Source: Candidatus Saccharimonadota bacterium (lineage in GTDB: Bacteria; Patescibacteriota; Saccharimonadia; Saccharimonadales; Saccharimonadaceae). Taken from it: a stretch of 51,993 bases of DNA. Each line of letters begins with the position of its first letter. The first letter of the stretch is position 1. This document shows, in pieces, positions 1 to 51,993 of the stretch. Both the position numbers and the translations under genes were made by a program. The DNA is taken from assembly GCA_030523715.1 (NCBI GenBank), contig JAUNHY010000008.1:1-51993 (forward strand), read 5' to 3'. Under the pieces are notes generated by a model. It was not told where the DNA came from and made no database searches. It saw only the letters and a program-made list of their open reading frames with translations.

Positions 1-416
1 CAAACTACGAGAAAAAACTTTCCGGACCACTACTCGACCGTATAGATATCACGATACCAATCTCTGCCCCAAATAAATCTGTTTTATTTAATTCTACAAC
101 GACTAGCACTCTCGAACATGCTAATGCTAAATTACAGATAAAACGCGCATTGAACAAACAATTTAATCGTTACCAAGATCATCAAAAAACTAATGCATCA
201 CTCGCATCATATGAAGTCACTAATTACATAAAACTCACCAAAACCGCCAAAGAGCTCCTTAATGACGCCGCCAACCGCTACCAACTCTCTGCCCGCGCAT
301 ATTTTAAAGTCATAAAAGTCGCGCAAACTATTGCGGACATAGCCGAAGACGACTCTCTGGAAGTCACCAAAGCACACATTGCAGAAGCCCTCCATTTTCG
401 TAATAACCTTGCCTAA
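1..416 (+). CDS. comM: ComM/YifB family Mg-chelatase-like AAA+ ATPase, C-terminal part (5' truncated)
   Basis: The reading frame is open from base 3 to a TAA stop at 414-416 and enters from outside the window, so only about 137 C-terminal residues are visible. The motif SGPLLDRIDI near residue 7 is the hallmark of the YifB/ComM branch of Mg-chelatase-like AAA+ proteins. The C-terminal helical lid (KELLNDAANRYQLSARAYFKVIKVAQTIADI region) also matches that family. ComM proteins are hexameric helicases that drive branch migration when single-stranded DNA is integrated during natural transformation, which is family knowledge. An ATG at 150 lies inside the conserved domain and is not the true start. 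A new promoter follows directly, so infC is probably transcribed separately. Confidence 0.85.
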   Translation, partial: NYEKKLSGPLLDRIDITIPISAPNKSVLFNSTTTSTLEHANAKLQIKRALNKQFNRYQDHQKTNASLASYEVTNYIKLTKTAKELLNDAANRYQLSARAYFKVIKVAQTIADIAEDDSLEVTKAHIAEALHFRNNLA

Positions 417-438
417 TTCATAACAGAGACGCTACCCC

Positions 439-467
439 TTGTATATTTTTTCGGCTTTTGGTATAAT
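439..467 (+). promoter_or_regulatory. Sigma70-type promoter of infC-rpmI-rplT
   Basis: -35 TTGTAT at 439-444, a 17-bp spacer, and a consensus -10 TATAAT at 462-467. Predicted transcription start is near 474, leaving a leader of only about 33 nt before infC. There is thus no room for the long autoregulatory leader found upstream of infC operons in many Firmicutes. Confidence 0.75.
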
Positions 468-506
468 CTATGTCATAACAAGTCTAATTTTTGAAGGAGT
501 TATACC

Positions 507-1025
507 ATCAGTAACTACAATTCGCAGCACATCCGTATAAATGGAGAAATTCGTTATCCGGAGGTGCGTGTAATCAGCGCTGATGGTGCACAGCTAGGCA
601 TTATGTCTAGTCGCGACGCTCAATTGATGGCTCGTGACGCTGGTTTAGATTTGGTCGAAATATCACCAAATGCCAACCCACCTGTCGTCAAAATCATCGA
701 CTGGGGCAAATACCAGTACCAAAAGATGAAGGAACAAGCTCGCGCCAAGAAAAACGCCAAAAGCTCTGAACTCAAACAAATCAGGCTTGGTTTGAAAATT
801 GGGGAGAACGACCTCAATATTAAATGCCGCAAAATCCTCGAGCTACTCGACGATGGCGACCGTGTCAAAGTTATGATTATCTTCCGTGGCCGCGAAATGG
901 CTCACAAAGAAATCGGCAACGAACTCATGGCTCGCATGCTCGAAAAGCTTGGGCAAGATGTCGTCGTAGACGGCAAAGCCCAGATGAGCGGCCGCAACCT
1001 CACCTTCATGGTTCGCCATAAATAG
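507..1025 (+). CDS. infC: Translation initiation factor IF-3, probable AUC start codon
   Basis: IF-3 binds the 30S subunit, prevents premature 50S joining and proofreads start codon-initiator tRNA pairing. The protein has the family signatures RINGEIRYPEVRVIS at the N terminus and ISPNANPPVVKIIDWGKYQY before the linker, then the C-terminal domain ending in NLTFMVRHK. The only standard in-frame start is GTG 564, which would remove conserved residues. The frame is closed upstream by TGA at 492. An ideal Shine-Dalgarno AAGGAGT (494-500) lies 6 nt before ATC at 507, giving 172 residues, a typical IF-3 length. E. coli infC starts with AUU and uses it for autoregulation; AUC is the analogous rare start. 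infC heads the classic infC-rpmI-rplT operon. Confidence 0.9.
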   Translation: MSNYNSQHIRINGEIRYPEVRVISADGAQLGIMSSRDAQLMARDAGLDLVEISPNANPPVVKIIDWGKYQYQKMKEQARAKKNAKSSELKQIRLGLKIGENDLNIKCRKILELLDDGDRVKVMIIFRGREMAHKEIGNELMARMLEKLGQDVVVDGKAQMSGRNLTFMVRHK

Positions 1026-1097
1026 GTTGCAAAACGCCCACCGGTTCCCTACACCCCAAAGCGTTTCTATTATTAACTAAAGTAGGAAAGGTATATT

Positions 1098-1292
1098 ATG
1101 CCAAAACTTAAGACCCATAAGGGTACTGCGAAGCGTGTCAAAATTACCCGCACTGGTAAAGTTGTCCGTGAACGCGCCTTCGGCAATCATATTCTTGCCA
1201 AGAAATCCAAAGCCCGCAAACGCAACATGAAAACTGCTGCCGTTATCCGTGGCAAAATTAAGAAAAACGTTAAAACTGCATTAGGAGCTTAA
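1098..1292 (+). CDS. rpmI: 50S ribosomal protein L35
   Basis: A 64-residue, very basic protein beginning [20 protein letters not shown] and containing the family block [13 protein letters not shown]. Length and sequence are typical for bL35, a 50S subunit protein. Start ATG is preceded by AGGAAAGG. It sits 72 bp after infC and 2 bp before rplT, the conserved order of this operon. Confidence 0.97.
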
Positions 1293-1294
1293 TC

Positions 1295-1636
1295 ATGAGA
1301 GTTAAACGTGGAGTCGCTGCTCGCGCAAAGCACAAAAAGATTCTTGAAGCTGCTAAAGGAATGCAGCATTACCGCACCCGTAGCTTCCGTCTTGCGAAGC
1401 AAGGTGTTATTAAATCCCTTCGTTATTCCTACCGCGATCGCCGCAATCGCAAACGCGATTTGCGCGCCCTCTGGATTACTCGCATCAACAACGCTGCCCG
1501 CGAAAACGGTATCAGCTACAGCAAGTTAATCAACGGCATGAAGAGCAAAGGTATCGAGCTTGACCGCAAAGTTCTCGCCGAACTCGCCGTCAATGACCCA
1601 AAAGCTTTCACGGCTGTCTGCGAAAGCGTCAAATAA
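1295..1636 (+). CDS. rplT: 50S ribosomal protein L20
   Basis: A 113-residue basic protein with the L20 signature: [18 protein letters not shown], then the [21 protein letters not shown]-like block and a [12 protein letters not shown] segment. L20 is needed early in 50S assembly and represses infC-rpmI-rplT translation in E. coli; whether it does so here cannot be judged from the short leader. It overlaps the spacing of rpmI almost directly (TAATC-ATG) with the SD AGGAG inside the rpmI end, suggesting coupled translation. A strong terminator follows. Confidence 0.97.
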
Positions 1637-1650
1637 TTATATTTGAACAA

Positions 1651-1679
1651 AAATATCTCCCTTCCGGGAGATATTTTTT
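1651..1679. terminator. Bidirectional Rho-independent terminator
   Basis: Perfect 11-bp stem AAATATCTCCC (1651-1661) / GGGAGATATTT (1666-1676) with a TTCC loop, followed by T on the + strand and preceded by A on the other side. It lies between convergent rplT (+) and the minus-strand gene ending at 1678, so it can end both. Confidence 0.85.
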
Positions 1680-2289
1680 AATTAACTGCAACAATTGTTT
1701 TTACTAATATTCGCGCCTGCGTTAATGGATGTTCCGGAAAAGCCTCATCGAAATTTTCACGCTCGCTCGCATTCATTAGAATACCTTGCTTAAACTCTGG
1801 GTCATACGGGTCTTCGGCCCAACCCTCATAATTTGGCCCGATTTTACCGTCTTTTTGCAGAATCGCAAATACAGCCGTATCGCGCCCGCCAGTATAGCCA
1901 GTTTCATCAAAGAAACCTTCTACCTGGAAGACGTGATCTGCATAATACCCAATATGCATCATTAAGCTATATTGCACACCAATACTACCTCTATTCACAG
2001 TTTTTACTATTGAATAAATATATTTCTTACCAGAATTAGTAATGCCAGTTTCAATCTCAATTATACCCTGATCCTGCGCAAGAGAGCCGCGTATGCCTGC
2101 TATTACCTGGTCACGTGAATTGAAGGGCATTGCTTTATCAGACGGAATCGCCGAATACATCGCCAAACATGCCGAATTATTAGTTTGCTTAGAAAACGAC
2201 ATTGAGCCCACTGGATCTCCCGGCAATGGATTCATTTGAATATAATCATCAGGAATATTTACCGTAAAATCCGCAATAGCGATATTCAT
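1678..2289 (-). CDS. Conserved hypothetical protein (PsbP/DcrB-like fold suspected)
   Basis: About 203 residues with no signal peptide or membrane segment. It opens with ADFTVNIPDDYIQMNP, the kind of start seen in PsbP/Mog1/DcrB-like sandwich proteins, and has acidic and aromatic-rich strands throughout, but no motif is diagnostic. No function is proposed. Two ATGs are possible, at 2295 and 2289. A -10 like TACAAT (2301-2296 on this strand) ends 6 nt before ATG 2289, so the transcript would begin at or next to that codon; I therefore prefer 2289. The gene lies downstream of the RNase P RNA terminator on the same strand. Confidence 0.6.
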   Translation of the reverse strand: MNIAIADFTVNIPDDYIQMNPLPGDPVGSMSFSKQTNNSACLAMYSAIPSDKAMPFNSRDQVIAGIRGSLAQDQGIIEIETGITNSGKKYIYSIVKTVNRGSIGVQYSLMMHIGYYADHVFQVEGFFDETGYTGGRDTAVFAILQKDGKIGPNYEGWAEDPYDPEFKQGILMNASERENFDEAFPEHPLTQARILVKTIVAVN

Positions 2290-2304
2290 AAGCATATTGT
2301 ACCA

Positions 2305-2333
2305 TCAAAAATACTCACCGTGGTGAGTATTTT
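2305..2333 (-). terminator. Terminator of the RNase P RNA gene
   Basis: On the minus strand AAAATACTCACC (plus 2322-2333) pairs with GGTGAGTATTTT (plus 2308-2319), a 12-bp inverted repeat followed by T residues. It lies 1 nt after the 3' end of rnpB. Confidence 0.8.
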
Positions 2334-2334
2334 A

Positions 2335-2685
2335 GTAAGCCCGTCTTGTAAGCCGGGTTCTGTAACTCCCGCCGAAGCGAAAGCCTGTAGTCATCTATCT
2401 AGCCACACAATTGCTTGCGTGGTCTAGCGGTGAGCGACCATCCTCGGATCAAGGTGTATAGGTCTCCTTGCAGTCGGTAGAGTTTACCCCATTACAATGT
2501 CGCCACTGCAATCTGTGGGCTCTTACCCCACTCTTTTCACCCTTGCCACAGCCGAAGCTGTGGCGGTATTGTTTCTGTGGCACTATTCCTACGCTTGCGC
2601 GCGGTTGCCGTTAGCAACTACCGTATCCTGTACTGCCCGGACTTTCCTCTCGCCAAAAGGCCAGCGACTACATCAACGAGCTTAC
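2335..2685 (-). ncRNA. rnpB: RNase P RNA (M1 RNA), catalytic subunit of RNase P
   Basis: The minus strand carries the universal 5' core GAGGAAAGTCCGGGC (plus about 2637-2652) and near the 3' end ACAGAACCCGGCTTAC (plus about 2347-2362), the hallmarks of bacterial type A RNase P RNA. The ends are set by the P1 helix: 5' GTAAGC (complement of 2680-2685) pairs with 3' GCTTAC (complement of 2335-2340). Length is about 351 nt, normal for the family. It has its own promoter and terminator. It matures tRNA 5' ends together with RnpA, which is not in this window. Confidence 0.95.
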
Positions 2686-2689
2686 TTTT

Positions 2690-2718
2690 ATCTTAACAAA
2701 TATTGACAAAAACTGCAA
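2690..2718 (-). promoter_or_regulatory. Promoter of rnpB
   Basis: On the minus strand: -35 TTGCAG (plus 2713-2718), 17-bp spacer, -10 TAAGAT (plus 2690-2695). The predicted start falls at the first base of the P1 helix (about 2685), which supports both the promoter and the RNA end. Confidence 0.7.
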
Positions 2719-2723
2719 ATATT

Positions 2724-3620
2724 TTAAAACTCAATATTCGCCCGCTTCATATTAGCGTCGATGACCTTATTTACCTCCGCGTCCGCTTCAGAATTCAGTT
2801 CTCGCGGTACATGCGTAAAGCTATAAGCATCAAGATTGGATAATAACTTCAAAACATCGCCATGAATCTGCATTAAATCAGGATTCTTAACTTTATAGAC
2901 ACCATTCATCTGGTTAACCATCATCAAGCTATCACTCTTAAAGTGTACGCGTTTCAAACCTAGCTCAATTGCCTGCTCTAGCCCTTCTTTCAAGCCGTAA
3001 TACTCCGCCAGACGCGAAGTCGAAAAGCCCAAGAATTCTCCGCCACGCTTCAGTTCCTTGCCATCCGGTCCGATAATATAATAACCAAGACCACTTGGGC
3101 CCGGATTCCCACGTGAGCCACCATCGGTGTAAATCGTTGCGAAATCGCTCGCCGGCAGCACCTGTTTGGCCTCCTCGCCAACTGTCACTATCTTCGTCGC
3201 CAATGTGCCAGTCTTTGTCGCCGTGATCTGCAGCACCATCAAGCTCTCTTCCGAAAGCGTCACGGCGCTCGTATCGCTGTTTTTCACCCATTTATAAGAC
3301 GAATAACGATCCGTCGTAATATTCACCGAAGCATCCTCAAGTTTCGCGTCAAAAACAATAAATAAATTGCCTTGCTCAGACGAATTTCCTAAATCAGTAA
3401 AAGTCACTACATCAGATAATTGCAAACTGGTAACCTGAATACCGAGGTTCTCATACAGAACCCGTGCCATCGCCTCTTCCGGCTGCTCGCCAAAGATAAT
3501 CTTGCCAGTCGGGAGCTCAAAATTATTAACCAAACCCTCTACGCGCCCACCAGCACGTTTCAAGAGCAAGATTTCGTCATCTTTCTTGCATATCGCCGTC
3601 ACCCGAATGCGTTGCTTCAT
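2724..3620 (-). CDS. Nudix-domain / RNase HI fusion protein
   Basis: 298 residues in two domains. Residues 1-145 resemble a Nudix fold with strand RIRVTAICKKDDEILLLKR and a Nudix-box segment starting at the G of GKIIFGEQPEEA. That box is degenerate: the canonical REUxEE reads RVLYEN, so two of the three usual metal-binding glutamates are replaced. Residues 160-298 are RNase HI with all four catalytic acids: IYTDGGSRGNPGP (Asp), AEYYGL (Glu), KSDSLMMVNQ (Asp) and NSEADAEVNK (Asp). RNase HI cuts RNA in RNA-DNA hybrids. The Nudix part may now bind rather than hydrolyse nucleotides (inference). A -10 TAAAAT ends 8 nt before ATG. It lies 25 nt after the upstream 588-residue gene on the same strand. 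Confidence 0.85.
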   Translation of the reverse strand: MKQRIRVTAICKKDDEILLLKRAGGRVEGLVNNFELPTGKIIFGEQPEEAMARVLYENLGIQVTSLQLSDVVTFTDLGNSSEQGNLFIVFDAKLEDASVNITTDRYSSYKWVKNSDTSAVTLSEESLMVLQITATKTGTLATKIVTVGEEAKQVLPASDFATIYTDGGSRGNPGPSGLGYYIIGPDGKELKRGGEFLGFSTSRLAEYYGLKEGLEQAIELGLKRVHFKSDSLMMVNQMNGVYKVKNPDLMQIHGDVLKLLSNLDAYSFTHVPRELNSEADAEVNKVIDANMKRANIEF

Positions 3621-3645
3621 ATAGGTTTATTTTACCATAAGCATC

Positions 3646-5412
3646 TTATGAACGTGGGTACTTTATCTTCTGATGCATCTTCGGTAGCGGCAGCACCTCA
3701 TAGCTTGCTGTTTTCTTACCGAGCTGTGTGTTTATTCGCCAAGTGCGCCAATCCTGCTCAATACTACTTACTGGCCAACTCTTCCATTCCTTAAGATTTC
3801 TCGAATTTCCCGCCTGAACACCCAATACAATCGGGGCGCCAATTTCAACATCCTCCAACACTTTTCCATAGACAATTCCGCCTCGTCCAACCGCATCGTC
3901 ATATTCGCCACTATCGTCTTCATAATCTTCTTCCAAGCCAGACATCAAAAGCCCCATCAGCTGCAACTCCTGCCCTTTTCCAGCATTCACGGCCTCTCTC
4001 AGCTCTTCTGGGCTCCGACTTATGGCTCGATGCATTTCTTTCGGCATCGACATCAAATAATCGCCACTGTCCGTGCGCATACTAATCTGACGATGTCGAT
4101 TACCATTCTTGTCCGTAATCGTCTTGCAGCGCACGCTTTCAACGACGCCGTAGTTTATAACATCATCAGTTTCGTCCGGATCATCACTACCCGTTAACAA
4201 TAATTCTTTCCCAACATGTGGCGTATATAATAACCTACCGTCCCTCACGACGCCATCTGCGCGCGATTTGAGCATAATATAGCTACCAGCTTTACAATCT
4301 AAATCTATATCAAACACTTCACTAATATCTACCTCACTGCCAGTCTCGAGTCGCCCAGAACCATCTGCTTTTACTCCTGGAGCCAAGAAGTATTTATCAA
4401 AATGATTCATTACGTAATCACGCGCAAAATTATCCGCTATTTTCTCCTCATCTTGTAAGCGATAGCGTCGGGCATCTTCCACCTTTACATCATCAACATC
4501 TTTAGCTTCGCTCGCTTCAAATCGTAATTGTAACCGTCTAATAATATTGCTGCGGTAACTCTCCGCTTTATGCTCACACATACCGCCCGTTCGCTCTTCA
4601 TATGAACCGATACTACCTGGCGCAAGCATCTTTGCGTCTTCCGTAACATCAGTTCGCCTCGCCCATTCAGCTGCCGCATCCGAAATCGCTAACGAAAACT
4701 GTTCTTTTTCCGAATTCAAAATGCTAATACCGCCCAAACCATTTTTAATATTTTTATAACATGGCTTAATATATCTGTTAATTAGGCTTTCTGCGTGTCC
4801 AAACTCGTGCAGCAGCAATAAGTCGCGCTGCAATACCGGACTCGCCATAATTTCCGTAGCGTCGCAGCCTAGTTCTATCGCTAAACGATCGGCGATAATT
4901 TTACTTGCTAAATATTCACTCTCGGAAAACTCATCGTCATGACTTCCCTCCGTAAAATCACCTCGTATTTCCATGTGTGGCCGCGCATCGTCGCCAGATT
5001 CCGCCGTAGTAGCCCAATATGAAAAGCCCGCGCTCTCATCGCTCTTCAATGAAGTAATCTGAACCGCCTTTAAGGCCGGATGCTCCGTAATAATATCTTT
5101 ATAAGTACTTTTTACGCTATTCGCAATCTTTTCATCGGACAATATATCTCCGCTATAATCACGCCCAAGATAATCTTCGAAAGACGTCGAGTGGTATTCT
5201 GCTCGCGGCAAATATGATTCAGTGATAATCGGTTTGTAGCGTAGTTTACCTGCAATCGTACGTGCCGCCCGCCCTTTCTGCGCCATGTTTTGTTGGTATA
5301 TCTCGTCAGATTCAGCCTCACCAATCACATCATCGGTGCTAAAATTAGCCTCAAAACTATCTTTGTGGCCCCAGTTATCGGCAAACGGATTATACCAACC
5401 TTCATTCTCCAT
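3646..5412 (-). CDS. Putative zinc-metallopeptidase-like protein with HEFGH motif
   Basis: 588 residues, acidic and soluble, without a signal peptide. The segment LLLLHEFGHAESLINRY (HEFGH at residues 202-206) fits the zincin HExxH zinc site. A candidate third ligand could come from GGMCEHKAESYRS about 90 residues later, but this is uncertain. The C-terminal half (about 370-560) is predicted beta-rich. No known family is recognised, so protease activity is an inference from one motif. A -10 TAAAAT (plus 5419-5424) ends 6 nt before the ATG, suggesting a leaderless transcript. A structured RNA with its own terminator lies just upstream, so some transcription could also arrive by read-through. 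Confidence 0.65.
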   Translation of the reverse strand: MENEGWYNPFADNWGHKDSFEANFSTDDVIGEAESDEIYQQNMAQKGRAARTIAGKLRYKPIITESYLPRAEYHSTSFEDYLGRDYSGDILSDEKIANSVKSTYKDIITEHPALKAVQITSLKSDESAGFSYWATTAESGDDARPHMEIRGDFTEGSHDDEFSESEYLASKIIADRLAIELGCDATEIMASPVLQRDLLLLHEFGHAESLINRYIKPCYKNIKNGLGGISILNSEKEQFSLAISDAAAEWARRTDVTEDAKMLAPGSIGSYEERTGGMCEHKAESYRSNIIRRLQLRFEASEAKDVDDVKVEDARRYRLQDEEKIADNFARDYVMNHFDKYFLAPGVKADGSGRLETGSEVDISEVFDIDLDCKAGSYIMLKSRADGVVRDGRLLYTPHVGKELLLTGSDDPDETDDVINYGVVESVRCKTITDKNGNRHRQISMRTDSGDYLMSMPKEMHRAISRSPEELREAVNAGKGQELQLMGLLMSGLEEDYEDDSGEYDDAVGRGGIVYGKVLEDVEIGAPIVLGVQAGNSRNLKEWKSWPVSSIEQDWRTWRINTQLGKKTASYEVLPLPKMHQKIKYPRS

Positions 5413-5418
5413 AAGCTT

Positions 5419-5424
5419 ATTTTA
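5419..5424 (-). promoter_or_regulatory. -10 box of a leaderless promoter (588-residue gene)
   Basis: TAAAAT on the minus strand ends exactly 6 nt before the ATG at 5412, placing transcription start at or beside the start codon. No Shine-Dalgarno sequence is present. The same arrangement recurs at several other genes in this window. Confidence 0.5.
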
Positions 5425-5440
5425 TCAAAAGACGAGACAT

Positions 5441-5574
5441 CAAAAAATCCCGAGTAACAAGTTTTCCCGTGATAAGAACACGGTGGGTAAGCTCTCTTAC
5501 GTCAAGACCACGGTCTTAAAGTATCAAACTCCCTAAATCATGATTATTCAGGAAAATCATGCGCTACTCGGGAC
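5441..5574 (-). ncRNA. Candidate structured RNA: closing stem around four hairpins, with own promoter and terminator
   Basis: On the minus strand a consensus -10 TATAAT (plus 5581-5586) is followed by about 134 nt that ends in T6. The ends pair in a 9-bp stem: TCCCGAGTA (plus 5565-5573) with TACTCGGGA (plus 5448-5456). Inside are four further hairpins in order: CATGATT/AATCATG, AAGAC/GTCTT with loop CGTG, GTAAG/CTTAC with loop AGAG, and CCGTG/CACGG. The loop TTCCT of the first could pair with AGGGA just downstream. No SRP, 6S, tmRNA or tRNA signature was recognised. It is either a stand-alone small RNA or a terminating leader element of the gene starting at 5412. Confidence 0.55.
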
Positions 5575-5580
5575 ATTTTT

Positions 5581-5586
5581 ATTATA
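5581..5586 (-). promoter_or_regulatory. -10 box for the candidate structured RNA
   Basis: Perfect TATAAT on the minus strand, with a weak -35 TTGGCG about 18 bp upstream that lies inside the 3' end of the M50 protease gene. Predicted start is the G at 5574. Confidence 0.5.
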
Positions 5587-5596
5587 GCATGGCGCT

Positions 5597-6229
5597 TTAG
5601 CGCACGCCAACTAGCCAAAAGTACGCCGATAGTAGGCCACTTTGGGCACCAGCCATATAATCACTAAACCATCCGCCCAGGAGAAAGACCACAATATATA
5701 CCACTATTAATCCATATGGCTCCATCGCGCGCAGTACATTCCTCGCAAAATCTGGCGCCAAAGCATACAGAACACGGCTACCATCAAGGGGCGGGATTGG
5801 TAAAATATTAAATAGTGCAAAACCCATATTAATAAACATGCCATAAGTAGCTATTGTCCCCCAAAAATCCGCATTTTGCCCCGTAAAAAACCACAATAAG
5901 AAGAACAAAAACGATAAAACGATATTCGTAAGCGGCCCCGCAATCGCAATTAAGGCAAAACCCCACTCTCCGCCTTTAATCTTATTAGTATTAATTGGCA
6001 CCGGCTTCGCGCCGCCAAAGATCGGTCCGCCCATCAAATATAATAATACCGGTACTATAATCGACATTACCGGATCAATATGCACCAATGGGTTCAAAGA
6101 CAAACGACCACTCAGCTTTGCTGTATCGTCGCCAAGCTTATAGGCCACAAAACCATGCGCCAACTCATGAAGAACAGTCGAAAAGACTAATATTACTATT
6201 ACAAAAATAAAGGTTAGGATTGATTCCAT
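5597..6229 (-). CDS. Site-2-protease-family (M50) zinc metalloprotease
   Basis: 210 residues, strongly hydrophobic, with about five to six membrane segments. The zinc site HELAH lies at residues 21-25 at the end of the first transmembrane helix. The second motif FNILPIPPLDG (NxxPxxxLDG) supplies the aspartate ligand. Both are diagnostic of the compact M50/SREBP site-2-protease-like family found widely in bacteria without a PDZ domain. Family members cut substrates within the membrane; the substrate here is unknown. A -10 TAAAAT (plus 6237-6242) ends 7 nt before the ATG, consistent with a leaderless transcript. Confidence 0.9.
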   Translation of the reverse strand: MESILTFIFVIVILVFSTVLHELAHGFVAYKLGDDTAKLSGRLSLNPLVHIDPVMSIIVPVLLYLMGGPIFGGAKPVPINTNKIKGGEWGFALIAIAGPLTNIVLSFLFFLLWFFTGQNADFWGTIATYGMFINMGFALFNILPIPPLDGSRVLYALAPDFARNVLRAMEPYGLIVVYIVVFLLGGWFSDYMAGAQSGLLSAYFWLVGVR

Positions 6230-6260
6230 AACCTTTATTTTAACAGACTTTGAATATTTA

Positions 6261-6452
6261 TTATTTAATCAAGCCCTTTTTGCGAAGCGTGCGAAGCGCA
6301 GAAGTAGAAACGTTAAGCTTAACTTTCTGGCCATCGACGATAAAAGTACGCTTCTGAATGTTTGGCTTAAAAACCTTGCGAGTCTTATGCTGAGAAAAGC
6401 TCACATTGTGGCCATACATCTTGCCCTTACCGGTAATTTCGCATACTGCCAT
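6261..6452 (-). CDS. rpmB: 50S ribosomal protein L28
   Basis: 63 basic residues, MAVCEITGKGKMYGHNVSFS at the N terminus and STSALRTLRKKGLIK at the C terminus, matching bL28 over its full usual length. It has its own promoter with TTGCAA and TATAAT spaced 17 bp. Confidence 0.95.
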   Translation of the reverse strand: MAVCEITGKGKMYGHNVSFSQHKTRKVFKPNIQKRTFIVDGQKVKLNVSTSALRTLRKKGLIK

Positions 6453-6488
6453 ATTATTATCTCTTATTATTTTCTTAGACTATGCTCT

Positions 6489-6517
6489 ATTATATCTTAT
6501 CTTTCCCTATTTTGCAA
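6489..6517 (-). promoter_or_regulatory. Promoter of rpmB
   Basis: On the minus strand -35 TTGCAA (6512-6517), 17-bp spacer, -10 TATAAT (6489-6494). The predicted leader is about 30 nt with a weak AAGAGA Shine-Dalgarno before the ATG. Confidence 0.7.
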
Positions 6518-6528
6518 GGGTTAGCGCC

Positions 6529-6978
6529 CTAGTCTAAGTTCCAAATTTCCATCACGGCCGGAAGCGAATTTGCATTCTTGATCTTGAGCTTCTTATCGGT
6601 TTTTACGGAGGCCTTCACCTCGGCAAAATCCATATTGCCCATCGGTATTATAATCTTTGGCTCAACTACACTTACGAATTTAGCATCACTCGTCCCTAGA
6701 ATATCTACTGGACCAAGCTCATCGAGATCTTCGATCGATGCCGTACTGCCAACTAAACCAATCTTAACGCCATCGACGTCAATACGGTACATAATACCGC
6801 CACCCTTCAAGCTTTTACCGACAATTATCACATCGCCAATCTCGTATTCACCCGCCCCACGCATTACGCCAACCTTCAAACCGGCATCAACCGTAGATTG
6901 TACGACATTGATATTTACGACCCGTTCCTTTGCCCGAATCGTCATTTCGTCAGAATTCTTTAGTTCTATCTCAAACAT
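6529..6978 (-). CDS. MBL-fold-like protein lacking the metal-binding motif
   Basis: 149 residues. The pattern GAGEYEIGDVIIVG, then a glycine-rich KIGLVGSTASIEDLDELGPVDIL, then EPKIIIPMGNMD resembles the COG2220/UlaG-like metallo-beta-lactamase fold. The HxHxDH zinc motif of active enzymes is absent and the protein is shorter than usual (about 210-230). It is therefore probably a non-catalytic relative. It starts 20 nt after the stop of the wHTH gene, with GAGGAG upstream, so the two are probably co-transcribed. Similar pairs of small MBL-like proteins with regulators occur in CPR genomes, but I cannot assign a role. Confidence 0.6.
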   Translation of the reverse strand: MFEIELKNSDEMTIRAKERVVNINVVQSTVDAGLKVGVMRGAGEYEIGDVIIVGKSLKGGGIMYRIDVDGVKIGLVGSTASIEDLDELGPVDILGTSDAKFVSVVEPKIIIPMGNMDFAEVKASVKTDKKLKIKNANSLPAVMEIWNLD

Positions 6979-6998
6979 TTCTCTCCTCCTCTTCCGTC

Positions 6999-7604
6999 TT
7001 ATAGAATCTTTTCTGGATCGTATTTGTCACTAATTCTTAACGACCAGACATCTGCCAAGAATCGATCGCGTACGCTTTTACGATACAAATAATCGTCGCG
7101 CGTCATAATTGCATAATTAAGCGGTTTACCAACTTTCTTTTCGACAAGCTCCGCCCAGCGAGTTAGCTTGCGCTGGTAATCATCGCCGATAATCAACAAG
7201 TCTAGACCCTCTTGGCCAGGCAAACGGTTCGTAACCAGCAATGCATTTAATAAGTTCTCGACCGGACGCACATATTCTTCCCAAACCGACTTCGGCGCAG
7301 CTGCTTCGGCTACAGTCGTCGAATCGACTTTGCGCGAGAAAATCTCGGTCATTGGACGCGCAAATGGATGTTTCATGTTCGCTGAGTAATATACTTTATT
7401 CTCATAGTTCTCGATTTTAACCAAACCGAGAGCATTTAAGTTCGTAAGTTCCCTACGAACTGAATTAATTTGTTCTTCAATTACGCGCGTAATTTCGCGC
7501 ACATAATAAGATTTATCCGGATTTTCAAAGAATAAAGCTAGTAATTTAGCCCTAGTCTTGGAGCCGAACAATTTTTCTAGTGGCATGCTATTATCTTTAC
7601 TCAT
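6999..7604 (-). CDS. Winged-helix transcriptional regulator with nucleotidyltransferase-like C-terminal domain
   Basis: 201 residues. Residues 10-75 form an ArsR-like winged helix: FGSKTRAKLLALFFENPDKS, then YYVREITRVIEEQINSVRRE (recognition region) and LNALGLVKIENYENKVYY (wing). Residues 110-200 resemble the nucleotidyltransferase-like (MNT) module of stand-alone DNA-binding proteins (LDLLIIGDDYQRK, LNYAIMTRDDYLYR), but without a GSxxxGxxxxSDxD catalytic motif. It probably binds DNA and represses nearby genes (inference). A -10 TAAAAT (7614-7619) lies 9 nt before the ATG. The MBL-like gene follows in the same transcript. Confidence 0.65.
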   Translation of the reverse strand: MSKDNSMPLEKLFGSKTRAKLLALFFENPDKSYYVREITRVIEEQINSVRRELTNLNALGLVKIENYENKVYYSANMKHPFARPMTEIFSRKVDSTTVAEAAAPKSVWEEYVRPVENLLNALLVTNRLPGQEGLDLLIIGDDYQRKLTRWAELVEKKVGKPLNYAIMTRDDYLYRKSVRDRFLADVWSLRISDKYDPEKIL

Positions 7605-7636
7605 CTTGAGTATATTTTAGCACGAAACCTTAATAA

Positions 7637-8458
7637 TTATCTACCTAAGTAAAAATTAATTATGCGTTCTTTTGCCCCGATAAGTGGCATCCAAACTATA
7701 TTTTTATTACGTTTAAACCAAGTTAACTGTCTTTTTGCTAAATGCCAGTCATCAACCGCATTCAACTTCACTGCTTCCTCGCGCGAAATATTTCCACGCA
7801 TCATTCCCCAACAAATTGGATAAATATCCGACTTCATCGCTTGACTATCCCAACCATACTCCTCGACCATCCGCAGAGTTTCTTCTTCAATTGGTTGTTC
7901 AAATAATTTATACGCTCTTTGTAGTAGTCTTCCCCTTAAAACATCCCGTTCCCAGTCTATTCCCACAACCAAATACTCGTCGCTCATCACCTCACGGTCT
8001 GAATAAGTTTTTTTAACAACGTCGTTGAAATGATAGTCATAGACCAACGCGTCTACATAAAGCCCCGTCCCACCTGCAATAATTGGAAAATGCCCCCGCG
8101 CCCGAATCTCTGCGATTTTCGCCCGCGCATATTCCACAAAATCCACAACCGTAAATCGATCATTCGGCTCCACTAAATCAATTCCCCAGTGCGGCACGCC
8201 CCGCATTTCCTCAGGAGTTGGTTTAGCCGTCCCAATATCCATCCCCTTATAAATGGCGCGCGAATCGGCCGAGATAATCTCACATTCATGCTCGTTTTTA
8301 GCTAGTTCCAAAGCTACATCAATCGCTAATCCAGTCTTACCAGACGCAGTCGGCCCCACGATCACTAAAATCGGCGCCTTATCCCAGCTACACTTCCCGC
8401 CCCCATCAAAAACAGCAGCCCAACTATTCGCGTCGTAGCTGCTGTTTTGATTATCCAT
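7637..8458 (-). CDS. miaA: tRNA dimethylallyltransferase
   Basis: MiaA transfers an isopentenyl group to A37 of tRNAs reading UNN codons. The P-loop ILVIVGPTASGKTGLA lies at residues 30-45, then ISADSRAIYKGMDIGTAKPT (the DSRQ/DIGTAK region), GVPHWGIDLVEPND and IIAGGTGLYVDALV, all typical. 273 residues is at the short end for the family (about 300), while the first 28 residues form an unusual N-terminal extension before the P-loop. A later start is possible. It begins 4 nt after efp and is the last gene of the rpsF-ssb-rpsR-efp-miaA run. Confidence 0.92.
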   Translation of the reverse strand: MDNQNSSYDANSWAAVFDGGGKCSWDKAPILVIVGPTASGKTGLAIDVALELAKNEHECEIISADSRAIYKGMDIGTAKPTPEEMRGVPHWGIDLVEPNDRFTVVDFVEYARAKIAEIRARGHFPIIAGGTGLYVDALVYDYHFNDVVKKTYSDREVMSDEYLVVGIDWERDVLRGRLLQRAYKLFEQPIEEETLRMVEEYGWDSQAMKSDIYPICWGMMRGNISREEAVKLNAVDDWHLAKRQLTWFKRNKNIVWMPLIGAKERIINFYLGR

Positions 8459-8462
8459 ATAA

Positions 8463-9023
8463 TTATTTTTGGCGCTCGCGATAAGCGTAAGTTTCCGTAT
8501 CGACAGAAATCACATCGCCAGTCTTAATAAACGCTGGAACTTTAACTTCCACGCCGGTCTCAAGCTTGGCATCCTTCTGGACAGAAGATGTCGTATCGCC
8601 TTTTACGACGCTCTCAGTATAGGTAACTTCAAGCCACACATTCTTTGGCAAAACTAAGTTGATTGGGCTATCGTTATAGAACTGAATATCAAAGTTCTCA
8701 CCCTCCTTCATGAAATCCTTCGAATCGCCAACCATATCGGCTTGCAATTCATACTGATTGAAGGTTTCAGGGTTCATGAAATAGAACTTTTCGCCATCAT
8801 TATATAAATATTGCACAGTTTGGTTCGTTACCTCAGCCGGCTCAATCTTTTCCTGACCCTTAAAAGTCTTTGGCAAAAGTGCGCCAGTAATAAGGTTCTT
8901 TACCTTTACGTTCACGATGCTACCACCGCGACCCATAACTTTCTGTGAATACTCGACTACCTTGTATGGCTGACCATCAAGGGTAATCAAGGTATTTTTC
9001 TTTAAATCAGTTGGTCCGTACAT
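8463..9023 (-). CDS. efp: Elongation factor P with arginine at the functional loop tip
   Basis: EF-P rescues ribosomes stalled at consecutive prolines. The 186 residues cover all three domains: YGPTDLKKNTLITLDGQPYK at the N terminus, TVQYLYNDGEKFYFMNPETF in the middle, and the domain III signature LETGVEVKVPAFIKTGDVI near the end. The loop that carries the modified lysine (PGKG in E. coli) reads MGRGG here, so residue 32 is Arg. Arg32 is rhamnosylated by EarP in some proteobacteria; no earP-like gene is in this window. The ATG is preceded by GGAGG 12 nt after rpsR, consistent with one operon. Confidence 0.95.
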   Translation of the reverse strand: MYGPTDLKKNTLITLDGQPYKVVEYSQKVMGRGGSIVNVKVKNLITGALLPKTFKGQEKIEPAEVTNQTVQYLYNDGEKFYFMNPETFNQYELQADMVGDSKDFMKEGENFDIQFYNDSPINLVLPKNVWLEVTYTESVVKGDTTSSVQKDAKLETGVEVKVPAFIKTGDVISVDTETYAYRERQK

Positions 9024-9035
9024 CTCAGACCTCCA

Positions 9036-9233
9036 TTATGCGTTTGCGACAAATGGCATTAAAGCTAGATGACGTGCACGCTTAACGGCGACAGCGAGTT
9101 GGCGCTGTTGCTTTGCAGAAAGACCAGTCTTTGCGATTGGCTCGATGCGACCATATGCATCAACGTAACGCTGTAAAGTCTTTACATCGCGGTAGTCGAA
9201 ATACATATTTGGATCATTCTTGTATCTCTTCAT
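9036..9233 (-). CDS. rpsR: 30S ribosomal protein S18
   Basis: 65 residues containing the S18 core [20 protein letters not shown], then [20 protein letters not shown] and ARHLALMPF. Full length for bS18. It lies directly after ssb in the conserved rpsF-ssb-rpsR order; S18 forms a heterodimer with S6 on the 30S platform. Confidence 0.96.
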
Positions 9234-9244
9234 TATTATCCTTT

Positions 9245-9697
9245 CTAAAATGGAATTTCACTTAAGTCGATTGGTTCGTCAGAGATATCGTCTGGGGCAA
9301 CATCTTGGCTATCATTAGATGAACTATTCTTACCGCCAGAATAATTACCGCCATCTCCGCCAGCATTACCGCCAACGAAGTTGAAATCTTCAACGACAAT
9401 TTCGACACGGGAGCGCTTCTGACCTTCCTTATCTTCCCAGCTACGCTGTTCAAGACGACCGGAAACTAGAATGCCACTACCCTTTTTGGCATATTGCGCG
9501 ATGATTTCAGCTGCTCTGCCCCAAGCCGAACAATCAATAAACGATACTGATTCCTGGTTGGTGCCAGAGCTATCTTTATAATTGCGATTTACCGCCACCG
9601 AAAAGCCACAAACCTGTGCTCCACTTGGCGTACTGCGTAATTCTGGGTCACGAGTGATGTTTCCCACAATAATTGCTTTACTAAAACCACGCGCCAT
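9245..9697 (-). CDS. ssb: Single-stranded DNA-binding protein
   Basis: 150 residues. The OB fold spans residues 1-105 with [32 protein letters not shown] and [19 protein letters not shown] Gly/Asn/Ser-rich linker follows, then an acidic tip ending DLSEIPF, the standard SSB tail that recruits replication and repair proteins. It is positioned between rpsF and rpsR, 3 nt after rpsF, as in most bacteria. Confidence 0.96.
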
Positions 9698-9700
9698 ATA

Positions 9701-10051
9701 CTATTCCTCCTCTTTAACTTCTTCTTGCGCTTTGCGTTCTTGGCGTTTTGCTGCCAACTTCTCACGACGTGGATCTTTTGCGACTAGCAAGTAGCGAATA
9801 GCTTCGTCGGTAATGTTAAGTACCGAGGAAATCTTTGCTGGTGCAGCTGCAGGAAGTTCCAATTCGTAGTAATAATAAACCGCGAAATCTTGACCTTTAA
9901 TCTGGTAAGCAAGTTTTTTCTTGCCTTCGTTGGCTTCTTTGGTAATTTTACCGCCGTTGCCCTCGATCAAAGCCTTGATCTTGTCGGTTGCCGGCTCAAG
10001 ATTCATCTCTAAATCAGGATGAACGAGCACGGTTAGTTCGTATTCTCGCAT
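9701..10051 (-). CDS. rpsF: 30S ribosomal protein S6
   Basis: 116 residues with the S6 core MREYELTVLVHPDLE, GKKKLAYQIKGQDFAVYYYY and TDEAIRYLLVAK, followed by a charged C-terminal tail rich in Lys and Glu. An in-frame GTG lies 6 nt upstream at 10057, but AAAGGAG is placed 5 nt before ATG 10051, which is the better start. S6 pairs with S18. It heads the operon and has a structured leader. Confidence 0.95.
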   Translation of the reverse strand: MREYELTVLVHPDLEMNLEPATDKIKALIEGNGGKITKEANEGKKKLAYQIKGQDFAVYYYYELELPAAAPAKISSVLNITDEAIRYLLVAKDPRREKLAAKRQERKAQEEVKEEE

Positions 10052-10069
10052 GAACACTCCTTTGGTTAA

Positions 10070-10104
10070 AGCAAGAGCACAATGTTACCAACCAGTCTCT
10101 TGCT
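10070..10104 (-). promoter_or_regulatory. Hairpin in the rpsF leader (possible S6:S18 autoregulatory site)
   Basis: In the roughly 70-nt leader, AGCAAGAG pairs with CTCTTGCT (plus 10097-10104 and 10070-10077), an 8-bp stem just before the ribosome-binding site. rpsF leaders in many bacteria bind the S6:S18 complex. The CCG motif of the described RNA was not clearly identified, so the link is by position only. Confidence 0.4.
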
Positions 10105-10121
10105 GAGCTAATATTGCTGAC

Positions 10122-10150
10122 ATTATATCACACTTCACCCCTTATAGCAA
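10122..10150 (-). promoter_or_regulatory. Promoter of rpsF-ssb-rpsR-efp-miaA
   Basis: Minus strand -35 TTGCTA (10145-10150), 17-bp spacer, -10 TATAAT (10122-10127). It abuts the terminator of the preceding gene. Confidence 0.75.
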
Positions 10151-10151
10151 G

Positions 10152-10181
10152 GAAAAAGCCCCGGGCGTAAACCCAGGGCTT
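10152..10181 (-). terminator. Terminator of the first acidic paralogue gene
   Basis: On the minus strand AGCCCTGGG pairs with CCCGGGGCT (one G-U pair) around a 6-nt loop, followed by T5. It isolates this gene from the rpsF promoter. Confidence 0.8.
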
Positions 10182-10199
10182 CTCATTAACGTACTTTTG

Positions 10200-10904
10200 T
10201 TATTCTTCGTCGTCTTCGGACTCATCGTTCATCACGGCATCCTTGAACTCCGGATGCGCAGCCAGATATCCTTCCAGCTCCCCGCGAATCTGATCGAGCA
10301 GTTCCAGCAGATCACCGAATTCCTCGCTCAGCTCTTCATCCAGGTCGCCTTCCGACTTTTCGGCCACACCTTCAATCTCGTCCAGGCGCGAATTTACTAG
10401 CACTTTCGCCATCACCAGCGTCGCCGCCCGAATGCCTTCCATCTCGCCGAATTCACGGCCGACGGACTCCAGATAGCAGTCCAGCAAGGCCTGGCTCATC
10501 TGCAGCTCAGAGTTTTCGGCGGTATCAACACGCACCGCCACCCTGAACAAAGCGCCCAGCAGACTATCATCCTCGCCTTCCTTGTCGAGCTCAAAGGTCT
10601 TCAGGTCCAGCGCTTCGCGCCGTTTCGCCAGACGACTCACAGCGCGCATCCGCTCGATAACCGTCGCTGCGTCCTCGGGATTGATGACATAATCATAGTT
10701 GTCGATCTCGTCGACCAACAAATCCGAATCTTTGCCATCCCGCTCCACGATAGTGGAGGCATCTCCGAGCCCATGCATCGCGGTCTCCACCAGCTTCTTC
10801 TGCACGAACGCGTACAGACGCAGGCCAACGTCTTCCATGGCTTCCATCTTCTCCAGTAAGGAGTTGACGAAATCAATGCAGTTGTTAAAATGCGTGTCTT
10901 TCAT
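10200..10904 (-). CDS. Uncharacterised acidic helical protein, paralogue A
   Basis: 234 residues, very acidic, almost all helix, no signal peptide or membrane segment, with an Asp/Glu tail (NDESEDDEE). It is a paralogue of the next gene upstream (11046-11759): both start MK-x-x-x-F-x-N-x-I-x-F, share a middle region of pattern VI-x-P-x-x-A-x-TVI-x-R-x-R and end with a HPE/HPD block. No known family was recognised. ATG 10904 aligns with the paralogue start; an in-frame GTG at 10919 is the alternative. It has a private consensus promoter, a leader of about 70 nt and its own terminator, and its codon choice looks more GC-rich than its neighbours. Confidence 0.6.
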   Translation of the reverse strand: MKDTHFNNCIDFVNSLLEKMEAMEDVGLRLYAFVQKKLVETAMHGLGDASTIVERDGKDSDLLVDEIDNYDYVINPEDAATVIERMRAVSRLAKRREALDLKTFELDKEGEDDSLLGALFRVAVRVDTAENSELQMSQALLDCYLESVGREFGEMEGIRAATLVMAKVLVNSRLDEIEGVAEKSEGDLDEELSEEFGDLLELLDQIRGELEGYLAAHPEFKDAVMNDESEDDEE

Positions 10905-10978
10905 TCGATTCAGAACCACCCTTCTTCAAGATTTTCGAAAGACTGTCCGGAGGCAACAAAATACCACCAAACAATTCC

Positions 10979-11007
10979 ATTATACCATAAAACATGTAAA
11001 AAGTCAA
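10979..11007 (-). promoter_or_regulatory. Strong promoter of acidic paralogue A
   Basis: Minus strand -35 TTGACT (11002-11007), 17-bp spacer, -10 TATAAT (10979-10984), nearly consensus. The predicted leader is about 70 nt. Confidence 0.8.
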
Positions 11008-11011
11008 TAAA

Positions 11012-11036
11012 ATACCCCGAGCCGAAGCCCGGGGAC
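11012..11036 (-). terminator. Terminator of acidic paralogue B
   Basis: Minus strand CCCCGGGC-TTCG-GCTCGGGG, an 8-bp stem with a stable UUCG loop, followed by TATTTTATT. Located between the two paralogues. Confidence 0.8.
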
Positions 11037-11045
11037 GTGTTAGAA

Positions 11046-11759
11046 TCATTCCTCTTCGCAGCCGTCTACTTGATAGTAGTCACAGTTTGCGCAATCACCA
11101 TTGCACTTCCCGTAAACGTTTCCGTAGTCTGGATGACGTTCGAGCAACAGATGAATACGATCATGCAGCTCATCCTCCAAACGAAAGGCCTCATTCATTA
11201 TATCGGCCTGTTCGCCAGTCAGAAATTCATGGCCCTTCATGCGCTCCAGCAGGTTCTCGATCGCCTCCAGCGCCATCAGAAGCAGCATATACAGCTGATG
11301 ACCAGTTTCACCAAGCTCGACGTCGCTCCAGCAATCATCCAGCTCGATGGCCATTTTTGCCAACAGGTTCTCCTCGTCCGGAGCCCCGTTTTCCAGGATT
11401 TCTCCCGTATCGACGTCCACCGCAGCCATCTGATCACCAATCCGAAGCGTTTTATACTTCGGAAGCTCGTCACGCTCGTCGATCAAGCAATTTGTCATGC
11501 GCACGCGCGAGATGACCGTTTGCGCCGTCAGCGGCGTGATAACGACAGATTCGTCATCCAGCAAGTCCTGAAAAGCATCAATCTCAATCTCTTTATACTT
11601 AATCTTCGTCGCATTTCTGCGCAGAATATCCAAGCCAGGATCGACGACATGCTCCAGAACCATCTGGCCACCCAGCAGCCCCAACCCATCCAGTGACATA
11701 ACCCCCGACATCACCGCGCGAATGAAGTTGATTCCATTCACAAAAGTTTCGTTTTTCAT
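11046..11759 (-). CDS. Uncharacterised acidic helical protein, paralogue B
   Basis: 237 residues, acidic, predicted helical, cytosolic. It is homologous along its length to the neighbouring paralogue A, but its end differs: it carries a cysteine cluster, GKCNGDCANCDYYQVDGC, that could bind a metal. This cluster is absent from the paralogue, whose tail is only acidic. No family recognised, no function assigned. Two ATGs in tandem (11762 and 11759) are possible; the second aligns with the paralogue start. GGGGGA lies upstream. GC content in this stretch is about 50-55 percent in lines sampled by eye, above most of the window. Confidence 0.6.
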   Translation of the reverse strand: MKNETFVNGINFIRAVMSGVMSLDGLGLLGGQMVLEHVVDPGLDILRRNATKIKYKEIEIDAFQDLLDDESVVITPLTAQTVISRVRMTNCLIDERDELPKYKTLRIGDQMAAVDVDTGEILENGAPDEENLLAKMAIELDDCWSDVELGETGHQLYMLLLMALEAIENLLERMKGHEFLTGEQADIMNEAFRLEDELHDRIHLLLERHPDYGNVYGKCNGDCANCDYYQVDGCEEE

Positions 11760-11809
11760 CATGGCATTCCCCCAATCTCATTTTTTGAAAAACTTGTTGC
11801 AACTTTTGC

Positions 11810-12303
11810 TTAGAAGTTGTTTTCTCTGATTGCCTCCTTAACCTTTTTTAAGAGTTTCTCGTGCGCTTCTTGTGCATCGGCGTATTCCGAACCCCCCTGC
11901 GTTCCCGCCAATGCTCTGTACGGCACCCAGAACGTTATCGTATCCAAAAAGCGCTTCTGCATATGTAGCGTCATTAAGATGAAGTCATATTGCAACTGCA
12001 CCACATCTCGTACATCATCGTTCAGGTTGCCATCAATGAATACCAACAAAGCCTCAATGAATTCACGCTGGTCTTAAAAGTCTGCGCAAAATGAATCTGC
12101 CACATGGTGCCTTCAGCCGCATCGCTATACTCATCGAGCAATACCGCCTTCAGCTTTCCCATCAGATCATTGCCACATGGCACCACTTGGTTTGTCTCGC
12201 AAAGATACCTGTAGTAACATTCCGTGTCTAGCCCTCGGGCAAGCATCGGCGACACTACCTGTTCATTGCACCGTCTTACATAGTCCTTGCTCATATTACT
12301 CAA
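11810..12303 (-). pseudogene. Uncharacterised gene broken by a single-base frameshift
   Basis: Two overlapping minus-strand frames look like one protein. The 5' part runs from TTG 12303 (with AAGGAGG upstream) or ATG 12294 through QIHFAQTFK and then meets a stop after about 23 unlikely residues (12022). The 3' part continues in the -1 frame as DQREFIEALLVFIDGNLNDD to NNF at 11810. Restoring one A in the sequence ACTTTTAAGACC (plus about 12068-12080) gives a continuous product of about 164 residues. The fusion site is not a canonical slippery heptamer. It may be a recent pseudogene or an assembly error. The product is not recognised; it lies in the same lineage-specific block as the acidic paralogues. 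Confidence 0.55.
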
Positions 12304-12343
12304 GCAGACCACCTCCTTATGAATCGGTCGCAATCAGAAAAGA

Positions 12344-12375
12344 TAAAAAAGAACGTCAAAGTCACCTTTGACGTT
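12344..12375 (-). terminator. Terminator of the UvrD/PcrA helicase gene
   Basis: Minus strand AACGTCAAAG / CTTTGACGTT perfect 10-bp stem (12352-12361 and 12366-12375) with a 4-nt loop, followed by CTTTTTTATC. Confidence 0.88.
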
Positions 12376-12389
12376 TATATAATATAACA

Positions 12390-14396
12390 TTATTCATAAA
12401 TTGGCAAGTCTGGCGGAAATGGATCAAAATCATCTCGATCCGATTCAAAGCTATGCTTTCCTGGTTTCCGCGCCCACAAACCATCACTATAATCATCCTC
12501 ACCAAAATCGTCATCGTCCGTAAAACCATCGCCGTCCAAATCATGGCTTCCATACGGGTTAAAACCCAAATCGTTCAAAAAACGCGATGGAAAATTATAA
12601 CTCCGACCACCAAACGCAAAGCGCGACTGCGCATAAGTCAAAAACAACTCTCGCATTGCCCGCGTCATCCCTACATAAGCCAAACGGCGCTCCTCTTCCA
12701 CGTCTTCTGCCGATTCGTCCATTGAACGCACATGCGGCAACAATCCCTCTTCCATGCCGACCAAGAAGACTACTGGAAATTCCAAACCCTTGGCAGCATG
12801 CAAGGTCATTAAAGTCACCGCATTCTCGCCTACACTCTCATCTGCCGACGACATGAGGGCTGCATCCGCCAAAAACTCGTCCAGCGATGCGTAAGCACCT
12901 GCCTGACCAATCAAGGCCGTCAGGTTTTCGTTGCGTTCCTCCGCCTTAAGCTTATCGCCATCATTCAAATACCCTCGGTAGTCAATGTCGCGCAATAATT
13001 CTTCAATAATTTCCGCCGGCCCCACGCCCGCCTCGGTTTTCTTGCGCAATTTCGCCAGGATACCATCAAATTTCTCGTAAGCATGCAGGACTTTCGTCGT
13101 CGAAAGATTCTTTTCTCCAGCTAGAATCTTCTGCTTCGATACTTCCCCAATTCCGCGCGTTGGCACATTTATCACCCTCTCAAATGACACGATATCCTGC
13201 GGATTCACAATTAAATGTAAATATGCCACGATATCTTTAATCTCTTTACGATCATAAAAACGCACCCCGCCTACTAGCTTGTACGGAATCTTATAGTCCA
13301 TAAAAGCTTTTTCAAAAGCTTGCGATTGCGCATTCGTCCGATAAAGCACCGCGAAATCCGACAGCGACCTGCCACTACTCCTAATAATATTCGCTACATA
13401 GCGCGCTTCGTCTTGCTCATCGCGCGCCTCGTGTACTTCAATCGGCGCACCCTTACCAAGCTCCGTAAATAATACTTTATCGCTGCGCTGAGTATTTTTC
13501 GTAATCACCTTTTGCGCTGCATCCAAAATATTCTGCGTCGAACGATAATTTTGTTCCAATTTCACCACTTTGGCACCTGGAAAATCTCGTTCAAAGTTCA
13601 GGATATTTGTAAAATCCGCACCTCGCCACGAGTAAATTGACTGCCAATCATCGCCTACACAACAAATGTTGCGCTCATCATTCACGAGCAACTTAACCAT
13701 CTCATACTGAATATGGTTCGTATCTTGATACTCATCGATCAAAATATGTTTAAACTTGGCACGCCATTTAGCCCGAATATCCGTTCGCGTACGCAATAAC
13801 CGCGCAACGTACACCAATAGATCATCAAAATCTACCGCATCCGCCTTCATGCGTAAATCTTCATAACGCTCATACACCTCTGCAATCTGTTTCTGATTCG
13901 GATAAAAAGCCCGTTCCAACATATCGTCGGGACTTTCGCCCTCGTTTTTAGCCTTCGAAATCGCCGCTTCGCAAGCCTTTGGCTTTACGCTTTTATCACT
14001 AATATGCAACTCTTTCATCGCGCGCTTAATTAACGCCAATCTGTCATCCGTATCATAAATCACAAAATTTTTTGACAGACCAACACTATCCGCTTCAATT
14101 CGTAAAATTTTTACGCAAATCGAATGAAAAGTCCCCATCCATGGCATAAAACTGAAGGAATTTTCCATATCTAGTAGCTTCGCCAAGCGCTCGCGCATCT
14201 CTCGCGCCGCCTTATTCGTAAAAGTTAGCGCCAAAATCTCGTACGGTTGCACGCCATTTGCTATCAAATTCGCAATCCTATGCGTCAAAGTTTTAGTTTT
14301 TCCCGAGCCCGCACCCGCCAAAATCAACACTGGACCAACCAAAGTCTCTACGGCATCCTTCTGTGCCGGGTTCAACCCCTCCAAAATTTTCGTCAT
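12390..14396 (-). CDS. pcrA: UvrD/PcrA-type superfamily 1A DNA helicase
   Basis: 668 residues. Helicase motifs in order: Walker A LILAGAGSGKTKTLT (about 24-38), TFTNKAAREMRER (Ia), HILIDEYQDTNHIQYEM (II), CVGDDWQSIYSWRGAD (III), LEQNYRSTQNIL (IV), VTLMTLHAAKGLEFPVVF (V) and EEERRLAYVGMTRA (VI). This is a 3'-5' helicase of repair and replication-conflict resolution. The usual C-terminal RNA polymerase-binding Tudor region is not evident; instead there is an Asp-rich tail (DGDGFTDDDDFGEDDY). A -10 TAAAAT (14403-14408) ends 6 nt before ATG, so the transcript is probably leaderless. Confidence 0.93.
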   Translation of the reverse strand: MTKILEGLNPAQKDAVETLVGPVLILAGAGSGKTKTLTHRIANLIANGVQPYEILALTFTNKAAREMRERLAKLLDMENSFSFMPWMGTFHSICVKILRIEADSVGLSKNFVIYDTDDRLALIKRAMKELHISDKSVKPKACEAAISKAKNEGESPDDMLERAFYPNQKQIAEVYERYEDLRMKADAVDFDDLLVYVARLLRTRTDIRAKWRAKFKHILIDEYQDTNHIQYEMVKLLVNDERNICCVGDDWQSIYSWRGADFTNILNFERDFPGAKVVKLEQNYRSTQNILDAAQKVITKNTQRSDKVLFTELGKGAPIEVHEARDEQDEARYVANIIRSSGRSLSDFAVLYRTNAQSQAFEKAFMDYKIPYKLVGGVRFYDRKEIKDIVAYLHLIVNPQDIVSFERVINVPTRGIGEVSKQKILAGEKNLSTTKVLHAYEKFDGILAKLRKKTEAGVGPAEIIEELLRDIDYRGYLNDGDKLKAEERNENLTALIGQAGAYASLDEFLADAALMSSADESVGENAVTLMTLHAAKGLEFPVVFLVGMEEGLLPHVRSMDESAEDVEEERRLAYVGMTRAMRELFLTYAQSRFAFGGRSYNFPSRFLNDLGFNPYGSHDLDGDGFTDDDDFGEDDYSDGLWARKPGKHSFESDRDDFDPFPPDLPIYE

Positions 14397-14425
14397 GTAT
14401 CTATTTTACCCCAAATTCGCCCCAC

Positions 14426-14449
14426 CAAAAAGCGCCCCGTAGGGCGCTC
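14426..14449 (-). terminator. Terminator of the three-paralogue membrane protein operon
   Basis: Minus strand AGCGCCC-TACG-GGGCGCT, a 7-bp GC-rich stem, followed by T5. Located after the stop at 14462. Confidence 0.85.
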
Positions 14450-14461
14450 TTTAAATCTTTG

Positions 14462-15250
14462 TTACATAGTGGATAATGTTGATAGCATATCGACAGACAT
14501 CTTTATATGGCCACCATCTTTCGTAACCAATGTCACGCCACCGCCGTCAGCCAGCATAGTGCTCATAACACTGACGACATCTTTATATTCGCCAACATTC
14601 TTGGTTAACTTCGTTTTTACGACATTTGTACCATTCGTGAAGTCTGGCATCACATAAAGCCAGTCTACTGTGCCATCTTTCTTAACAAATGCTGTATTCC
14701 AGCCATTCCAACTCTGACCAAACCCGACATCATAAATCGATACAACATTAGTAATATCAAGCTTATAACCGCTTATTTCAGTAAATGATCCGTCAACTTC
14801 TTCGCCGTAGCCATAAGCGAACACGTAATCCGTAATGTCCTTATCTGTTATTTTGTAAGAACCATATTTTCCGGATATTGCACTAGAATCTATCTTTACG
14901 CCAACAAAATCCAAGCCACCCACATTGATACGCCAATCTCCTGGCACTAAATAAGTATCACCAGTTTTTGTCACATAATACGTGCCGTACGAACCGCTAT
15001 AAACAAAACCAGTTGACGCTACAGAATTATTTCCCTCATCACCACTATTTTCGCCATTATTCTCCGTCGTGTCATTGATGCAATTTGTTGTAGGTGCTGG
15101 CTTCGCAATTACCTTGCTATACACAATGTATCCACATGCGCCTAAAGCAATTAATGCAAATACGACACATAAAATGCCTGCCGCACCACCTTTTTTCTTC
15201 TCTGGCGCCGCCACTGGAGTAGGCGCAGGGGCTGTTGTTTGTTCTTCCAT
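14462..15250 (-). CDS. Membrane-anchored surface protein, paralogue 3 of 3
   Basis: 262 residues. A short cytoplasmic Pro/Ala-rich and KKK segment (1-24) leads into a single membrane helix GILCVVFALIALGACGYIVY (about 25-44), then an Asn/Glu/Gly-rich linker and a beta-rich ectodomain (about 80-262) with many Tyr, Gly and Val. The anchor region is nearly the same as in the two genes upstream, while the ectodomain differs. A cysteine in the linker (TTNCIND) is shared with paralogue 2. Orientation N-in/C-out is inferred from the positive charges before the helix. No known domain recognised. Confidence 0.6.
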   Translation of the reverse strand: MEEQTTAPAPTPVAAPEKKKGGAAGILCVVFALIALGACGYIVYSKVIAKPAPTTNCINDTTENNGENSGDEGNNSVASTGFVYSGSYGTYYVTKTGDTYLVPGDWRINVGGLDFVGVKIDSSAISGKYGSYKITDKDITDYVFAYGYGEEVDGSFTEISGYKLDITNVVSIYDVGFGQSWNGWNTAFVKKDGTVDWLYVMPDFTNGTNVVKTKLTKNVGEYKDVVSVMSTMLADGGGVTLVTKDGGHIKMSVDMLSTLSTM

Positions 15251-15265
15251 TTAACCTCCTTATAA

Positions 15266-16048
15266 TTATTTTGTACTAAATAATTCGTAATCTAACTTCT
15301 TGTAGCTGCCATCACCAAAGAAGACAATATTTTCAATTCCAGACCCCTCGTCTGTTTCCATAGTCGCAACGGCGCCCTTATATTCTTCTAGCTCGCCGAG
15401 ATCTTTTACGGTCCACTCAATCTTCTTATTATCAAAATCGTATGTAGTGTACTGTAGGCTGTAGGCATACATTTTGCCATCTTTATCGATAATAACAATA
15501 TTATTATTTGATAAACCATTGCCAAATATCGCACCAGATATATAAGCGACATTACTATTTTTTAACTTATAACCAGTAAACTTATAAACATCCTGCTCGT
15601 TACCGATAATCGCATAATCATTTATTTTCTTTACATCAATAGAATAGGTGCCATAAGTACCAAAAGCTTCAACATTTTTTACTGCAATCTCATAACCCTG
15701 ACCATCGACGTAATAATGAGGGCTATAGTAGGCCTCACCATCGGACGTAACGATAAGAGAGCCATATATATAATCCACCACATATCCAGGGTGCCCCGCC
15801 GACTCCGTTGAGCCTTCATCGTCACCGCCATCGTCTACTTTATTGTCGTCAGCAGTATTAATGCAGTTCGTCGTGTCTTTATTTTTTGCAATTACTTTAT
15901 CGTATACGATATATCCACCCATGCCTAAGGCAATCAGTGCAAATACAATACATAAAATTCCTGTCGCACCACCTTTTTTCTTTTCCGGTGCCGGCGCTAC
16001 TGATGTTTGCGCCACTGTAGTGTTAGACATTTGTTCAGCTGTATCCAT
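15266..16048 (-). CDS. Membrane-anchored surface protein, paralogue 2 of 3
   Basis: 260 residues with the same plan as its neighbours: cytoplasmic segment with PEKKKGG, membrane helix GILCIVFALIALGMGGYIVY at about 28-47, shared motif DTTNCIN, then a Gly/Asp linker and a Tyr-rich ectodomain. The ectodomain has short pattern similarities to paralogue 3 (YGTYSI-like, GYKL, followed by an internal DKDGKMY). SD AGGAAAGG lies 6 nt before the ATG. It is separated from paralogue 3 by 15 nt and from paralogue 1 by 12 nt, so the three are one operon. Confidence 0.6.
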   Translation of the reverse strand: MDTAEQMSNTTVAQTSVAPAPEKKKGGATGILCIVFALIALGMGGYIVYDKVIAKNKDTTNCINTADDNKVDDGGDDEGSTESAGHPGYVVDYIYGSLIVTSDGEAYYSPHYYVDGQGYEIAVKNVEAFGTYGTYSIDVKKINDYAIIGNEQDVYKFTGYKLKNSNVAYISGAIFGNGLSNNNIVIIDKDGKMYAYSLQYTTYDFDNKKIEWTVKDLGELEEYKGAVATMETDEGSGIENIVFFGDGSYKKLDYELFSTK

Positions 16049-16060
16049 ATCAATCCTTTC

Positions 16061-17020
16061 CTATTTCACTATCGAATTATTAAACGACTCGTCGTAGCAG
16101 CTATCACCCTTGAACGCCGCCCGTAATTCATCCGTATTATAATCACCGCAACTAAGCGCTTGCTGGGTTATCGTAAAGAACTTCCATTCGCTATCTTCTC
16201 CTTTGCGATAGAAGATAATGGCCGCATCCAATACTCCACCCTCGATTATCTGATATGGTTCAGTGCCGCCGTCTCTAATTTTATTTTCATTAGCATAAAG
16301 ATAGACCGTCTCCTCATCATCTTTCATCCAATCTGCACCTTTCTTATAGGCATCAATCAGGTCTTTTACGAACTCTTTTCTAGTTTCAGACAACCACTTC
16401 GTATTGGAGCAAGAAACTGTCCCCGGCATACTAGACGTCGATGCAACACAGACAAATCCATCGTCGTTCATATAATACAAATCGCCATCGCCGAAGAATA
16501 GCCCCTCGCTAACCTCAGTGCGTTTTAGATTATGATTCTTCATAATCTTATCAATCATACTAATGTAATTATCTTTTCCCTGTCCTGCATAAAAATCAGC
16601 GTTATAGCTATTGGATATATACCAAGCTTCATAAGATTTTACTATTGATGTCGCATATCCATCCTCAAATTCATACGGCACGCCGCTATCAAAGCTAAGA
16701 TATGTCCTAAAATCAGTCGCCCCCTCAAAGAAGTCATTCATCCCTTTATAAATATCCATCACAATTGTGCGTGTTTCTTCGTCAACTTCAGTATCAGTTA
16801 ATTCTTTTTTCTCTGGCGGGGTTAGAATTTCTGGTTTCCCATCGTCTTTTTTACCAGAATTCACCTTGTCGTAGACAATATATCCGCACGCACCAATTGC
16901 AATCAGTGCAAATACAACGCACAATACCTTTAATACCGGACTCGGCTTCGCTTTTGGTAGCGGAATTGAATCAGCCGGCTTTACTTCTGGCCTCTGTTCA
17001 AACTCACCCTTTTCTTCCAT
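16061..17020 (-). CDS. Membrane-anchored surface protein, paralogue 1 of 3
   Basis: 319 residues. The anchor KVLCVVFALIAIGACGYIVY (about 31-50) matches the two downstream paralogues, preceded by a Pro/Lys-rich cytoplasmic part. The ectodomain (about 75-319) is unrelated in length and composition: it is mostly helical, has four cysteines (SCSN, VCVAS, LSCGD, DSCYD) that could form two disulfides outside the cell, and contains no recognised domain. A -10 TAAAAT and SD GAGGG precede the ATG, so this is the first gene of the operon. Confidence 0.6.
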   Translation of the reverse strand: MEEKGEFEQRPEVKPADSIPLPKAKPSPVLKVLCVVFALIAIGACGYIVYDKVNSGKKDDGKPEILTPPEKKELTDTEVDEETRTIVMDIYKGMNDFFEGATDFRTYLSFDSGVPYEFEDGYATSIVKSYEAWYISNSYNADFYAGQGKDNYISMIDKIMKNHNLKRTEVSEGLFFGDGDLYYMNDDGFVCVASTSSMPGTVSCSNTKWLSETRKEFVKDLIDAYKKGADWMKDDEETVYLYANENKIRDGGTEPYQIIEGGVLDAAIIFYRKGEDSEWKFFTITQQALSCGDYNTDELRAAFKGDSCYDESFNNSIVK

Positions 17021-17061
17021 TTATTATCCCTCTTATGCTTATCTCTATTTTACCACAACAA

Positions 17062-17096
17062 AAATCGGCGGACATCCATCAGGACACCACCGACGT
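17062..17096 (-). terminator. Probable terminator after the 172-residue membrane protein
   Basis: Minus strand CGGTGGTGTCC and GGATGTCCGCCG can pair imperfectly around TGAT, followed by ATTTTTGTTG. The stem has internal mismatches, so confidence is moderate. Confidence 0.55.
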
Positions 17097-17102
17097 CGGT
17101 AG

Positions 17103-17618
17103 TCATCTTGCAATACATTCAGCAAACAGTTGCTCAATCGCCTTCCGTGTCAGGTAGAAACCCGGTAACCGGTGCTTTGCGTCCGCTTCTTCGACGTTTC
17201 CTGCGCCCACCACGAGATAATCTGCTTCCGTGGCATCATCTTTGCGTAGATATCCATTATACCAACCCGCAAATTGCCAGTTCATGTCACGATATCGCTC
17301 TACGCGCACCAGCTCAAAGTAGTTATCCACTTTTCCGAGCGTCAGTCGAATCTGGGAATGTTTACCGCCAATCGTTGCCGTGTAGTACAGCTCGCCATGA
17401 CTAACATGATACGTCATCGTCGAAATACCATACACGCGCAGCAACCGTTCGAGATCGAAGTACCTACCGCTGCACATCTTCTTTACGACATTCTCAGTCG
17501 TCAGAGTTTTGCGCAACCTGTACAGTTCTGCTATCTGGTACAGCCACATAATGAGTGCCACCAGCACAACCATTGTCATTGAGACCGCAAACAATACCAA
17601 ACGATCATTCGCCGTCAT
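17103..17618 (-). CDS. Small membrane-anchored protein of unknown function
   Basis: 172 residues starting MTANDRLVLFAVSM, with one N-terminal membrane helix at about 7-27 and a soluble C-terminal domain of about 140 residues rich in Tyr, Arg and beta-type segments. A longer in-frame start exists upstream (17675), but AAAGGAAGG is placed 8 nt before ATG 17618. No family recognised. The gene sits directly after thrS with its own terminator, and its codon use (CGC, CAG, GTC) resembles the acidic paralogues and the MATCAP-like gene rather than thrS. Confidence 0.5.
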   Translation of the reverse strand: MTANDRLVLFAVSMTMVVLVALIMWLYQIAELYRLRKTLTTENVVKKMCSGRYFDLERLLRVYGISTMTYHVSHGELYYTATIGGKHSQIRLTLGKVDNYFELVRVERYRDMNWQFAGWYNGYLRKDDATEADYLVVGAGNVEEADAKHRLPGFYLTRKAIEQLFAECIAR

Positions 17619-17680
17619 ATTCAAGACCTTCCTTTCTGAGGTTCTTCGCGAACCACTCGCGACAGATGCTATCATACATC

Positions 17681-17712
17681 AAAAAATCCCCCCTGTACAG
17701 AGGGGATTTTTA
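17681..17712 (-). terminator. Terminator of thrS
   Basis: AATCCCC and GGGGATT pair around a short loop, with T5-T6 runs on both strands. On the minus strand it follows the thrS stop at 17721. Confidence 0.85.
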
Positions 17713-17720
17713 AGCGATTT

Positions 17721-19475
17721 TTATTTGATATTTTTAACAAACTCTACCAAATTGTCTAGCTTTACTTTTTCTTCCGAATCGCGCAAGCGCACACTTACTT
17801 CGCCAGCCTCTACGTCTTTAGGGCCAACAATAATAACGCACGGAATTTTCATCTTGGTCGCTTCGCGAATCTTCTTACCAAGACTCTCATTGCGATCGTC
17901 CACACTCAAACGAACCGCATTATGCTCAATTGGATCATCTAGCTCAACACCTTCAAGCATTTGGCGAATCTTCAAGACATAATCTTTCACGGAGTCATTA
18001 ATCGTAAGAATGCGAATCTGTTCTGGCGCACACCAAAATGGGAACCAACCGGCCGTATGCTCGATAAAGACACTCATAAAGCGTTCAATCGAACCAATCA
18101 AGGCACAGTGAATCATAATTGGCGTTTTCTTGCTGCCGTCTTCGGCCGTATATTCAAGACCGAAGCGTGTTGGCATTGCATAGTCTAGCTGCACCGTTGC
18201 CAGCTGCCATTCGCGTCCCAAAGCATCCACGGCCATAAAGTCCATCTTTGGACCATACATCGCCGCTTCGCCGATACCGATAAAGTAATCCATCTGGAAT
18301 TTCTCGGCCATCTCTTTGATGGAATTCTGTGCCTTCTCCCACATCTCTGGCGTACCAATATAGCCATCACTGTCGTCCTTAAACGACAAACGTAGCTTCA
18401 ACTTCATATCAACACGGCGATACAAATCTTTTGCTGACTCAATCAACTCACCAAACACCATACCAACTTGGTCTTCCGTACAGAACACATGCGAATCATC
18501 CTGCGTAATCGCACGCACGCGGCTTAGGCCACCGAGCTCACCCTTACGTTCATCACGATAAACCATCGTCGTCTCAAGGAATTTCACCGGAAGCTCCTTA
18601 TAGGAGCGCGGCACGCTCGCAAAAATCTGACTATGATGTGGACAGTTAACTGGCTTCAAAGCTAGCTCGTCGCCACTTTCGGAACTCGTAAAGCGTAACA
18701 TCTCTGGGAATTTCTCAAAATGCCCCGAAGTCTTATAAAGGTCAATGCTTGCAATATGTGGAATGCAAACTTTCTGATAGCCACAGCGCTCACGATAACC
18801 ATTCGCAAACGCGGCCAACTTATCACGCAAAATGGTGCCTCTAGGCGTGAAAAGCGGCAAACCAGCGCCAACCAAGTCCGAGAAACAGAACAAACCAAGT
18901 TCCTTACCAATTTTACGGTGATCGCGCTTCTTTGCTTCTTCCTGTTGCGCAATATATGCATCCAACTCTTCCTGAGTTTCAAATGCTAACCCATAAATGC
19001 GCGTAAGCATCTCGCGCTTCTCGTCACCGCGCCAATAAGCACCAGCAACCTTGTCGAGCTTAAAGACCCCGACTTCACCAGTATTCTCTACGTGTGGCCC
19101 ACGGCATAAATCTTCAAAATCACCAAGAGTATAGAAAGAAATCGTCTCATCTTCCGGCAAATCATTAATTAATTCTTCCTTAAACTTCTGACCATTATCC
19201 TTCGCCCATTTCAGCGCCTCTGCACGCGATTTTTCGCTACGTACAATCGGCAACTTTTGCGCAATTATTTTGCGCATTTCTTTCTCTATCTTCTTAAAAT
19301 CTTCTTCGGAAACCTTCTGGCCGCCAAAGTCGATATCGTAGTAAAAGCCATTATCAATAGCCGGGCCAATTCCAAACTGGATTGTTGTTGTGCCAGCATA
19401 CAAATTCTTAACCGCTGCAGCCATAATGTGGCTAAGCGAATGACGCATTTTTTCTATAGATTGTATATCTGACAT
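17721..19475 (-). CDS. thrS: Threonyl-tRNA synthetase without TGS domain
   Basis: 584 residues, class II synthetase that charges tRNA-Thr. It starts at the editing (N2) domain with MRHSLSHIMAAAVKNLY, so the N-terminal TGS (N1) domain of E. coli-type enzymes (about 640 residues) is missing. Editing-domain motif LCRGPHVENTGEVG, class II motif 2 in VYRDERKGELGGLSRVRAIT, motif 3 region IHCALIGSIERFM, and the anticodon-binding domain at 485-584 (EQIRILTINDSVKDY) are all present. SD AAAGG precedes ATG 19475. A divergent strong promoter for the next gene lies close by. Confidence 0.96.
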   Translation of the reverse strand: MSDIQSIEKMRHSLSHIMAAAVKNLYAGTTTIQFGIGPAIDNGFYYDIDFGGQKVSEEDFKKIEKEMRKIIAQKLPIVRSEKSRAEALKWAKDNGQKFKEELINDLPEDETISFYTLGDFEDLCRGPHVENTGEVGVFKLDKVAGAYWRGDEKREMLTRIYGLAFETQEELDAYIAQQEEAKKRDHRKIGKELGLFCFSDLVGAGLPLFTPRGTILRDKLAAFANGYRERCGYQKVCIPHIASIDLYKTSGHFEKFPEMLRFTSSESGDELALKPVNCPHHSQIFASVPRSYKELPVKFLETTMVYRDERKGELGGLSRVRAITQDDSHVFCTEDQVGMVFGELIESAKDLYRRVDMKLKLRLSFKDDSDGYIGTPEMWEKAQNSIKEMAEKFQMDYFIGIGEAAMYGPKMDFMAVDALGREWQLATVQLDYAMPTRFGLEYTAEDGSKKTPIMIHCALIGSIERFMSVFIEHTAGWFPFWCAPEQIRILTINDSVKDYVLKIRQMLEGVELDDPIEHNAVRLSVDDRNESLGKKIREATKMKIPCVIIVGPKDVEAGEVSVRLRDSEEKVKLDNLVEFVKNIK

Positions 19476-19530
19476 CGCTGCCCTTTCATTTAATTAATAT
19501 CTTTACATTATACCATATTATCTACTCAAA

Positions 19531-19559
19531 TTGACTTTTTAACCTGTTTATGCTATAAT
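19531..19559 (+). promoter_or_regulatory. Strong promoter of the MATCAP-like gene
   Basis: -35 TTGACT (19531-19536), 17-bp spacer, -10 TATAAT (19554-19559), nearly consensus. The leader (about 19566-19640) contains CGGGTC and GACCCG arms that can close a stem-loop before SD AAAGGAGG. The same -35 TTGACT/17/TATAAT arrangement precedes acidic paralogue A. Confidence 0.8.
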
Positions 19560-19640
19560 AAACGCAATCGGGTCCCAGACGCGACTGTTTTTCCAGTTCC
19601 GTGACCCGAAATTTGCTCTTTAAAAGGAGGTAGATGTGCG

Positions 19641-20894
19641 TTGTTGTATCGTGATTCAACCAAAGCCCACGACCTTGCTCGCTACATTGCCCAGACCGTC
19701 ATGACTATGAATCCCGTCGCCATGTGCGTACCCACCAATGTCTCCGACATCGAAAAAGAGTGGAAGCTGTGCGCCAAGGCCGGCCACTTCTATAGTCCAA
19801 AATTTACCTACAATGAGGCGGAGCTTCGACGCATTTCCCTGATGGGATATAAAGTCAGCAACTATTGGTCCGAGCTCTCGCTCAACTGTACGCCCCAGAA
19901 CCAAATCGATTCGGCCATCCTCGGCGTTCTTGAATCTCGCGTCTGCGACGCAATTCTCACCGCCGAAATCGCCGCCAGTATCTTGGCCAAAGACGATGCT
20001 CGCACCAAGGAGGCCATCATCGGCATCTATGGCGAGCCGTCCGCTAGTCTCATCGCACTCTGTTACGATCGCATCCAGCGCCCGGGCGCCTATCTTAATG
20101 GTGCCACTTCCCGCTTTGATGCAGAAACTCTGGCGAATCTCCAGGCTATGAAACTGAACGCCGCGGATATCCGTAAACGTTTCCTGGAAGTCTTCAACTT
20201 CTACGGTTTCAAATCTTGGGAATGCATCATCGATCAGCAGGTCACCTCGGCCATCGACGCTCGCGATAAAACCCCTAGCGGCAAGTCGCAGCTCGTTATT
20301 CCGGCCAGAAAAACCGTCGACGGCCGTGCGCTCTGTAGCCTCATCGGGCACGAAATCGAAAGCCACGTCCGCGGCTCCGAAAATTCCCGCGCCTTGTTCG
20401 GCAGACTCTTGGCTAATTCCCCGCTCGAACCGCTCGTCAATCTGCTCGCAAAAGCAGACAACGAAAGTTTCTATGAAGGCGTTGCCAAAATGTCAGACGT
20501 CAACGTTAACGGTGACAATTCTCTGCCACATCCATATTACGTCATCGCAATTGACCGCGCCTTGCACGGCGATAGCTTCGCCGAGGTTGCCCAACTCATC
20601 TATTTGCTCAAGCATACCGGCAATACGACAGTTCAGGAAGCCGTCGATTCTTCCTGGAATATCACGCGCCGCGTCTTTCGTGGCTGCACCGATATGGAGA
20701 AGGGTGGCTATGCGCATACCAAGGATTTTGGTTATATCGACGGTTATTACCGCGCCCAAAACACCCCTACCTCATATCGCGACTATTCCAGCATGACTAT
20801 CATGGATTTACGCCTCTTAGAGGACGCTGGCGTGGACCTTACGCATCCCGCCTACCCCCACCAAGACGCCATCCAGCTCATCGTTGGCAAATAA
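19641..20894 (+). CDS. MATCAP/DUF1704-like metallopeptidase
   Basis: 417 residues, soluble. The motif LIGHEIESHVRGSENSRALFG segment contains HExxxH at residues 237-242, the zinc site of the DUF1704/MATCAP family (HEIGTH in typical members). About 37 residues later YEGVA corresponds to the family's EGLA-like glutamate motif. Eukaryotic MATCAPs remove C-terminal Tyr or Glu from tubulin; bacterial members are uncharacterised, so the substrate here is unknown. The frame has no ATG near SD AAAGGAGG; TTG 19641 (10 nt from GGAGG) or TTG 19644 is the likely start. A six-codon ORF from ATG 19634 overlaps the start. Confidence 0.7.
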   Translation: MLYRDSTKAHDLARYIAQTVMTMNPVAMCVPTNVSDIEKEWKLCAKAGHFYSPKFTYNEAELRRISLMGYKVSNYWSELSLNCTPQNQIDSAILGVLESRVCDAILTAEIAASILAKDDARTKEAIIGIYGEPSASLIALCYDRIQRPGAYLNGATSRFDAETLANLQAMKLNAADIRKRFLEVFNFYGFKSWECIIDQQVTSAIDARDKTPSGKSQLVIPARKTVDGRALCSLIGHEIESHVRGSENSRALFGRLLANSPLEPLVNLLAKADNESFYEGVAKMSDVNVNGDNSLPHPYYVIAIDRALHGDSFAEVAQLIYLLKHTGNTTVQEAVDSSWNITRRVFRGCTDMEKGGYAHTKDFGYIDGYYRAQNTPTSYRDYSSMTIMDLRLLEDAGVDLTHPAYPHQDAIQLIVGK

Positions 20895-20900
20895 GCGCCA

Positions 20901-20932
20901 CCGCCCGACCTCGTGCCGGGCGGTTTTCTTTT
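20901..20932 (+). terminator. Terminator of the MATCAP-like gene
   Basis: CCGCCCG (20901-20907) pairs with CGGGCGG (20917-20923), followed by TTTTCTTTTC. Confidence 0.88.
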
Positions 20933-20968
20933 CTCTAAAAATGTGATATATTTATTACTATCCGACAA

Positions 20969-21045
20969 GGGTCGCTAGCTCAGTTGGCTAGAGCGCCTCG
21001 TTTACACCGAGGAGGTCGGGGGTTCGAGCCCCTCGCGACCCACCA
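20969..21045 (+). tRNA. tRNA-Val (anticodon UAC)
   Basis: Acceptor GGGTCGC/GCGACCC (20969-20975, 21035-21041), D arm GCTC-AGTTGGCTA-GAGC, anticodon stem CCTCG/CGAGG around loop TTTACAC with anticodon TAC, T arm with GGTTCGAGCCCC, discriminator A and encoded CCA. Anticodon UAC reads valine GUN codons. Confidence 0.96.
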
Positions 21046-21232
21046 AATTTGTCTTATTCGAACTTTGTCAGAATGGGCATCCCCGTAAAGCGCGCCGAAA
21101 GGCCGTTTTTTGTTGATTTTACAGGGGTAACGCCATCTGAAATCACCTTATTCAAACGAACACAAATGTGACAAAAATCTATTGTTCGAGTTTGGGTATG
21201 AAAATAAGACCTAAAGTGTCTTAGTCGAACAA
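21046..21232. repeat. Repeat-rich spacer after tRNA-Val, between convergent genes
   Basis: 187 bp with no gene. It holds an imperfect inverted repeat: GGGCATCCCCGTAAA near 21074-21090 against TTTTACAGGGGTAACGCC near 21118-21136. Four scattered TCGAAC/GTTCGA-type words occur (about 21057, 21151, 21183, 21223), the last two in opposite orientation. Such structure next to a tRNA 3' end fits an integration or mobile-element junction, but no duplicated tRNA end was found. Confidence 0.4.
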
Positions 21233-22264
21233 TTAGAAACTATTCCTGAAAGCGTCGTTGTAGGCGGCAATGATCACTTTCCCGTATTTCTCTTTCTTCG
21301 CTTGGCTTATTGGCACTTTCTCCAACTCATTCGGGTCTGAGTAGTTGTGCAGCATTATGATATGAATATCCTGGTTTGTCAGAATCCCACTTGGTGTTTT
21401 CCCTTCAAGCTGAGCCTGGCGTTTGCAGAAGTTCCGGAGATTGGACTGGAACTTACGTTTTGACTGCTCATATTCATAGACACTCTTAGGCCGAGACATC
21501 TTACGCCTTTGAGCTTTTTCTTGTGCATGCTTTTCTTGATACTCTTTCTCAGCTTTAAGAAAACCATCGGCGACTGCTCTCATTTCCTTTTTAGTTGAAA
21601 ATGGCTCTCGTCCAGCATAAGTTTTCAGATCTTTTTTGATAAAAGCTGGAAGTTGATCGGCTCTGACTATATGCTCTCTGTCGTATTTTGTGGCATCCTT
21701 AAGATCCAGGATGCTTTCATAATTTGATACTACAACTAAAGGTTTGTACCAGTTTTTCTCAAATTGTGAACTAAAGAGGACATTTGCAACCTTGCCGCTT
21801 TTTTGACGCCAACGCTGTTTTAGGATTTCCATATGTCTCTGATTCTGAGTAATCGGCGACTCGCGACTAAAAGATTCTTTCCCGTTTTTGATAAGGAGTG
21901 TTCCGTCTTTGCGTATTTTCCAATTTCCGCTCCAGTTCTTGCATTCTATGAGATATACATAGCCTCTAGTTACGACTACGAAATCGATTTGGGCATCGTC
22001 GCCGCCGGCTGTATCATTAATATGAATGCCATGAAGGATATACATGCCGATGCCAGAGTTTTTTAGTTGGAATAGAACGTTCTTTTCACCCTCTACGCCC
22101 TTCTTTAATCCGGCAAGTTTTTGGTTGTTTTCTCTAGAAGGATGGGATTCTAGATATGCTATTTGATTCTGGAGCCCCTCATCATTGGGCTTGAGAACCT
22201 CCGGCTTATGAAAACCGCCGAGTAACACTTGAGCGTTATTAAACAACGAATCCATTAATGCCAT
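21233..22264 (-). CDS. NERD-domain protein (nuclease-related)
   Basis: 343 residues. The NERD fold lies at about 55-175: GVEGEKNVLFQL (57-68), QIDFVVVTRGYVYLIECKNW (92-111) and NQRHMEILK. Asp94, Glu107 and Lys109 match the D...ExK core that NERD shares with restriction-endonuclease folds, so nuclease activity is plausible. The C-terminal 130 residues are highly charged, with a possible coiled coil (EKEYQEKHAQEKAQRRKM). NERD proteins occur alone or with helicases in plasmids and defence islands. It follows a tRNA gene and sits next to a second nuclease-like gene on the same strand, 27 nt apart. Confidence 0.8.
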   Translation of the reverse strand: MALMDSLFNNAQVLLGGFHKPEVLKPNDEGLQNQIAYLESHPSRENNQKLAGLKKGVEGEKNVLFQLKNSGIGMYILHGIHINDTAGGDDAQIDFVVVTRGYVYLIECKNWSGNWKIRKDGTLLIKNGKESFSRESPITQNQRHMEILKQRWRQKSGKVANVLFSSQFEKNWYKPLVVVSNYESILDLKDATKYDREHIVRADQLPAFIKKDLKTYAGREPFSTKKEMRAVADGFLKAEKEYQEKHAQEKAQRRKMSRPKSVYEYEQSKRKFQSNLRNFCKRQAQLEGKTPSGILTNQDIHIIMLHNYSDPNELEKVPISQAKKEKYGKVIIAAYNDAFRNSF

Positions 22265-22291
22265 TTTTACTGCCTATCCTTTGTTTGCATA

Positions 22292-23158
22292 TTAAAATAC
22301 GCTTTCGTTATATCCCATGATGTTTTTTTCGACATGTTTCAGTGTGTCGATGTCAATTTTAGCAATGTCATAAGAATATATTTTTCCCTTACGGGGATTG
22401 AGGACTTTTAGGTATTTTACTCCAACAAACTCATCGTGATATTCGTGCAAGCCCATAATGTAGTAGAGGAGTAATTGCAAAGTGTGCTGGCTAGTTGGCT
22501 CCTTTCTTATCAGCTTTATATCTATAAGCGCATCTTCTCCTAATAAATCTGCGTCACTTGGCGCGCAGTTTTTTGCGCCGATAGCATTAAAGCTGACTCC
22601 TAGTCTAGTTATCTTTTCGTGCGTCATTAGATAGATCTGGGTTGCCTTAAGCATATAGTCTATTATGCTAGCTTCTTCTTCGGCCACTTTATATGGTTTT
22701 TCATTCGGGTCAAAATAACCTGAGCGAAACGCCGTGTCATAACGGACTAACTGAACTGCTAATGAAACAATTTTTCTATAGTTTTCCTTTTTTCTGTTAT
22801 AGCAATCGTAAAGGTTAATCATCAGATCTCTGACTTTATCGAATTCATTTACACGGGTCGCTCCTTTCACAGATGTGAAGAATGAATTCATGATCGCATC
22901 CATTGTTTCTACGCCAGAAGAAATATACATCTCAGTCCTAAGTAGATAATCAAAAAGCGTACCCAGAGATGATGGCGGTATGCCTATATACGATGTCTCG
23001 ACAAGTTGAGCATAAGTATATAGCGAAAACTTATCTTCATCAAAAGACGACTCCGCCATATCTTTAGGATGAATAAACCCGCCCCTTGACTGAATTCCCT
23101 TTTTCAAAGCTAATCTAGATATCGAGAGGCAGCTAACCTCCGTTGATTCATCATTCAT
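22292..23158 (-). CDS. PD-(D/E)XK-like nuclease-fold protein of unknown family
   Basis: 288 residues. The C-terminal third has PSDADLLGEDALIDIKLIRK (200-219) followed by QHTLQLLLYYIMGL (224-237). This is the D...(D)xK plus QxxxY helix pattern of PD-(D/E)XK nucleases (Cas4/RecB-like), with candidate residues Asp204, Asp213, Lys215 and Gln228. The N-terminal two thirds are helical and unrecognised. SD AAAGG precedes the ATG. It is probably co-transcribed with the NERD gene downstream; together they suggest a DNA-processing or defence function, which is inference. Confidence 0.6.
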   Translation of the reverse strand: MNDESTEVSCLSISRLALKKGIQSRGGFIHPKDMAESSFDEDKFSLYTYAQLVETSYIGIPPSSLGTLFDYLLRTEMYISSGVETMDAIMNSFFTSVKGATRVNEFDKVRDLMINLYDCYNRKKENYRKIVSLAVQLVRYDTAFRSGYFDPNEKPYKVAEEEASIIDYMLKATQIYLMTHEKITRLGVSFNAIGAKNCAPSDADLLGEDALIDIKLIRKEPTSQHTLQLLLYYIMGLHEYHDEFVGVKYLKVLNPRKGKIYSYDIAKIDIDTLKHVEKNIMGYNESVF

Positions 23159-23254
23159 CGCGACCTTTCATATCTTGAGTATATCCTAATGAACTTCTTT
23201 TTTCTATTTTCTCGACGGTTAGCTGAGCGGTACCTAGCATAAGTGGCTCCATGA

Positions 23255-23260
23255 TATAAT
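23255..23260 (+). promoter_or_regulatory. -10 box upstream of the Gly-repeat membrane protein
   Basis: TATAAT with a weak -35, about 40 bp before the GTG start at 23300, which has GAAGGAG as ribosome-binding site. Confidence 0.5.
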
Positions 23261-23299
23261 CTAGGTGATTAGAGATAATTCTCAAAGAAGGAGCGAGAG

Positions 23300-24163
23300 G
23301 TGGCGGATAGAATAGATTCCGAAAAAATAAAGCTGATAAGAGTACTTAAAAGTCGAGCAAAAAGAAGTGGCACTGACCGCTTTAAGTTGCTTGCTAAAAA
23401 AGACGAGCTTTATGAAAAAGCAATTAGATCTCAGTATAATGCTGGCTTTTTCACTTTAATCTGTGGCGTGCTTGGCCTGATAGTGACGATGATATTTGCA
23501 ATAAAATCAAACATCGACTCCGGAATTAGTGTCGATGTTCTTAGCTACGCGATAATCGCTGCCGCCTTCCTGGGTATCATTATTCCGATTTGCCTGAAGA
23601 CAATGTCTTTAACGACGACGCCGACCGTGATGCTCGTCATGACCATTATTCAACTGATACTTACTATTCTATGCTTCGCCGGAATTCTTCCGCTTATAGC
23701 TTTGATATTCAACATTATCGCATTAGTGCGATGGTCAACTTATAGGAATTGGTATGAAGAGGTAAGTGTCGCATATTATAAGGGCGAAAAACCTGCAAAG
23801 GTAAAGGTTCAGAAAGCGCACAAGCCTAAGGATATGTATGACTTTTCTGATACAGAGGAAGAATATGAGGATAGACGAAAACAGCCAATTGGACTAATCG
23901 TTGCTTTAGTATTTGCAATAATACTAGGTATATGTGGATGTATTGGGTGTTTTTATTGGGGTAGAAACGGTGGATGGATTGATGGATATAATGCCGGAAA
24001 GAACGACGGACTGAACGAGGGACACGAAAACGGGTACAGCGAAGGATGGGATGCCGCAAAAGCTTCCGAGTGGCAGTATGGGCAAACCCGTTATCAGGCT
24101 GGCTACAACGATGGATATAGGAAAGCGGGCTGCGTTATTTGGGGCGGGGCTTATTGCAACTAA
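23300..24163 (+). CDS. Polytopic membrane protein with C-terminal G-Y-x-x-G repeat tail
   Basis: 287 residues from GTG. A basic N-terminal 40 residues precede three to four membrane helices (about 48-70, 83-103, 110-140), a charged cytoplasmic loop and another helix (about 200-223). The tail then carries short repeats: GWIDGYNAGKNDGLNEGHEN, then GYSEGWDAAK and YQAGYNDGYRKAG, with Gly or Gly-Tyr every four residues. Such GxxxGxxxG patterns are known from Yae1-like and some phage or surface proteins, where they form packed helices. No function can be assigned. It is the only plus-strand gene in the island and is convergent with the HTH gene (4-nt overlap). Confidence 0.6.
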   Translation: MADRIDSEKIKLIRVLKSRAKRSGTDRFKLLAKKDELYEKAIRSQYNAGFFTLICGVLGLIVTMIFAIKSNIDSGISVDVLSYAIIAAAFLGIIIPICLKTMSLTTTPTVMLVMTIIQLILTILCFAGILPLIALIFNIIALVRWSTYRNWYEEVSVAYYKGEKPAKVKVQKAHKPKDMYDFSDTEEEYEDRRKQPIGLIVALVFAIILGICGCIGCFYWGRNGGWIDGYNAGKNDGLNEGHENGYSEGWDAAKASEWQYGQTRYQAGYNDGYRKAGCVIWGGAYCN

Positions 24164-24615
24164 TACTTATCCCGAGAATGATTATTTGGCATTTCGGGAT
24201 AGTCCCACCTCGCCCTCATCTTGACACCTGCCAGCTTTAGCCTGCGGCTGACAGCATTATCCGACATGTGATACTTCTCGGCAATTCGCTTTGTCGTCCA
24301 GCCAGATTCATAGAGCGCTATTGCGTCATCCATGTCTATCTTTTCAATGGAAACTTTGACCCCTTGCTTTCTTAGCTGGCTAGCAATGGTACTTCGGTGA
24401 CACCCGAATTTGTCCGCCAGACCATAGGTTGAGACCCCGTTCTTATACGCGGCGACCATTTCCCTGATTTCTTTGTTCGAGAATTTGTGTTTTTGCTTCT
24501 GTTTGATGGTTTTTACCTTGGACTCCGGGGCACATGAGAGGTCTGTGAGCTCGGAGTCAGGTTCGGCTTTAACAGGGGTAGAGGCCTTGATTTCATTGAC
24601 TTTTTCAGAAAGCAT
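24160..24615 (-). CDS. Double helix-turn-helix DNA-binding protein
   Basis: About 151 residues from ATG 24615. Two tandem HTH units are visible: FSNKEIREMVAAYKNGVSTYGLADKFGC with HRSTIASQLRKQGV, then MDDAIALYESGWTTKRIAEK with YHMSDNAVSRRLKLAGV. Each resembles the HTH_7/Hin-recombinase or resolvase DNA-binding module, but there is no recombinase catalytic domain. It may be an island regulator or the remains of a recombinase. The start is uncertain: the frame is open to TTG 24657 inside a terminator, GTG 24648 is possible, and no Shine-Dalgarno precedes ATG 24615. Confidence 0.65.
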   Translation of the reverse strand: MLSEKVNEIKASTPVKAEPDSELTDLSCAPESKVKTIKQKQKHKFSNKEIREMVAAYKNGVSTYGLADKFGCHRSTIASQLRKQGVKVSIEKIDMDDAIALYESGWTTKRIAEKYHMSDNAVSRRLKLAGVKMRARWDYPEMPNNHSRDKY

Positions 24616-24654
24616 TTTATAGTTCGAGTAAGGCCCCGATAGGCCCACCAGATA

Positions 24655-24682
24655 CAAAAAAGAGCCCGCAGGCTCTCTTTTT
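24655..24682 (-). terminator. Terminator after the 96-residue orphan
   Basis: AGAGCC-CGCA-GGCTCT stem (24661-24676) flanked by A6 and T6, so it can act on both strands. It separates the orphan from the HTH gene. Confidence 0.85.
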
Positions 24683-24969
24683 TAGCTGCACACCCACTTT
24701 CTTACATTAATTACATCATGCCACTTTCCATCCATGTCACGATGTTTTTCCGTTGTTGCTAACTCGTAGTAAAACAGCTCTCTTCTCTCGTCGCCATTTA
24801 GGCAAACCACCTTCGCGACGCATGCCAAATCTGCATCTTCATCCAGCCATCTCATGTCGGACTTCATATGCATTGGATACCATCTCGTCAAGCGCAACAG
24901 CTCGTTTTTAACGGCTGGGCAGCTTCTACGAAACCATGGTTTATTACATAGTTCCTTCATAAGGTTCAA
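24682..24969 (-). CDS. Small protein of unknown function
   Basis: About 95 residues, basic, with four to five cysteines (LCNKPW, SCPAV, ACVAKVVCLN) and several tryptophans. No membrane segment. AAAGGGGGT lies about 8 nt before TTG 24969; ATG 24960 is the alternative. It resembles no family I recognise. It shares the composition of the orphan genes near 10-12 kb and ends in a strong terminator. Confidence 0.45.
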   Translation of the reverse strand: MNLMKELCNKPWFRRSCPAVKNELLRLTRWYPMHMKSDMRWLDEDADLACVAKVVCLNGDERRELFYYELATTEKHRDMDGKWHDVINVRKWVCS

Positions 24970-25007
24970 TCTTGATACCCCCTTTCTCAAGAACTATCTT
25001 TATTTTA

Positions 25008-25811
25008 TCAAACTTCTTCGTACATTTTCAGATATGCATCGAAGTTCTCAATATCGTATTTAAATGCTCGGCTCATTCGCACATATAGCGCAATTTTCAA
25101 CAATGCCTCTTTTTCCGACTCGTCACGCTCAAAGAAACTATAAATAAATTCTCTGCCCACTTTTGTAAAAATATCCGTGTCCGACAAAATCGCAAAATAA
25201 AAATCGTATAAGAAATCGCCCACTGCCGGCATCGGATCAATTACTCGTATTTTCCCATCATCAACCAAGAAATTATGCGCTCCAAAATCACCATGCAATA
25301 AATATTGTTTTGGCGCCGCATCACCAATTGCCTCCAGGGCTTTATATACTTTTTCGGTCGAAATCGCCGGAATACATCCCCGCGCATATTCCACCTCATC
25401 CGCCAAAAATTCTCGCCAAGTCTTAAATTCATGATGCAAAAATCCATAACCCTCGTGCGGATATTCGCGAAAATTTTCTGCTATCTTCGCCACTTGGCGA
25501 ATCGCATCGTGCGCTTCTAGCGGTTTGTCGGCATATTTCTCACCTTTTATAAAATCAAAACAGATATACCCGTAATCATAGTCAAAACAACATACGTTCT
25601 GGAATACCCCGTCCGGATTATGCTTCAAAAACTCCGCCTGCGTTTCAATCGTTTCGCTATTTGTAATTTTCACTAAATACTTCTCGGCCAAATCAAAAAC
25701 TATCGCACCCGTCCAACCATCCGTATAAAAATGCGGCCCCACGCCATCAAAATCCTCACCCAACTTCCGTGCTATATCGGCAATAACTTCTCTAGCTTTT
25801 TCTTCGTGCAT
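25008..25811 (-). CDS. APH/choline-kinase-like phosphotransferase
   Basis: 267 residues of the aminoglycoside phosphotransferase fold. The Brenner motif QYLLHGDFGAHNFLVDDGKI contains HGDxxxxN, followed by VIDPMPAVGDFLYDF (the metal-binding Asp). The N-lobe has the nucleotide Lys in KYLVKITNSET. Members phosphorylate aminoglycosides, homoserine, choline or other small alcohols, and the substrate cannot be read from sequence. ATG 25811 is chosen: TATAAT (25818-25823) ends exactly 6 nt upstream, so the transcript is probably leaderless, and a longer start would overlap the exchanger gene. Confidence 0.8.
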   Translation of the reverse strand: MHEEKAREVIADIARKLGEDFDGVGPHFYTDGWTGAIVFDLAEKYLVKITNSETIETQAEFLKHNPDGVFQNVCCFDYDYGYICFDFIKGEKYADKPLEAHDAIRQVAKIAENFREYPHEGYGFLHHEFKTWREFLADEVEYARGCIPAISTEKVYKALEAIGDAAPKQYLLHGDFGAHNFLVDDGKIRVIDPMPAVGDFLYDFYFAILSDTDIFTKVGREFIYSFFERDESEKEALLKIALYVRMSRAFKYDIENFDAYLKMYEEV

Positions 25812-25817
25812 GAAAAT

Positions 25818-25823
25818 ATTATA
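25818..25823 (-). promoter_or_regulatory. -10 box of a leaderless promoter (APH-like gene)
   Basis: Consensus TATAAT ending 6 nt before ATG 25811, embedded in the last codons of the upstream exchanger gene. Confidence 0.6.
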
Positions 25824-26784
25824 CCAAGAATAGATAGGTATAATACGCCGCAAAAATCGCCACCATCAACATCCCTTCAAAACGTTCCAGTTTGCGACTG
25901 CTTCGCCCAAACCAGTAATAAACCAGTGCCGCCAACAAAACCACTGTCGTATCGACAAAGTTAAATGCCACCGACGTAAAACCGCCATAAATCAAAGTCG
26001 GCAAACCAAGCACGATACAAATATTAAAGATATTTGTACCAATGATATTCCCAACCGCCAAATCGAATTCACCTTTGCGCGACGCCCCCACCGTCATAGT
26101 CAGCTCTGGCAACGACGTACCAATCACAATCGCCGTCATCGTAATAATCTTCTGACTAATCCCAATTTCTTGCGCAATCAGTACCGCATTGTCTACCACA
26201 ATATCGCTCGCTACCACAATAATTATCAGTGTAATTACGATATATAATAACGATTTCCAAAGCCCATATTTAGCCTTCTCGCGCTTACGCGACCTCTTCA
26301 TTTTCTTCTTGGCCTGATGTACGACATATAATATATATGCTAAAAATACCCCAAATGATGCCATTAAAATACCAGCATCTATCCGCGATAGACCATTTTC
26401 TTTGCCACGAAACAGTGAATCGTTAAGAAGAATAAAGAATATTCCAGTCACCAATACTAAAATTGGTAACTCTTTCTTAACAGTCTGTTCTTTCACTTTA
26501 ATTGGCTTAACTAAAGTTGCCACGCCTACAATGAGTAAAATATTTACCACGCACGAACCAATCACGTTCGCGAGCGTCATATCATAATTGCCACTCGAAA
26601 TCGACTTAAACGAAATCGCCAGTTCTGGCGCGCAGGTGCCAAAGGCTGCAATCGTCAACGCAATCAGCATTTTCGGCATCTTTAATTTAATTGCAAGCGA
26701 TGACGCAGCATCCACAAATACATCCGACGCTTTAATTAACGCCGCTAAACCTACAAAGAATAAAATAATCCACCCTATTATCAT
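25819..26784 (-). CDS. Calcium/sodium antiporter (CaCA superfamily, YrbG-like)
   Basis: 321 residues with about ten membrane helices. The two inverted alpha-repeats that form the ion site are clear: FGTCAPELAISFKSISSGNY with DMTLANVIGSCVVNI in the first half, and VIGTSLPELTMTVGASRKGE with FDLAVGNIIGTNIFNI in the second. These match bacterial K+-independent Na+/Ca2+ exchangers (YrbG). The first repeat has FGTCAPE where GTSxPE is usual. A charged loop around residues 150-170 links the halves. It follows the HD-domain gene by 3 nt, so they are likely co-transcribed. Confidence 0.93.
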   Translation of the reverse strand: MIIGWIILFFVGLAALIKASDVFVDAASSLAIKLKMPKMLIALTIAAFGTCAPELAISFKSISSGNYDMTLANVIGSCVVNILLIVGVATLVKPIKVKEQTVKKELPILVLVTGIFFILLNDSLFRGKENGLSRIDAGILMASFGVFLAYILYVVHQAKKKMKRSRKREKAKYGLWKSLLYIVITLIIIVVASDIVVDNAVLIAQEIGISQKIITMTAIVIGTSLPELTMTVGASRKGEFDLAVGNIIGTNIFNICIVLGLPTLIYGGFTSVAFNFVDTTVVLLAALVYYWFGRSSRKLERFEGMLMVAIFAAYYTYLFLV

Positions 26785-26787
26785 CGC

Positions 26788-28518
26788 CTAATCCCAAATC
26801 CAGCTTGTTAAGCCTCGCATTCTAATATCGCGCTTATTCTGCCCCGTCGGTGGCATAAATGTCCCATTAAACGAGCCTTTATTTCTATATGTCACGCCTG
26901 TCTTCGTATCACGTGTGCGCGCCATCGTCGTATAAGCGGCTGAATCGCAGCTCTGAATCATCAAACACAGATCACGTAAACCTGAGGCATCTTCTGCGGT
27001 TGGATTCGGCATCCCCAGTTGCTCCAGCATTTGCATACAAAAGCCATCCAATTCCGCCTGCGCGCCTTTATCCCCTCGTACATAGCCTTTTGTAGTTAGC
27101 TCTTGCGCATGGCCAATCATACCTGTTACCAGCTCTATCGTTCGAGGCCCCACGCCAACCTTGCGCATAAATCGCCGCGATTCGCGATCATTGTAAACTT
27201 TCTGGTTACTTTTTTCGCCTTTTGCCGCCGCCTCTGGCTTGCCAATATCATGCACGAGCAACGCCAAATGCATTAACGGCACCAATTTAGTCGGAATCTT
27301 ATCCGCATAGTTTTCGTCAAAGTTTCGAATTACGGTCTCAGTATGCTCTTCAAGGGTATAGCCCTCCTTCACACCAGAATCAGCCTCAAAAATCCGCCCA
27401 AAATCAGCCACCTTCTTGGCGGCGCCGACGATTTCTTCTCCCGTCGCATGCGGATTACGCAATACTTGTTGGAACGGGCTACGTGGCGAGCTTTCACGCC
27501 CCATTAATCTATCTATGCGCATTGCCATTCGGCCAGTTTTACGCCAACGCGCTTCTCTCTGCGCTTCCAGATTCTCTGCCGAATCAACCTTCCCAAGCTC
27601 AAACAGGTACGATGCTCGAAAATCTCTTCCAATATTTGGAGATTTAACACGTCTGCTCACGCCAACCACGTGCGCGCCCTGCGCCCAACTTGCAAAATAT
27701 TCCTGACTTAGCAGCGCACCTGGGTGTTTTTCATCCGGTTTTGTCTGCTGACGCCCAATCAGGAAATTACGCGCCGCATAACCCGGATCTTTTACGAGCA
27801 TCTCGCGCGTATTCATTGCACTACACATTTTTCTAACCGTGTCCTCGGCTAGTCCACTTTGCGTAGCAATTTTCGCCACATCTTCAGCCGTAAAATACTG
27901 CTCCATCATCGGTTTCTTGCCAGCAATTCGGTAAAATTCGCTCGGTTTCATTCTTTCCAATGCTGTTCTTTGGTCAAAATCAAGCGGGACCGCATCCGTC
28001 AAATCCGGCATCGTCCGCGCCAAATCCATCTCTAATTGTCGACGTTCTTCTGGCGTTCTACGTTCACCATTTCTCTTTCTAGACGGACTAAAATGTCTGT
28101 CAATCACTACCGCATCCGGATCCGATGATTGTATTTGATGTAATTCGCCTCTACCACCCTCACGATGGCTACGTAAGCCTGCGTAATCTTCGGCTACACT
28201 ACGTTCAGCCACATTAAGAGCCGCAATCTTATTAATATTTGCATGCCCCGTGGCATTGCCGGCGTTGTCATAATGTCTATCTACCCCCCAACCACGTTCG
28301 CCAGCCTTCGCCGTACGACCATGATATAGCCCTTGTCGATTAAAATCTATCAATAAACCGGCTGCCTTCAGGCGTTGAATCGCCTTATATTGCTCGGAGT
28401 CTTCAAAACTCCTATCCGTCTCACGACGCGTCATCTTCTTCGGCGTATCACCCAACGCATCCCATTCGGTATGCGCATCGCCGCCAGATCCAGTGCTAGC
28501 TTCCGGTCTTCTTGCCAT
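26788..28518 (-). CDS. HD-domain protein with long uncharacterised N-terminal region
   Basis: 576 residues, basic and soluble. An HD phosphohydrolase core is at about 395-530: EEHTETVIRNF, then LMHLALLVHDIGKPEAA (HD dyad), TGMIGHAQELTTKG and a late Asp in IQSCDSAAY. HD enzymes hydrolyse phosphoesters, often nucleotides. The first 390 residues have no recognised domain; they begin with a low-complexity stretch holding TEWDALGDTP, a motif shared with the protein encoded at 28726. Start ATG 28518 has no clear Shine-Dalgarno. The Na+/Ca2+ exchanger follows by 3 nt. Confidence 0.75.
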   Translation of the reverse strand: MARRPEASTGSGGDAHTEWDALGDTPKKMTRRETDRSFEDSEQYKAIQRLKAAGLLIDFNRQGLYHGRTAKAGERGWGVDRHYDNAGNATGHANINKIAALNVAERSVAEDYAGLRSHREGGRGELHQIQSSDPDAVVIDRHFSPSRKRNGERRTPEERRQLEMDLARTMPDLTDAVPLDFDQRTALERMKPSEFYRIAGKKPMMEQYFTAEDVAKIATQSGLAEDTVRKMCSAMNTREMLVKDPGYAARNFLIGRQQTKPDEKHPGALLSQEYFASWAQGAHVVGVSRRVKSPNIGRDFRASYLFELGKVDSAENLEAQREARWRKTGRMAMRIDRLMGRESSPRSPFQQVLRNPHATGEEIVGAAKKVADFGRIFEADSGVKEGYTLEEHTETVIRNFDENYADKIPTKLVPLMHLALLVHDIGKPEAAAKGEKSNQKVYNDRESRRFMRKVGVGPRTIELVTGMIGHAQELTTKGYVRGDKGAQAELDGFCMQMLEQLGMPNPTAEDASGLRDLCLMIQSCDSAAYTTMARTRDTKTGVTYRNKGSFNGTFMPPTGQNKRDIRMRGLTSWIWD

Positions 28519-28550
28519 AAAATCTTAATATTATCATAGCATAAGCATCA

Positions 28551-28577
28551 AAAAAGAGCCTTTCGGCCTTTCGGAAA
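28551..28577 (-). terminator. Terminator of tRNA-Ala
   Basis: Minus strand GGCC-GAAA-GGCT with flanking pairs, followed by CTTTTTTG. Confidence 0.7.
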
Positions 28578-28653
28578 TGGTGGAGTGTAGGAGATTCGAA
28601 CTCCTGACCTATTGATTGCGAACCAATCGCTCTACCAACTGAGCTAACACCCC
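28578..28653 (-). tRNA. tRNA-Ala (anticodon CGC)
   Basis: Minus strand: acceptor GGGGTGT/ACACTCC including the G3-U70 wobble that marks tRNA-Ala, D arm GCTC/GAGC, anticodon stem ATTGG/TCAAT around TTCGCAA with anticodon CGC, T arm AGGAG-TTCGAAT-CTCCT, discriminator A and encoded CCA. It reads GCG codons. Confidence 0.93.
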
Positions 28654-28701
28654 AACAGATTTCTGAAGAAAATTATAGCACAACCCCTAACCAAACGATA
28701 G

Positions 28702-28722
28702 ACCCCGGCTTTCGCCGGGACC
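28702..28722. terminator. GC-rich hairpin between tRNA-Ala and the coiled-coil gene
   Basis: GACCCCGGC-TTTC-GCCGGGACC with T5 on the plus strand. On the minus strand, where the gene ends at 28726, the T run is missing, so function as a terminator of that gene is uncertain. Confidence 0.5.
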
Positions 28723-28725
28723 TTT

Positions 28726-30201
28726 TTATGCTGCCGCTTCTAATTCTTCGTCTGGCGCTTTTTCTTTTGGATGCATCTCAAAATCTGGATGCTCCGCCTG
28801 GTATTTCGCAATTCTTCCCTCAATCTCTGCTATTTCTTGCTTCCATTTTTCTATTGCACCTAAACGCGTCTTCTCGGGTACAGCATTTATTGTATTTTTT
28901 GTATCAGCCTGTAATAGCTTTTGCTGCTGCTCAATCCACTTCTGGCGCATTTTTATATCACCCTCGAGGCCACGCGTATGTAAATCATCATTCAGGCGCG
29001 CCATTTTTGCATCAAAACCACGCAGTGCATCAACTTGCGACTGCTCACTTTCAGACAATGATTCCGGCAACCCCTCTTCTAGTTTATTGAGCTGATCCGC
29101 ATTATAAGCCAATGAACGCTCCGATGAAGCAATAATCTGCTTCAGCGTTACTTTTTCTTGATGTTTCTTCGACCACGGCAAGGTAATAAACGGCATCTTC
29201 TCTAGCGCCGCGCGCTTTTCATCCAAGAAAGCCTGGCCTCTTGCTACATTTTCTTGCTGACGTAGATATTTTACTTGCGCCTGGACTCCTGGCGGGCATG
29301 TACCTAAAGTCCTATTCAATGCTTCCCAAACTGCAGATTGCTCCTGCATTTTCGTAATTTCTTTAAATCTTTCTTCAAGCGAAGCCATCTGGTCTTCAAA
29401 ACTTACCGGCTTCTTTTCCGGAGCTTTTGGCCCAGGAAATTCAATAACATTATCCGGGGCAGCCTCAGTGTCAGCCTTTTCTTCACTTTCGACAGGAGTA
29501 GCTTCTGCCTCAGGTCCCTCGCCACTTTCCGCACCATCAGCTTCAGAATTCTCCGCTGCAGCTTCTTCAGTTGTTTCAACTTGTTCTACGACCTCCGTGT
29601 AAGGCATTTCCATGCCGCCACCTTCGGCCGCAATATCTTCGGGCTCTATCCCTTCCACTTCTTCTGGAATTGGAATCTCTTCTGTTGGTTCGACCTCATC
29701 GGCTACATCAGCCGTATTTACACCCTCCGCGGCATCGATACGTGCCTTCCAGTCGCTAGTTTTTTCACCCGGCAAACGCGGATATTTCTTTACGAGCTCT
29801 TTCAGCCTCTCCCTATTGGCTGCTTTCTCATCAGCCGCGTTACGCAAATCATTATATTCCTGCAAAACTCCACCAATGGCATCTGGATTTTGCTTTAAGT
29901 ACCCAACTAAGTGCGACCAATCGCGTGGCACTCCATTTGCATCTACGTATGCACGTTTATCCTTGTCCCAGGTTGCGCCCTCTTTTATGGCATCGCTACC
30001 GCCACGTAATTGCACAAGCTCGGCTACTAAATCGCTCAGCTCTTTTGGATTACTCTTGAAATATTCAACATCATTGTTTGTAATTTCAGATTCGCTTCGT
30101 TCCGCCGCCTGTTCCGCTGCATCTTCTGGACCACGGCCCAGTTCGTCCCATCCACTTTCAGACTTACCATGCTCTGATCGATTTAATTCATTATTTGCCA
30201 T
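28726..30201 (-). CDS. Acidic coiled-coil protein of unknown function
   Basis: 491 residues without signal peptide or membrane helix. Residues 1-40 are low complexity and contain SGWDELGRGPEDAAEQAAER, sharing W-D-x-L-G-x-x-P with the HD-domain protein. About 165-265 is an extremely acidic Glu/Ala/Pro-rich linker. About 270-480 is predicted helical with coiled-coil character (EERFKEITKMQEQSAVWEAL, RQKWIEQQQKLLQA). It may be a scaffold or cell-structure protein, but no family was recognised. SD GAGG precedes the ATG. It lies directly downstream of the pilus sortase on the same strand. Confidence 0.6.
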   Translation of the reverse strand: MANNELNRSEHGKSESGWDELGRGPEDAAEQAAERSESEITNNDVEYFKSNPKELSDLVAELVQLRGGSDAIKEGATWDKDKRAYVDANGVPRDWSHLVGYLKQNPDAIGGVLQEYNDLRNAADEKAANRERLKELVKKYPRLPGEKTSDWKARIDAAEGVNTADVADEVEPTEEIPIPEEVEGIEPEDIAAEGGGMEMPYTEVVEQVETTEEAAAENSEADGAESGEGPEAEATPVESEEKADTEAAPDNVIEFPGPKAPEKKPVSFEDQMASLEERFKEITKMQEQSAVWEALNRTLGTCPPGVQAQVKYLRQQENVARGQAFLDEKRAALEKMPFITLPWSKKHQEKVTLKQIIASSERSLAYNADQLNKLEEGLPESLSESEQSQVDALRGFDAKMARLNDDLHTRGLEGDIKMRQKWIEQQQKLLQADTKNTINAVPEKTRLGAIEKWKQEIAEIEGRIAKYQAEHPDFEMHPKEKAPDEELEAAA

Positions 30202-30225
30202 TGGGAGCCTCGTTTATTTTCTTTA

Positions 30226-30903
30226 TTATACCATTTTAAGCAATAGCACATCCCTTACGCTTTTATCTTTTGCATCGCAAGTCGATAGCATTACGTACTT
30301 TTCTCCATTTTCATCCTGCCAATGCCAAGCGTTTTTTCGCAGCTCATTTAAAGCATCCAGTGAGACGCGTCCATATACATCTTTAGTGTCTGCGTTAATC
30401 TTCGAAAAACCGACCACTCTCAAATCATAAACACCATCTTCATAGTACAATTTTCCAGTTCTATGCTCCTGAAAGTATTTCTCATCTGCATATTTAATTA
30501 CGTCCGAAAACATTTTTCCATAGCTCATCCTGTGGCCGTAAATAATCAAAAAATCGTCGTACAAAATGTCGTTCCGATAATCCATAAATATGCTCCCTGC
30601 CGTCGCAAATTCGTTTAAATAATTCCTAGACAAATAATAATCATTATCGTCAGATTGTAAGACTGGATAGTTTATACTCGTATCATTAATAATAATCCAA
30701 CCCACAATCTGTGGATTAATTCCATACAATTCGTCAAAATTAGGCCCCTCTTCAGCTGGCGCATATCGCATTATTTCGTCGCCAAGAACTGCGCTTTGCG
30801 TCACTAAAAAGCTATCAAACACAACATAACCACCGAGTGTAACAATAACCACCATTGCCAAAAAACCAATCAAATCCAATACACGATTAAAGACGTTAAT
30901 CAT
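30226..30903 (-). CDS. Class B sortase (probable pilus polymerase)
   Basis: 225 residues. An N-terminal membrane helix (about 10-32) is followed by the sortase barrel. Catalytic His in IIYGHRMSYGKMFSD, Cys in YVMLSTCDA and Arg in VRDVLLLK are all present. The TLSTC-like motif and the insert before the Cys are typical of class B. Class B sortases cross-link FctA-type pilins in group A Streptococcus. ATG 30903 is preferred over TTG 30906. It overlaps the small SipA-like gene by 8 nt and ends the operon giant adhesin, pilin, SipA-like, sortase. Confidence 0.92.
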   Translation of the reverse strand: MINVFNRVLDLIGFLAMVVIVTLGGYVVFDSFLVTQSAVLGDEIMRYAPAEEGPNFDELYGINPQIVGWIIINDTSINYPVLQSDDNDYYLSRNYLNEFATAGSIFMDYRNDILYDDFLIIYGHRMSYGKMFSDVIKYADEKYFQEHRTGKLYYEDGVYDLRVVGFSKINADTKDVYGRVSLDALNELRKNAWHWQDENGEKYVMLSTCDAKDKSVRDVLLLKMV

Positions 30904-31117
30904 CAAAACCCCGTACGCGAACTAATAAAAACGGCGTCGTATTGTCAATTTTATTAGTAAAAACCAGATCCCCATCCTTAAAAAATGGCGCTCTTTCATC
31001 TCCGACTATCCTATCCACACGAATAAAAATTGCCATAATGCCAGCCATAATCATATAAATCCCCACCCGCACCAGAAAGCGCATCCATGCACGCTTTCTG
31101 GATTTTTTTATTTTCAT
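30896..31117 (-). CDS. Truncated signal-peptidase-like membrane protein (SipA/LepA-like pilus factor)
   Basis: 73 residues: basic N terminus, one membrane helix (about 13-32) and a short outer segment GDERAPFFKDGDLVFTNKID. That segment resembles the SMxPTxxxGDxVxVxK region of type I signal peptidases, but the catalytic Ser position is not Ser and the Lys domain is missing. In streptococcal FCT loci an inactive signal-peptidase homologue (SipA/LepA) next to FctA and the class B sortase is needed for pilus assembly, so this is the likely analogue. It overlaps the pilin stop in TAATG and the sortase start by 8 nt, giving tight translational coupling. Confidence 0.6.
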   Translation of the reverse strand: MKIKKSRKRAWMRFLVRVGIYMIMAGIMAIFIRVDRIVGDERAPFFKDGDLVFTNKIDNTTPFLLVRVRGFDD

Positions 31118-32184
31118 TATTTGTCTTCGTTCTTACGTAATTTGCGAGATATTACGTAGCCAGTTACGCCAATTACAGCCACAATCGCAAATGGTACTAT
31201 CGCCATCGTTACGCCAGTTAATACTTCCGACTCTCGATGATTAACGAACGATAACTTATTCGCAGCCGCCAATTCTCCGTCATACAAGGCTTCCATTTGA
31301 CGCAAACTTACACTATTTCCCTGTTCGCCATTCACCGAAATCGTATACCTACCATCATCAACTTCACTAATCGAATATCTAGCGCCAATCGGCAGCTGAT
31401 ATAAATCACCACTCACGCCGATCGTAGCCGTCTGGCCATGTTTCAAATAAATAACGTTCTCACTACCAGCCACATATTCGCTACTCGTCGTAATTGTTTC
31501 GCCATTATATACAATAGACGCATCTTGGCCAGTTATCGTATATCTATCGCCAACTTCAGCATCATCAAAATTTAACGTAAACTTAAAGTATTCATTCGTA
31601 TCTGCGATATTTCCCGTAACCGTTTTTGAAATCTCAATATAAGTCATCCCTGCCTGCGACGTAAATACTATGCCACCTTTTTCGCCCACATCGCCATTTT
31701 TGGCCTGTAATACTAGTGTTGCAATAAGATTACCAGTCGGCGCACCATTCTGAACTTCATTCCTTGCATACGCATACACATAATGCACATCGCTCGAATC
31801 AACTGGATATATAGTGGGCTCAGACGAAGCGACTTCACGCACAATAAACTTATAGTCGCCCAGCGTATCAAATTCTACATTCGAAAAGTCTAACCAACCG
31901 AAGCCATATACCGCATTCTCTGTCGGCTCTACGGCATTCAAATTAATACTCATTGTGCTGGGTAAATTATTTACTCGGCCTGGATTACCATCATCCTCGG
32001 TAATCGTATACTGAAAATTAGCTGTTACTGGGTTCGATACACCCGTCACCTCGCGCGTTACCATTATCTGCGTTGGGCTATCGCTATTCGCACCTATCGT
32101 AGTAGTCGTCGCTCCTACCGACAGCGGCGTACCTAGAAGCGTCATTGCGGCCAACAAAAAACCACCCCATGCTTTTATTTTCAT
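31117..32184 (-). CDS. FctA/Spy0128-like major pilin
   Basis: 355 residues: signal peptide (about 1-25, ending SVGATTT), two Ig-like pilin domains, then the sorting signal RESEVLTG, a membrane helix (GVTMAIVPFAIVAVIGVTGY) and basic tail SRKLRKNEDK. Streptococcal FctA ends in EVPTG; here Pro is Leu. In the second domain, Lys of YIEISKTVTG, Glu of YSISEVDDG and Asn of LSFVNHRES occupy the positions that form the intramolecular Lys-Asn isopeptide bond in Spy0128. In the first domain the Lys position is Arg (MVTREVTG), so that bond may be missing. AGGAGG precedes the ATG. Confidence 0.85.
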   Translation of the reverse strand: MKIKAWGGFLLAAMTLLGTPLSVGATTTTIGANSDSPTQIMVTREVTGVSNPVTANFQYTITEDDGNPGRVNNLPSTMSINLNAVEPTENAVYGFGWLDFSNVEFDTLGDYKFIVREVASSEPTIYPVDSSDVHYVYAYARNEVQNGAPTGNLIATLVLQAKNGDVGEKGGIVFTSQAGMTYIEISKTVTGNIADTNEYFKFTLNFDDAEVGDRYTITGQDASIVYNGETITTSSEYVAGSENVIYLKHGQTATIGVSGDLYQLPIGARYSISEVDDGRYTISVNGEQGNSVSLRQMEALYDGELAAANKLSFVNHRESEVLTGVTMAIVPFAIVAVIGVTGYVISRKLRKNEDK

Positions 32185-32221
32185 TTTCCTCCTTAAGTTA
32201 TTACTCCTTACTCCACAAATC

Positions 32222-32233
32222 TCACGTCTTCAT
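32222..32233 (-). other. Minimal ORF (Met-Lys-Thr-stop) with a strong ribosome-binding site
   Basis: On the minus strand AAAGGAGGT is placed 7 nt before ATG AAG ACG TGA, 38 bp upstream of the pilin ATG. It could be a ribosome-loading or leader element, or a decayed start. Confidence 0.3.
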
Positions 32234-32314
32234 TAAAATACCTCCTTTCTTTTCACCTACTTTAGGCTAAATCCATAAACTAAAAAAGCACGAGTATAAT
32301 CATTTTTAAAAGGC

Positions 32315-32347
32315 AACAAAATGCCCCCGCCAAAAACGGAGGCATTT
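32315..32347 (-). terminator. Terminator after the giant adhesin gene
   Basis: Minus strand AAATGCCTCCG pairs with CGGGGGCATTT (one wobble), loop of T/G, then TTTTGTTG. It lies between adhesin and pilin genes and may attenuate rather than abolish downstream transcription. Confidence 0.75.
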
Positions 32348-32369
32348 ATTATTTGTTTTTATTTACTGA

Positions 32370-35300
32370 TTACTCTTCTTCTTTAAGGAAGCGCTTACCA
32401 AAGACTACGCTACCAATCAAACCGAATAGAGATACGACGAATATTGCCACAGCTGACATAATATCGTCGAACGTGCGTGGATTCTCGCCCTTTCCTGGTT
32501 CTGGCTCTTCATACTTGTTCGTGAAGATAACTTCACTACTTGTATCTTCAACAACTTCAAGCTCACCCATACCATTATCGATTACCTCAATCGTGAATTC
32601 ATATTCGTTCTCGTCGAAGGTTACGAATTCGATTTCCTCATCGGTATTTTCCTTAACAGTAAAGGTATATGTACCAGGCTCCGTAAAGGTAATTGGATCA
32701 TCGAAGATGATTACGCCATCGGCATCATTATGGCCAGTAGTTACTAATTCGCCATCAAGATAAATCTCGAAGCTAAATTCGCCATCCTGGAGATCACGAC
32801 CTTCAAGCACCTTCTTCATAATAACGCCTTCGTAGATTAGGTCTTCCGTAGCGTAGTAGTTTGTAAAGCTAATGCCATCAGCTTCTTCATCGTCCTTTAA
32901 GTAGTTTACGGTTGCCACTAGCTCACCATTATTATCTTCGACATTGATAATCACGGTAAACTCGGAATCATCGTACGTATAGCCAGGCTCCTCAGTATTG
33001 CTTTCGCGAACGGTATAGATATATTCGCCTACCTTGTCGAAGGTAATTTCGCTGAATTCCCCTTCGCCTTCGCCATCAACAGGCTTAATCGTGATGGTTT
33101 CTTCTTCGCCATCCTCGTTCGTAAGTACAAACTCGAAGTTAACTGCTTCTACGCCCTCATTCATACCCTCAAGAATCTTCGTCACACTTATTACGGCGCT
33201 AGTTTCTTCGGCTTTGTATGGGTTCTCAAACTTGATATCAGACGTCTCTGCGCCATCAAGCGTAATCGTAGTCTTCGCTTCAAGCTGAGCCTCGTCGTAA
33301 TTATCGGTTACTTCAACCTTAATCTTATATTCAGACTCGTCATAAGAGAAGCCAGGCTGTTCGTCATTTACTTCACGGATGATGTAATTGTGCGTACCAA
33401 CTTCCGTATACTCAATTGCATCGAAGTCGGCTTCGCCAGTCTCGCCATCAGTCGTGACGGTAATAGTCTGGAGAACTTTATTTGTATCAGCATCAACTAA
33501 TTCAAATTTAAATTCTTTACCATCAAGGTCGCTACCAGATTGATTATCAATAGATTTATCGACATGGAACGTAACATCCGTCGAGCTCGTCTCATAAGTA
33601 TTAATAATCTTATTGGTCTTTTCTTCGCCCTTAGCGTATTCAGCCGTAACTTTCAAAGAACCATCCAGATTATCAGAGATCTTTACGGTAACCGTAATAT
33701 CGCCATCGTTGCTTACGCCAGCTGGAAGATTGTCATCCTCAGCAATAGTGTAAGTATAAGTCTGATCAATATCTTCTTCGGTAAAGTTTAAGGCTTCGAA
33801 CGTGACTTCGCCGTCTGCGCAGACTTGCTGCGTATCTATATCTCCACTCTCGTCTTTCAACACGAAGCTGAAGCATTCACCTTCTTGCCATGTACGTGCA
33901 CCTACAAAGGCCTTTTCTGCCTTTAAGGCAATCGAGCCTTCTGCACTATAGATATTATTAATCGTGTCATCATTCGTGTAGGAAACACTACTTTCAATAT
34001 TGCCCTTACCATCATCAGTCAAAGTCACAGTTGCAACAACTTCATTTGGCTCACCAAAGCCTTTGCCAGACAAATCACTGATTTCTCTGATGGTGTAGGT
34101 GTAGGTATCAGATTTAAGATAATCATCTTGATCATATTCAATCAGATCAAAGTGAATGAGCTGCGAATCTTCTGTAGCAGTGCCAGTCCTAATTGGATCG
34201 TTGCTACCCTCGGCAAATACGCCAAATTCAAAGCTTTCACCACTCTGCCATTTGCGGCCCTCAAGAACCTTTTTAACATCAAGGCCCGCAGTACCGTTGG
34301 CGGTATATGTATTAACGATCGTATTCTTTTTATCGCCTTCACCACCTTCATAAACGGCGCTAACTTCTAGTTCGCCATTACCCTTATCAGTCACAGTAAC
34401 TTTTACGGTAATTACACCGGAGTTAGTCATACTAAGATCGCTCAAATCGGTCGTCTCTTCAATAGTATAAGTGTAAGTTTTGCCAGCATCACTTTGATCG
34501 AAGCTGAGTTCTTCAAACTTCACCGTCTTATGATCGACATCAACCGTCTGCGTGTCTTCAACGCCATTACCAGAAAGTTTGAATTCAAACTCGTCGAGAT
34601 CCTTCATCCAATCGCGGCCGACAATTTCCTTCGTTGCCTCAAGCTGAATCTTGCCATTAGCCTCATAGGTATTCGTAATCACCTTTTCTTCATTGCTATA
34701 TATCGCAGTAGCTTTCAAGGTACCGTCTTTATTATCTTCAACTGTCACTGTAACGGTTAGAGCATCGCCAGCCGTCATGCCTGCAGGCATCGCGCCAGTT
34801 TCTTTAATTGTATAAGTATAGGTCTCAGCAATATCTTTTTCAGTGTAATTAATTACATCAAAGACAGCCTTCTTCTTATCTTTATTAAGAGTAATCGTTT
34901 GTGGTTCCGTGAGATTGCCGCCAGATAATTCGAAATCGAATTCATCAGTATCAAGCCAGTCACGACCATCGATTTTCTTCGTCGCCTCAAGCTGAACACT
35001 ACCAGTTGCAGTATAGGTATTCGTAATCGTCTTATCCTCAATACTATATCTTGGTGTTGCCGTGAGGTGACCAGCATTATCGTCGGTGACCTCCACGGTT
35101 ACAGTAATTGGACCATTTTGGCTCATGTAGCTCGGAAGCGTGTCGGTCTCTTCAATCTTGTAAGTGTAAGTACCGGCAGCCGTATATTCAATTTCCTTAA
35201 ATTCAACATGCAAGTTGCCATCGCTAACTTCCTTGGTTTCAATAACAGTATCACCCTGTTTCAACGCAAAGGTATAGCTTTCGTCGGTATCCCAAGGACG

Positions 35301-38300
35301 GCCAGTCAATTTCTTGTTCGCCTCAAGCACGACACTACCAGAAGTTGCGTAAGTATTCTCGATAATATTTGATTCTTCGTTATTTGCATTCTTATAAACA
35401 ACACTCGTCGAAATATGGCCTTTACCATCATCGCTGAGAGTAACTGTTGCAGTAATATCGCCAGACTTTGTCAAACCCTTGCCTTGATAACCGGCAGTTT
35501 CAGAAATCGTATAAGTATAAGTCGTCTTATTCTTTACGTCATCCTGATCGTAAGTAATTTTGCCAAACGTGACGGTCTTATTGCTGCCCGTGGCTTGCCT
35601 ATTTTGCTCCTCGATACCTTCGCCAGACAAAGTAAAGGTAAACGCGTCACTATCTAGCCACTCGCGACCAGTCAATTTCTTAGTCGCCTGAAGTGTAATT
35701 TCGCCAGCAGAAGTATAAGTATTCGTAATCGTTGTCGCAGAATAGCTTTCGACAATGCCAAGTCTGCCCTCACCAGCATCTTCAATTTTAATCGTAACGG
35801 TAATATCGTCAGACTTTGCCATACCTTCATTAGTCGGCAAACCTTCCTCAGTAATCGTATAGGTATGCGTACCAACATCGGCCAAAGTGAAGTTTAGTGC
35901 CGTAAACGAAATCTCACCATCCTTCTTTACTGGAACACGTTCAATCTCGGTGCCACTTTCATTCTTTAAGACAAAGTAGTAAGTTTCACCTTCCTTCCAA
36001 TCACGACCAACCAAAGCCTTATTCGCCTTGAGTACAACATTACCCGTTGCAGAATAAGTATTGATAATCGTATTGGTCTCTTTACCATCTTTGTCAGTAT
36101 AGACAACCGTAGTTGTAATCGTACCGTCATTATTATCCGTCAAAGTCACCGTTGCGGTAATGTCGCCAGAATTCGTTACGCCACCAGGCAAAGTCGAAGT
36201 TTCGCGGATTATATATACAAATGTGTTTCCAACATCTTCGGTCGTATAAGTAATCTTATCGAAAGTAACAGTAGTTTTATCCTTATTAACAACTTCATTA
36301 CCGAGCACATCGGTGCCATGAAGAAGCGTAAAGGTATACTGTTCGCCATCCTTCCAATCGCGGCCAGTTAAAATCTTGCTTGCGCCAAGTTCAATCGAAC
36401 CTTCAGAAGAATACGTGTTTACAATCACATTTTGCGTGGTATCGCAATCTTCTTCGTCTTCTCCGCACTCAAGTGTATCGCCATCGCGATAAGCTGTCGT
36501 GAACGACAAAGTACCATCGCCATTATCCGTAGCAACTACCACGGCGGTGATCTTAGCAGTTTGACGCGTGAGGCCGCCCTTCATATCGGCAATATCCTCG
36601 ACGATTGTATATTCAAAGGTGCCAGTATTATTAATTGGCACTTCAAACTCAGCCGTCTTACCTTCGCTTACGGCAGCAGTCTGATCTTGACCATTGCCAG
36701 TTAAATTAAAGATGAAAGTATCATCCTTGAGCCAGTTACGACCACGCAAATCTTTCTTCGCCTGAATCGTAACTTTACCACTTACGGAATAAGTGTTCGT
36801 AAATGCGGCCGTCTTGGTGGTATTCTCTACAATCTCACCAGTAGCACCAGTCGAAGATTGTGCATAGCCGTAATTATTGCTTTCCGTAAATTCAAGCAAC
36901 TCATCGCCAGAATAAACGCCCTTCTCTACGATTTCATAATAAGCACCTTCCGGCAAACGCAATAACTTAATCGATTCGCCGTCGCCCAAAGTAAAGGTAT
37001 CGCCAGATTTAATATACAAGTCTTTACCATCAACTTTATATGGCGTCGTCAGTTCATTGGCTTTCGTATTATCGGTATAAAGCTTAATTTGGAAACCAAA
37101 CTTCTTTGCCTTGGCAGTAGTCTCGTTACCGCTAGTAAAATTTATCGTCTTCGAAATCTCAAGATTACCAGACACGTATTTGTTTGTGATAACAGCGGAA
37201 GATGCAGAGTTGCCCTTTACGGCGTAATAGTTCTTACCATTTTCGGTCTTAGCCACCACATCAGCACTGCCATTACCGCTACCATATGCAATCGTATACT
37301 CAGTATTATCATACGAATAGCCTTTCGGCACATTACCTTCTTCGACGTAATACATTACTCCGGAAGGAATGTTTACTACACGAATAACGTCATTGACCGT
37401 AATCGTTTCTTCGATCAAGCCAGATTGACCAGTCGTCTCGCTACAATTCGCATTTTCTGCGCCCGTACTACAAATATGTCCAGTCCCGGAAACATAATCA
37501 CCAGTATGGGTGCCGTCAGTATATGTATAGACGCGATAATCGTATGCAAATGGCGTGCCATCTGCGTTAATCAAATGAATTTTTACATCAAATTCATCTT
37601 TTGCATCGTTTATAACGTTATTATCTTCGTCGACCACCTTCTTACTAACATTAATACCACCTTTAATTGTATTCGTAGCGGAGATGGTCGTCATTTCTTC
37701 GGCAGATTCGACACCAGTAAAGTGCTCGCCGCTCTTCGTAAATTTAACATTCATCAATACGCCATCAACTAGCATTGGATGATATGTGTAATTTGTTAGC
37801 TCAAAGTGATTATTTATATCCTCTTCACCGAAAACATAATCATGTCCAGGGTTCAAAATCGCATAATTCTTCGTTACGCCATTAATTGTCGCTGACACGA
37901 TATCATATCCGGATTCCGAATCGTAAGCATCATGGCTTTCGCTCACCATCAAGCCAGGCGCAATCGAAATCGTATCGGCACCCCATACACTACTGCCAGG
38001 AATTTTACTAATCTTAATACCAATCGGATTACCATCATCATCTACTTCATATTCTGGTAATTCGGCGTATTCCTTACCATCTCTATAAAACTGCAAATAG
38101 ATGTCACCGACTTCTTTTTCGCGCTGACTTGGATCAAGCGTATCTTCCCAAAGCTTTTGCAACGCGATTTCGCGCGTATATAAATCAACTGGATCAGGAT
38201 TCTCAATTTCAACCGTACCATAGTCAGATTCGGTCGTTGTAGGCACACCATTAACAGTCGTCGTAGTGACGGTCTTATAAGTCAAGGTTGGAAAATCAGT

Positions 38301-39788
38301 ATTGGTCTTTAATTTGTACGTCTTATTATCGCCCGAAACAATCTCTTTAATTTGGCTTTTTTCATCGCTAGTTAAACTTTCATAGGAAACGACACCGTTA
38401 TTTAACTTCTCTACGAGGTCTAAAGCCTCTTGTTCTGGCCAAACGATAAACGTCATCGTATAAGTAACGCCGTCCTCTAAAATGAAATTATCGCCCAACT
38501 TCCAATCAACTTCCCCATCTTCGTTAAGGGTAGCCTTTGGCGCATCCGCCCACTCCTCGCCTAAACCGTCATTAGCAGTAGTGCTGTATGGGCCACCGCT
38601 TCGGTAATACTTTAAACCAGTAACTTTACCATCGGTAGAAGCTTTAATATTCGAGTGCGTCATCTCAGTTACGCCATCTTCCAACTCAACCCCACCATAA
38701 CCGACTTTCGTTACTATATCGTTGACAATTTGCTTCAAGGCTTCAATGAGTGTTGAGGTGCTACTTGCGTTAGTAAAGTACTGCTGGTACTCAGACTGAA
38801 GAGTGGAGTTTGAATTTCCCGTACCAGTATAAGCATATTGAATTAAACTAGAAAGATAATGGCTACTATTGCCAGACCCCCAAGTAAATAGGCCATATAG
38901 TGTATAGCCGGCCGTGACAATAGAGCGCGCATCATCATTCGCAAAAGCCCATTCTTGAGCATAATTAGTATTTACGGAGTAGTCTCCAGAATGAGTAGTA
39001 GGCTCGCCATCCGTCAAGAAAATAATATGTACGGCCTCATTTGGCTGGCTAGCCTTAATAGTATCCGCAAGACTCTTTGCCTGCTGAAGGCCTTCTTCCC
39101 AGTTAGTACCCTGCGAAGTAGTTAATCCATTAATAGCATCCTTTAGGGTAGTAGCGTTTGTTGTAAAACCTTGCTGGGTTGCACCCGCCTTACCGAAATC
39201 TACTATTGCGATTTCAACAATATCTTTTTTTATCGCGTCGCCCGCAACGTTTTGCGAAAGAAGGCTATCGATAACTCCGTCAGTATCCGTCATGGTATGT
39301 TTAACTGCCCACAAACGAGAGCGAGCATAGAATTGGCCTGTAAATACAGTACCGTTATTAGAATTGGACGTACGCCATGCATTATTCCGATAATACAACT
39401 GACGATAGGTGCCATTATCATTACGATAATATGTCGCCGCAACACCATCCGAAGATGGAGCATCCGGAGTACCTGGCACCATATAATAAGTATGATTACT
39501 AGACGCAGCATCATTATTCATTGAGCTCGATGTATCCATTACAAGGATCACGTTTGCCTTCGATACCTCGCTCGTAGAATTCGTGCTAGTCTCACCAGTC
39601 ACGCTTAAAGCAATAGTATATGTACCATCGCCATTATTTTTGATGGTCTTTTTATTCGTCGGCACCGTCGCTGGCGGATTCCCCGCTGCATAAACACTAG
39701 GGACAAGACTACCTCCTAGCGGCGTCACAGTACTAAACAACATCAAAAATGATGCCGCAAAGTATCGCAATCTCTTTGAGATTTTCAC
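32370..39788 (-). CDS. Giant VWA adhesin with tandem isopeptide (Spy0128-type) domains and sortase signal
   Basis: 2472 residues from GTG with SD AAAGGAG. Layout: signal peptide (1-35, ending SVYA); VWA domain (about 75-370) with MIDAS residues in VMDTSSSM, GTNWEEGL and FLTDGEPT; a collagen-binding-B-like region with two domains (about 700-990, each opening with ISKK/ISKT); about 12 tandem units (about 995-2424) of roughly 119 residues; then ENPRTFDD, a membrane helix and tail KRFLKEEE. Each repeat has Lys in L-x-A-x-K-x-L-x-GRxW, Glu in YTIxE and Asn in NTY, the triad for internal isopeptide bonds. NPRTF resembles the NPxTx signal of class B sortases. It is probably the pilus-tip or host-contact adhesin (inference). 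Confidence 0.88.
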   Translation of the reverse strand: MKISKRLRYFAASFLMLFSTVTPLGGSLVPSVYAAGNPPATVPTNKKTIKNNGDGTYTIALSVTGETSTNSTSEVSKANVILVMDTSSSMNNDAASSNHTYYMVPGTPDAPSSDGVAATYYRNDNGTYRQLYYRNNAWRTSNSNNGTVFTGQFYARSRLWAVKHTMTDTDGVIDSLLSQNVAGDAIKKDIVEIAIVDFGKAGATQQGFTTNATTLKDAINGLTTSQGTNWEEGLQQAKSLADTIKASQPNEAVHIIFLTDGEPTTHSGDYSVNTNYAQEWAFANDDARSIVTAGYTLYGLFTWGSGNSSHYLSSLIQYAYTGTGNSNSTLQSEYQQYFTNASSTSTLIEALKQIVNDIVTKVGYGGVELEDGVTEMTHSNIKASTDGKVTGLKYYRSGGPYSTTANDGLGEEWADAPKATLNEDGEVDWKLGDNFILEDGVTYTMTFIVWPEQEALDLVEKLNNGVVSYESLTSDEKSQIKEIVSGDNKTYKLKTNTDFPTLTYKTVTTTTVNGVPTTTESDYGTVEIENPDPVDLYTREIALQKLWEDTLDPSQREKEVGDIYLQFYRDGKEYAELPEYEVDDDGNPIGIKISKIPGSSVWGADTISIAPGLMVSESHDAYDSESGYDIVSATINGVTKNYAILNPGHDYVFGEEDINNHFELTNYTYHPMLVDGVLMNVKFTKSGEHFTGVESAEEMTTISATNTIKGGINVSKKVVDEDNNVINDAKDEFDVKIHLINADGTPFAYDYRVYTYTDGTHTGDYVSGTGHICSTGAENANCSETTGQSGLIEETITVNDVIRVVNIPSGVMYYVEEGNVPKGYSYDNTEYTIAYGSGNGSADVVAKTENGKNYYAVKGNSASSAVITNKYVSGNLEISKTINFTSGNETTAKAKKFGFQIKLYTDNTKANELTTPYKVDGKDLYIKSGDTFTLGDGESIKLLRLPEGAYYEIVEKGVYSGDELLEFTESNNYGYAQSSTGATGEIVENTTKTAAFTNTYSVSGKVTIQAKKDLRGRNWLKDDTFIFNLTGNGQDQTAAVSEGKTAEFEVPINNTGTFEYTIVEDIADMKGGLTRQTAKITAVVVATDNGDGTLSFTTAYRDGDTLECGEDEEDCDTTQNVIVNTYSSEGSIELGASKILTGRDWKDGEQYTFTLLHGTDVLGNEVVNKDKTTVTFDKITYTTEDVGNTFVYIIRETSTLPGGVTNSGDITATVTLTDNNDGTITTTVVYTDKDGKETNTIINTYSATGNVVLKANKALVGRDWKEGETYYFVLKNESGTEIERVPVKKDGEISFTALNFTLADVGTHTYTITEEGLPTNEGMAKSDDITVTIKIEDAGEGRLGIVESYSATTITNTYTSAGEITLQATKKLTGREWLDSDAFTFTLSGEGIEEQNRQATGSNKTVTFGKITYDQDDVKNKTTYTYTISETAGYQGKGLTKSGDITATVTLSDDGKGHISTSVVYKNANNEESNIIENTYATSGSVVLEANKKLTGRPWDTDESYTFALKQGDTVIETKEVSDGNLHVEFKEIEYTAAGTYTYKIEETDTLPSYMSQNGPITVTVEVTDDNAGHLTATPRYSIEDKTITNTYTATGSVQLEATKKIDGRDWLDTDEFDFELSGGNLTEPQTITLNKDKKKAVFDVINYTEKDIAETYTYTIKETGAMPAGMTAGDALTVTVTVEDNKDGTLKATAIYSNEEKVITNTYEANGKIQLEATKEIVGRDWMKDLDEFEFKLSGNGVEDTQTVDVDHKTVKFEELSFDQSDAGKTYTYTIEETTDLSDLSMTNSGVITVKVTVTDKGNGELEVSAVYEGGEGDKKNTIVNTYTANGTAGLDVKKVLEGRKWQSGESFEFGVFAEGSNDPIRTGTATEDSQLIHFDLIEYDQDDYLKSDTYTYTIREISDLSGKGFGEPNEVVATVTLTDDGKGNIESSVSYTNDDTINNIYSAEGSIALKAEKAFVGARTWQEGECFSFVLKDESGDIDTQQVCADGEVTFEALNFTEEDIDQTYTYTIAEDDNLPAGVSNDGDITVTVKISDNLDGSLKVTAEYAKGEEKTNKIINTYETSSTDVTFHVDKSIDNQSGSDLDGKEFKFELVDADTNKVLQTITVTTDGETGEADFDAIEYTEVGTHNYIIREVNDEQPGFSYDESEYKIKVEVTDNYDEAQLEAKTTITLDGAETSDIKFENPYKAEETSAVISVTKILEGMNEGVEAVNFEFVLTNEDGEEETITIKPVDGEGEGEFSEITFDKVGEYIYTVRESNTEEPGYTYDDSEFTVIINVEDNNGELVATVNYLKDDEEADGISFTNYYATEDLIYEGVIMKKVLEGRDLQDGEFSFEIYLDGELVTTGHNDADGVIIFDDPITFTEPGTYTFTVKENTDEEIEFVTFDENEYEFTIEVIDNGMGELEVVEDTSSEVIFTNKYEEPEPGKGENPRTFDDIMSAVAIFVVSLFGLIGSVVFGKRFLKEEE
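32516..36803 (-). repeat. Twelve tandem Spy0128/FctA-like domain repeats within the adhesin gene
   Basis: Each unit is marked by a boundary NTY-x-x-x-G followed by L-x-A-x-K-x-L-x-GR-x-W. Repeat period is about 345-360 bp. The first nine are close copies; the last three diverge (NIY/NPY/NYY boundaries, GRDL in place of GR-x-W). Confidence 0.8.
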
Positions 39789-40090
39789 TACACACTCCTT
39801 TTCACTACTTTTACCCCTATTGTTCTCCTATAAAAATAGGGGGGCTTGTGCTTAAAATATCACACGCTCCCCTATTAGGCAAGCATTAACGTCATAGAAA
39901 ACTGAAAAATCTTAAAGACTTTTAAAAACGGCTGTAAAAACTCCATCAATCCGCTTATCATTAACTATTTTGCTCAATCGCTATTTTTGCCATAAAATCC
40001 GTCATTTTCATGTCAATCGTTGTAATAATTACAACATATTTACTAAATGTTGTATTTTCTACAACACGTCATACCAATGATGTAATAAAA
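39789..40090 (-). promoter_or_regulatory. Long upstream regulatory region of the pilus operon
   Basis: About 300 bp without a gene. On the minus strand it holds two inverted repeats (40019-40035 and 40048-40066); a -35 TTGACA (40011-40016) with weak -10 TATGGC (39989-39994); a second promoter TTGCCT (39877-39882) with 17-bp spacer and TATTTT (39854-39859); and a leader hairpin CCCCTATT/AATAGGGG (39835-39842, 39814-39821). A further AATAGGGG copy lies in the spacer of the second promoter (39869-39876), so RNA from the upstream promoter could fold in two exclusive ways. This is the only gene-free stretch above 300 bp besides RNA loci. Confidence 0.5.
40019..40066. promoter_or_regulatory. Paired operator-like inverted repeats upstream of the pilus promoter
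   Basis: GTTGTAAT-A-ATTACAAC (40019-40035) is a perfect 8-1-8 palindrome. TGTTGTA-TTTTC-TACAACA (40048-40066) is a second palindrome with the same GTTGTA half-site. Their centres are 30 bp apart, about three helical turns, and the first lies 2 bp from the -35 TTGACA, fitting cooperative repression. Confidence 0.5.
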
Positions 40091-40156
40091 AAGTAGTTAC
40101 TATACGCTTTTCCTAGACAACTAAAACGTTGTTAGTAAAAGGTATAGTAACTACTT
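40091..40156 (-). terminator. Exceptionally long hairpin terminator of the GT2 gene
   Basis: AAGTAGTTACTATAC (40091-40105) pairs perfectly with GTATAGTAACTACTT (40142-40156), then an inner stem CTTTT/AAAAG, CTA/TAG and ACAAC/GTTGT with single bulges or mismatches closes on TAAAAC. About 28 pairs in total. On the minus strand it includes the GT2 stop codon and is followed by TTTTATT. Confidence 0.8.
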
Positions 40157-41773
40157 CTTCACACTTTTATCTGTAACATCGAATTTCTCAATATACGCGC
40201 CAATCAACAAACGCGTCTGCGAATAGAGCGCACAACACGACGTGTACACGAGCGCAATCGCTGGCGCCATCACCCACTGCAACACCATAATTATCTTTTT
40301 AGTACTACGATACTTCTTTGGGCGCGGCGGCAACATCTTAATCGATAAGATTATCGACGCAAACAAACTCATCATTGCAATCGTCTGGATATAGCTCACC
40401 ACTACCGGCAAGTTATGTGCTAACAAATCACGCGACCCAAAATTAAACAGCAACGGCACCCAACCGCCAAAAGCTACAATTGGCGCAAACGCCGCCATCG
40501 TCGTATGACCATCAAGTAAACGAATGAACTTTGGCACTAGCGATAATAAGCGCACCGTTCTATCCTTCGAAAATAGATAATCACCCACATAAGCCACGTC
40601 GCTTGCGCCATAATCCCAGCGCCTCAACTGCATCCACTGCGCCTTCAGCGTCTTCAGAAAAGTATTCGATAACACCGCATCTTGATAAATTGGCGCACGA
40701 ATCGGCAATACCTCAAAATTCCCATCAAAATAGAATAACGAACGCCAATACTGATGCCCATCCTCAGTAATCGTGTGTACGCTCCAAAAATTCATCTCTA
40801 CTAACGCATCTAGTGGCTGCGAATGTGAGGCGAAATTACGCAAAGTATGCGGTCGCATCGTACAAATCAGGTTCCAGAACGAGTTCGTACAAGCTACCAC
40901 GCGCGTAATCGACGGCGCATCCCAAATATTATTCGTGAATATCGACACTGGCTGATAAGCCAAACGTTTGCGATCTTCGTGCACCACAAACTCGTACGCA
41001 ACCTGATCGAAATAACACGGATGCGGTCTATTATCGCAATCCAAAGTAGTCACAATTACATCGCGGTAACGTAAGCCCTGCTCTTTTACATATTTTTTCA
41101 GCACGCGTCCAGCATTCGTAATATTTCCACCCTTACCAATCACTTCACCCGGAATATCCGCCGGATGCTTTGCTAAAATAAACGCACCAAACTTATTCTT
41201 ATAATTTTTTTCTAGAATCGTCGCGACTTTTTCTGTAGCCGGACCGCCCCGCTCTTCGTAAGCGATAATTACAATCATGCGATCTTTTGGATACGTCGTC
41301 GCCACTACACTATCCAAAGTTGGCGCCAGCACATCCAGTGTCTCGTTGTACATAGTAATAATTACTGCATGATAAATCTGGCTTGGCTTTGGGAAATACC
41401 CCTCTTCCGCCGCTGCCATCATGCAAAGATTCTGCAAATGTTTATCATAGCCATATTCATTTTTGTGCGTGTGCGCCAAGCGCTCATAGCTCGCTTCTGG
41501 GTCTTCAAGGTCTTTCAACCGTTTTAACCAATCAACCTTCACGCCTTTATTCATAATGTTGTAACCCTGCACCACGCGTATGGCCACCCCAATCGCTTTC
41601 ACGAGCGTAATAATTACAATCAATAATATATATGTCGAACCAAGCACTGGCGAAATCGCCGAAAGACCAAACAGCAGCAAAAACATGCCATACGAAATGA
41701 ACGCCGGCAGCATCTCAAAAAATCGATAGCGCGGCGTGCGCTTGCCCGTTTGAATCTCGCGAACTTTCGACAT
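40151..41773 (-). CDS. Processive family 2 membrane glycosyltransferase
   Basis: 540 residues. Two membrane helices at about 20-65, then a cytosolic GT-A domain (about 125-400) and four to five C-terminal helices. Motifs: VIITMYNET at the start of the domain, TTLDCDNRPHP (DxD for UDP-sugar and metal), TEDGHQYW (TED, catalytic Asp) and QLRRWDYGA (QxxRW). These mark processive or polyprenyl-type GT2 enzymes such as cellulose or hyaluronan synthases. Product unknown; a surface polysaccharide or lipid-linked glycan is likely. It starts at the TAATG overlap with the small membrane protein upstream, with GAGAAGG as ribosome-binding site. Confidence 0.9.
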   Translation of the reverse strand: MSKVREIQTGKRTPRYRFFEMLPAFISYGMFLLLFGLSAISPVLGSTYILLIVIITLVKAIGVAIRVVQGYNIMNKGVKVDWLKRLKDLEDPEASYERLAHTHKNEYGYDKHLQNLCMMAAAEEGYFPKPSQIYHAVIITMYNETLDVLAPTLDSVVATTYPKDRMIVIIAYEERGGPATEKVATILEKNYKNKFGAFILAKHPADIPGEVIGKGGNITNAGRVLKKYVKEQGLRYRDVIVTTLDCDNRPHPCYFDQVAYEFVVHEDRKRLAYQPVSIFTNNIWDAPSITRVVACTNSFWNLICTMRPHTLRNFASHSQPLDALVEMNFWSVHTITEDGHQYWRSLFYFDGNFEVLPIRAPIYQDAVLSNTFLKTLKAQWMQLRRWDYGASDVAYVGDYLFSKDRTVRLLSLVPKFIRLLDGHTTMAAFAPIVAFGGWVPLLFNFGSRDLLAHNLPVVVSYIQTIAMMSLFASIILSIKMLPPRPKKYRSTKKIIMVLQWVMAPAIALVYTSCCALYSQTRLLIGAYIEKFDVTDKSVKK

Positions 41774-42159
41774 TAACCTTCTCCGATAATACTCAGCAAA
41801 AACTTAATTGCAATCACCGTAATTGCAATGCTCACCCCTAAAAACAAACGTGCAATATCTTTTCCACGCTTCGTATATAACTTTACACTTAGAAGGTTAT
41901 GCCCAATCCCCAACGTTACCGCGATAATCGAAAAAGAAATCAAATACCACCAATAGCTCGAAGAGTAACCATTGCTAATATCCGAGTAACGCGCATATAC
42001 CTTTGGGCGACTCGGGTTCAGATTAATAATCGGCAACACAAACAAAACGGCGGCAATCAAAAACTGCGCCGCAATCCACCAGAACAGACCGCGATCTTTC
42101 TTCCAAATCGACTTTATCTCTTCAGCTAGCTCTTTCATAGCTTTACTATATTCTACCAT
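41773..42159 (-). CDS. Small membrane protein cotranscribed with the GT2 gene
   Basis: 128 residues with three membrane helices (about 25-45, 70-90, 105-125) and a loop NLNPSRPKVYARYSDIS between the first two. Unrecognised. It overlaps the GT2 start by one base, so it is likely an accessory subunit of that enzyme (inference). ATG 42159 or ATG 42138 may be used. Confidence 0.6.
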   Translation of the reverse strand: MVEYSKAMKELAEEIKSIWKKDRGLFWWIAAQFLIAAVLFVLPIINLNPSRPKVYARYSDISNGYSSSYWWYLISFSIIAVTLGIGHNLLSVKLYTKRGKDIARLFLGVSIAITVIAIKFLLSIIGEG

Positions 42160-42267
42160 AATCGCCCCAAAAGTATAATTCTTACGCTTATCGCGGCAAT
42201 TTCAGAATTTTCAGCTCAATTTCAATCACGCCTGCTATTCTAAGAGAATCATTAAGGAGATTATTAT

Positions 42268-42822
42268 ATGAATAATTCGAAACGATTAACTGCAAATATT
42301 ATCATGTTTATTGCGCTCATCGCGCTTGGCGCCGCCGCAACTTTTACAATTATTGACGGAGTTAATACATCAAGCGCAGCTCCAACCAGTCAATCACGCT
42401 CATTCCGTAGCGGAAACGGCAATATGATACCACAAATGGATGGAGAGATACCAGAAGTACCATCCGACGATGGCGGCACCCCACCAGAAATGCCGAGCGA
42501 CGAAAATCAAGACGGCACCAACACTACTCCGCAAGCTCCAGAAAATAATAAACAGTGGCGCAACCGCCGCAGTGACGCCGAAGCGGACACTGGGACCGAA
42601 GAAACAACCAGTTTTCAGCTCACAGATGCCGAAATTACTACGACTCCAAATGCAGAGCTGACGACCATATCGACCGACATGCAAGCTCCTAGCGATAATA
42701 GTCACACTATCATTAGTTATCTTCTAGTTGGCGTCGAATTCTTCGCAATGGGCACCATCGTTACTTATTTACTACTTTCCCGCTTCAACAGCTATAGTCC
42801 AAAAGAAGTTGTCAAAAAGTAA
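42268..42822 (+). CDS. Bitopic membrane protein with Pro/Asp/Gln-rich extracellular linker
   Basis: 184 residues. N-terminal membrane helix (about 9-30), then about 110 residues of low complexity (PEVPSDDGGTPPEMPSDE, TPQAPENNKQ), then a second helix (about 146-168) and a short basic tail. The middle part probably lies outside the cell as a flexible loop. No domain recognised. AAGGAGA precedes the ATG. It is divergent from the GT2 operon and lies just before the Fur-family promoter. Confidence 0.6.
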   Translation: MNNSKRLTANIIMFIALIALGAAATFTIIDGVNTSSAAPTSQSRSFRSGNGNMIPQMDGEIPEVPSDDGGTPPEMPSDENQDGTNTTPQAPENNKQWRNRRSDAEADTGTEETTSFQLTDAEITTTPNAELTTISTDMQAPSDNSHTIISYLLVGVEFFAMGTIVTYLLLSRFNSYSPKEVVKK

Positions 42823-42844
42823 TTCGGCATTATCCGAAAAATAA

Positions 42845-42873
42845 ATGAAAATGGGAATAATTCCCATTTTCAT
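42845..42873 (+). promoter_or_regulatory. Zur/Fur-family operator
   Basis: Perfect palindrome ATGAAAATGGGAAT-A-ATTCCCATTTTCAT centred on 42859. Its core TGGGAAT-A-ATTCCCA has the 7-1-7 layout of Fur, Zur and PerR boxes (xxxAATnATTxxx). It covers the -35 TTCCCA (42861-42866) of the promoter for the Fur-family gene and zinc transporter. Confidence 0.75.
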
Positions 42874-42889
42874 TTATTCATGCTACTCT
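42861..42889 (+). promoter_or_regulatory. Leaderless promoter of the zur-znuACB operon
   Basis: -35 TTCCCA (42861-42866), 17-bp spacer ending in TG-C, extended -10 TACTCT (42884-42889). The ATG at 42896 lies 6 nt after the -10 and there is no Shine-Dalgarno. Confidence 0.6.
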
Positions 42890-42895
42890 ATAAAT

Positions 42896-43297
42896 ATGTC
42901 CGCAAAATATCATTCCACGAATAAAGAATTCCTACTCGAGCTAATCCAGCACTTCCCAGCATCATTTACTATTAAAGACATCGAAGATTCTCTTTCCGAA
43001 CATAATATCAGTATTAGCACCAGCACAATCTACCGCATCTTTGACGATTTTCTCGCCGACGGCATCGTTTCAAAAAATCTCGGCGAAAACAGCACCGCCA
43101 TTTTTCGCTATTTAGAGCCCTGCACCAAAAAAGATCACGGCTATCTCGAATGCATTAAATGCCATCATGTTTTTCATATTGACTGCGACCACATCAGCAA
43201 GCTCTCCCGTCACCTATCCAAAGAACATAACTTCCAAATCGTTAATAGTAACTTAACTATCAGCGGCATTTGCGCCGACTGTCAGGAGCAAGCATGA
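42896..43297 (+). CDS. zur: Fur-family metalloregulator, probable zinc uptake regulator
   Basis: 133 residues. N-terminal winged helix with recognition segment ISTSTIYRIFDDFLADGIV (about 41-59), then the dimerisation domain with HGYLECIKCHHVFHIDCDHI. The pair CIKC and the C-terminal CADC form the structural Cys4 zinc site, and His/Asp/Cys residues around HIDCDH match the sensing site. Zinc specificity is inferred from the operon, because znuA, znuC and znuB follow at once. An upstream in-frame ATG at 42845 lies inside the operator, so ATG 42896 is chosen. Its TGA stop overlaps the znuA ATG (ATGA). Confidence 0.88.
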   Translation: MSAKYHSTNKEFLLELIQHFPASFTIKDIEDSLSEHNISISTSTIYRIFDDFLADGIVSKNLGENSTAIFRYLEPCTKKDHGYLECIKCHHVFHIDCDHISKLSRHLSKEHNFQIVNSNLTISGICADCQEQA

Positions 43298-44232
43298 AAC
43301 GTTTTATTGGTCCAGCAATCATTATTTTAGTAATCGCACTATTTGTCGTGATGGTCGTCACAAGCAAAACCAACAAGGCCGAAAGTGAGTATATCGAAAT
43401 ATACGCTACCTCCTATCCTTCTTATGATTTTGCGCGCGCTATCGTCAAGGACACGCATATATCCGTCCAGCAAATAATTACACCCGGCACCGACTTACAT
43501 AGTTTTGAGCCAGCTCCAGAAGATTTACTATATTTAAACAAATCCAAAATCATCGTCGCCACCTGTGGCGAGTCCGAAAAATGGCTTGATGATATTTCCG
43601 CCTTTATTGATGCCGAAAAAACCGAGAAAATCTGCATTATGGACTATGTCGATGCGGCCAAAGAAGGCAATAAAAATATCCTCCAGCCAGAGGAAAAAAC
43701 TACAGACGAATATGACGAGCATGTTTGGGCTAGCCCAAAGAACGCTATCAAAATTGTTAAAGCCCTCAAAGAACGCATTAAAACCGTCTTCCCGGAGCAA
43801 TCGGAACAAATTGATAAAAATACCGACGAATACATCTCGAAATTAGAAGAGCTCGACAAATCATTTGAAAAACTCGCCCAATCCGCCACCAAACCTCTCA
43901 TCGTCGCCGATCGTTTTCCATTCTATTATCTAGTTCACGATTACAATCTTGATTATTACGCCGCCTTCCCGGGCTGCGCCGAAGAATCTGAAGCCTCCGC
44001 CAGCACCATCGCTAAACTCATCGACATCGTCAAAGAAAAACAAATCAGCACCATCTTCACGATTGAACTTTCGGACCAAAAAGTTGCCAAAACTATCGCT
44101 GAAGCTACCGGCGCAGAAGTCTCTATTCTTCATTCTGCGCACAACATTTCCTCCAACGATTACGAGAATGGCGCAACTTATTACGACCTCATGAAATACA
44201 ATTTAGGTATTTTAGAAAAGGCTCTAAAATGA
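43294..44232 (+). CDS. znuA: Zinc ABC transporter substrate-binding protein
   Basis: 312 residues. One N-terminal hydrophobic segment (about 4-24) acts as signal or anchor; there is no lipobox Cys, so it may stay membrane-anchored. Cluster 9 binding-protein features: GTDLHSFEPAPEDL (first His), DEHVWASPKN (second His), SDQKVAKTIAEATGAEV and SILHSAH near the C terminus. The His usually found in the AFxYF region is replaced in DRFPFYYLVHDY. A His-rich loop typical of many ZnuA is missing. It starts inside the Fur-family stop (ATGA) and its own stop overlaps znuC in the same way. Confidence 0.88.
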   Translation: MKRFIGPAIIILVIALFVVMVVTSKTNKAESEYIEIYATSYPSYDFARAIVKDTHISVQQIITPGTDLHSFEPAPEDLLYLNKSKIIVATCGESEKWLDDISAFIDAEKTEKICIMDYVDAAKEGNKNILQPEEKTTDEYDEHVWASPKNAIKIVKALKERIKTVFPEQSEQIDKNTDEYISKLEELDKSFEKLAQSATKPLIVADRFPFYYLVHDYNLDYYAAFPGCAEESEASASTIAKLIDIVKEKQISTIFTIELSDQKVAKTIAEATGAEVSILHSAHNISSNDYENGATYYDLMKYNLGILEKALK

Positions 44233-44903
44233 GTTTAATTAAAGCCGAGAAACTCAGCCTATATTACGGCAATCACCGCATTATTGATAGTTTAAATTTC
44301 GCTATCAATGCAGGAGATTTTTTATGCATTGTCGGTCCAAACGGCAGCGGTAAAACTACCCTGCTCAAAGCCCTACTTGGCGAAATTAAGCCAAAATCTG
44401 GCAAAATCTCTTTCGACAAATCCATCCAGCCAAATTTTATTGGATATATGCCTCAAGAGAACCACATCGACCGTAATTTCCCCGCTACCGCCTATGAAAT
44501 TATTTCTACTGGCGTGCTTAATCGCGGCTTATTTATTAGCTCCGATTCTAAAAAAACCATCGAATCGAACATCAAATTGCTTAACATCGAAAATATTGCT
44601 AAGAAAAACTTTTCCGAATTATCCGGCGGTCAACGTCAAAAAGTTCTGCTTGCGCGCGCACTATGTGCTACCCAAAAGTTATTAATTCTCGACGAGGCTT
44701 CCAACAACCTTGATTATTCCAGCAAGCAATCATTTTACAAGTTACTCAAAAAATTAAACGCTGAGCACGAGTTAACTATCATTATGGTCACACATGACCT
44801 TGACCACAAAAACCTACTTGGCAATAAAATCCTCTCACTCGATCACGATAACCCATTCTTTGGCTTAACCGCCGATTATGTCAGGAGGATTCATGCTCAC
44901 TAA
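44229..44903 (+). CDS. znuC: Zinc ABC transporter ATP-binding protein
   Basis: 224 residues. Walker A GPNGSGKTT (about 36-44), Q-loop YMPQE, ABC signature ELSGGQRQKVLLARAL, Walker B LLILDEASNNLD and switch His in MVTHDLDH. Typical for the cluster of metal-type ABC ATPases. Overlaps znuA by ATGA and the start region of znuB by 11 nt. Confidence 0.93.
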   Translation: MSLIKAEKLSLYYGNHRIIDSLNFAINAGDFLCIVGPNGSGKTTLLKALLGEIKPKSGKISFDKSIQPNFIGYMPQENHIDRNFPATAYEIISTGVLNRGLFISSDSKKTIESNIKLLNIENIAKKNFSELSGGQRQKVLLARALCATQKLLILDEASNNLDYSSKQSFYKLLKKLNAEHELTIIMVTHDLDHKNLLGNKILSLDHDNPFFGLTADYVRRIHAH

Positions 44904-45705
44904 TATTATTGAGATGTTCTCTTACGCATTTATCGTGCGTGCCTTTATCGCCGGACTTGCCATTTCCATTTGCGCCGCTTTGCTTGGCACCAATCTTGTT
45001 TTACGCAAACAGTCCATGATTAGCGATGGTCTTTCGCATGTTGCTTTTGGTGCCACTATCGTCGCACTTGCCCTTGGTTTTGCGCCACTCGAGTTTACCA
45101 TCCCGGTCGTCATTATTGCTTCTTACTTAATTCTTCAAATCAACAACCGCCGCAACATTAATGCCGACGCCGCTATCGCCATCCTCTCCGCTTCCGCGCT
45201 TGCTACTGGCATCATCGTCAACTCGCTCATAAAAGGCGTAAATATTGATATTAATTCCTATTTATTTGGCAGCATTCTCGCCATTTCTACTCACGATCTA
45301 GTCATCACGCTCGTCGCAACGGTTATCATTTTCGCGCTCTACATCATTTTTTACCGCCAAATTTTTGCCATCACATTAGACGAAACTTTCGCCAAAGCCA
45401 TTGGAATTAAAACTAAACTCTATAACGCCATTCTCGCCGCACTCTGTTCTGTTATTATCGTACTAGGCATGCGCATGCTCGGTGCACTCCTCATTTCTAG
45501 TCTTATTATTTTCCCTTGCCTTTCTGCCATTCGCCTTACGCACAGTTTCAAAACTACCGCCGTTGTTTCTGTCATTCTTTCCATCGTTTGTTTCATTTTT
45601 GGTATTTTTGCGTCATATTTTTATAACCTTCCGACTGGCGCCACTATCGTCATCGCAAATCTTATCTGTTTCCTTCTAAGCGTGATATATAATAAATTCA
45701 GATGA
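44893..45705 (+). CDS. znuB: Zinc ABC transporter permease (ABC-3 family)
   Basis: 270 residues with eight to nine membrane helices. Family block GTNLVLRKQSMISDGLSHVA and the late motif MRMLGALLISSLIIFPCLSA are typical of ABC-3 metal permeases. ATG 44893 is chosen because AGGAGG lies 5 nt before it inside the znuC end. Its TGA overlaps the following acyltransferase start in ATGA. Confidence 0.92.
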   Translation: MLTNIIEMFSYAFIVRAFIAGLAISICAALLGTNLVLRKQSMISDGLSHVAFGATIVALALGFAPLEFTIPVVIIASYLILQINNRRNINADAAIAILSASALATGIIVNSLIKGVNIDINSYLFGSILAISTHDLVITLVATVIIFALYIIFYRQIFAITLDETFAKAIGIKTKLYNAILAALCSVIIVLGMRMLGALLISSLIIFPCLSAIRLTHSFKTTAVVSVILSIVCFIFGIFASYFYNLPTGATIVIANLICFLLSVIYNKFR

Positions 45706-46469
45706 GCGAAGTGAGATATTACAAATCTTTCGACCAAGATTTTGCCGAAACTCGCAACCAAGATTATAAGTTGCCAAAAGACTACAAGTGGATTCATAAA
45801 AATCCTATTTATAATTTCTTTTCTCTAATTCTTTATATTCTCGTAGTTGTACTTGATCTTGTTTACATGAAACTTTTCGCTCACACGACCGTCAAAAATC
45901 GCCACCTCCTTATCAAAGCCAAGCTTCACGGTGGTTATTATTTATATTCTAATCACACGATTCTTTTCGGCGACGTCGTAAATCCATTCGCTATTACTTT
46001 TCCGACTCATCCTTATATAATTTGCAGTCCATCCAACCTTGGTATTCCCGTTGTCGGTAAATGGCTACCGATGGCCGGCGCTTTGCCAATCCCGGACAAT
46101 CTTCGTGACATGAAAAAATTCACTGAGGCTGTTGGCAAACGTATTAAGCAACGTAATGCTATTGTCATTTATCCAGAAAGTCATCTTTGGCCGTATTACA
46201 CCAAAATTCGCCCATATACCGAAGCGGCTTTTCATTTTCCACTTAAATATCCAGCTCCTGTTTATGTTGCCACTTCTACTTTCAAAAAGAGCCTCTTCTA
46301 CAAAAAACCTAAAATTACTATCTACCTAGACGGGCCATTTTACCCAGACGATGAACTTCCGCGTAAAGAAGCTCAAAACAAACTTCACTATATGGTTCAA
46401 AAAACCATGGAACGCCGTGCCAAGCACAGTACTTATGAATTTATTTCTTACCGGAAGAAGACTTCTTAA
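45702..46469 (+). CDS. PlsC-type acyltransferase
   Basis: 255 residues. One membrane helix at about 38-60, then the acyltransferase motifs SNHTILFGD (NHx4D, catalytic His and Asp), LPMAGALPIPDN (block II-like) and IVIYPESHLW (block III). Members transfer acyl groups from acyl-CoA or acyl-ACP to lipid or sugar hydroxyls. It is coupled to znuB by an ATGA overlap although unrelated in function, and its 3' end overlaps the next, convergent acyltransferase gene by 29 nt. Confidence 0.85.
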   Translation: MSEVRYYKSFDQDFAETRNQDYKLPKDYKWIHKNPIYNFFSLILYILVVVLDLVYMKLFAHTTVKNRHLLIKAKLHGGYYLYSNHTILFGDVVNPFAITFPTHPYIICSPSNLGIPVVGKWLPMAGALPIPDNLRDMKKFTEAVGKRIKQRNAIVIYPESHLWPYYTKIRPYTEAAFHFPLKYPAPVYVATSTFKKSLFYKKPKITIYLDGPFYPDDELPRKEAQNKLHYMVQKTMERRAKHSTYEFISYRKKTS

Positions 46470-47322
46470 CTTTATATCCAGCAATATCCGAATAATCGAA
46501 CTTGTAATCTAATTTTTCGCGGTAACATTTTTCGTAACAGGCCACCCGCTCTTCGTAATCTTTTTCGGCCATTTCCTTACTATTTTGTTTATGACTCTTT
46601 TCTGGGTCAGGATAAATAATGTCAAGCACATGCACGACATATTTTAGTTTTCTAAATTGCTCATTGTCATCTTCGTCCAAATCTACCATTTCTACGAAAA
46701 TCGGCACTACTGGCGCACCAACTTGCGCTGCGAATAGATAAGTTCCCCGCTTGCATGGTCGCGGTTTTCGATAATTAAACCACATTTCTTCTTCTGGATA
46801 TATTTGCACAAATTCGCCCGCACCAACTAGTTCCTTAATCCGCGGCGTAAACTTTTTAATAATGTAATTTGGGCGCTTCAGGATTGGTATCATTTTGAGG
46901 TTATTAAAAAGGTAGCCAAGCAACCCCGTCATCGCGAAATTCGTGTCCTGTACTACGATATATGGCGTTTTATGATACTTTTTCTTCAACACCGCACGTG
47001 CAAAAATACTATCAATCGGATTAAAATGGTTTGACGTCACAATTGCGCCGCCTTTTAGCTCGTCGAGCTTTTCAAGACCATCAAATTCCGTCACATTTTT
47101 GTGCATCGCCCATACTGCATTCACCATCGCAAAGGCCGGGCGACTCTTTAAAAAATACCAAACCTTCTTATTTTGGTATTTCTCAAAATCGCCAATTACG
47201 CGGTCAATTTCTTCGTCAGAAATATTCGGATCATCCAGCTCGGCCTTCTTATTTAATTCGCCCTCTTTTACATTTTTGCGAATATTTTCAATTACCGCGC
47301 TTTTATCTCCGCCAATAATCAT
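46441..47322 (-). CDS. PlsC-type acyltransferase (second copy)
   Basis: 293 residues. VTSNHFNPIDSIFARAV (NHx4D), NLKMIPILKRPN (block II) and VQIYPEEEMWFNYRKPRP (block III) show a lysophospholipid acyltransferase-like domain, here preceded by an acidic 60-residue region with no membrane helix. The final 60 residues are charged and helical. It differs clearly from the plus-strand copy, so the two probably use different acceptors. It is the last gene of the minus-strand run that begins with the acyl-AMP ligase, 2 nt after the GT8 gene. Confidence 0.85.
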   Translation of the reverse strand: MIIGGDKSAVIENIRKNVKEGELNKKAELDDPNISDEEIDRVIGDFEKYQNKKVWYFLKSRPAFAMVNAVWAMHKNVTEFDGLEKLDELKGGAIVTSNHFNPIDSIFARAVLKKKYHKTPYIVVQDTNFAMTGLLGYLFNNLKMIPILKRPNYIIKKFTPRIKELVGAGEFVQIYPEEEMWFNYRKPRPCKRGTYLFAAQVGAPVVPIFVEMVDLDEDDNEQFRKLKYVVHVLDIIYPDPEKSHKQNSKEMAEKDYEERVACYEKCYREKLDYKFDYSDIAGYKVKKSSSGKK

Positions 47323-47324
47323 TT

Positions 47325-48290
47325 CTAACTCCTTGTTTCTTTACCGCTATCAAAGATTTTCTTAAATGTTATCTCACCTTTTAGGATTTCTTCCACGCGT
47401 TCGCTCATTAGCTTCAAGCGTTCTTCATCGCCACGTACTTTTTTCTTCGTAAACGAGCGTTTTTCGCGTTCTATTTCTTTAATAAATGCCGAGCGTTTAG
47501 CATATTTCCAATAATACTCTTCATACTCCGTACCATCATAGTGCCATGGCTTAAAGAATAAGTTATAATGCACAATTTTCGGCTCATCAATATGCGTAAA
47601 ACCATTTGACGGCATCGTGTTCCATTCGTAACCAAGGTATTTTACGCGACCATTGCAAAGCGCATTTAAATAATCCTGATCTGGCGCCACCGTATCAAAA
47701 TCATACTTATTTAATAAGTAGAAGAAATGCTCACAGAACTCTTCGTCACGGAATTTTTTGAAATCCATTAACAACACGCCCGAATTGAAATACTTCTTAT
47801 GCGGAATTCCCACTGCGTCATCAAAATATTTACAGAACAATTTATTCGACTGCGTAGACATATCTGTACACGCGGCCATAATATTCCCCGCCAAGTCCAC
47901 ATTAAACAACTCCGCAATATCCGTACGCACAATAATATCACTATCAAGATAAATACCTTTGTCATATTGTGGGAACATTTCTGGTAGGAAAATGCGATAA
48001 TAGATCGTCGGTGTAAAGCAATCCGCCTTCAGACGCGTTTCTTTGCGATCCGAAATACCTTCTAGTGTCTCCTGCATCTCGGTAAAAATCAAATTAACGT
48101 AGCTCTCTTTACCCTTGTTCAATTTCTCAAGCTTTCGCATTGAGCGTCGCGTTAAGTTATGGTAGATTACGTTCACGTCGTAATCATACTTCTCGCTCGT
48201 ATTATCAATTAACGAAGCCAGAGCCGTCGAAAGATATGGCGCATAGGTCTCATCCACGGTAAAGAATACTGGCACAGTCACTTTTTTCAT
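47325..48290 (-). CDS. GT8-family glycosyltransferase
   Basis: 321 residues. N-terminal VPVFFTVDETYAPYLSTAL, catalytic DxD in GIYLDSDIIVRTDIAELF, and C-terminal region KIVHYNLFFKPWHYDG match family 8 retaining glycosyltransferases (LgtC/glycogenin-like), which transfer galactose or glucose from UDP-sugars. The protein is soluble and full length. Its ATG overlaps the stop of the other GT8 gene (4 nt). It lies with acyl-carrier genes, so a glycolipid acceptor is plausible (inference). Confidence 0.88.
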   Translation of the reverse strand: MKKVTVPVFFTVDETYAPYLSTALASLIDNTSEKYDYDVNVIYHNLTRRSMRKLEKLNKGKESYVNLIFTEMQETLEGISDRKETRLKADCFTPTIYYRIFLPEMFPQYDKGIYLDSDIIVRTDIAELFNVDLAGNIMAACTDMSTQSNKLFCKYFDDAVGIPHKKYFNSGVLLMDFKKFRDEEFCEHFFYLLNKYDFDTVAPDQDYLNALCNGRVKYLGYEWNTMPSNGFTHIDEPKIVHYNLFFKPWHYDGTEYEEYYWKYAKRSAFIKEIEREKRSFTKKKVRGDEERLKLMSERVEEILKGEITFKKIFDSGKETRS

Positions 48291-49105
48291 TCCATCACCT
48301 CATCTTTCACTTCTAAGTATTCTTCCAGCACATCGTCAAAAGCATGACAACCAAGCACATCGTGTAATTTATCAATATTCCACGGTTTAATTTTTTGAGT
48401 GTGAAACATCGGCCAAAACTTAAATGTCGTCGTAAAATGACGAAACACCGTATCGCCGTTTTCTTGTTTTTGCTCGTTGAAACGTCTGTCCACTAGTAGC
48501 TTATTTTCAGCATATAAATTCAACGACGTCTGATCTGGCAAAAGCATCTTTGCCCATTTAATACGTTTGCGCGTGCGCTCAAACAATTTCGTCTTGCGAA
48601 TCAGGTCCATGTTCATTAGCAATACACCAGAATTCATATAATTCTTCTCAAAAAAGCTGTCCGTATGAATCCAATGTTGACCATAATAATCCGCCACGCC
48701 AATCAGCTCATAGTCTTCATTATTCAGCTTGTAAAACTTCTCTGGCGCCTTCAAGGCCACCACGTCCGTATCCAAATATAATAATTTCTTTGGCAGTTCT
48801 GGAACCAAGTCCGCATATAAACGCAACAAACAATACGGCGTGAAGAATGTCGAAAGATTTGCGCGTGGCATATTCTCGCGGAAAATCTCTGTAATGTCCA
48901 AGAGCTGAATGTTATGCTTTGGGTTCTTTTTCTTTAAAATCTCATCGAGTTTTTCAATCGCTTCAAACGGAATCTGCTCATATCCTTTCAAATACATAGT
49001 TAGCACAAAAATATTCAGCACCTCCTTGGTTTGCCTGGCCAAGGATAAAACAGAAATGATTAGTCCGTCCAGGATATTCCTGTCACCACAATATAAAATA
49101 TTCAT
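48287..49105 (-). CDS. GT8-family glycosyltransferase (second copy)
   Basis: 272 residues. MNILYCGDRNILDGLIISVL at the N terminus, DxD in LLYLDTDVVALKAPEKF, then NYMNSGVLLMNMDLIRK and a C-terminal HFTTTFKFWPMFH segment. Family 8 fold, shorter than the partner. A TATAAT occurs about 14 nt upstream, giving a possible internal promoter and a very short leader. It starts 5 nt after the phosphopantetheinyl transferase gene. Confidence 0.88.
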   Translation of the reverse strand: MNILYCGDRNILDGLIISVLSLARQTKEVLNIFVLTMYLKGYEQIPFEAIEKLDEILKKKNPKHNIQLLDITEIFRENMPRANLSTFFTPYCLLRLYADLVPELPKKLLYLDTDVVALKAPEKFYKLNNEDYELIGVADYYGQHWIHTDSFFEKNYMNSGVLLMNMDLIRKTKLFERTRKRIKWAKMLLPDQTSLNLYAENKLLVDRRFNEQKQENGDTVFRHFTTTFKFWPMFHTQKIKPWNIDKLHDVLGCHAFDDVLEEYLEVKDEVME

Positions 49106-49110
49106 TAGAG

Positions 49111-49566
49111 CTAGTCTTCATTATAGCACGCGGCCACCAAAAAATCCCCATAGCGCCATATTTCAGTATTTTTTAACCTTTTTATATTTATATCTTTAAA
49201 ACCATAGTTCAATCCCCGCCCATCGCACTTCGCAAAGCTCTCCTTTAGCACCCACATCCGCGTAAAATCTTCTGCAGTTTTTATCGCATCTGCTTCTTTG
49301 TCGCTACAGACTCGCTTTAATACTCGCGGTTTATAGCATTTTTTCTGAATATCCACGCCAACTTCTCTTTCGGAAACTGCACAGACCATCATATTTTCAC
49401 AATGACTCAGATTAAAAAACAATTCGCCAGAAACAAGATATGGTTTACCATACTCGCCATAACGCAAACTTCGGTCTTTCACATCGCAAGCATCAAAAAC
49501 CTCGTTCAAAAACGCTCGCGCATCCGTTCCTTCTGCTAAAAAAACCTTAGTCTTCGTGTTCTTCAG
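49111..49566 (-). CDS. 4'-phosphopantetheinyl transferase (Sfp-like), start codon unclear
   Basis: About 150 residues. Family motifs: GKPYLVSGELFFNLSHCENM (substrate and CoA binding, with NLSH), VGVDIQKK (metal-binding GVDxE-like) and MWVLKESFAKCDGRGL (WxxKES). It loads phosphopantetheine onto carrier proteins; the ACP gene overlapping it is the obvious client. No ATG, GTG or TTG suits the N terminus: the frame is open back through the ACP gene to 49680, and conserved sequence begins before any downstream start. CTG 49566 is used here as a placeholder; reinitiation at a non-standard codon or a frameshift fusion with ACP is possible. Confidence 0.8.
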   Translation of the reverse strand: MKNTKTKVFLAEGTDARAFLNEVFDACDVKDRSLRYGEYGKPYLVSGELFFNLSHCENMMVCAVSEREVGVDIQKKCYKPRVLKRVCSDKEADAIKTAEDFTRMWVLKESFAKCDGRGLNYGFKDINIKRLKNTEIWRYGDFLVAACYNED

Positions 49567-49774
49567 CGTATTTAATGATGTCGCCGATGGTCTGAAGATT
49601 TTTAATATCTTTATCTGCGATTTCAATGCCAAATTCCTCTTCAAAAGCCGCCACCAAATCCACCAAATCCAACGACTCAACTTCCAAATCTTTGACGAGA
49701 TTTGTCTTTTCGTTCAATTTCTTTTTATCTACATCAAGCGTCTCAGCGATTAGATTGATTACTTTATCCTTCAT
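49547..49774 (-). CDS. acpP: Acyl carrier protein
   Basis: 75 acidic residues of the four-helix ACP fold. The attachment Ser is in LEVESLDLVDLV (DSL motif with Glu in place of Asp). It ends YAEEHED. The start overlaps the acyl-AMP ligase stop by 11 nt and its stop lies inside the phosphopantetheinyl transferase frame, so the three form a compact unit. Confidence 0.92.
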   Translation of the reverse strand: MKDKVINLIAETLDVDKKKLNEKTNLVKDLEVESLDLVDLVAAFEEEFGIEIADKDIKNLQTIGDIIKYAEEHED

Positions 49775-51353
49775 GATTATCTTCCTCTATTAATTTATCG
49801 CGCAGAATCTTGCCATTGTTATTTCTCGGAAAGGCTTTGCTTCTTACGCGCACCATCGCAATCTGACGATTCTTTGGCTTATCATTATTATAACTATAAA
49901 TCAGCTCGTCGAAGTAATCTTGATCGCCAAAATAGCCCTCATTTGGGTATATGGATGCAATAATACGATTACCATATTCATAGACTGCCACTTCATTCAC
50001 GCCTTTATCCTTGGCTAGCACCGCCTCAATCTCTTCCGGACTCACATTTTCGCCATTGCTAAGAATAATCAAATTCTTTTTGCGCCCCGTAATATGCAAG
50101 AAACCATCTTCATCTACGCGCCCCAAATCGCCCGTAAAGAAATAGCCATTTTTTAGCACTTCCGCAGTTGCTTTGCGGTCTTTATAATACCCCTTCATTA
50201 CAATATCGCCGCCAACTACCACCTCGCCGTCGATAATCTTTACTTCTACATCACGACACAACTGTCCCACGCTGCCATCACATTTATGATGGTTACGATT
50301 CACCGCCACCACTGGCGCACATTCCGTAATGCCATAGCCATTCAAAATCTCTATGCCAATACTGCGAAACCATTTTACGTATTTTTCGTCCAAATGTGCC
50401 CCGCCACAAATAATATACCGACACTTGCCACCAAATTCCGCCAAAATCGAGCCAAACAGCTTTGGCCGCAAATCTACCCCCATTTTCAGTGCCGCTTCGC
50501 TAATTTTTATGCCCCACTCCAGCTTCTTTTCGCGCTTTTCGCGGCGCGCCTGACGCCAAATCTGCTTATAAAAAGTCTCTACCACCATTGGCACCGCAAA
50601 AATCGTATCTGGCTTACCATCTTTAAAATCGTCCGTCAGATGCTTCAGGCTGCCACTAATAAAAGTACGCACGCCATAGTAATACGGCATCAAGAGCGAG
50701 GTTACGAAGCCGAAGGCATGATGGTATGGCAAAAAACTCGTAGAAGCGCCCACCGGCTCATAAATTGACGAAGCCGCCCACAAATCCGTCACGATATTTT
50801 TCTGCGACAACACTACGGCCTTACCGAAGCCGGTCGTGCCCGACGTAAAGAAGATCATCGCATCCGCATCAATATCACGCCCGCCCTTTACGGCACCACA
50901 ACGACGCCCTTCCTTGCGATAATCTTCCCATTCTTCCAGCGGAAAACTCTTACGTACCAAGCCGCTAATTTCTTCACAATAATCGCCCGAATAATACACC
51001 GCATTTACGTCTACCTGGCGCAATTGTTTCTTCCAAATCTCAACTCCTGCATCCTTATCGAGCGCCACGCAAACATTGCCACTCCGCACAATCGCCATCG
51101 CACAGACTACCCATGCGTAGCTGTTTTCGCCCACTACTGCGATGTTTTTCCCCTTATAATATTGAGCAAAATATTTACTCAAATCTCGCACATCACCATA
51201 GGCGTCCTTGAACGATTTCCTAACCAGCTTTCCTTCTTCGCGATACATAAAAGCGGTCTTCGTCGAGTCTTTGCGTAAGCAAATTAGCTCCTCAAAATCC
51301 CGAATTTTCGGCACATCATAATAATCATAGCTGGCATTCGGAATCTTTTTCAT
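49764..51353 (-). CDS. Acyl-AMP/acyl-ACP ligase (ANL superfamily)
   Basis: 529 residues. ANL motifs in order: IFFTSGTTGFGKAVVLS (A3 P-loop), FLPYHHAFGFV (A4), LNGYGITECAPVVAVN (A5), YFFTGDLGRVDEDGFLHITG (A7), RKKNLIILSNGENVSPEEIE (A8) and the C-terminal Lys in NNNGKILRDKL (A10). It most resembles long-chain fatty acid ligases, and its overlap with an ACP gene suggests acyl-ACP synthetase activity. ATG 51353 is chosen: TATAAT (51361-51366) ends 7 nt before it, and the other ATG at 51362 lies within that -10 box. The transcript is probably leaderless. Confidence 0.9.
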   Translation of the reverse strand: MKKIPNASYDYYDVPKIRDFEELICLRKDSTKTAFMYREEGKLVRKSFKDAYGDVRDLSKYFAQYYKGKNIAVVGENSYAWVVCAMAIVRSGNVCVALDKDAGVEIWKKQLRQVDVNAVYYSGDYCEEISGLVRKSFPLEEWEDYRKEGRRCGAVKGGRDIDADAMIFFTSGTTGFGKAVVLSQKNIVTDLWAASSIYEPVGASTSFLPYHHAFGFVTSLLMPYYYGVRTFISGSLKHLTDDFKDGKPDTIFAVPMVVETFYKQIWRQARREKREKKLEWGIKISEAALKMGVDLRPKLFGSILAEFGGKCRYIICGGAHLDEKYVKWFRSIGIEILNGYGITECAPVVAVNRNHHKCDGSVGQLCRDVEVKIIDGEVVVGGDIVMKGYYKDRKATAEVLKNGYFFTGDLGRVDEDGFLHITGRKKNLIILSNGENVSPEEIEAVLAKDKGVNEVAVYEYGNRIIASIYPNEGYFGDQDYFDELIYSYNNDKPKNRQIAMVRVRSKAFPRNNNGKILRDKLIEEDNHEG

Positions 51354-51360
51354 ACTCTTC

Positions 51361-51366
51361 ATTATA
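51361..51366 (-). promoter_or_regulatory. -10 box of the acyl-ligase operon (leaderless)
   Basis: TATAAT on the minus strand, ending 7 nt before ATG 51353. It faces a divergent TAAAAT (51388-51393) 8 nt before the C39-like gene ATG at 51402, so both promoters share a 48-bp spacer. Confidence 0.55.
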
Positions 51367-51401
51367 CAATGCGCTACTTATTGATGCTAAAATAAGCTTA
51401 A

Positions 51402-51977
51402 ATGAAAACCCCACTACGTTTCCAGATTACAGAATTCGATTGCGGCACCGTATCGCTATTAAACGCTTTCTGCTACCTCTTCGATCGTAAAGAGATTCCC
51501 GCACTCCTCGTAAAATCCATCTTTAGCTACACCATGGATTGTTATGACGAAAATGGCCAGCTCGGCCAAGGTGGTACTAGCCGCGAAGCTATCGATAAGC
51601 TCACCGCCTGGATCACCCACTATGCCAACACTAACGATTTCCACGTTAAGTGCGAACACCTTACTGGCGAAGATGTCACGCTAGCCAAAATGGCTTATTG
51701 TCTGGCCCACAACGGTGTCATTTTTGTCCGTTGCTGGCAGGACGTCGAGCACTACGTTATTATCACTAAAATCCGCAACAAGAAGGTCTACATTTTCGAC
51801 CCTTACTATATCGACAAAAAGCACCACAAAACCGATAAGCAAGTCAAATTAATCTTTAATAAGCCTTTCACGCACAACCGCATCGTCAGCCTACAACGCG
51901 TCTTCTCCGAAACTCATCAGGATTTTGCTCTTGGCCCGATTTATAAACGCGACTGCGTCCTTATTAATAAAATTTAG
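51402..51977 (+). CDS. C39-like cysteine peptidase domain protein
   Basis: 191 residues. RFQITEFDCGTVSLLNAFCY holds the Q...DCG catalytic Cys pattern, and VEHYVIITKIRNKKVYIFDP holds the catalytic His and the following Asp. This matches the peptidase C39 (bacteriocin-leader-peptidase) fold or its papain-like relatives. There is no transporter domain, signal peptide or membrane helix, so it acts in the cytosol or is a stand-alone processing enzyme. A -10 TAAAAT lies 8 nt before the ATG. The gene is complete and stops 16 bp before the window end. Confidence 0.75.
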   Translation: MKTPLRFQITEFDCGTVSLLNAFCYLFDRKEIPALLVKSIFSYTMDCYDENGQLGQGGTSREAIDKLTAWITHYANTNDFHVKCEHLTGEDVTLAKMAYCLAHNGVIFVRCWQDVEHYVIITKIRNKKVYIFDPYYIDKKHHKTDKQVKLIFNKPFTHNRIVSLQRVFSETHQDFALGPIYKRDCVLINKI

Positions 51978-51993
51978 CAACAAAAAATGGAGC

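What the first reader, a model, noticed from the sequence alone, without database searches (positions are those of the whole stretch)
30226..39788. FCT-like sortase pilus locus in a putative CPR bacterium
Four genes in one direction reproduce the streptococcal FCT module: adhesin, FctA-like pilin (sorting signal EVLTG against EVPTG), an inactive signal-peptidase-like protein and a class B sortase. In group A Streptococcus the class B sortase and SipA/LepA assemble FctA pili. The 73-residue SipA analogue is reduced to one helix and one motif. If this organism is an epibiont, such a pilus is a strong candidate for host attachment.
Basis: partly seen in the sequence, partly recalled or inferred. 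Interest (0 to 1): 0.8.

Follow-up and report, generated by a model that had tools for sequence, protein, structure and literature searches.

The report
Streptococcus-type sortase pilus in Saccharibacteria
A tiny parasite-like bacterium carries genes for a covalently stitched pilus of the kind known from group A Streptococcus, with the helper protein SipA shrunk to a 73-residue stub, so the genus is a natural experiment on what that helper is needed for.

Summary
The four minus-strand genes are a 2472-aa VWA/FctA-repeat surface protein, a FctA (T-antigen) pilin, a 73-aa protein and a class B sortase. The pilin profile matches Spy0128 and T18.1 over both domains, with acceptor Lys161 and the domain-2 isopeptide triad conserved. 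Full-length homologues of the 73-aa protein match GAS SipA (E 1e-34) better than active signal peptidases. A profile of those homologues alone finds the 73-aa protein at 28 bits, against at most 14 for shuffles. The host is Saccharibacteria (16S of congeners). The pilin was found in one genus only of 313 Patescibacteria genera sampled; a Bacillota contig carries a homologous operon, so lateral transfer is likely. At this locus SipA is reduced (17 genomes) or absent (13); at the other pilus loci it is full length (15 of 15). The stub keeps only the TM helix and strands equivalent to SipA's membrane sheet. The adhesin is the weakest member: other sorting signal, adjacent in 4 of 31 genomes. Polymerisation and host binding are untested. 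Sister species carry in-frame UGA codons, many at Trp positions, in sortase and pilin, under purifying selection with a standard code elsewhere: probable programmed readthrough.

The parts
32370..39788 (-). large surface protein, 2472 aa: signal peptide, VWA domain (Pfam 180-262; DTSSS MIDAS-type motif), DUF7604, two DUF7601, twelve FctA (CnaB-type) repeats (residues about 1005-2430), C-terminal sorting signal
   Evidence: all 12 repeats keep the Lys/Glu/Asn triad for intramolecular isopeptide bonds
32373..32483 (-). C-terminal sorting signal NPRTFDD + TM + positive tail of the large protein
   Evidence: sequence; relatives NPQTSDD, NPRTYDD, NPRTNDD, PPVTNDS
32319..32347 (-). terminator-like hairpin between large-protein gene and pilin gene (weak; number of such sites in the region not above shuffles)
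31117..32184 (-). FctA/T-antigen-type major pilin, 355 aa
31678..31680 (-). candidate acceptor lysine of the pilin (Lys169, GEKGGIVF), equivalent of Spy0128 Lys161
   Evidence: profile alignment to 3b2m, kept in most relatives
31213..31227 (-). sorting motif EVLTG of the pilin
   Evidence: sequence; spacing to the domain-2 Asn as in Spy0128 EVPTG
30896..31117 (-). mini-SipA, 73 aa: TM helix, box-B-like strand pair without Ser (RIVGDERAPFFKDGDLVF), C-terminal strand LLVRVRGF
30226..30906 (-). class B sortase, 226 aa, with His (YGHRM), Cys (LSTCD) and Arg (VRDVLLL) of the active site
40151..41773 (-). 540-aa glycosyltransferase-like membrane protein; conserved neighbour of this pilus locus in 31 genomes
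41773..42159 (-). about 121-128 aa membrane protein, conserved with the 540-aa protein

Best explanation
The locus encodes a covalently polymerised sortase pilus of the class-B-sortase/SipA kind (as in GAS FCT-2/3/4). Proposed working: the 355-aa pilin is exported and held in the membrane by its C-terminal anchor. The class B sortase cuts EVLTG after Thr, forms the acyl-enzyme, and joins the Thr to Lys169 (the Lys161 equivalent) of the next pilin, building a chain. The 73-aa protein is the remnant of SipA and would hold pilin and sortase together at the membrane through its TM helix and a small sheet equivalent to SipA strands beta1, beta2 and beta10; it cannot use the SPase peptide cleft, which is gone. 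The 2472-aa VWA/FctA-repeat protein is a stiff adhesin that is probably wall-anchored through NPRTF, perhaps by another sortase; whether it is linked to the pilus is open. The operon was probably acquired laterally from a Bacillota-like donor by one Saccharibacteria genus. Shown: homology, active-site residues, acceptor Lys, gene order, distribution, selection. Inferred: polymerisation, role of the stub, lateral transfer, function in adhesion to a host cell.
For: Domains and PDB matches. Pilin profile aligned to Spy0128 keeps Lys161, and Lys179/Glu258/Asn303 of domain 2. Full-length SipA homologues in congeners hit SipA 4n31 1e-34 and LepA 4e-33 against active SPase 7e-16, all without an intact Ser-Lys dyad. 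73-aa protein found by the full-length-only profile, 28.3 bits against a shuffle maximum of 13.9. The same gene order in many congeners. Purifying selection. Pilin limited to one genus of 313, with a homologous operon in a Bacillota MAG contig.
Against: No expression or microscopy data. The sortase scores slightly under the TIGR03064 cut-off. No basal pilin in the locus. Large-protein signal differs from the pilin's. Pilin domain 1 lacks the isopeptide Lys and Asn. Thirteen congeners do without SipA, so the stub might be dispensable. AlphaFold models were poor (pLDDT 63.6 and 47.6), so the fold of the stub is not shown. The donor is not resolved by the sortase tree.
Confidence: 0.8

Rival explanations
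1. The 73-aa gene is a decaying remnant without function; pilin and sortase alone now do the assembly, as in the congeners that lost SipA altogether.
For: SipA absent at the same locus in 13 genomes, pilin directly abutting sortase in most; a reduced form is sister to a SipA-less clade (100/100).
Against: Start, length and C-terminus kept in three diverged species at 44-49% identity, as well conserved as pilin and sortase; dN/dS about 0.13-0.3 in pairs with unsaturated synonymous sites; the same residues (R36, DG48-49, R69) kept in nearly all forms.
Confidence: 0.25
2. The pilin is not polymerised: the class B sortase merely anchors single FctA-like proteins to the wall, as NPQTN-type SrtB does with haem proteins.
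For: Sequence of the sortase is nearer to SrtB of Bacillus than to GAS SrtC1; no basal pilin in the locus.
Against: Two-domain FctA architecture with the acceptor lysine at the exact Spy0128 position, and a SipA homologue in the operon; SipA is described from polymerising pilus loci (PMC7900414).
Confidence: 0.12
3. The contig is a binned contaminant from a Firmicute.
For: The nearest known kin of pilin, SipA and sortase outside the genus are in Firmicutes.
Against: Flanks (540-aa glycosyltransferase-like gene, 121-aa gene and others) are the same in about 30 congener genomes; class B sortase relatives in 43 of 45 genus members; contamination estimate 0.22%.
Confidence: 0.01

Closest known systems
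GAS FCT-2/3/4 pilus locus (FctA/Spy0128, SipA/LepA, class B SrtC1/C2, Cpa)
   Same: Pilin fold over both domains, acceptor Lys position, xV(P/L)TG signal, class B sortase, signal-peptidase-like partner without the dyad, one operon
   Different: SipA reduced to 73 aa; EVLTG for EVPTG; pilin domain 1 lacks the isopeptide residues; large protein has VWA plus 12 FctA repeats and an NPxT signal; no FctB; Saccharibacteria
Streptococcus pneumoniae pilus islet 2 (PitB)
   Same: Foldseek (weak model) ranks PitB third; signal peptidase I homologue required there too (PMC7900414)
   Different: As above; architecture not compared in detail
Operon on CAMIWC010000013.1 (uncultured Clostridium MAG), L005
   Same: Pilin 38% identical, SipA-like 185 aa, second pilin, class B sortase
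   Different: Full-length SipA; two pilins; no large FctA-repeat protein; Bacillota flanks
Type IV pili of Saccharibacteria (PMC12206443)
   Same: Surface appendage in the same phylum, reported to drive episymbiosis
   Different: Unrelated proteins and assembly; the paper mentions no sortase

Membership tests
class B sortase / SipA-type (FCT-like) pilus | major pilin with the two-domain FctA/T-antigen fold | tested here: met
   profile to 8f70 2e-30, 3b2m 3.5e-14 over positions 34-318; fold model too weak alone
class B sortase / SipA-type (FCT-like) pilus | acceptor lysine at the Spy0128 Lys161 position | tested here: met
   Lys169, GEKGGIVF against GSKVPIQF
class B sortase / SipA-type (FCT-like) pilus | LPXTG-like xVPTG sorting signal on the pilin | tested here: met
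   EVLTG with TM and positive tail (Leu for Pro); weak TIGR03065 match 10.9 bits
class B sortase / SipA-type (FCT-like) pilus | class B sortase with His/Cys/Arg | tested here: met
   TIGR03064 8.9e-42 but 143 bits against cut-off 153.75; 3psq 8.8e-21; motifs present
class B sortase / SipA-type (FCT-like) pilus | tip protein carrying the same type of sorting signal as the pilin | tested here: not met
   NPRTFDD on the large protein; adjacent in 4 of 31 genomes
class B sortase / SipA-type (FCT-like) pilus | covalent pilin polymer on the cell surface | not testable with these tools
   needs biochemistry or microscopy
SipA/LepA | homology to SipA | tested here: met
   full-length relatives 1e-34 to 4n31; 73-aa protein found by that profile at 28.3 bits
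SipA/LepA | no catalytic Ser-Lys dyad | tested here: met
   Ser position reads Glu; Lys-bearing segment absent
SipA/LepA | complete S26-type core with peptide-binding cleft | tested here: not met
   core and cap deleted; only TM, box-B region and last strand remain; hence a reduced variant, not a standard member
Saccharibacteria | TM7-specific 16S primer sites | tested here: met
   congener 16S: TM7-910R 0, TM7-1177R 0-1, TM7-580F 0-1, TM7-314F 1 mismatch (primers in PMC6073563); own genome lacks a 16S contig

The most novel reading that the evidence does not exclude
In this genus SipA is being dismantled in steps (about 170, about 100, 73, 0 residues) at one locus while the pilus is kept, and what survives longest is the TM helix plus the membrane-facing strands. 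The essential job of SipA would then be membrane scaffolding, not peptide binding in the signal-peptidase cleft. In sister species the same operon is additionally gated by programmed UGA-to-Trp readthrough in pilin and sortase.
Probability: 0.35. Interest if true: 0.85.

Novelty: new variant of a known kind. Interest (0 to 1): 0.7.

Why it matters
Why class B sortase pili need the inactive signal peptidase SipA is stated as open in the GAS literature (PMC7900414, PMC4049620). This genus offers full-length, reduced and SipA-less versions of the same operon, which makes the question directly testable. It would also be a second type of surface appendage in Saccharibacteria, where type IV pili are the documented ones; no report of sortase pili in this phylum was found in the held library.

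Tried and rejected
AlphaFold2 of the 73-aa protein (pLDDT 63.6: helix 5-40, strands 45-47 and 50-53) and of the pilin (47.6): alignments limited to window and L005 proteins, too shallow to prove folds; Foldseek of the weak pilin model still ranks T18.1, T13 and PitB first. 16S in the own genome: none. Anticodon pattern searches for tRNA(UCA): uninformative because the CCA control pattern also missed most genomes; replaced by BLAST plus ARAGORN. Genome-wide code change as a cause of the in-frame TGA: rejected (no TGA in the listed Val/Ile/Leu-tRNA synthetase matches, RF2 present). Pseudogenes as a cause: unlikely (only TGA, no TAA/TAG; purifying selection). Contamination rejected. Promoter and terminator scans not above chance. 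Donor lineage: sortase tree does not resolve it.
Full report
WHAT IS THERE. Four minus-strand genes lie in a row at 30226-39788: a 2472-aa protein, a 355-aa protein, a 73-aa protein and a 226-aa sortase. The last three genes overlap or touch, which suggests one coupled operon. Upstream are a 540-aa glycosyltransferase-like protein and a 128-aa membrane protein. The window is contig C17 of an 888-kb, 20-contig genome, 95% complete.

ORGANISM. The own genome has no 16S contig, but congeners do. Their 16S genes match the Saccharibacteria-specific primers TM7-910R (0 mismatches), TM7-1177R (0-1), TM7-580F (0-1) and TM7-314F (1) (primer sequences in PMC6073563). The genome is therefore placed in Saccharibacteria through its genus.

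PILIN. Pfam gives DUF7601; phmmer against PDB gives the GAS T18.1 pilin at 8.5e-16. A profile of 20 relatives matches T18.1 at 2e-30, T13 at 3e-15 and Spy0128 (3b2m) at 3.5e-14, the last over both Ig-like domains. In that alignment the Spy0128 acceptor Lys161 falls on Lys169 of the window pilin (GEKGGIVF), and Lys179, Glu258 and Asn303 of the second domain are kept (residue numbers of Spy0128 partly from my own knowledge; Lys161 from PMC7900414). In the first domain the Lys is Arg and the Asn is Ser, so that domain cannot form the usual isopeptide bond. The C-terminus is EVLTG, TM, positive tail. An AlphaFold model was poor, yet Foldseek ranked T18.1, T13 and pneumococcal PitB first.

SORTASE. 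Class B by TIGR03064 (8.9e-42, though 143 bits is under the curated 153.75) with no class D/E match; nearest solved structures are SrtB enzymes, and the GAS pilus sortase 3psq is found at 8.8e-21 (that 3psq is the GAS SrtC1 is from my own knowledge). Active-site His, Cys and Arg motifs are present.

THE 73-RESIDUE PROTEIN. Alone it matches nothing. Congeners have homologues in the same place between pilin and sortase, of two sizes. Twelve full-length ones, including one from a Bacillota contig, form a profile that hits GAS SipA (4n31) at 1e-34, LepA at 4e-33 and active signal peptidase IB only at 7e-16. None has an intact Ser-Lys dyad. An HMM built from the full-length forms only scores the 73-aa protein at 28.3 bits; the best of 1000 locally shuffled copies reaches 13.9. 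The reduced forms keep the TM helix, the box-B region (invariant DG) and the last strand, which ends RVRGF in the window and RVRGI in GAS SipA. In the SipA structure strands 1, 2 and 10 make the membrane-associated sheet after the TM helix (PMC4049620); the deletion thus removes the cleft and cap and leaves the parts of that sheet. This structural reading is inference from the alignment. Low-confidence AlphaFold gives a helix and two strands.

EVOLUTION OF THE LOCUS. A gene-order survey shows the order 121-aa protein - 540-aa protein - (large protein) - pilin - SipA - sortase at one conserved site in 31 genomes. There SipA is reduced in 17, absent in 13 (pilin stop and sortase start touch in most), and one has no sortase detected. 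At 15 other pilus loci of the genus SipA is full length in all; one further reduced copy, L114, lies on a contig without pilin (15 of 16 against 0 of 30, Fisher 3e-11; the loci are related, so this p-value is only a guide). In the sortase tree L114 sits beside a full-length locus (100/97), so reduction happened at least twice, and a reduced form (L108) is sister to a SipA-less clade (100/100). Mini-SipA pairs whose synonymous sites are not saturated have dN/dS about 0.13-0.3. The pilin profile finds only this genus among 380 Patescibacteria genomes of 313 genera, and FctA domains were found only in this genus among 57 genera of closer kin. A Bacillota MAG contig (L005) holds a homologous operon. 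Lateral acquisition is the simplest account; the tree does not fix donor or direction.

LARGE PROTEIN. It has a VWA domain and twelve FctA repeats, all with the Lys/Glu/Asn triad: a stiff stalk with a probable binding head. Its sorting signal NPRTFDD differs from EVLTG; relatives carry NPxT or PPVT types. It stands next to the pilus genes in only four genomes (window, L049, L050, L051). The genome has a second class B sortase (L003, above cut-off) and a general sortase (L001) that could anchor it. Membership of the pilus is open.

UGA CODONS IN SISTER SPECIES. At least 16 of 49 compared pilus sortase genes have in-frame TGA (19 codons) and no TAA or TAG in the aligned cores (an upstream stop in L118 lies before the start). 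One TGA column is Trp in all 44 other sequences with a residue there and TGA in four species; most others fall at columns with some Trp, a few (such as column 15) do not clearly. Seven pilins have a TGA at one identical site, never TGG; there most other pilins have Ser, so the inserted residue at that site is uncertain. L114 has one at the conserved Trp of SipA. The neighbouring 540-aa gene has 297 TGG and no stop (Fisher 2e-11). ValRS/IleRS/LeuRS matches are uninterrupted and RF2 is present; 30 of 30 tRNA-Trp genes read CCA. Close sortase pairs bearing TGA have dN/dS about 0.1-0.2. This fits UGA readthrough limited to the pilus operon; leaky UGA decoding as Trp is known in bacteria (PMC7918605), and bypass of an amber codon was reported for CS3 pili (title cited in PMC6681793). 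A family-level Patescibacteriota lineage with genome-wide UGA reassignment is known (PMC13092985), but here the code is standard. The window's own operon has no such codon.

VERDICT. An FCT-like, class-B-sortase pilus operon, new in this phylum as far as the held literature shows, with a reduced SipA: a new variant of a known kind. Pilus formation, the role of the stub and host attachment are inferences.

Noticed in passing
L050, L051, L049, L103, L116, L118, L122, L137-L145, L153 (sortase genes); pilins of L116, L118, L122, L137, L140, L141, L142: In-frame TGA codons, many at Trp positions, in pilus sortase and pilin genes of sister species, never TAA/TAG, with purifying selection and a standard code elsewhere: probable programmed UGA readthrough of the pilus operon.
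   Followed up: partly
G000:C14:18234-18713 (L003): A second class B sortase, above the TIGR03064 cut-off; similar short matches in most congeners and two other genera; possible housekeeping enzyme for the NPxT signals.
   Followed up: partly
L002:1489-2160 (-), G000:C11: Sortase-like protein (class F-like match) whose TLxTC position reads TLITA, so apparently without the catalytic Cys.
   Followed up: no
L005:3441-9021: Bacillota (uncultured Clostridium MAG) operon with a DUF7601-like protein, two pilins, full-length SipA-like protein and class B sortase; possible donor-type operon.
   Followed up: partly
L051 (G006:C10): Large FctA-repeat gene split into three ORFs, with an undetermined base in the sequence: decay or assembly error.
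   Followed up: no
window:40151-42159: Glycosyltransferase-like 540-aa protein and a 121-128 aa membrane protein are conserved next to the pilus genes in 31 genomes; possible pilin glycosylation, untested.
   Followed up: no
window:32319-32347 (-): 13-bp hairpin with an imperfect T tail between the large-protein gene and the pilin gene; could set their ratio.
   Followed up: no
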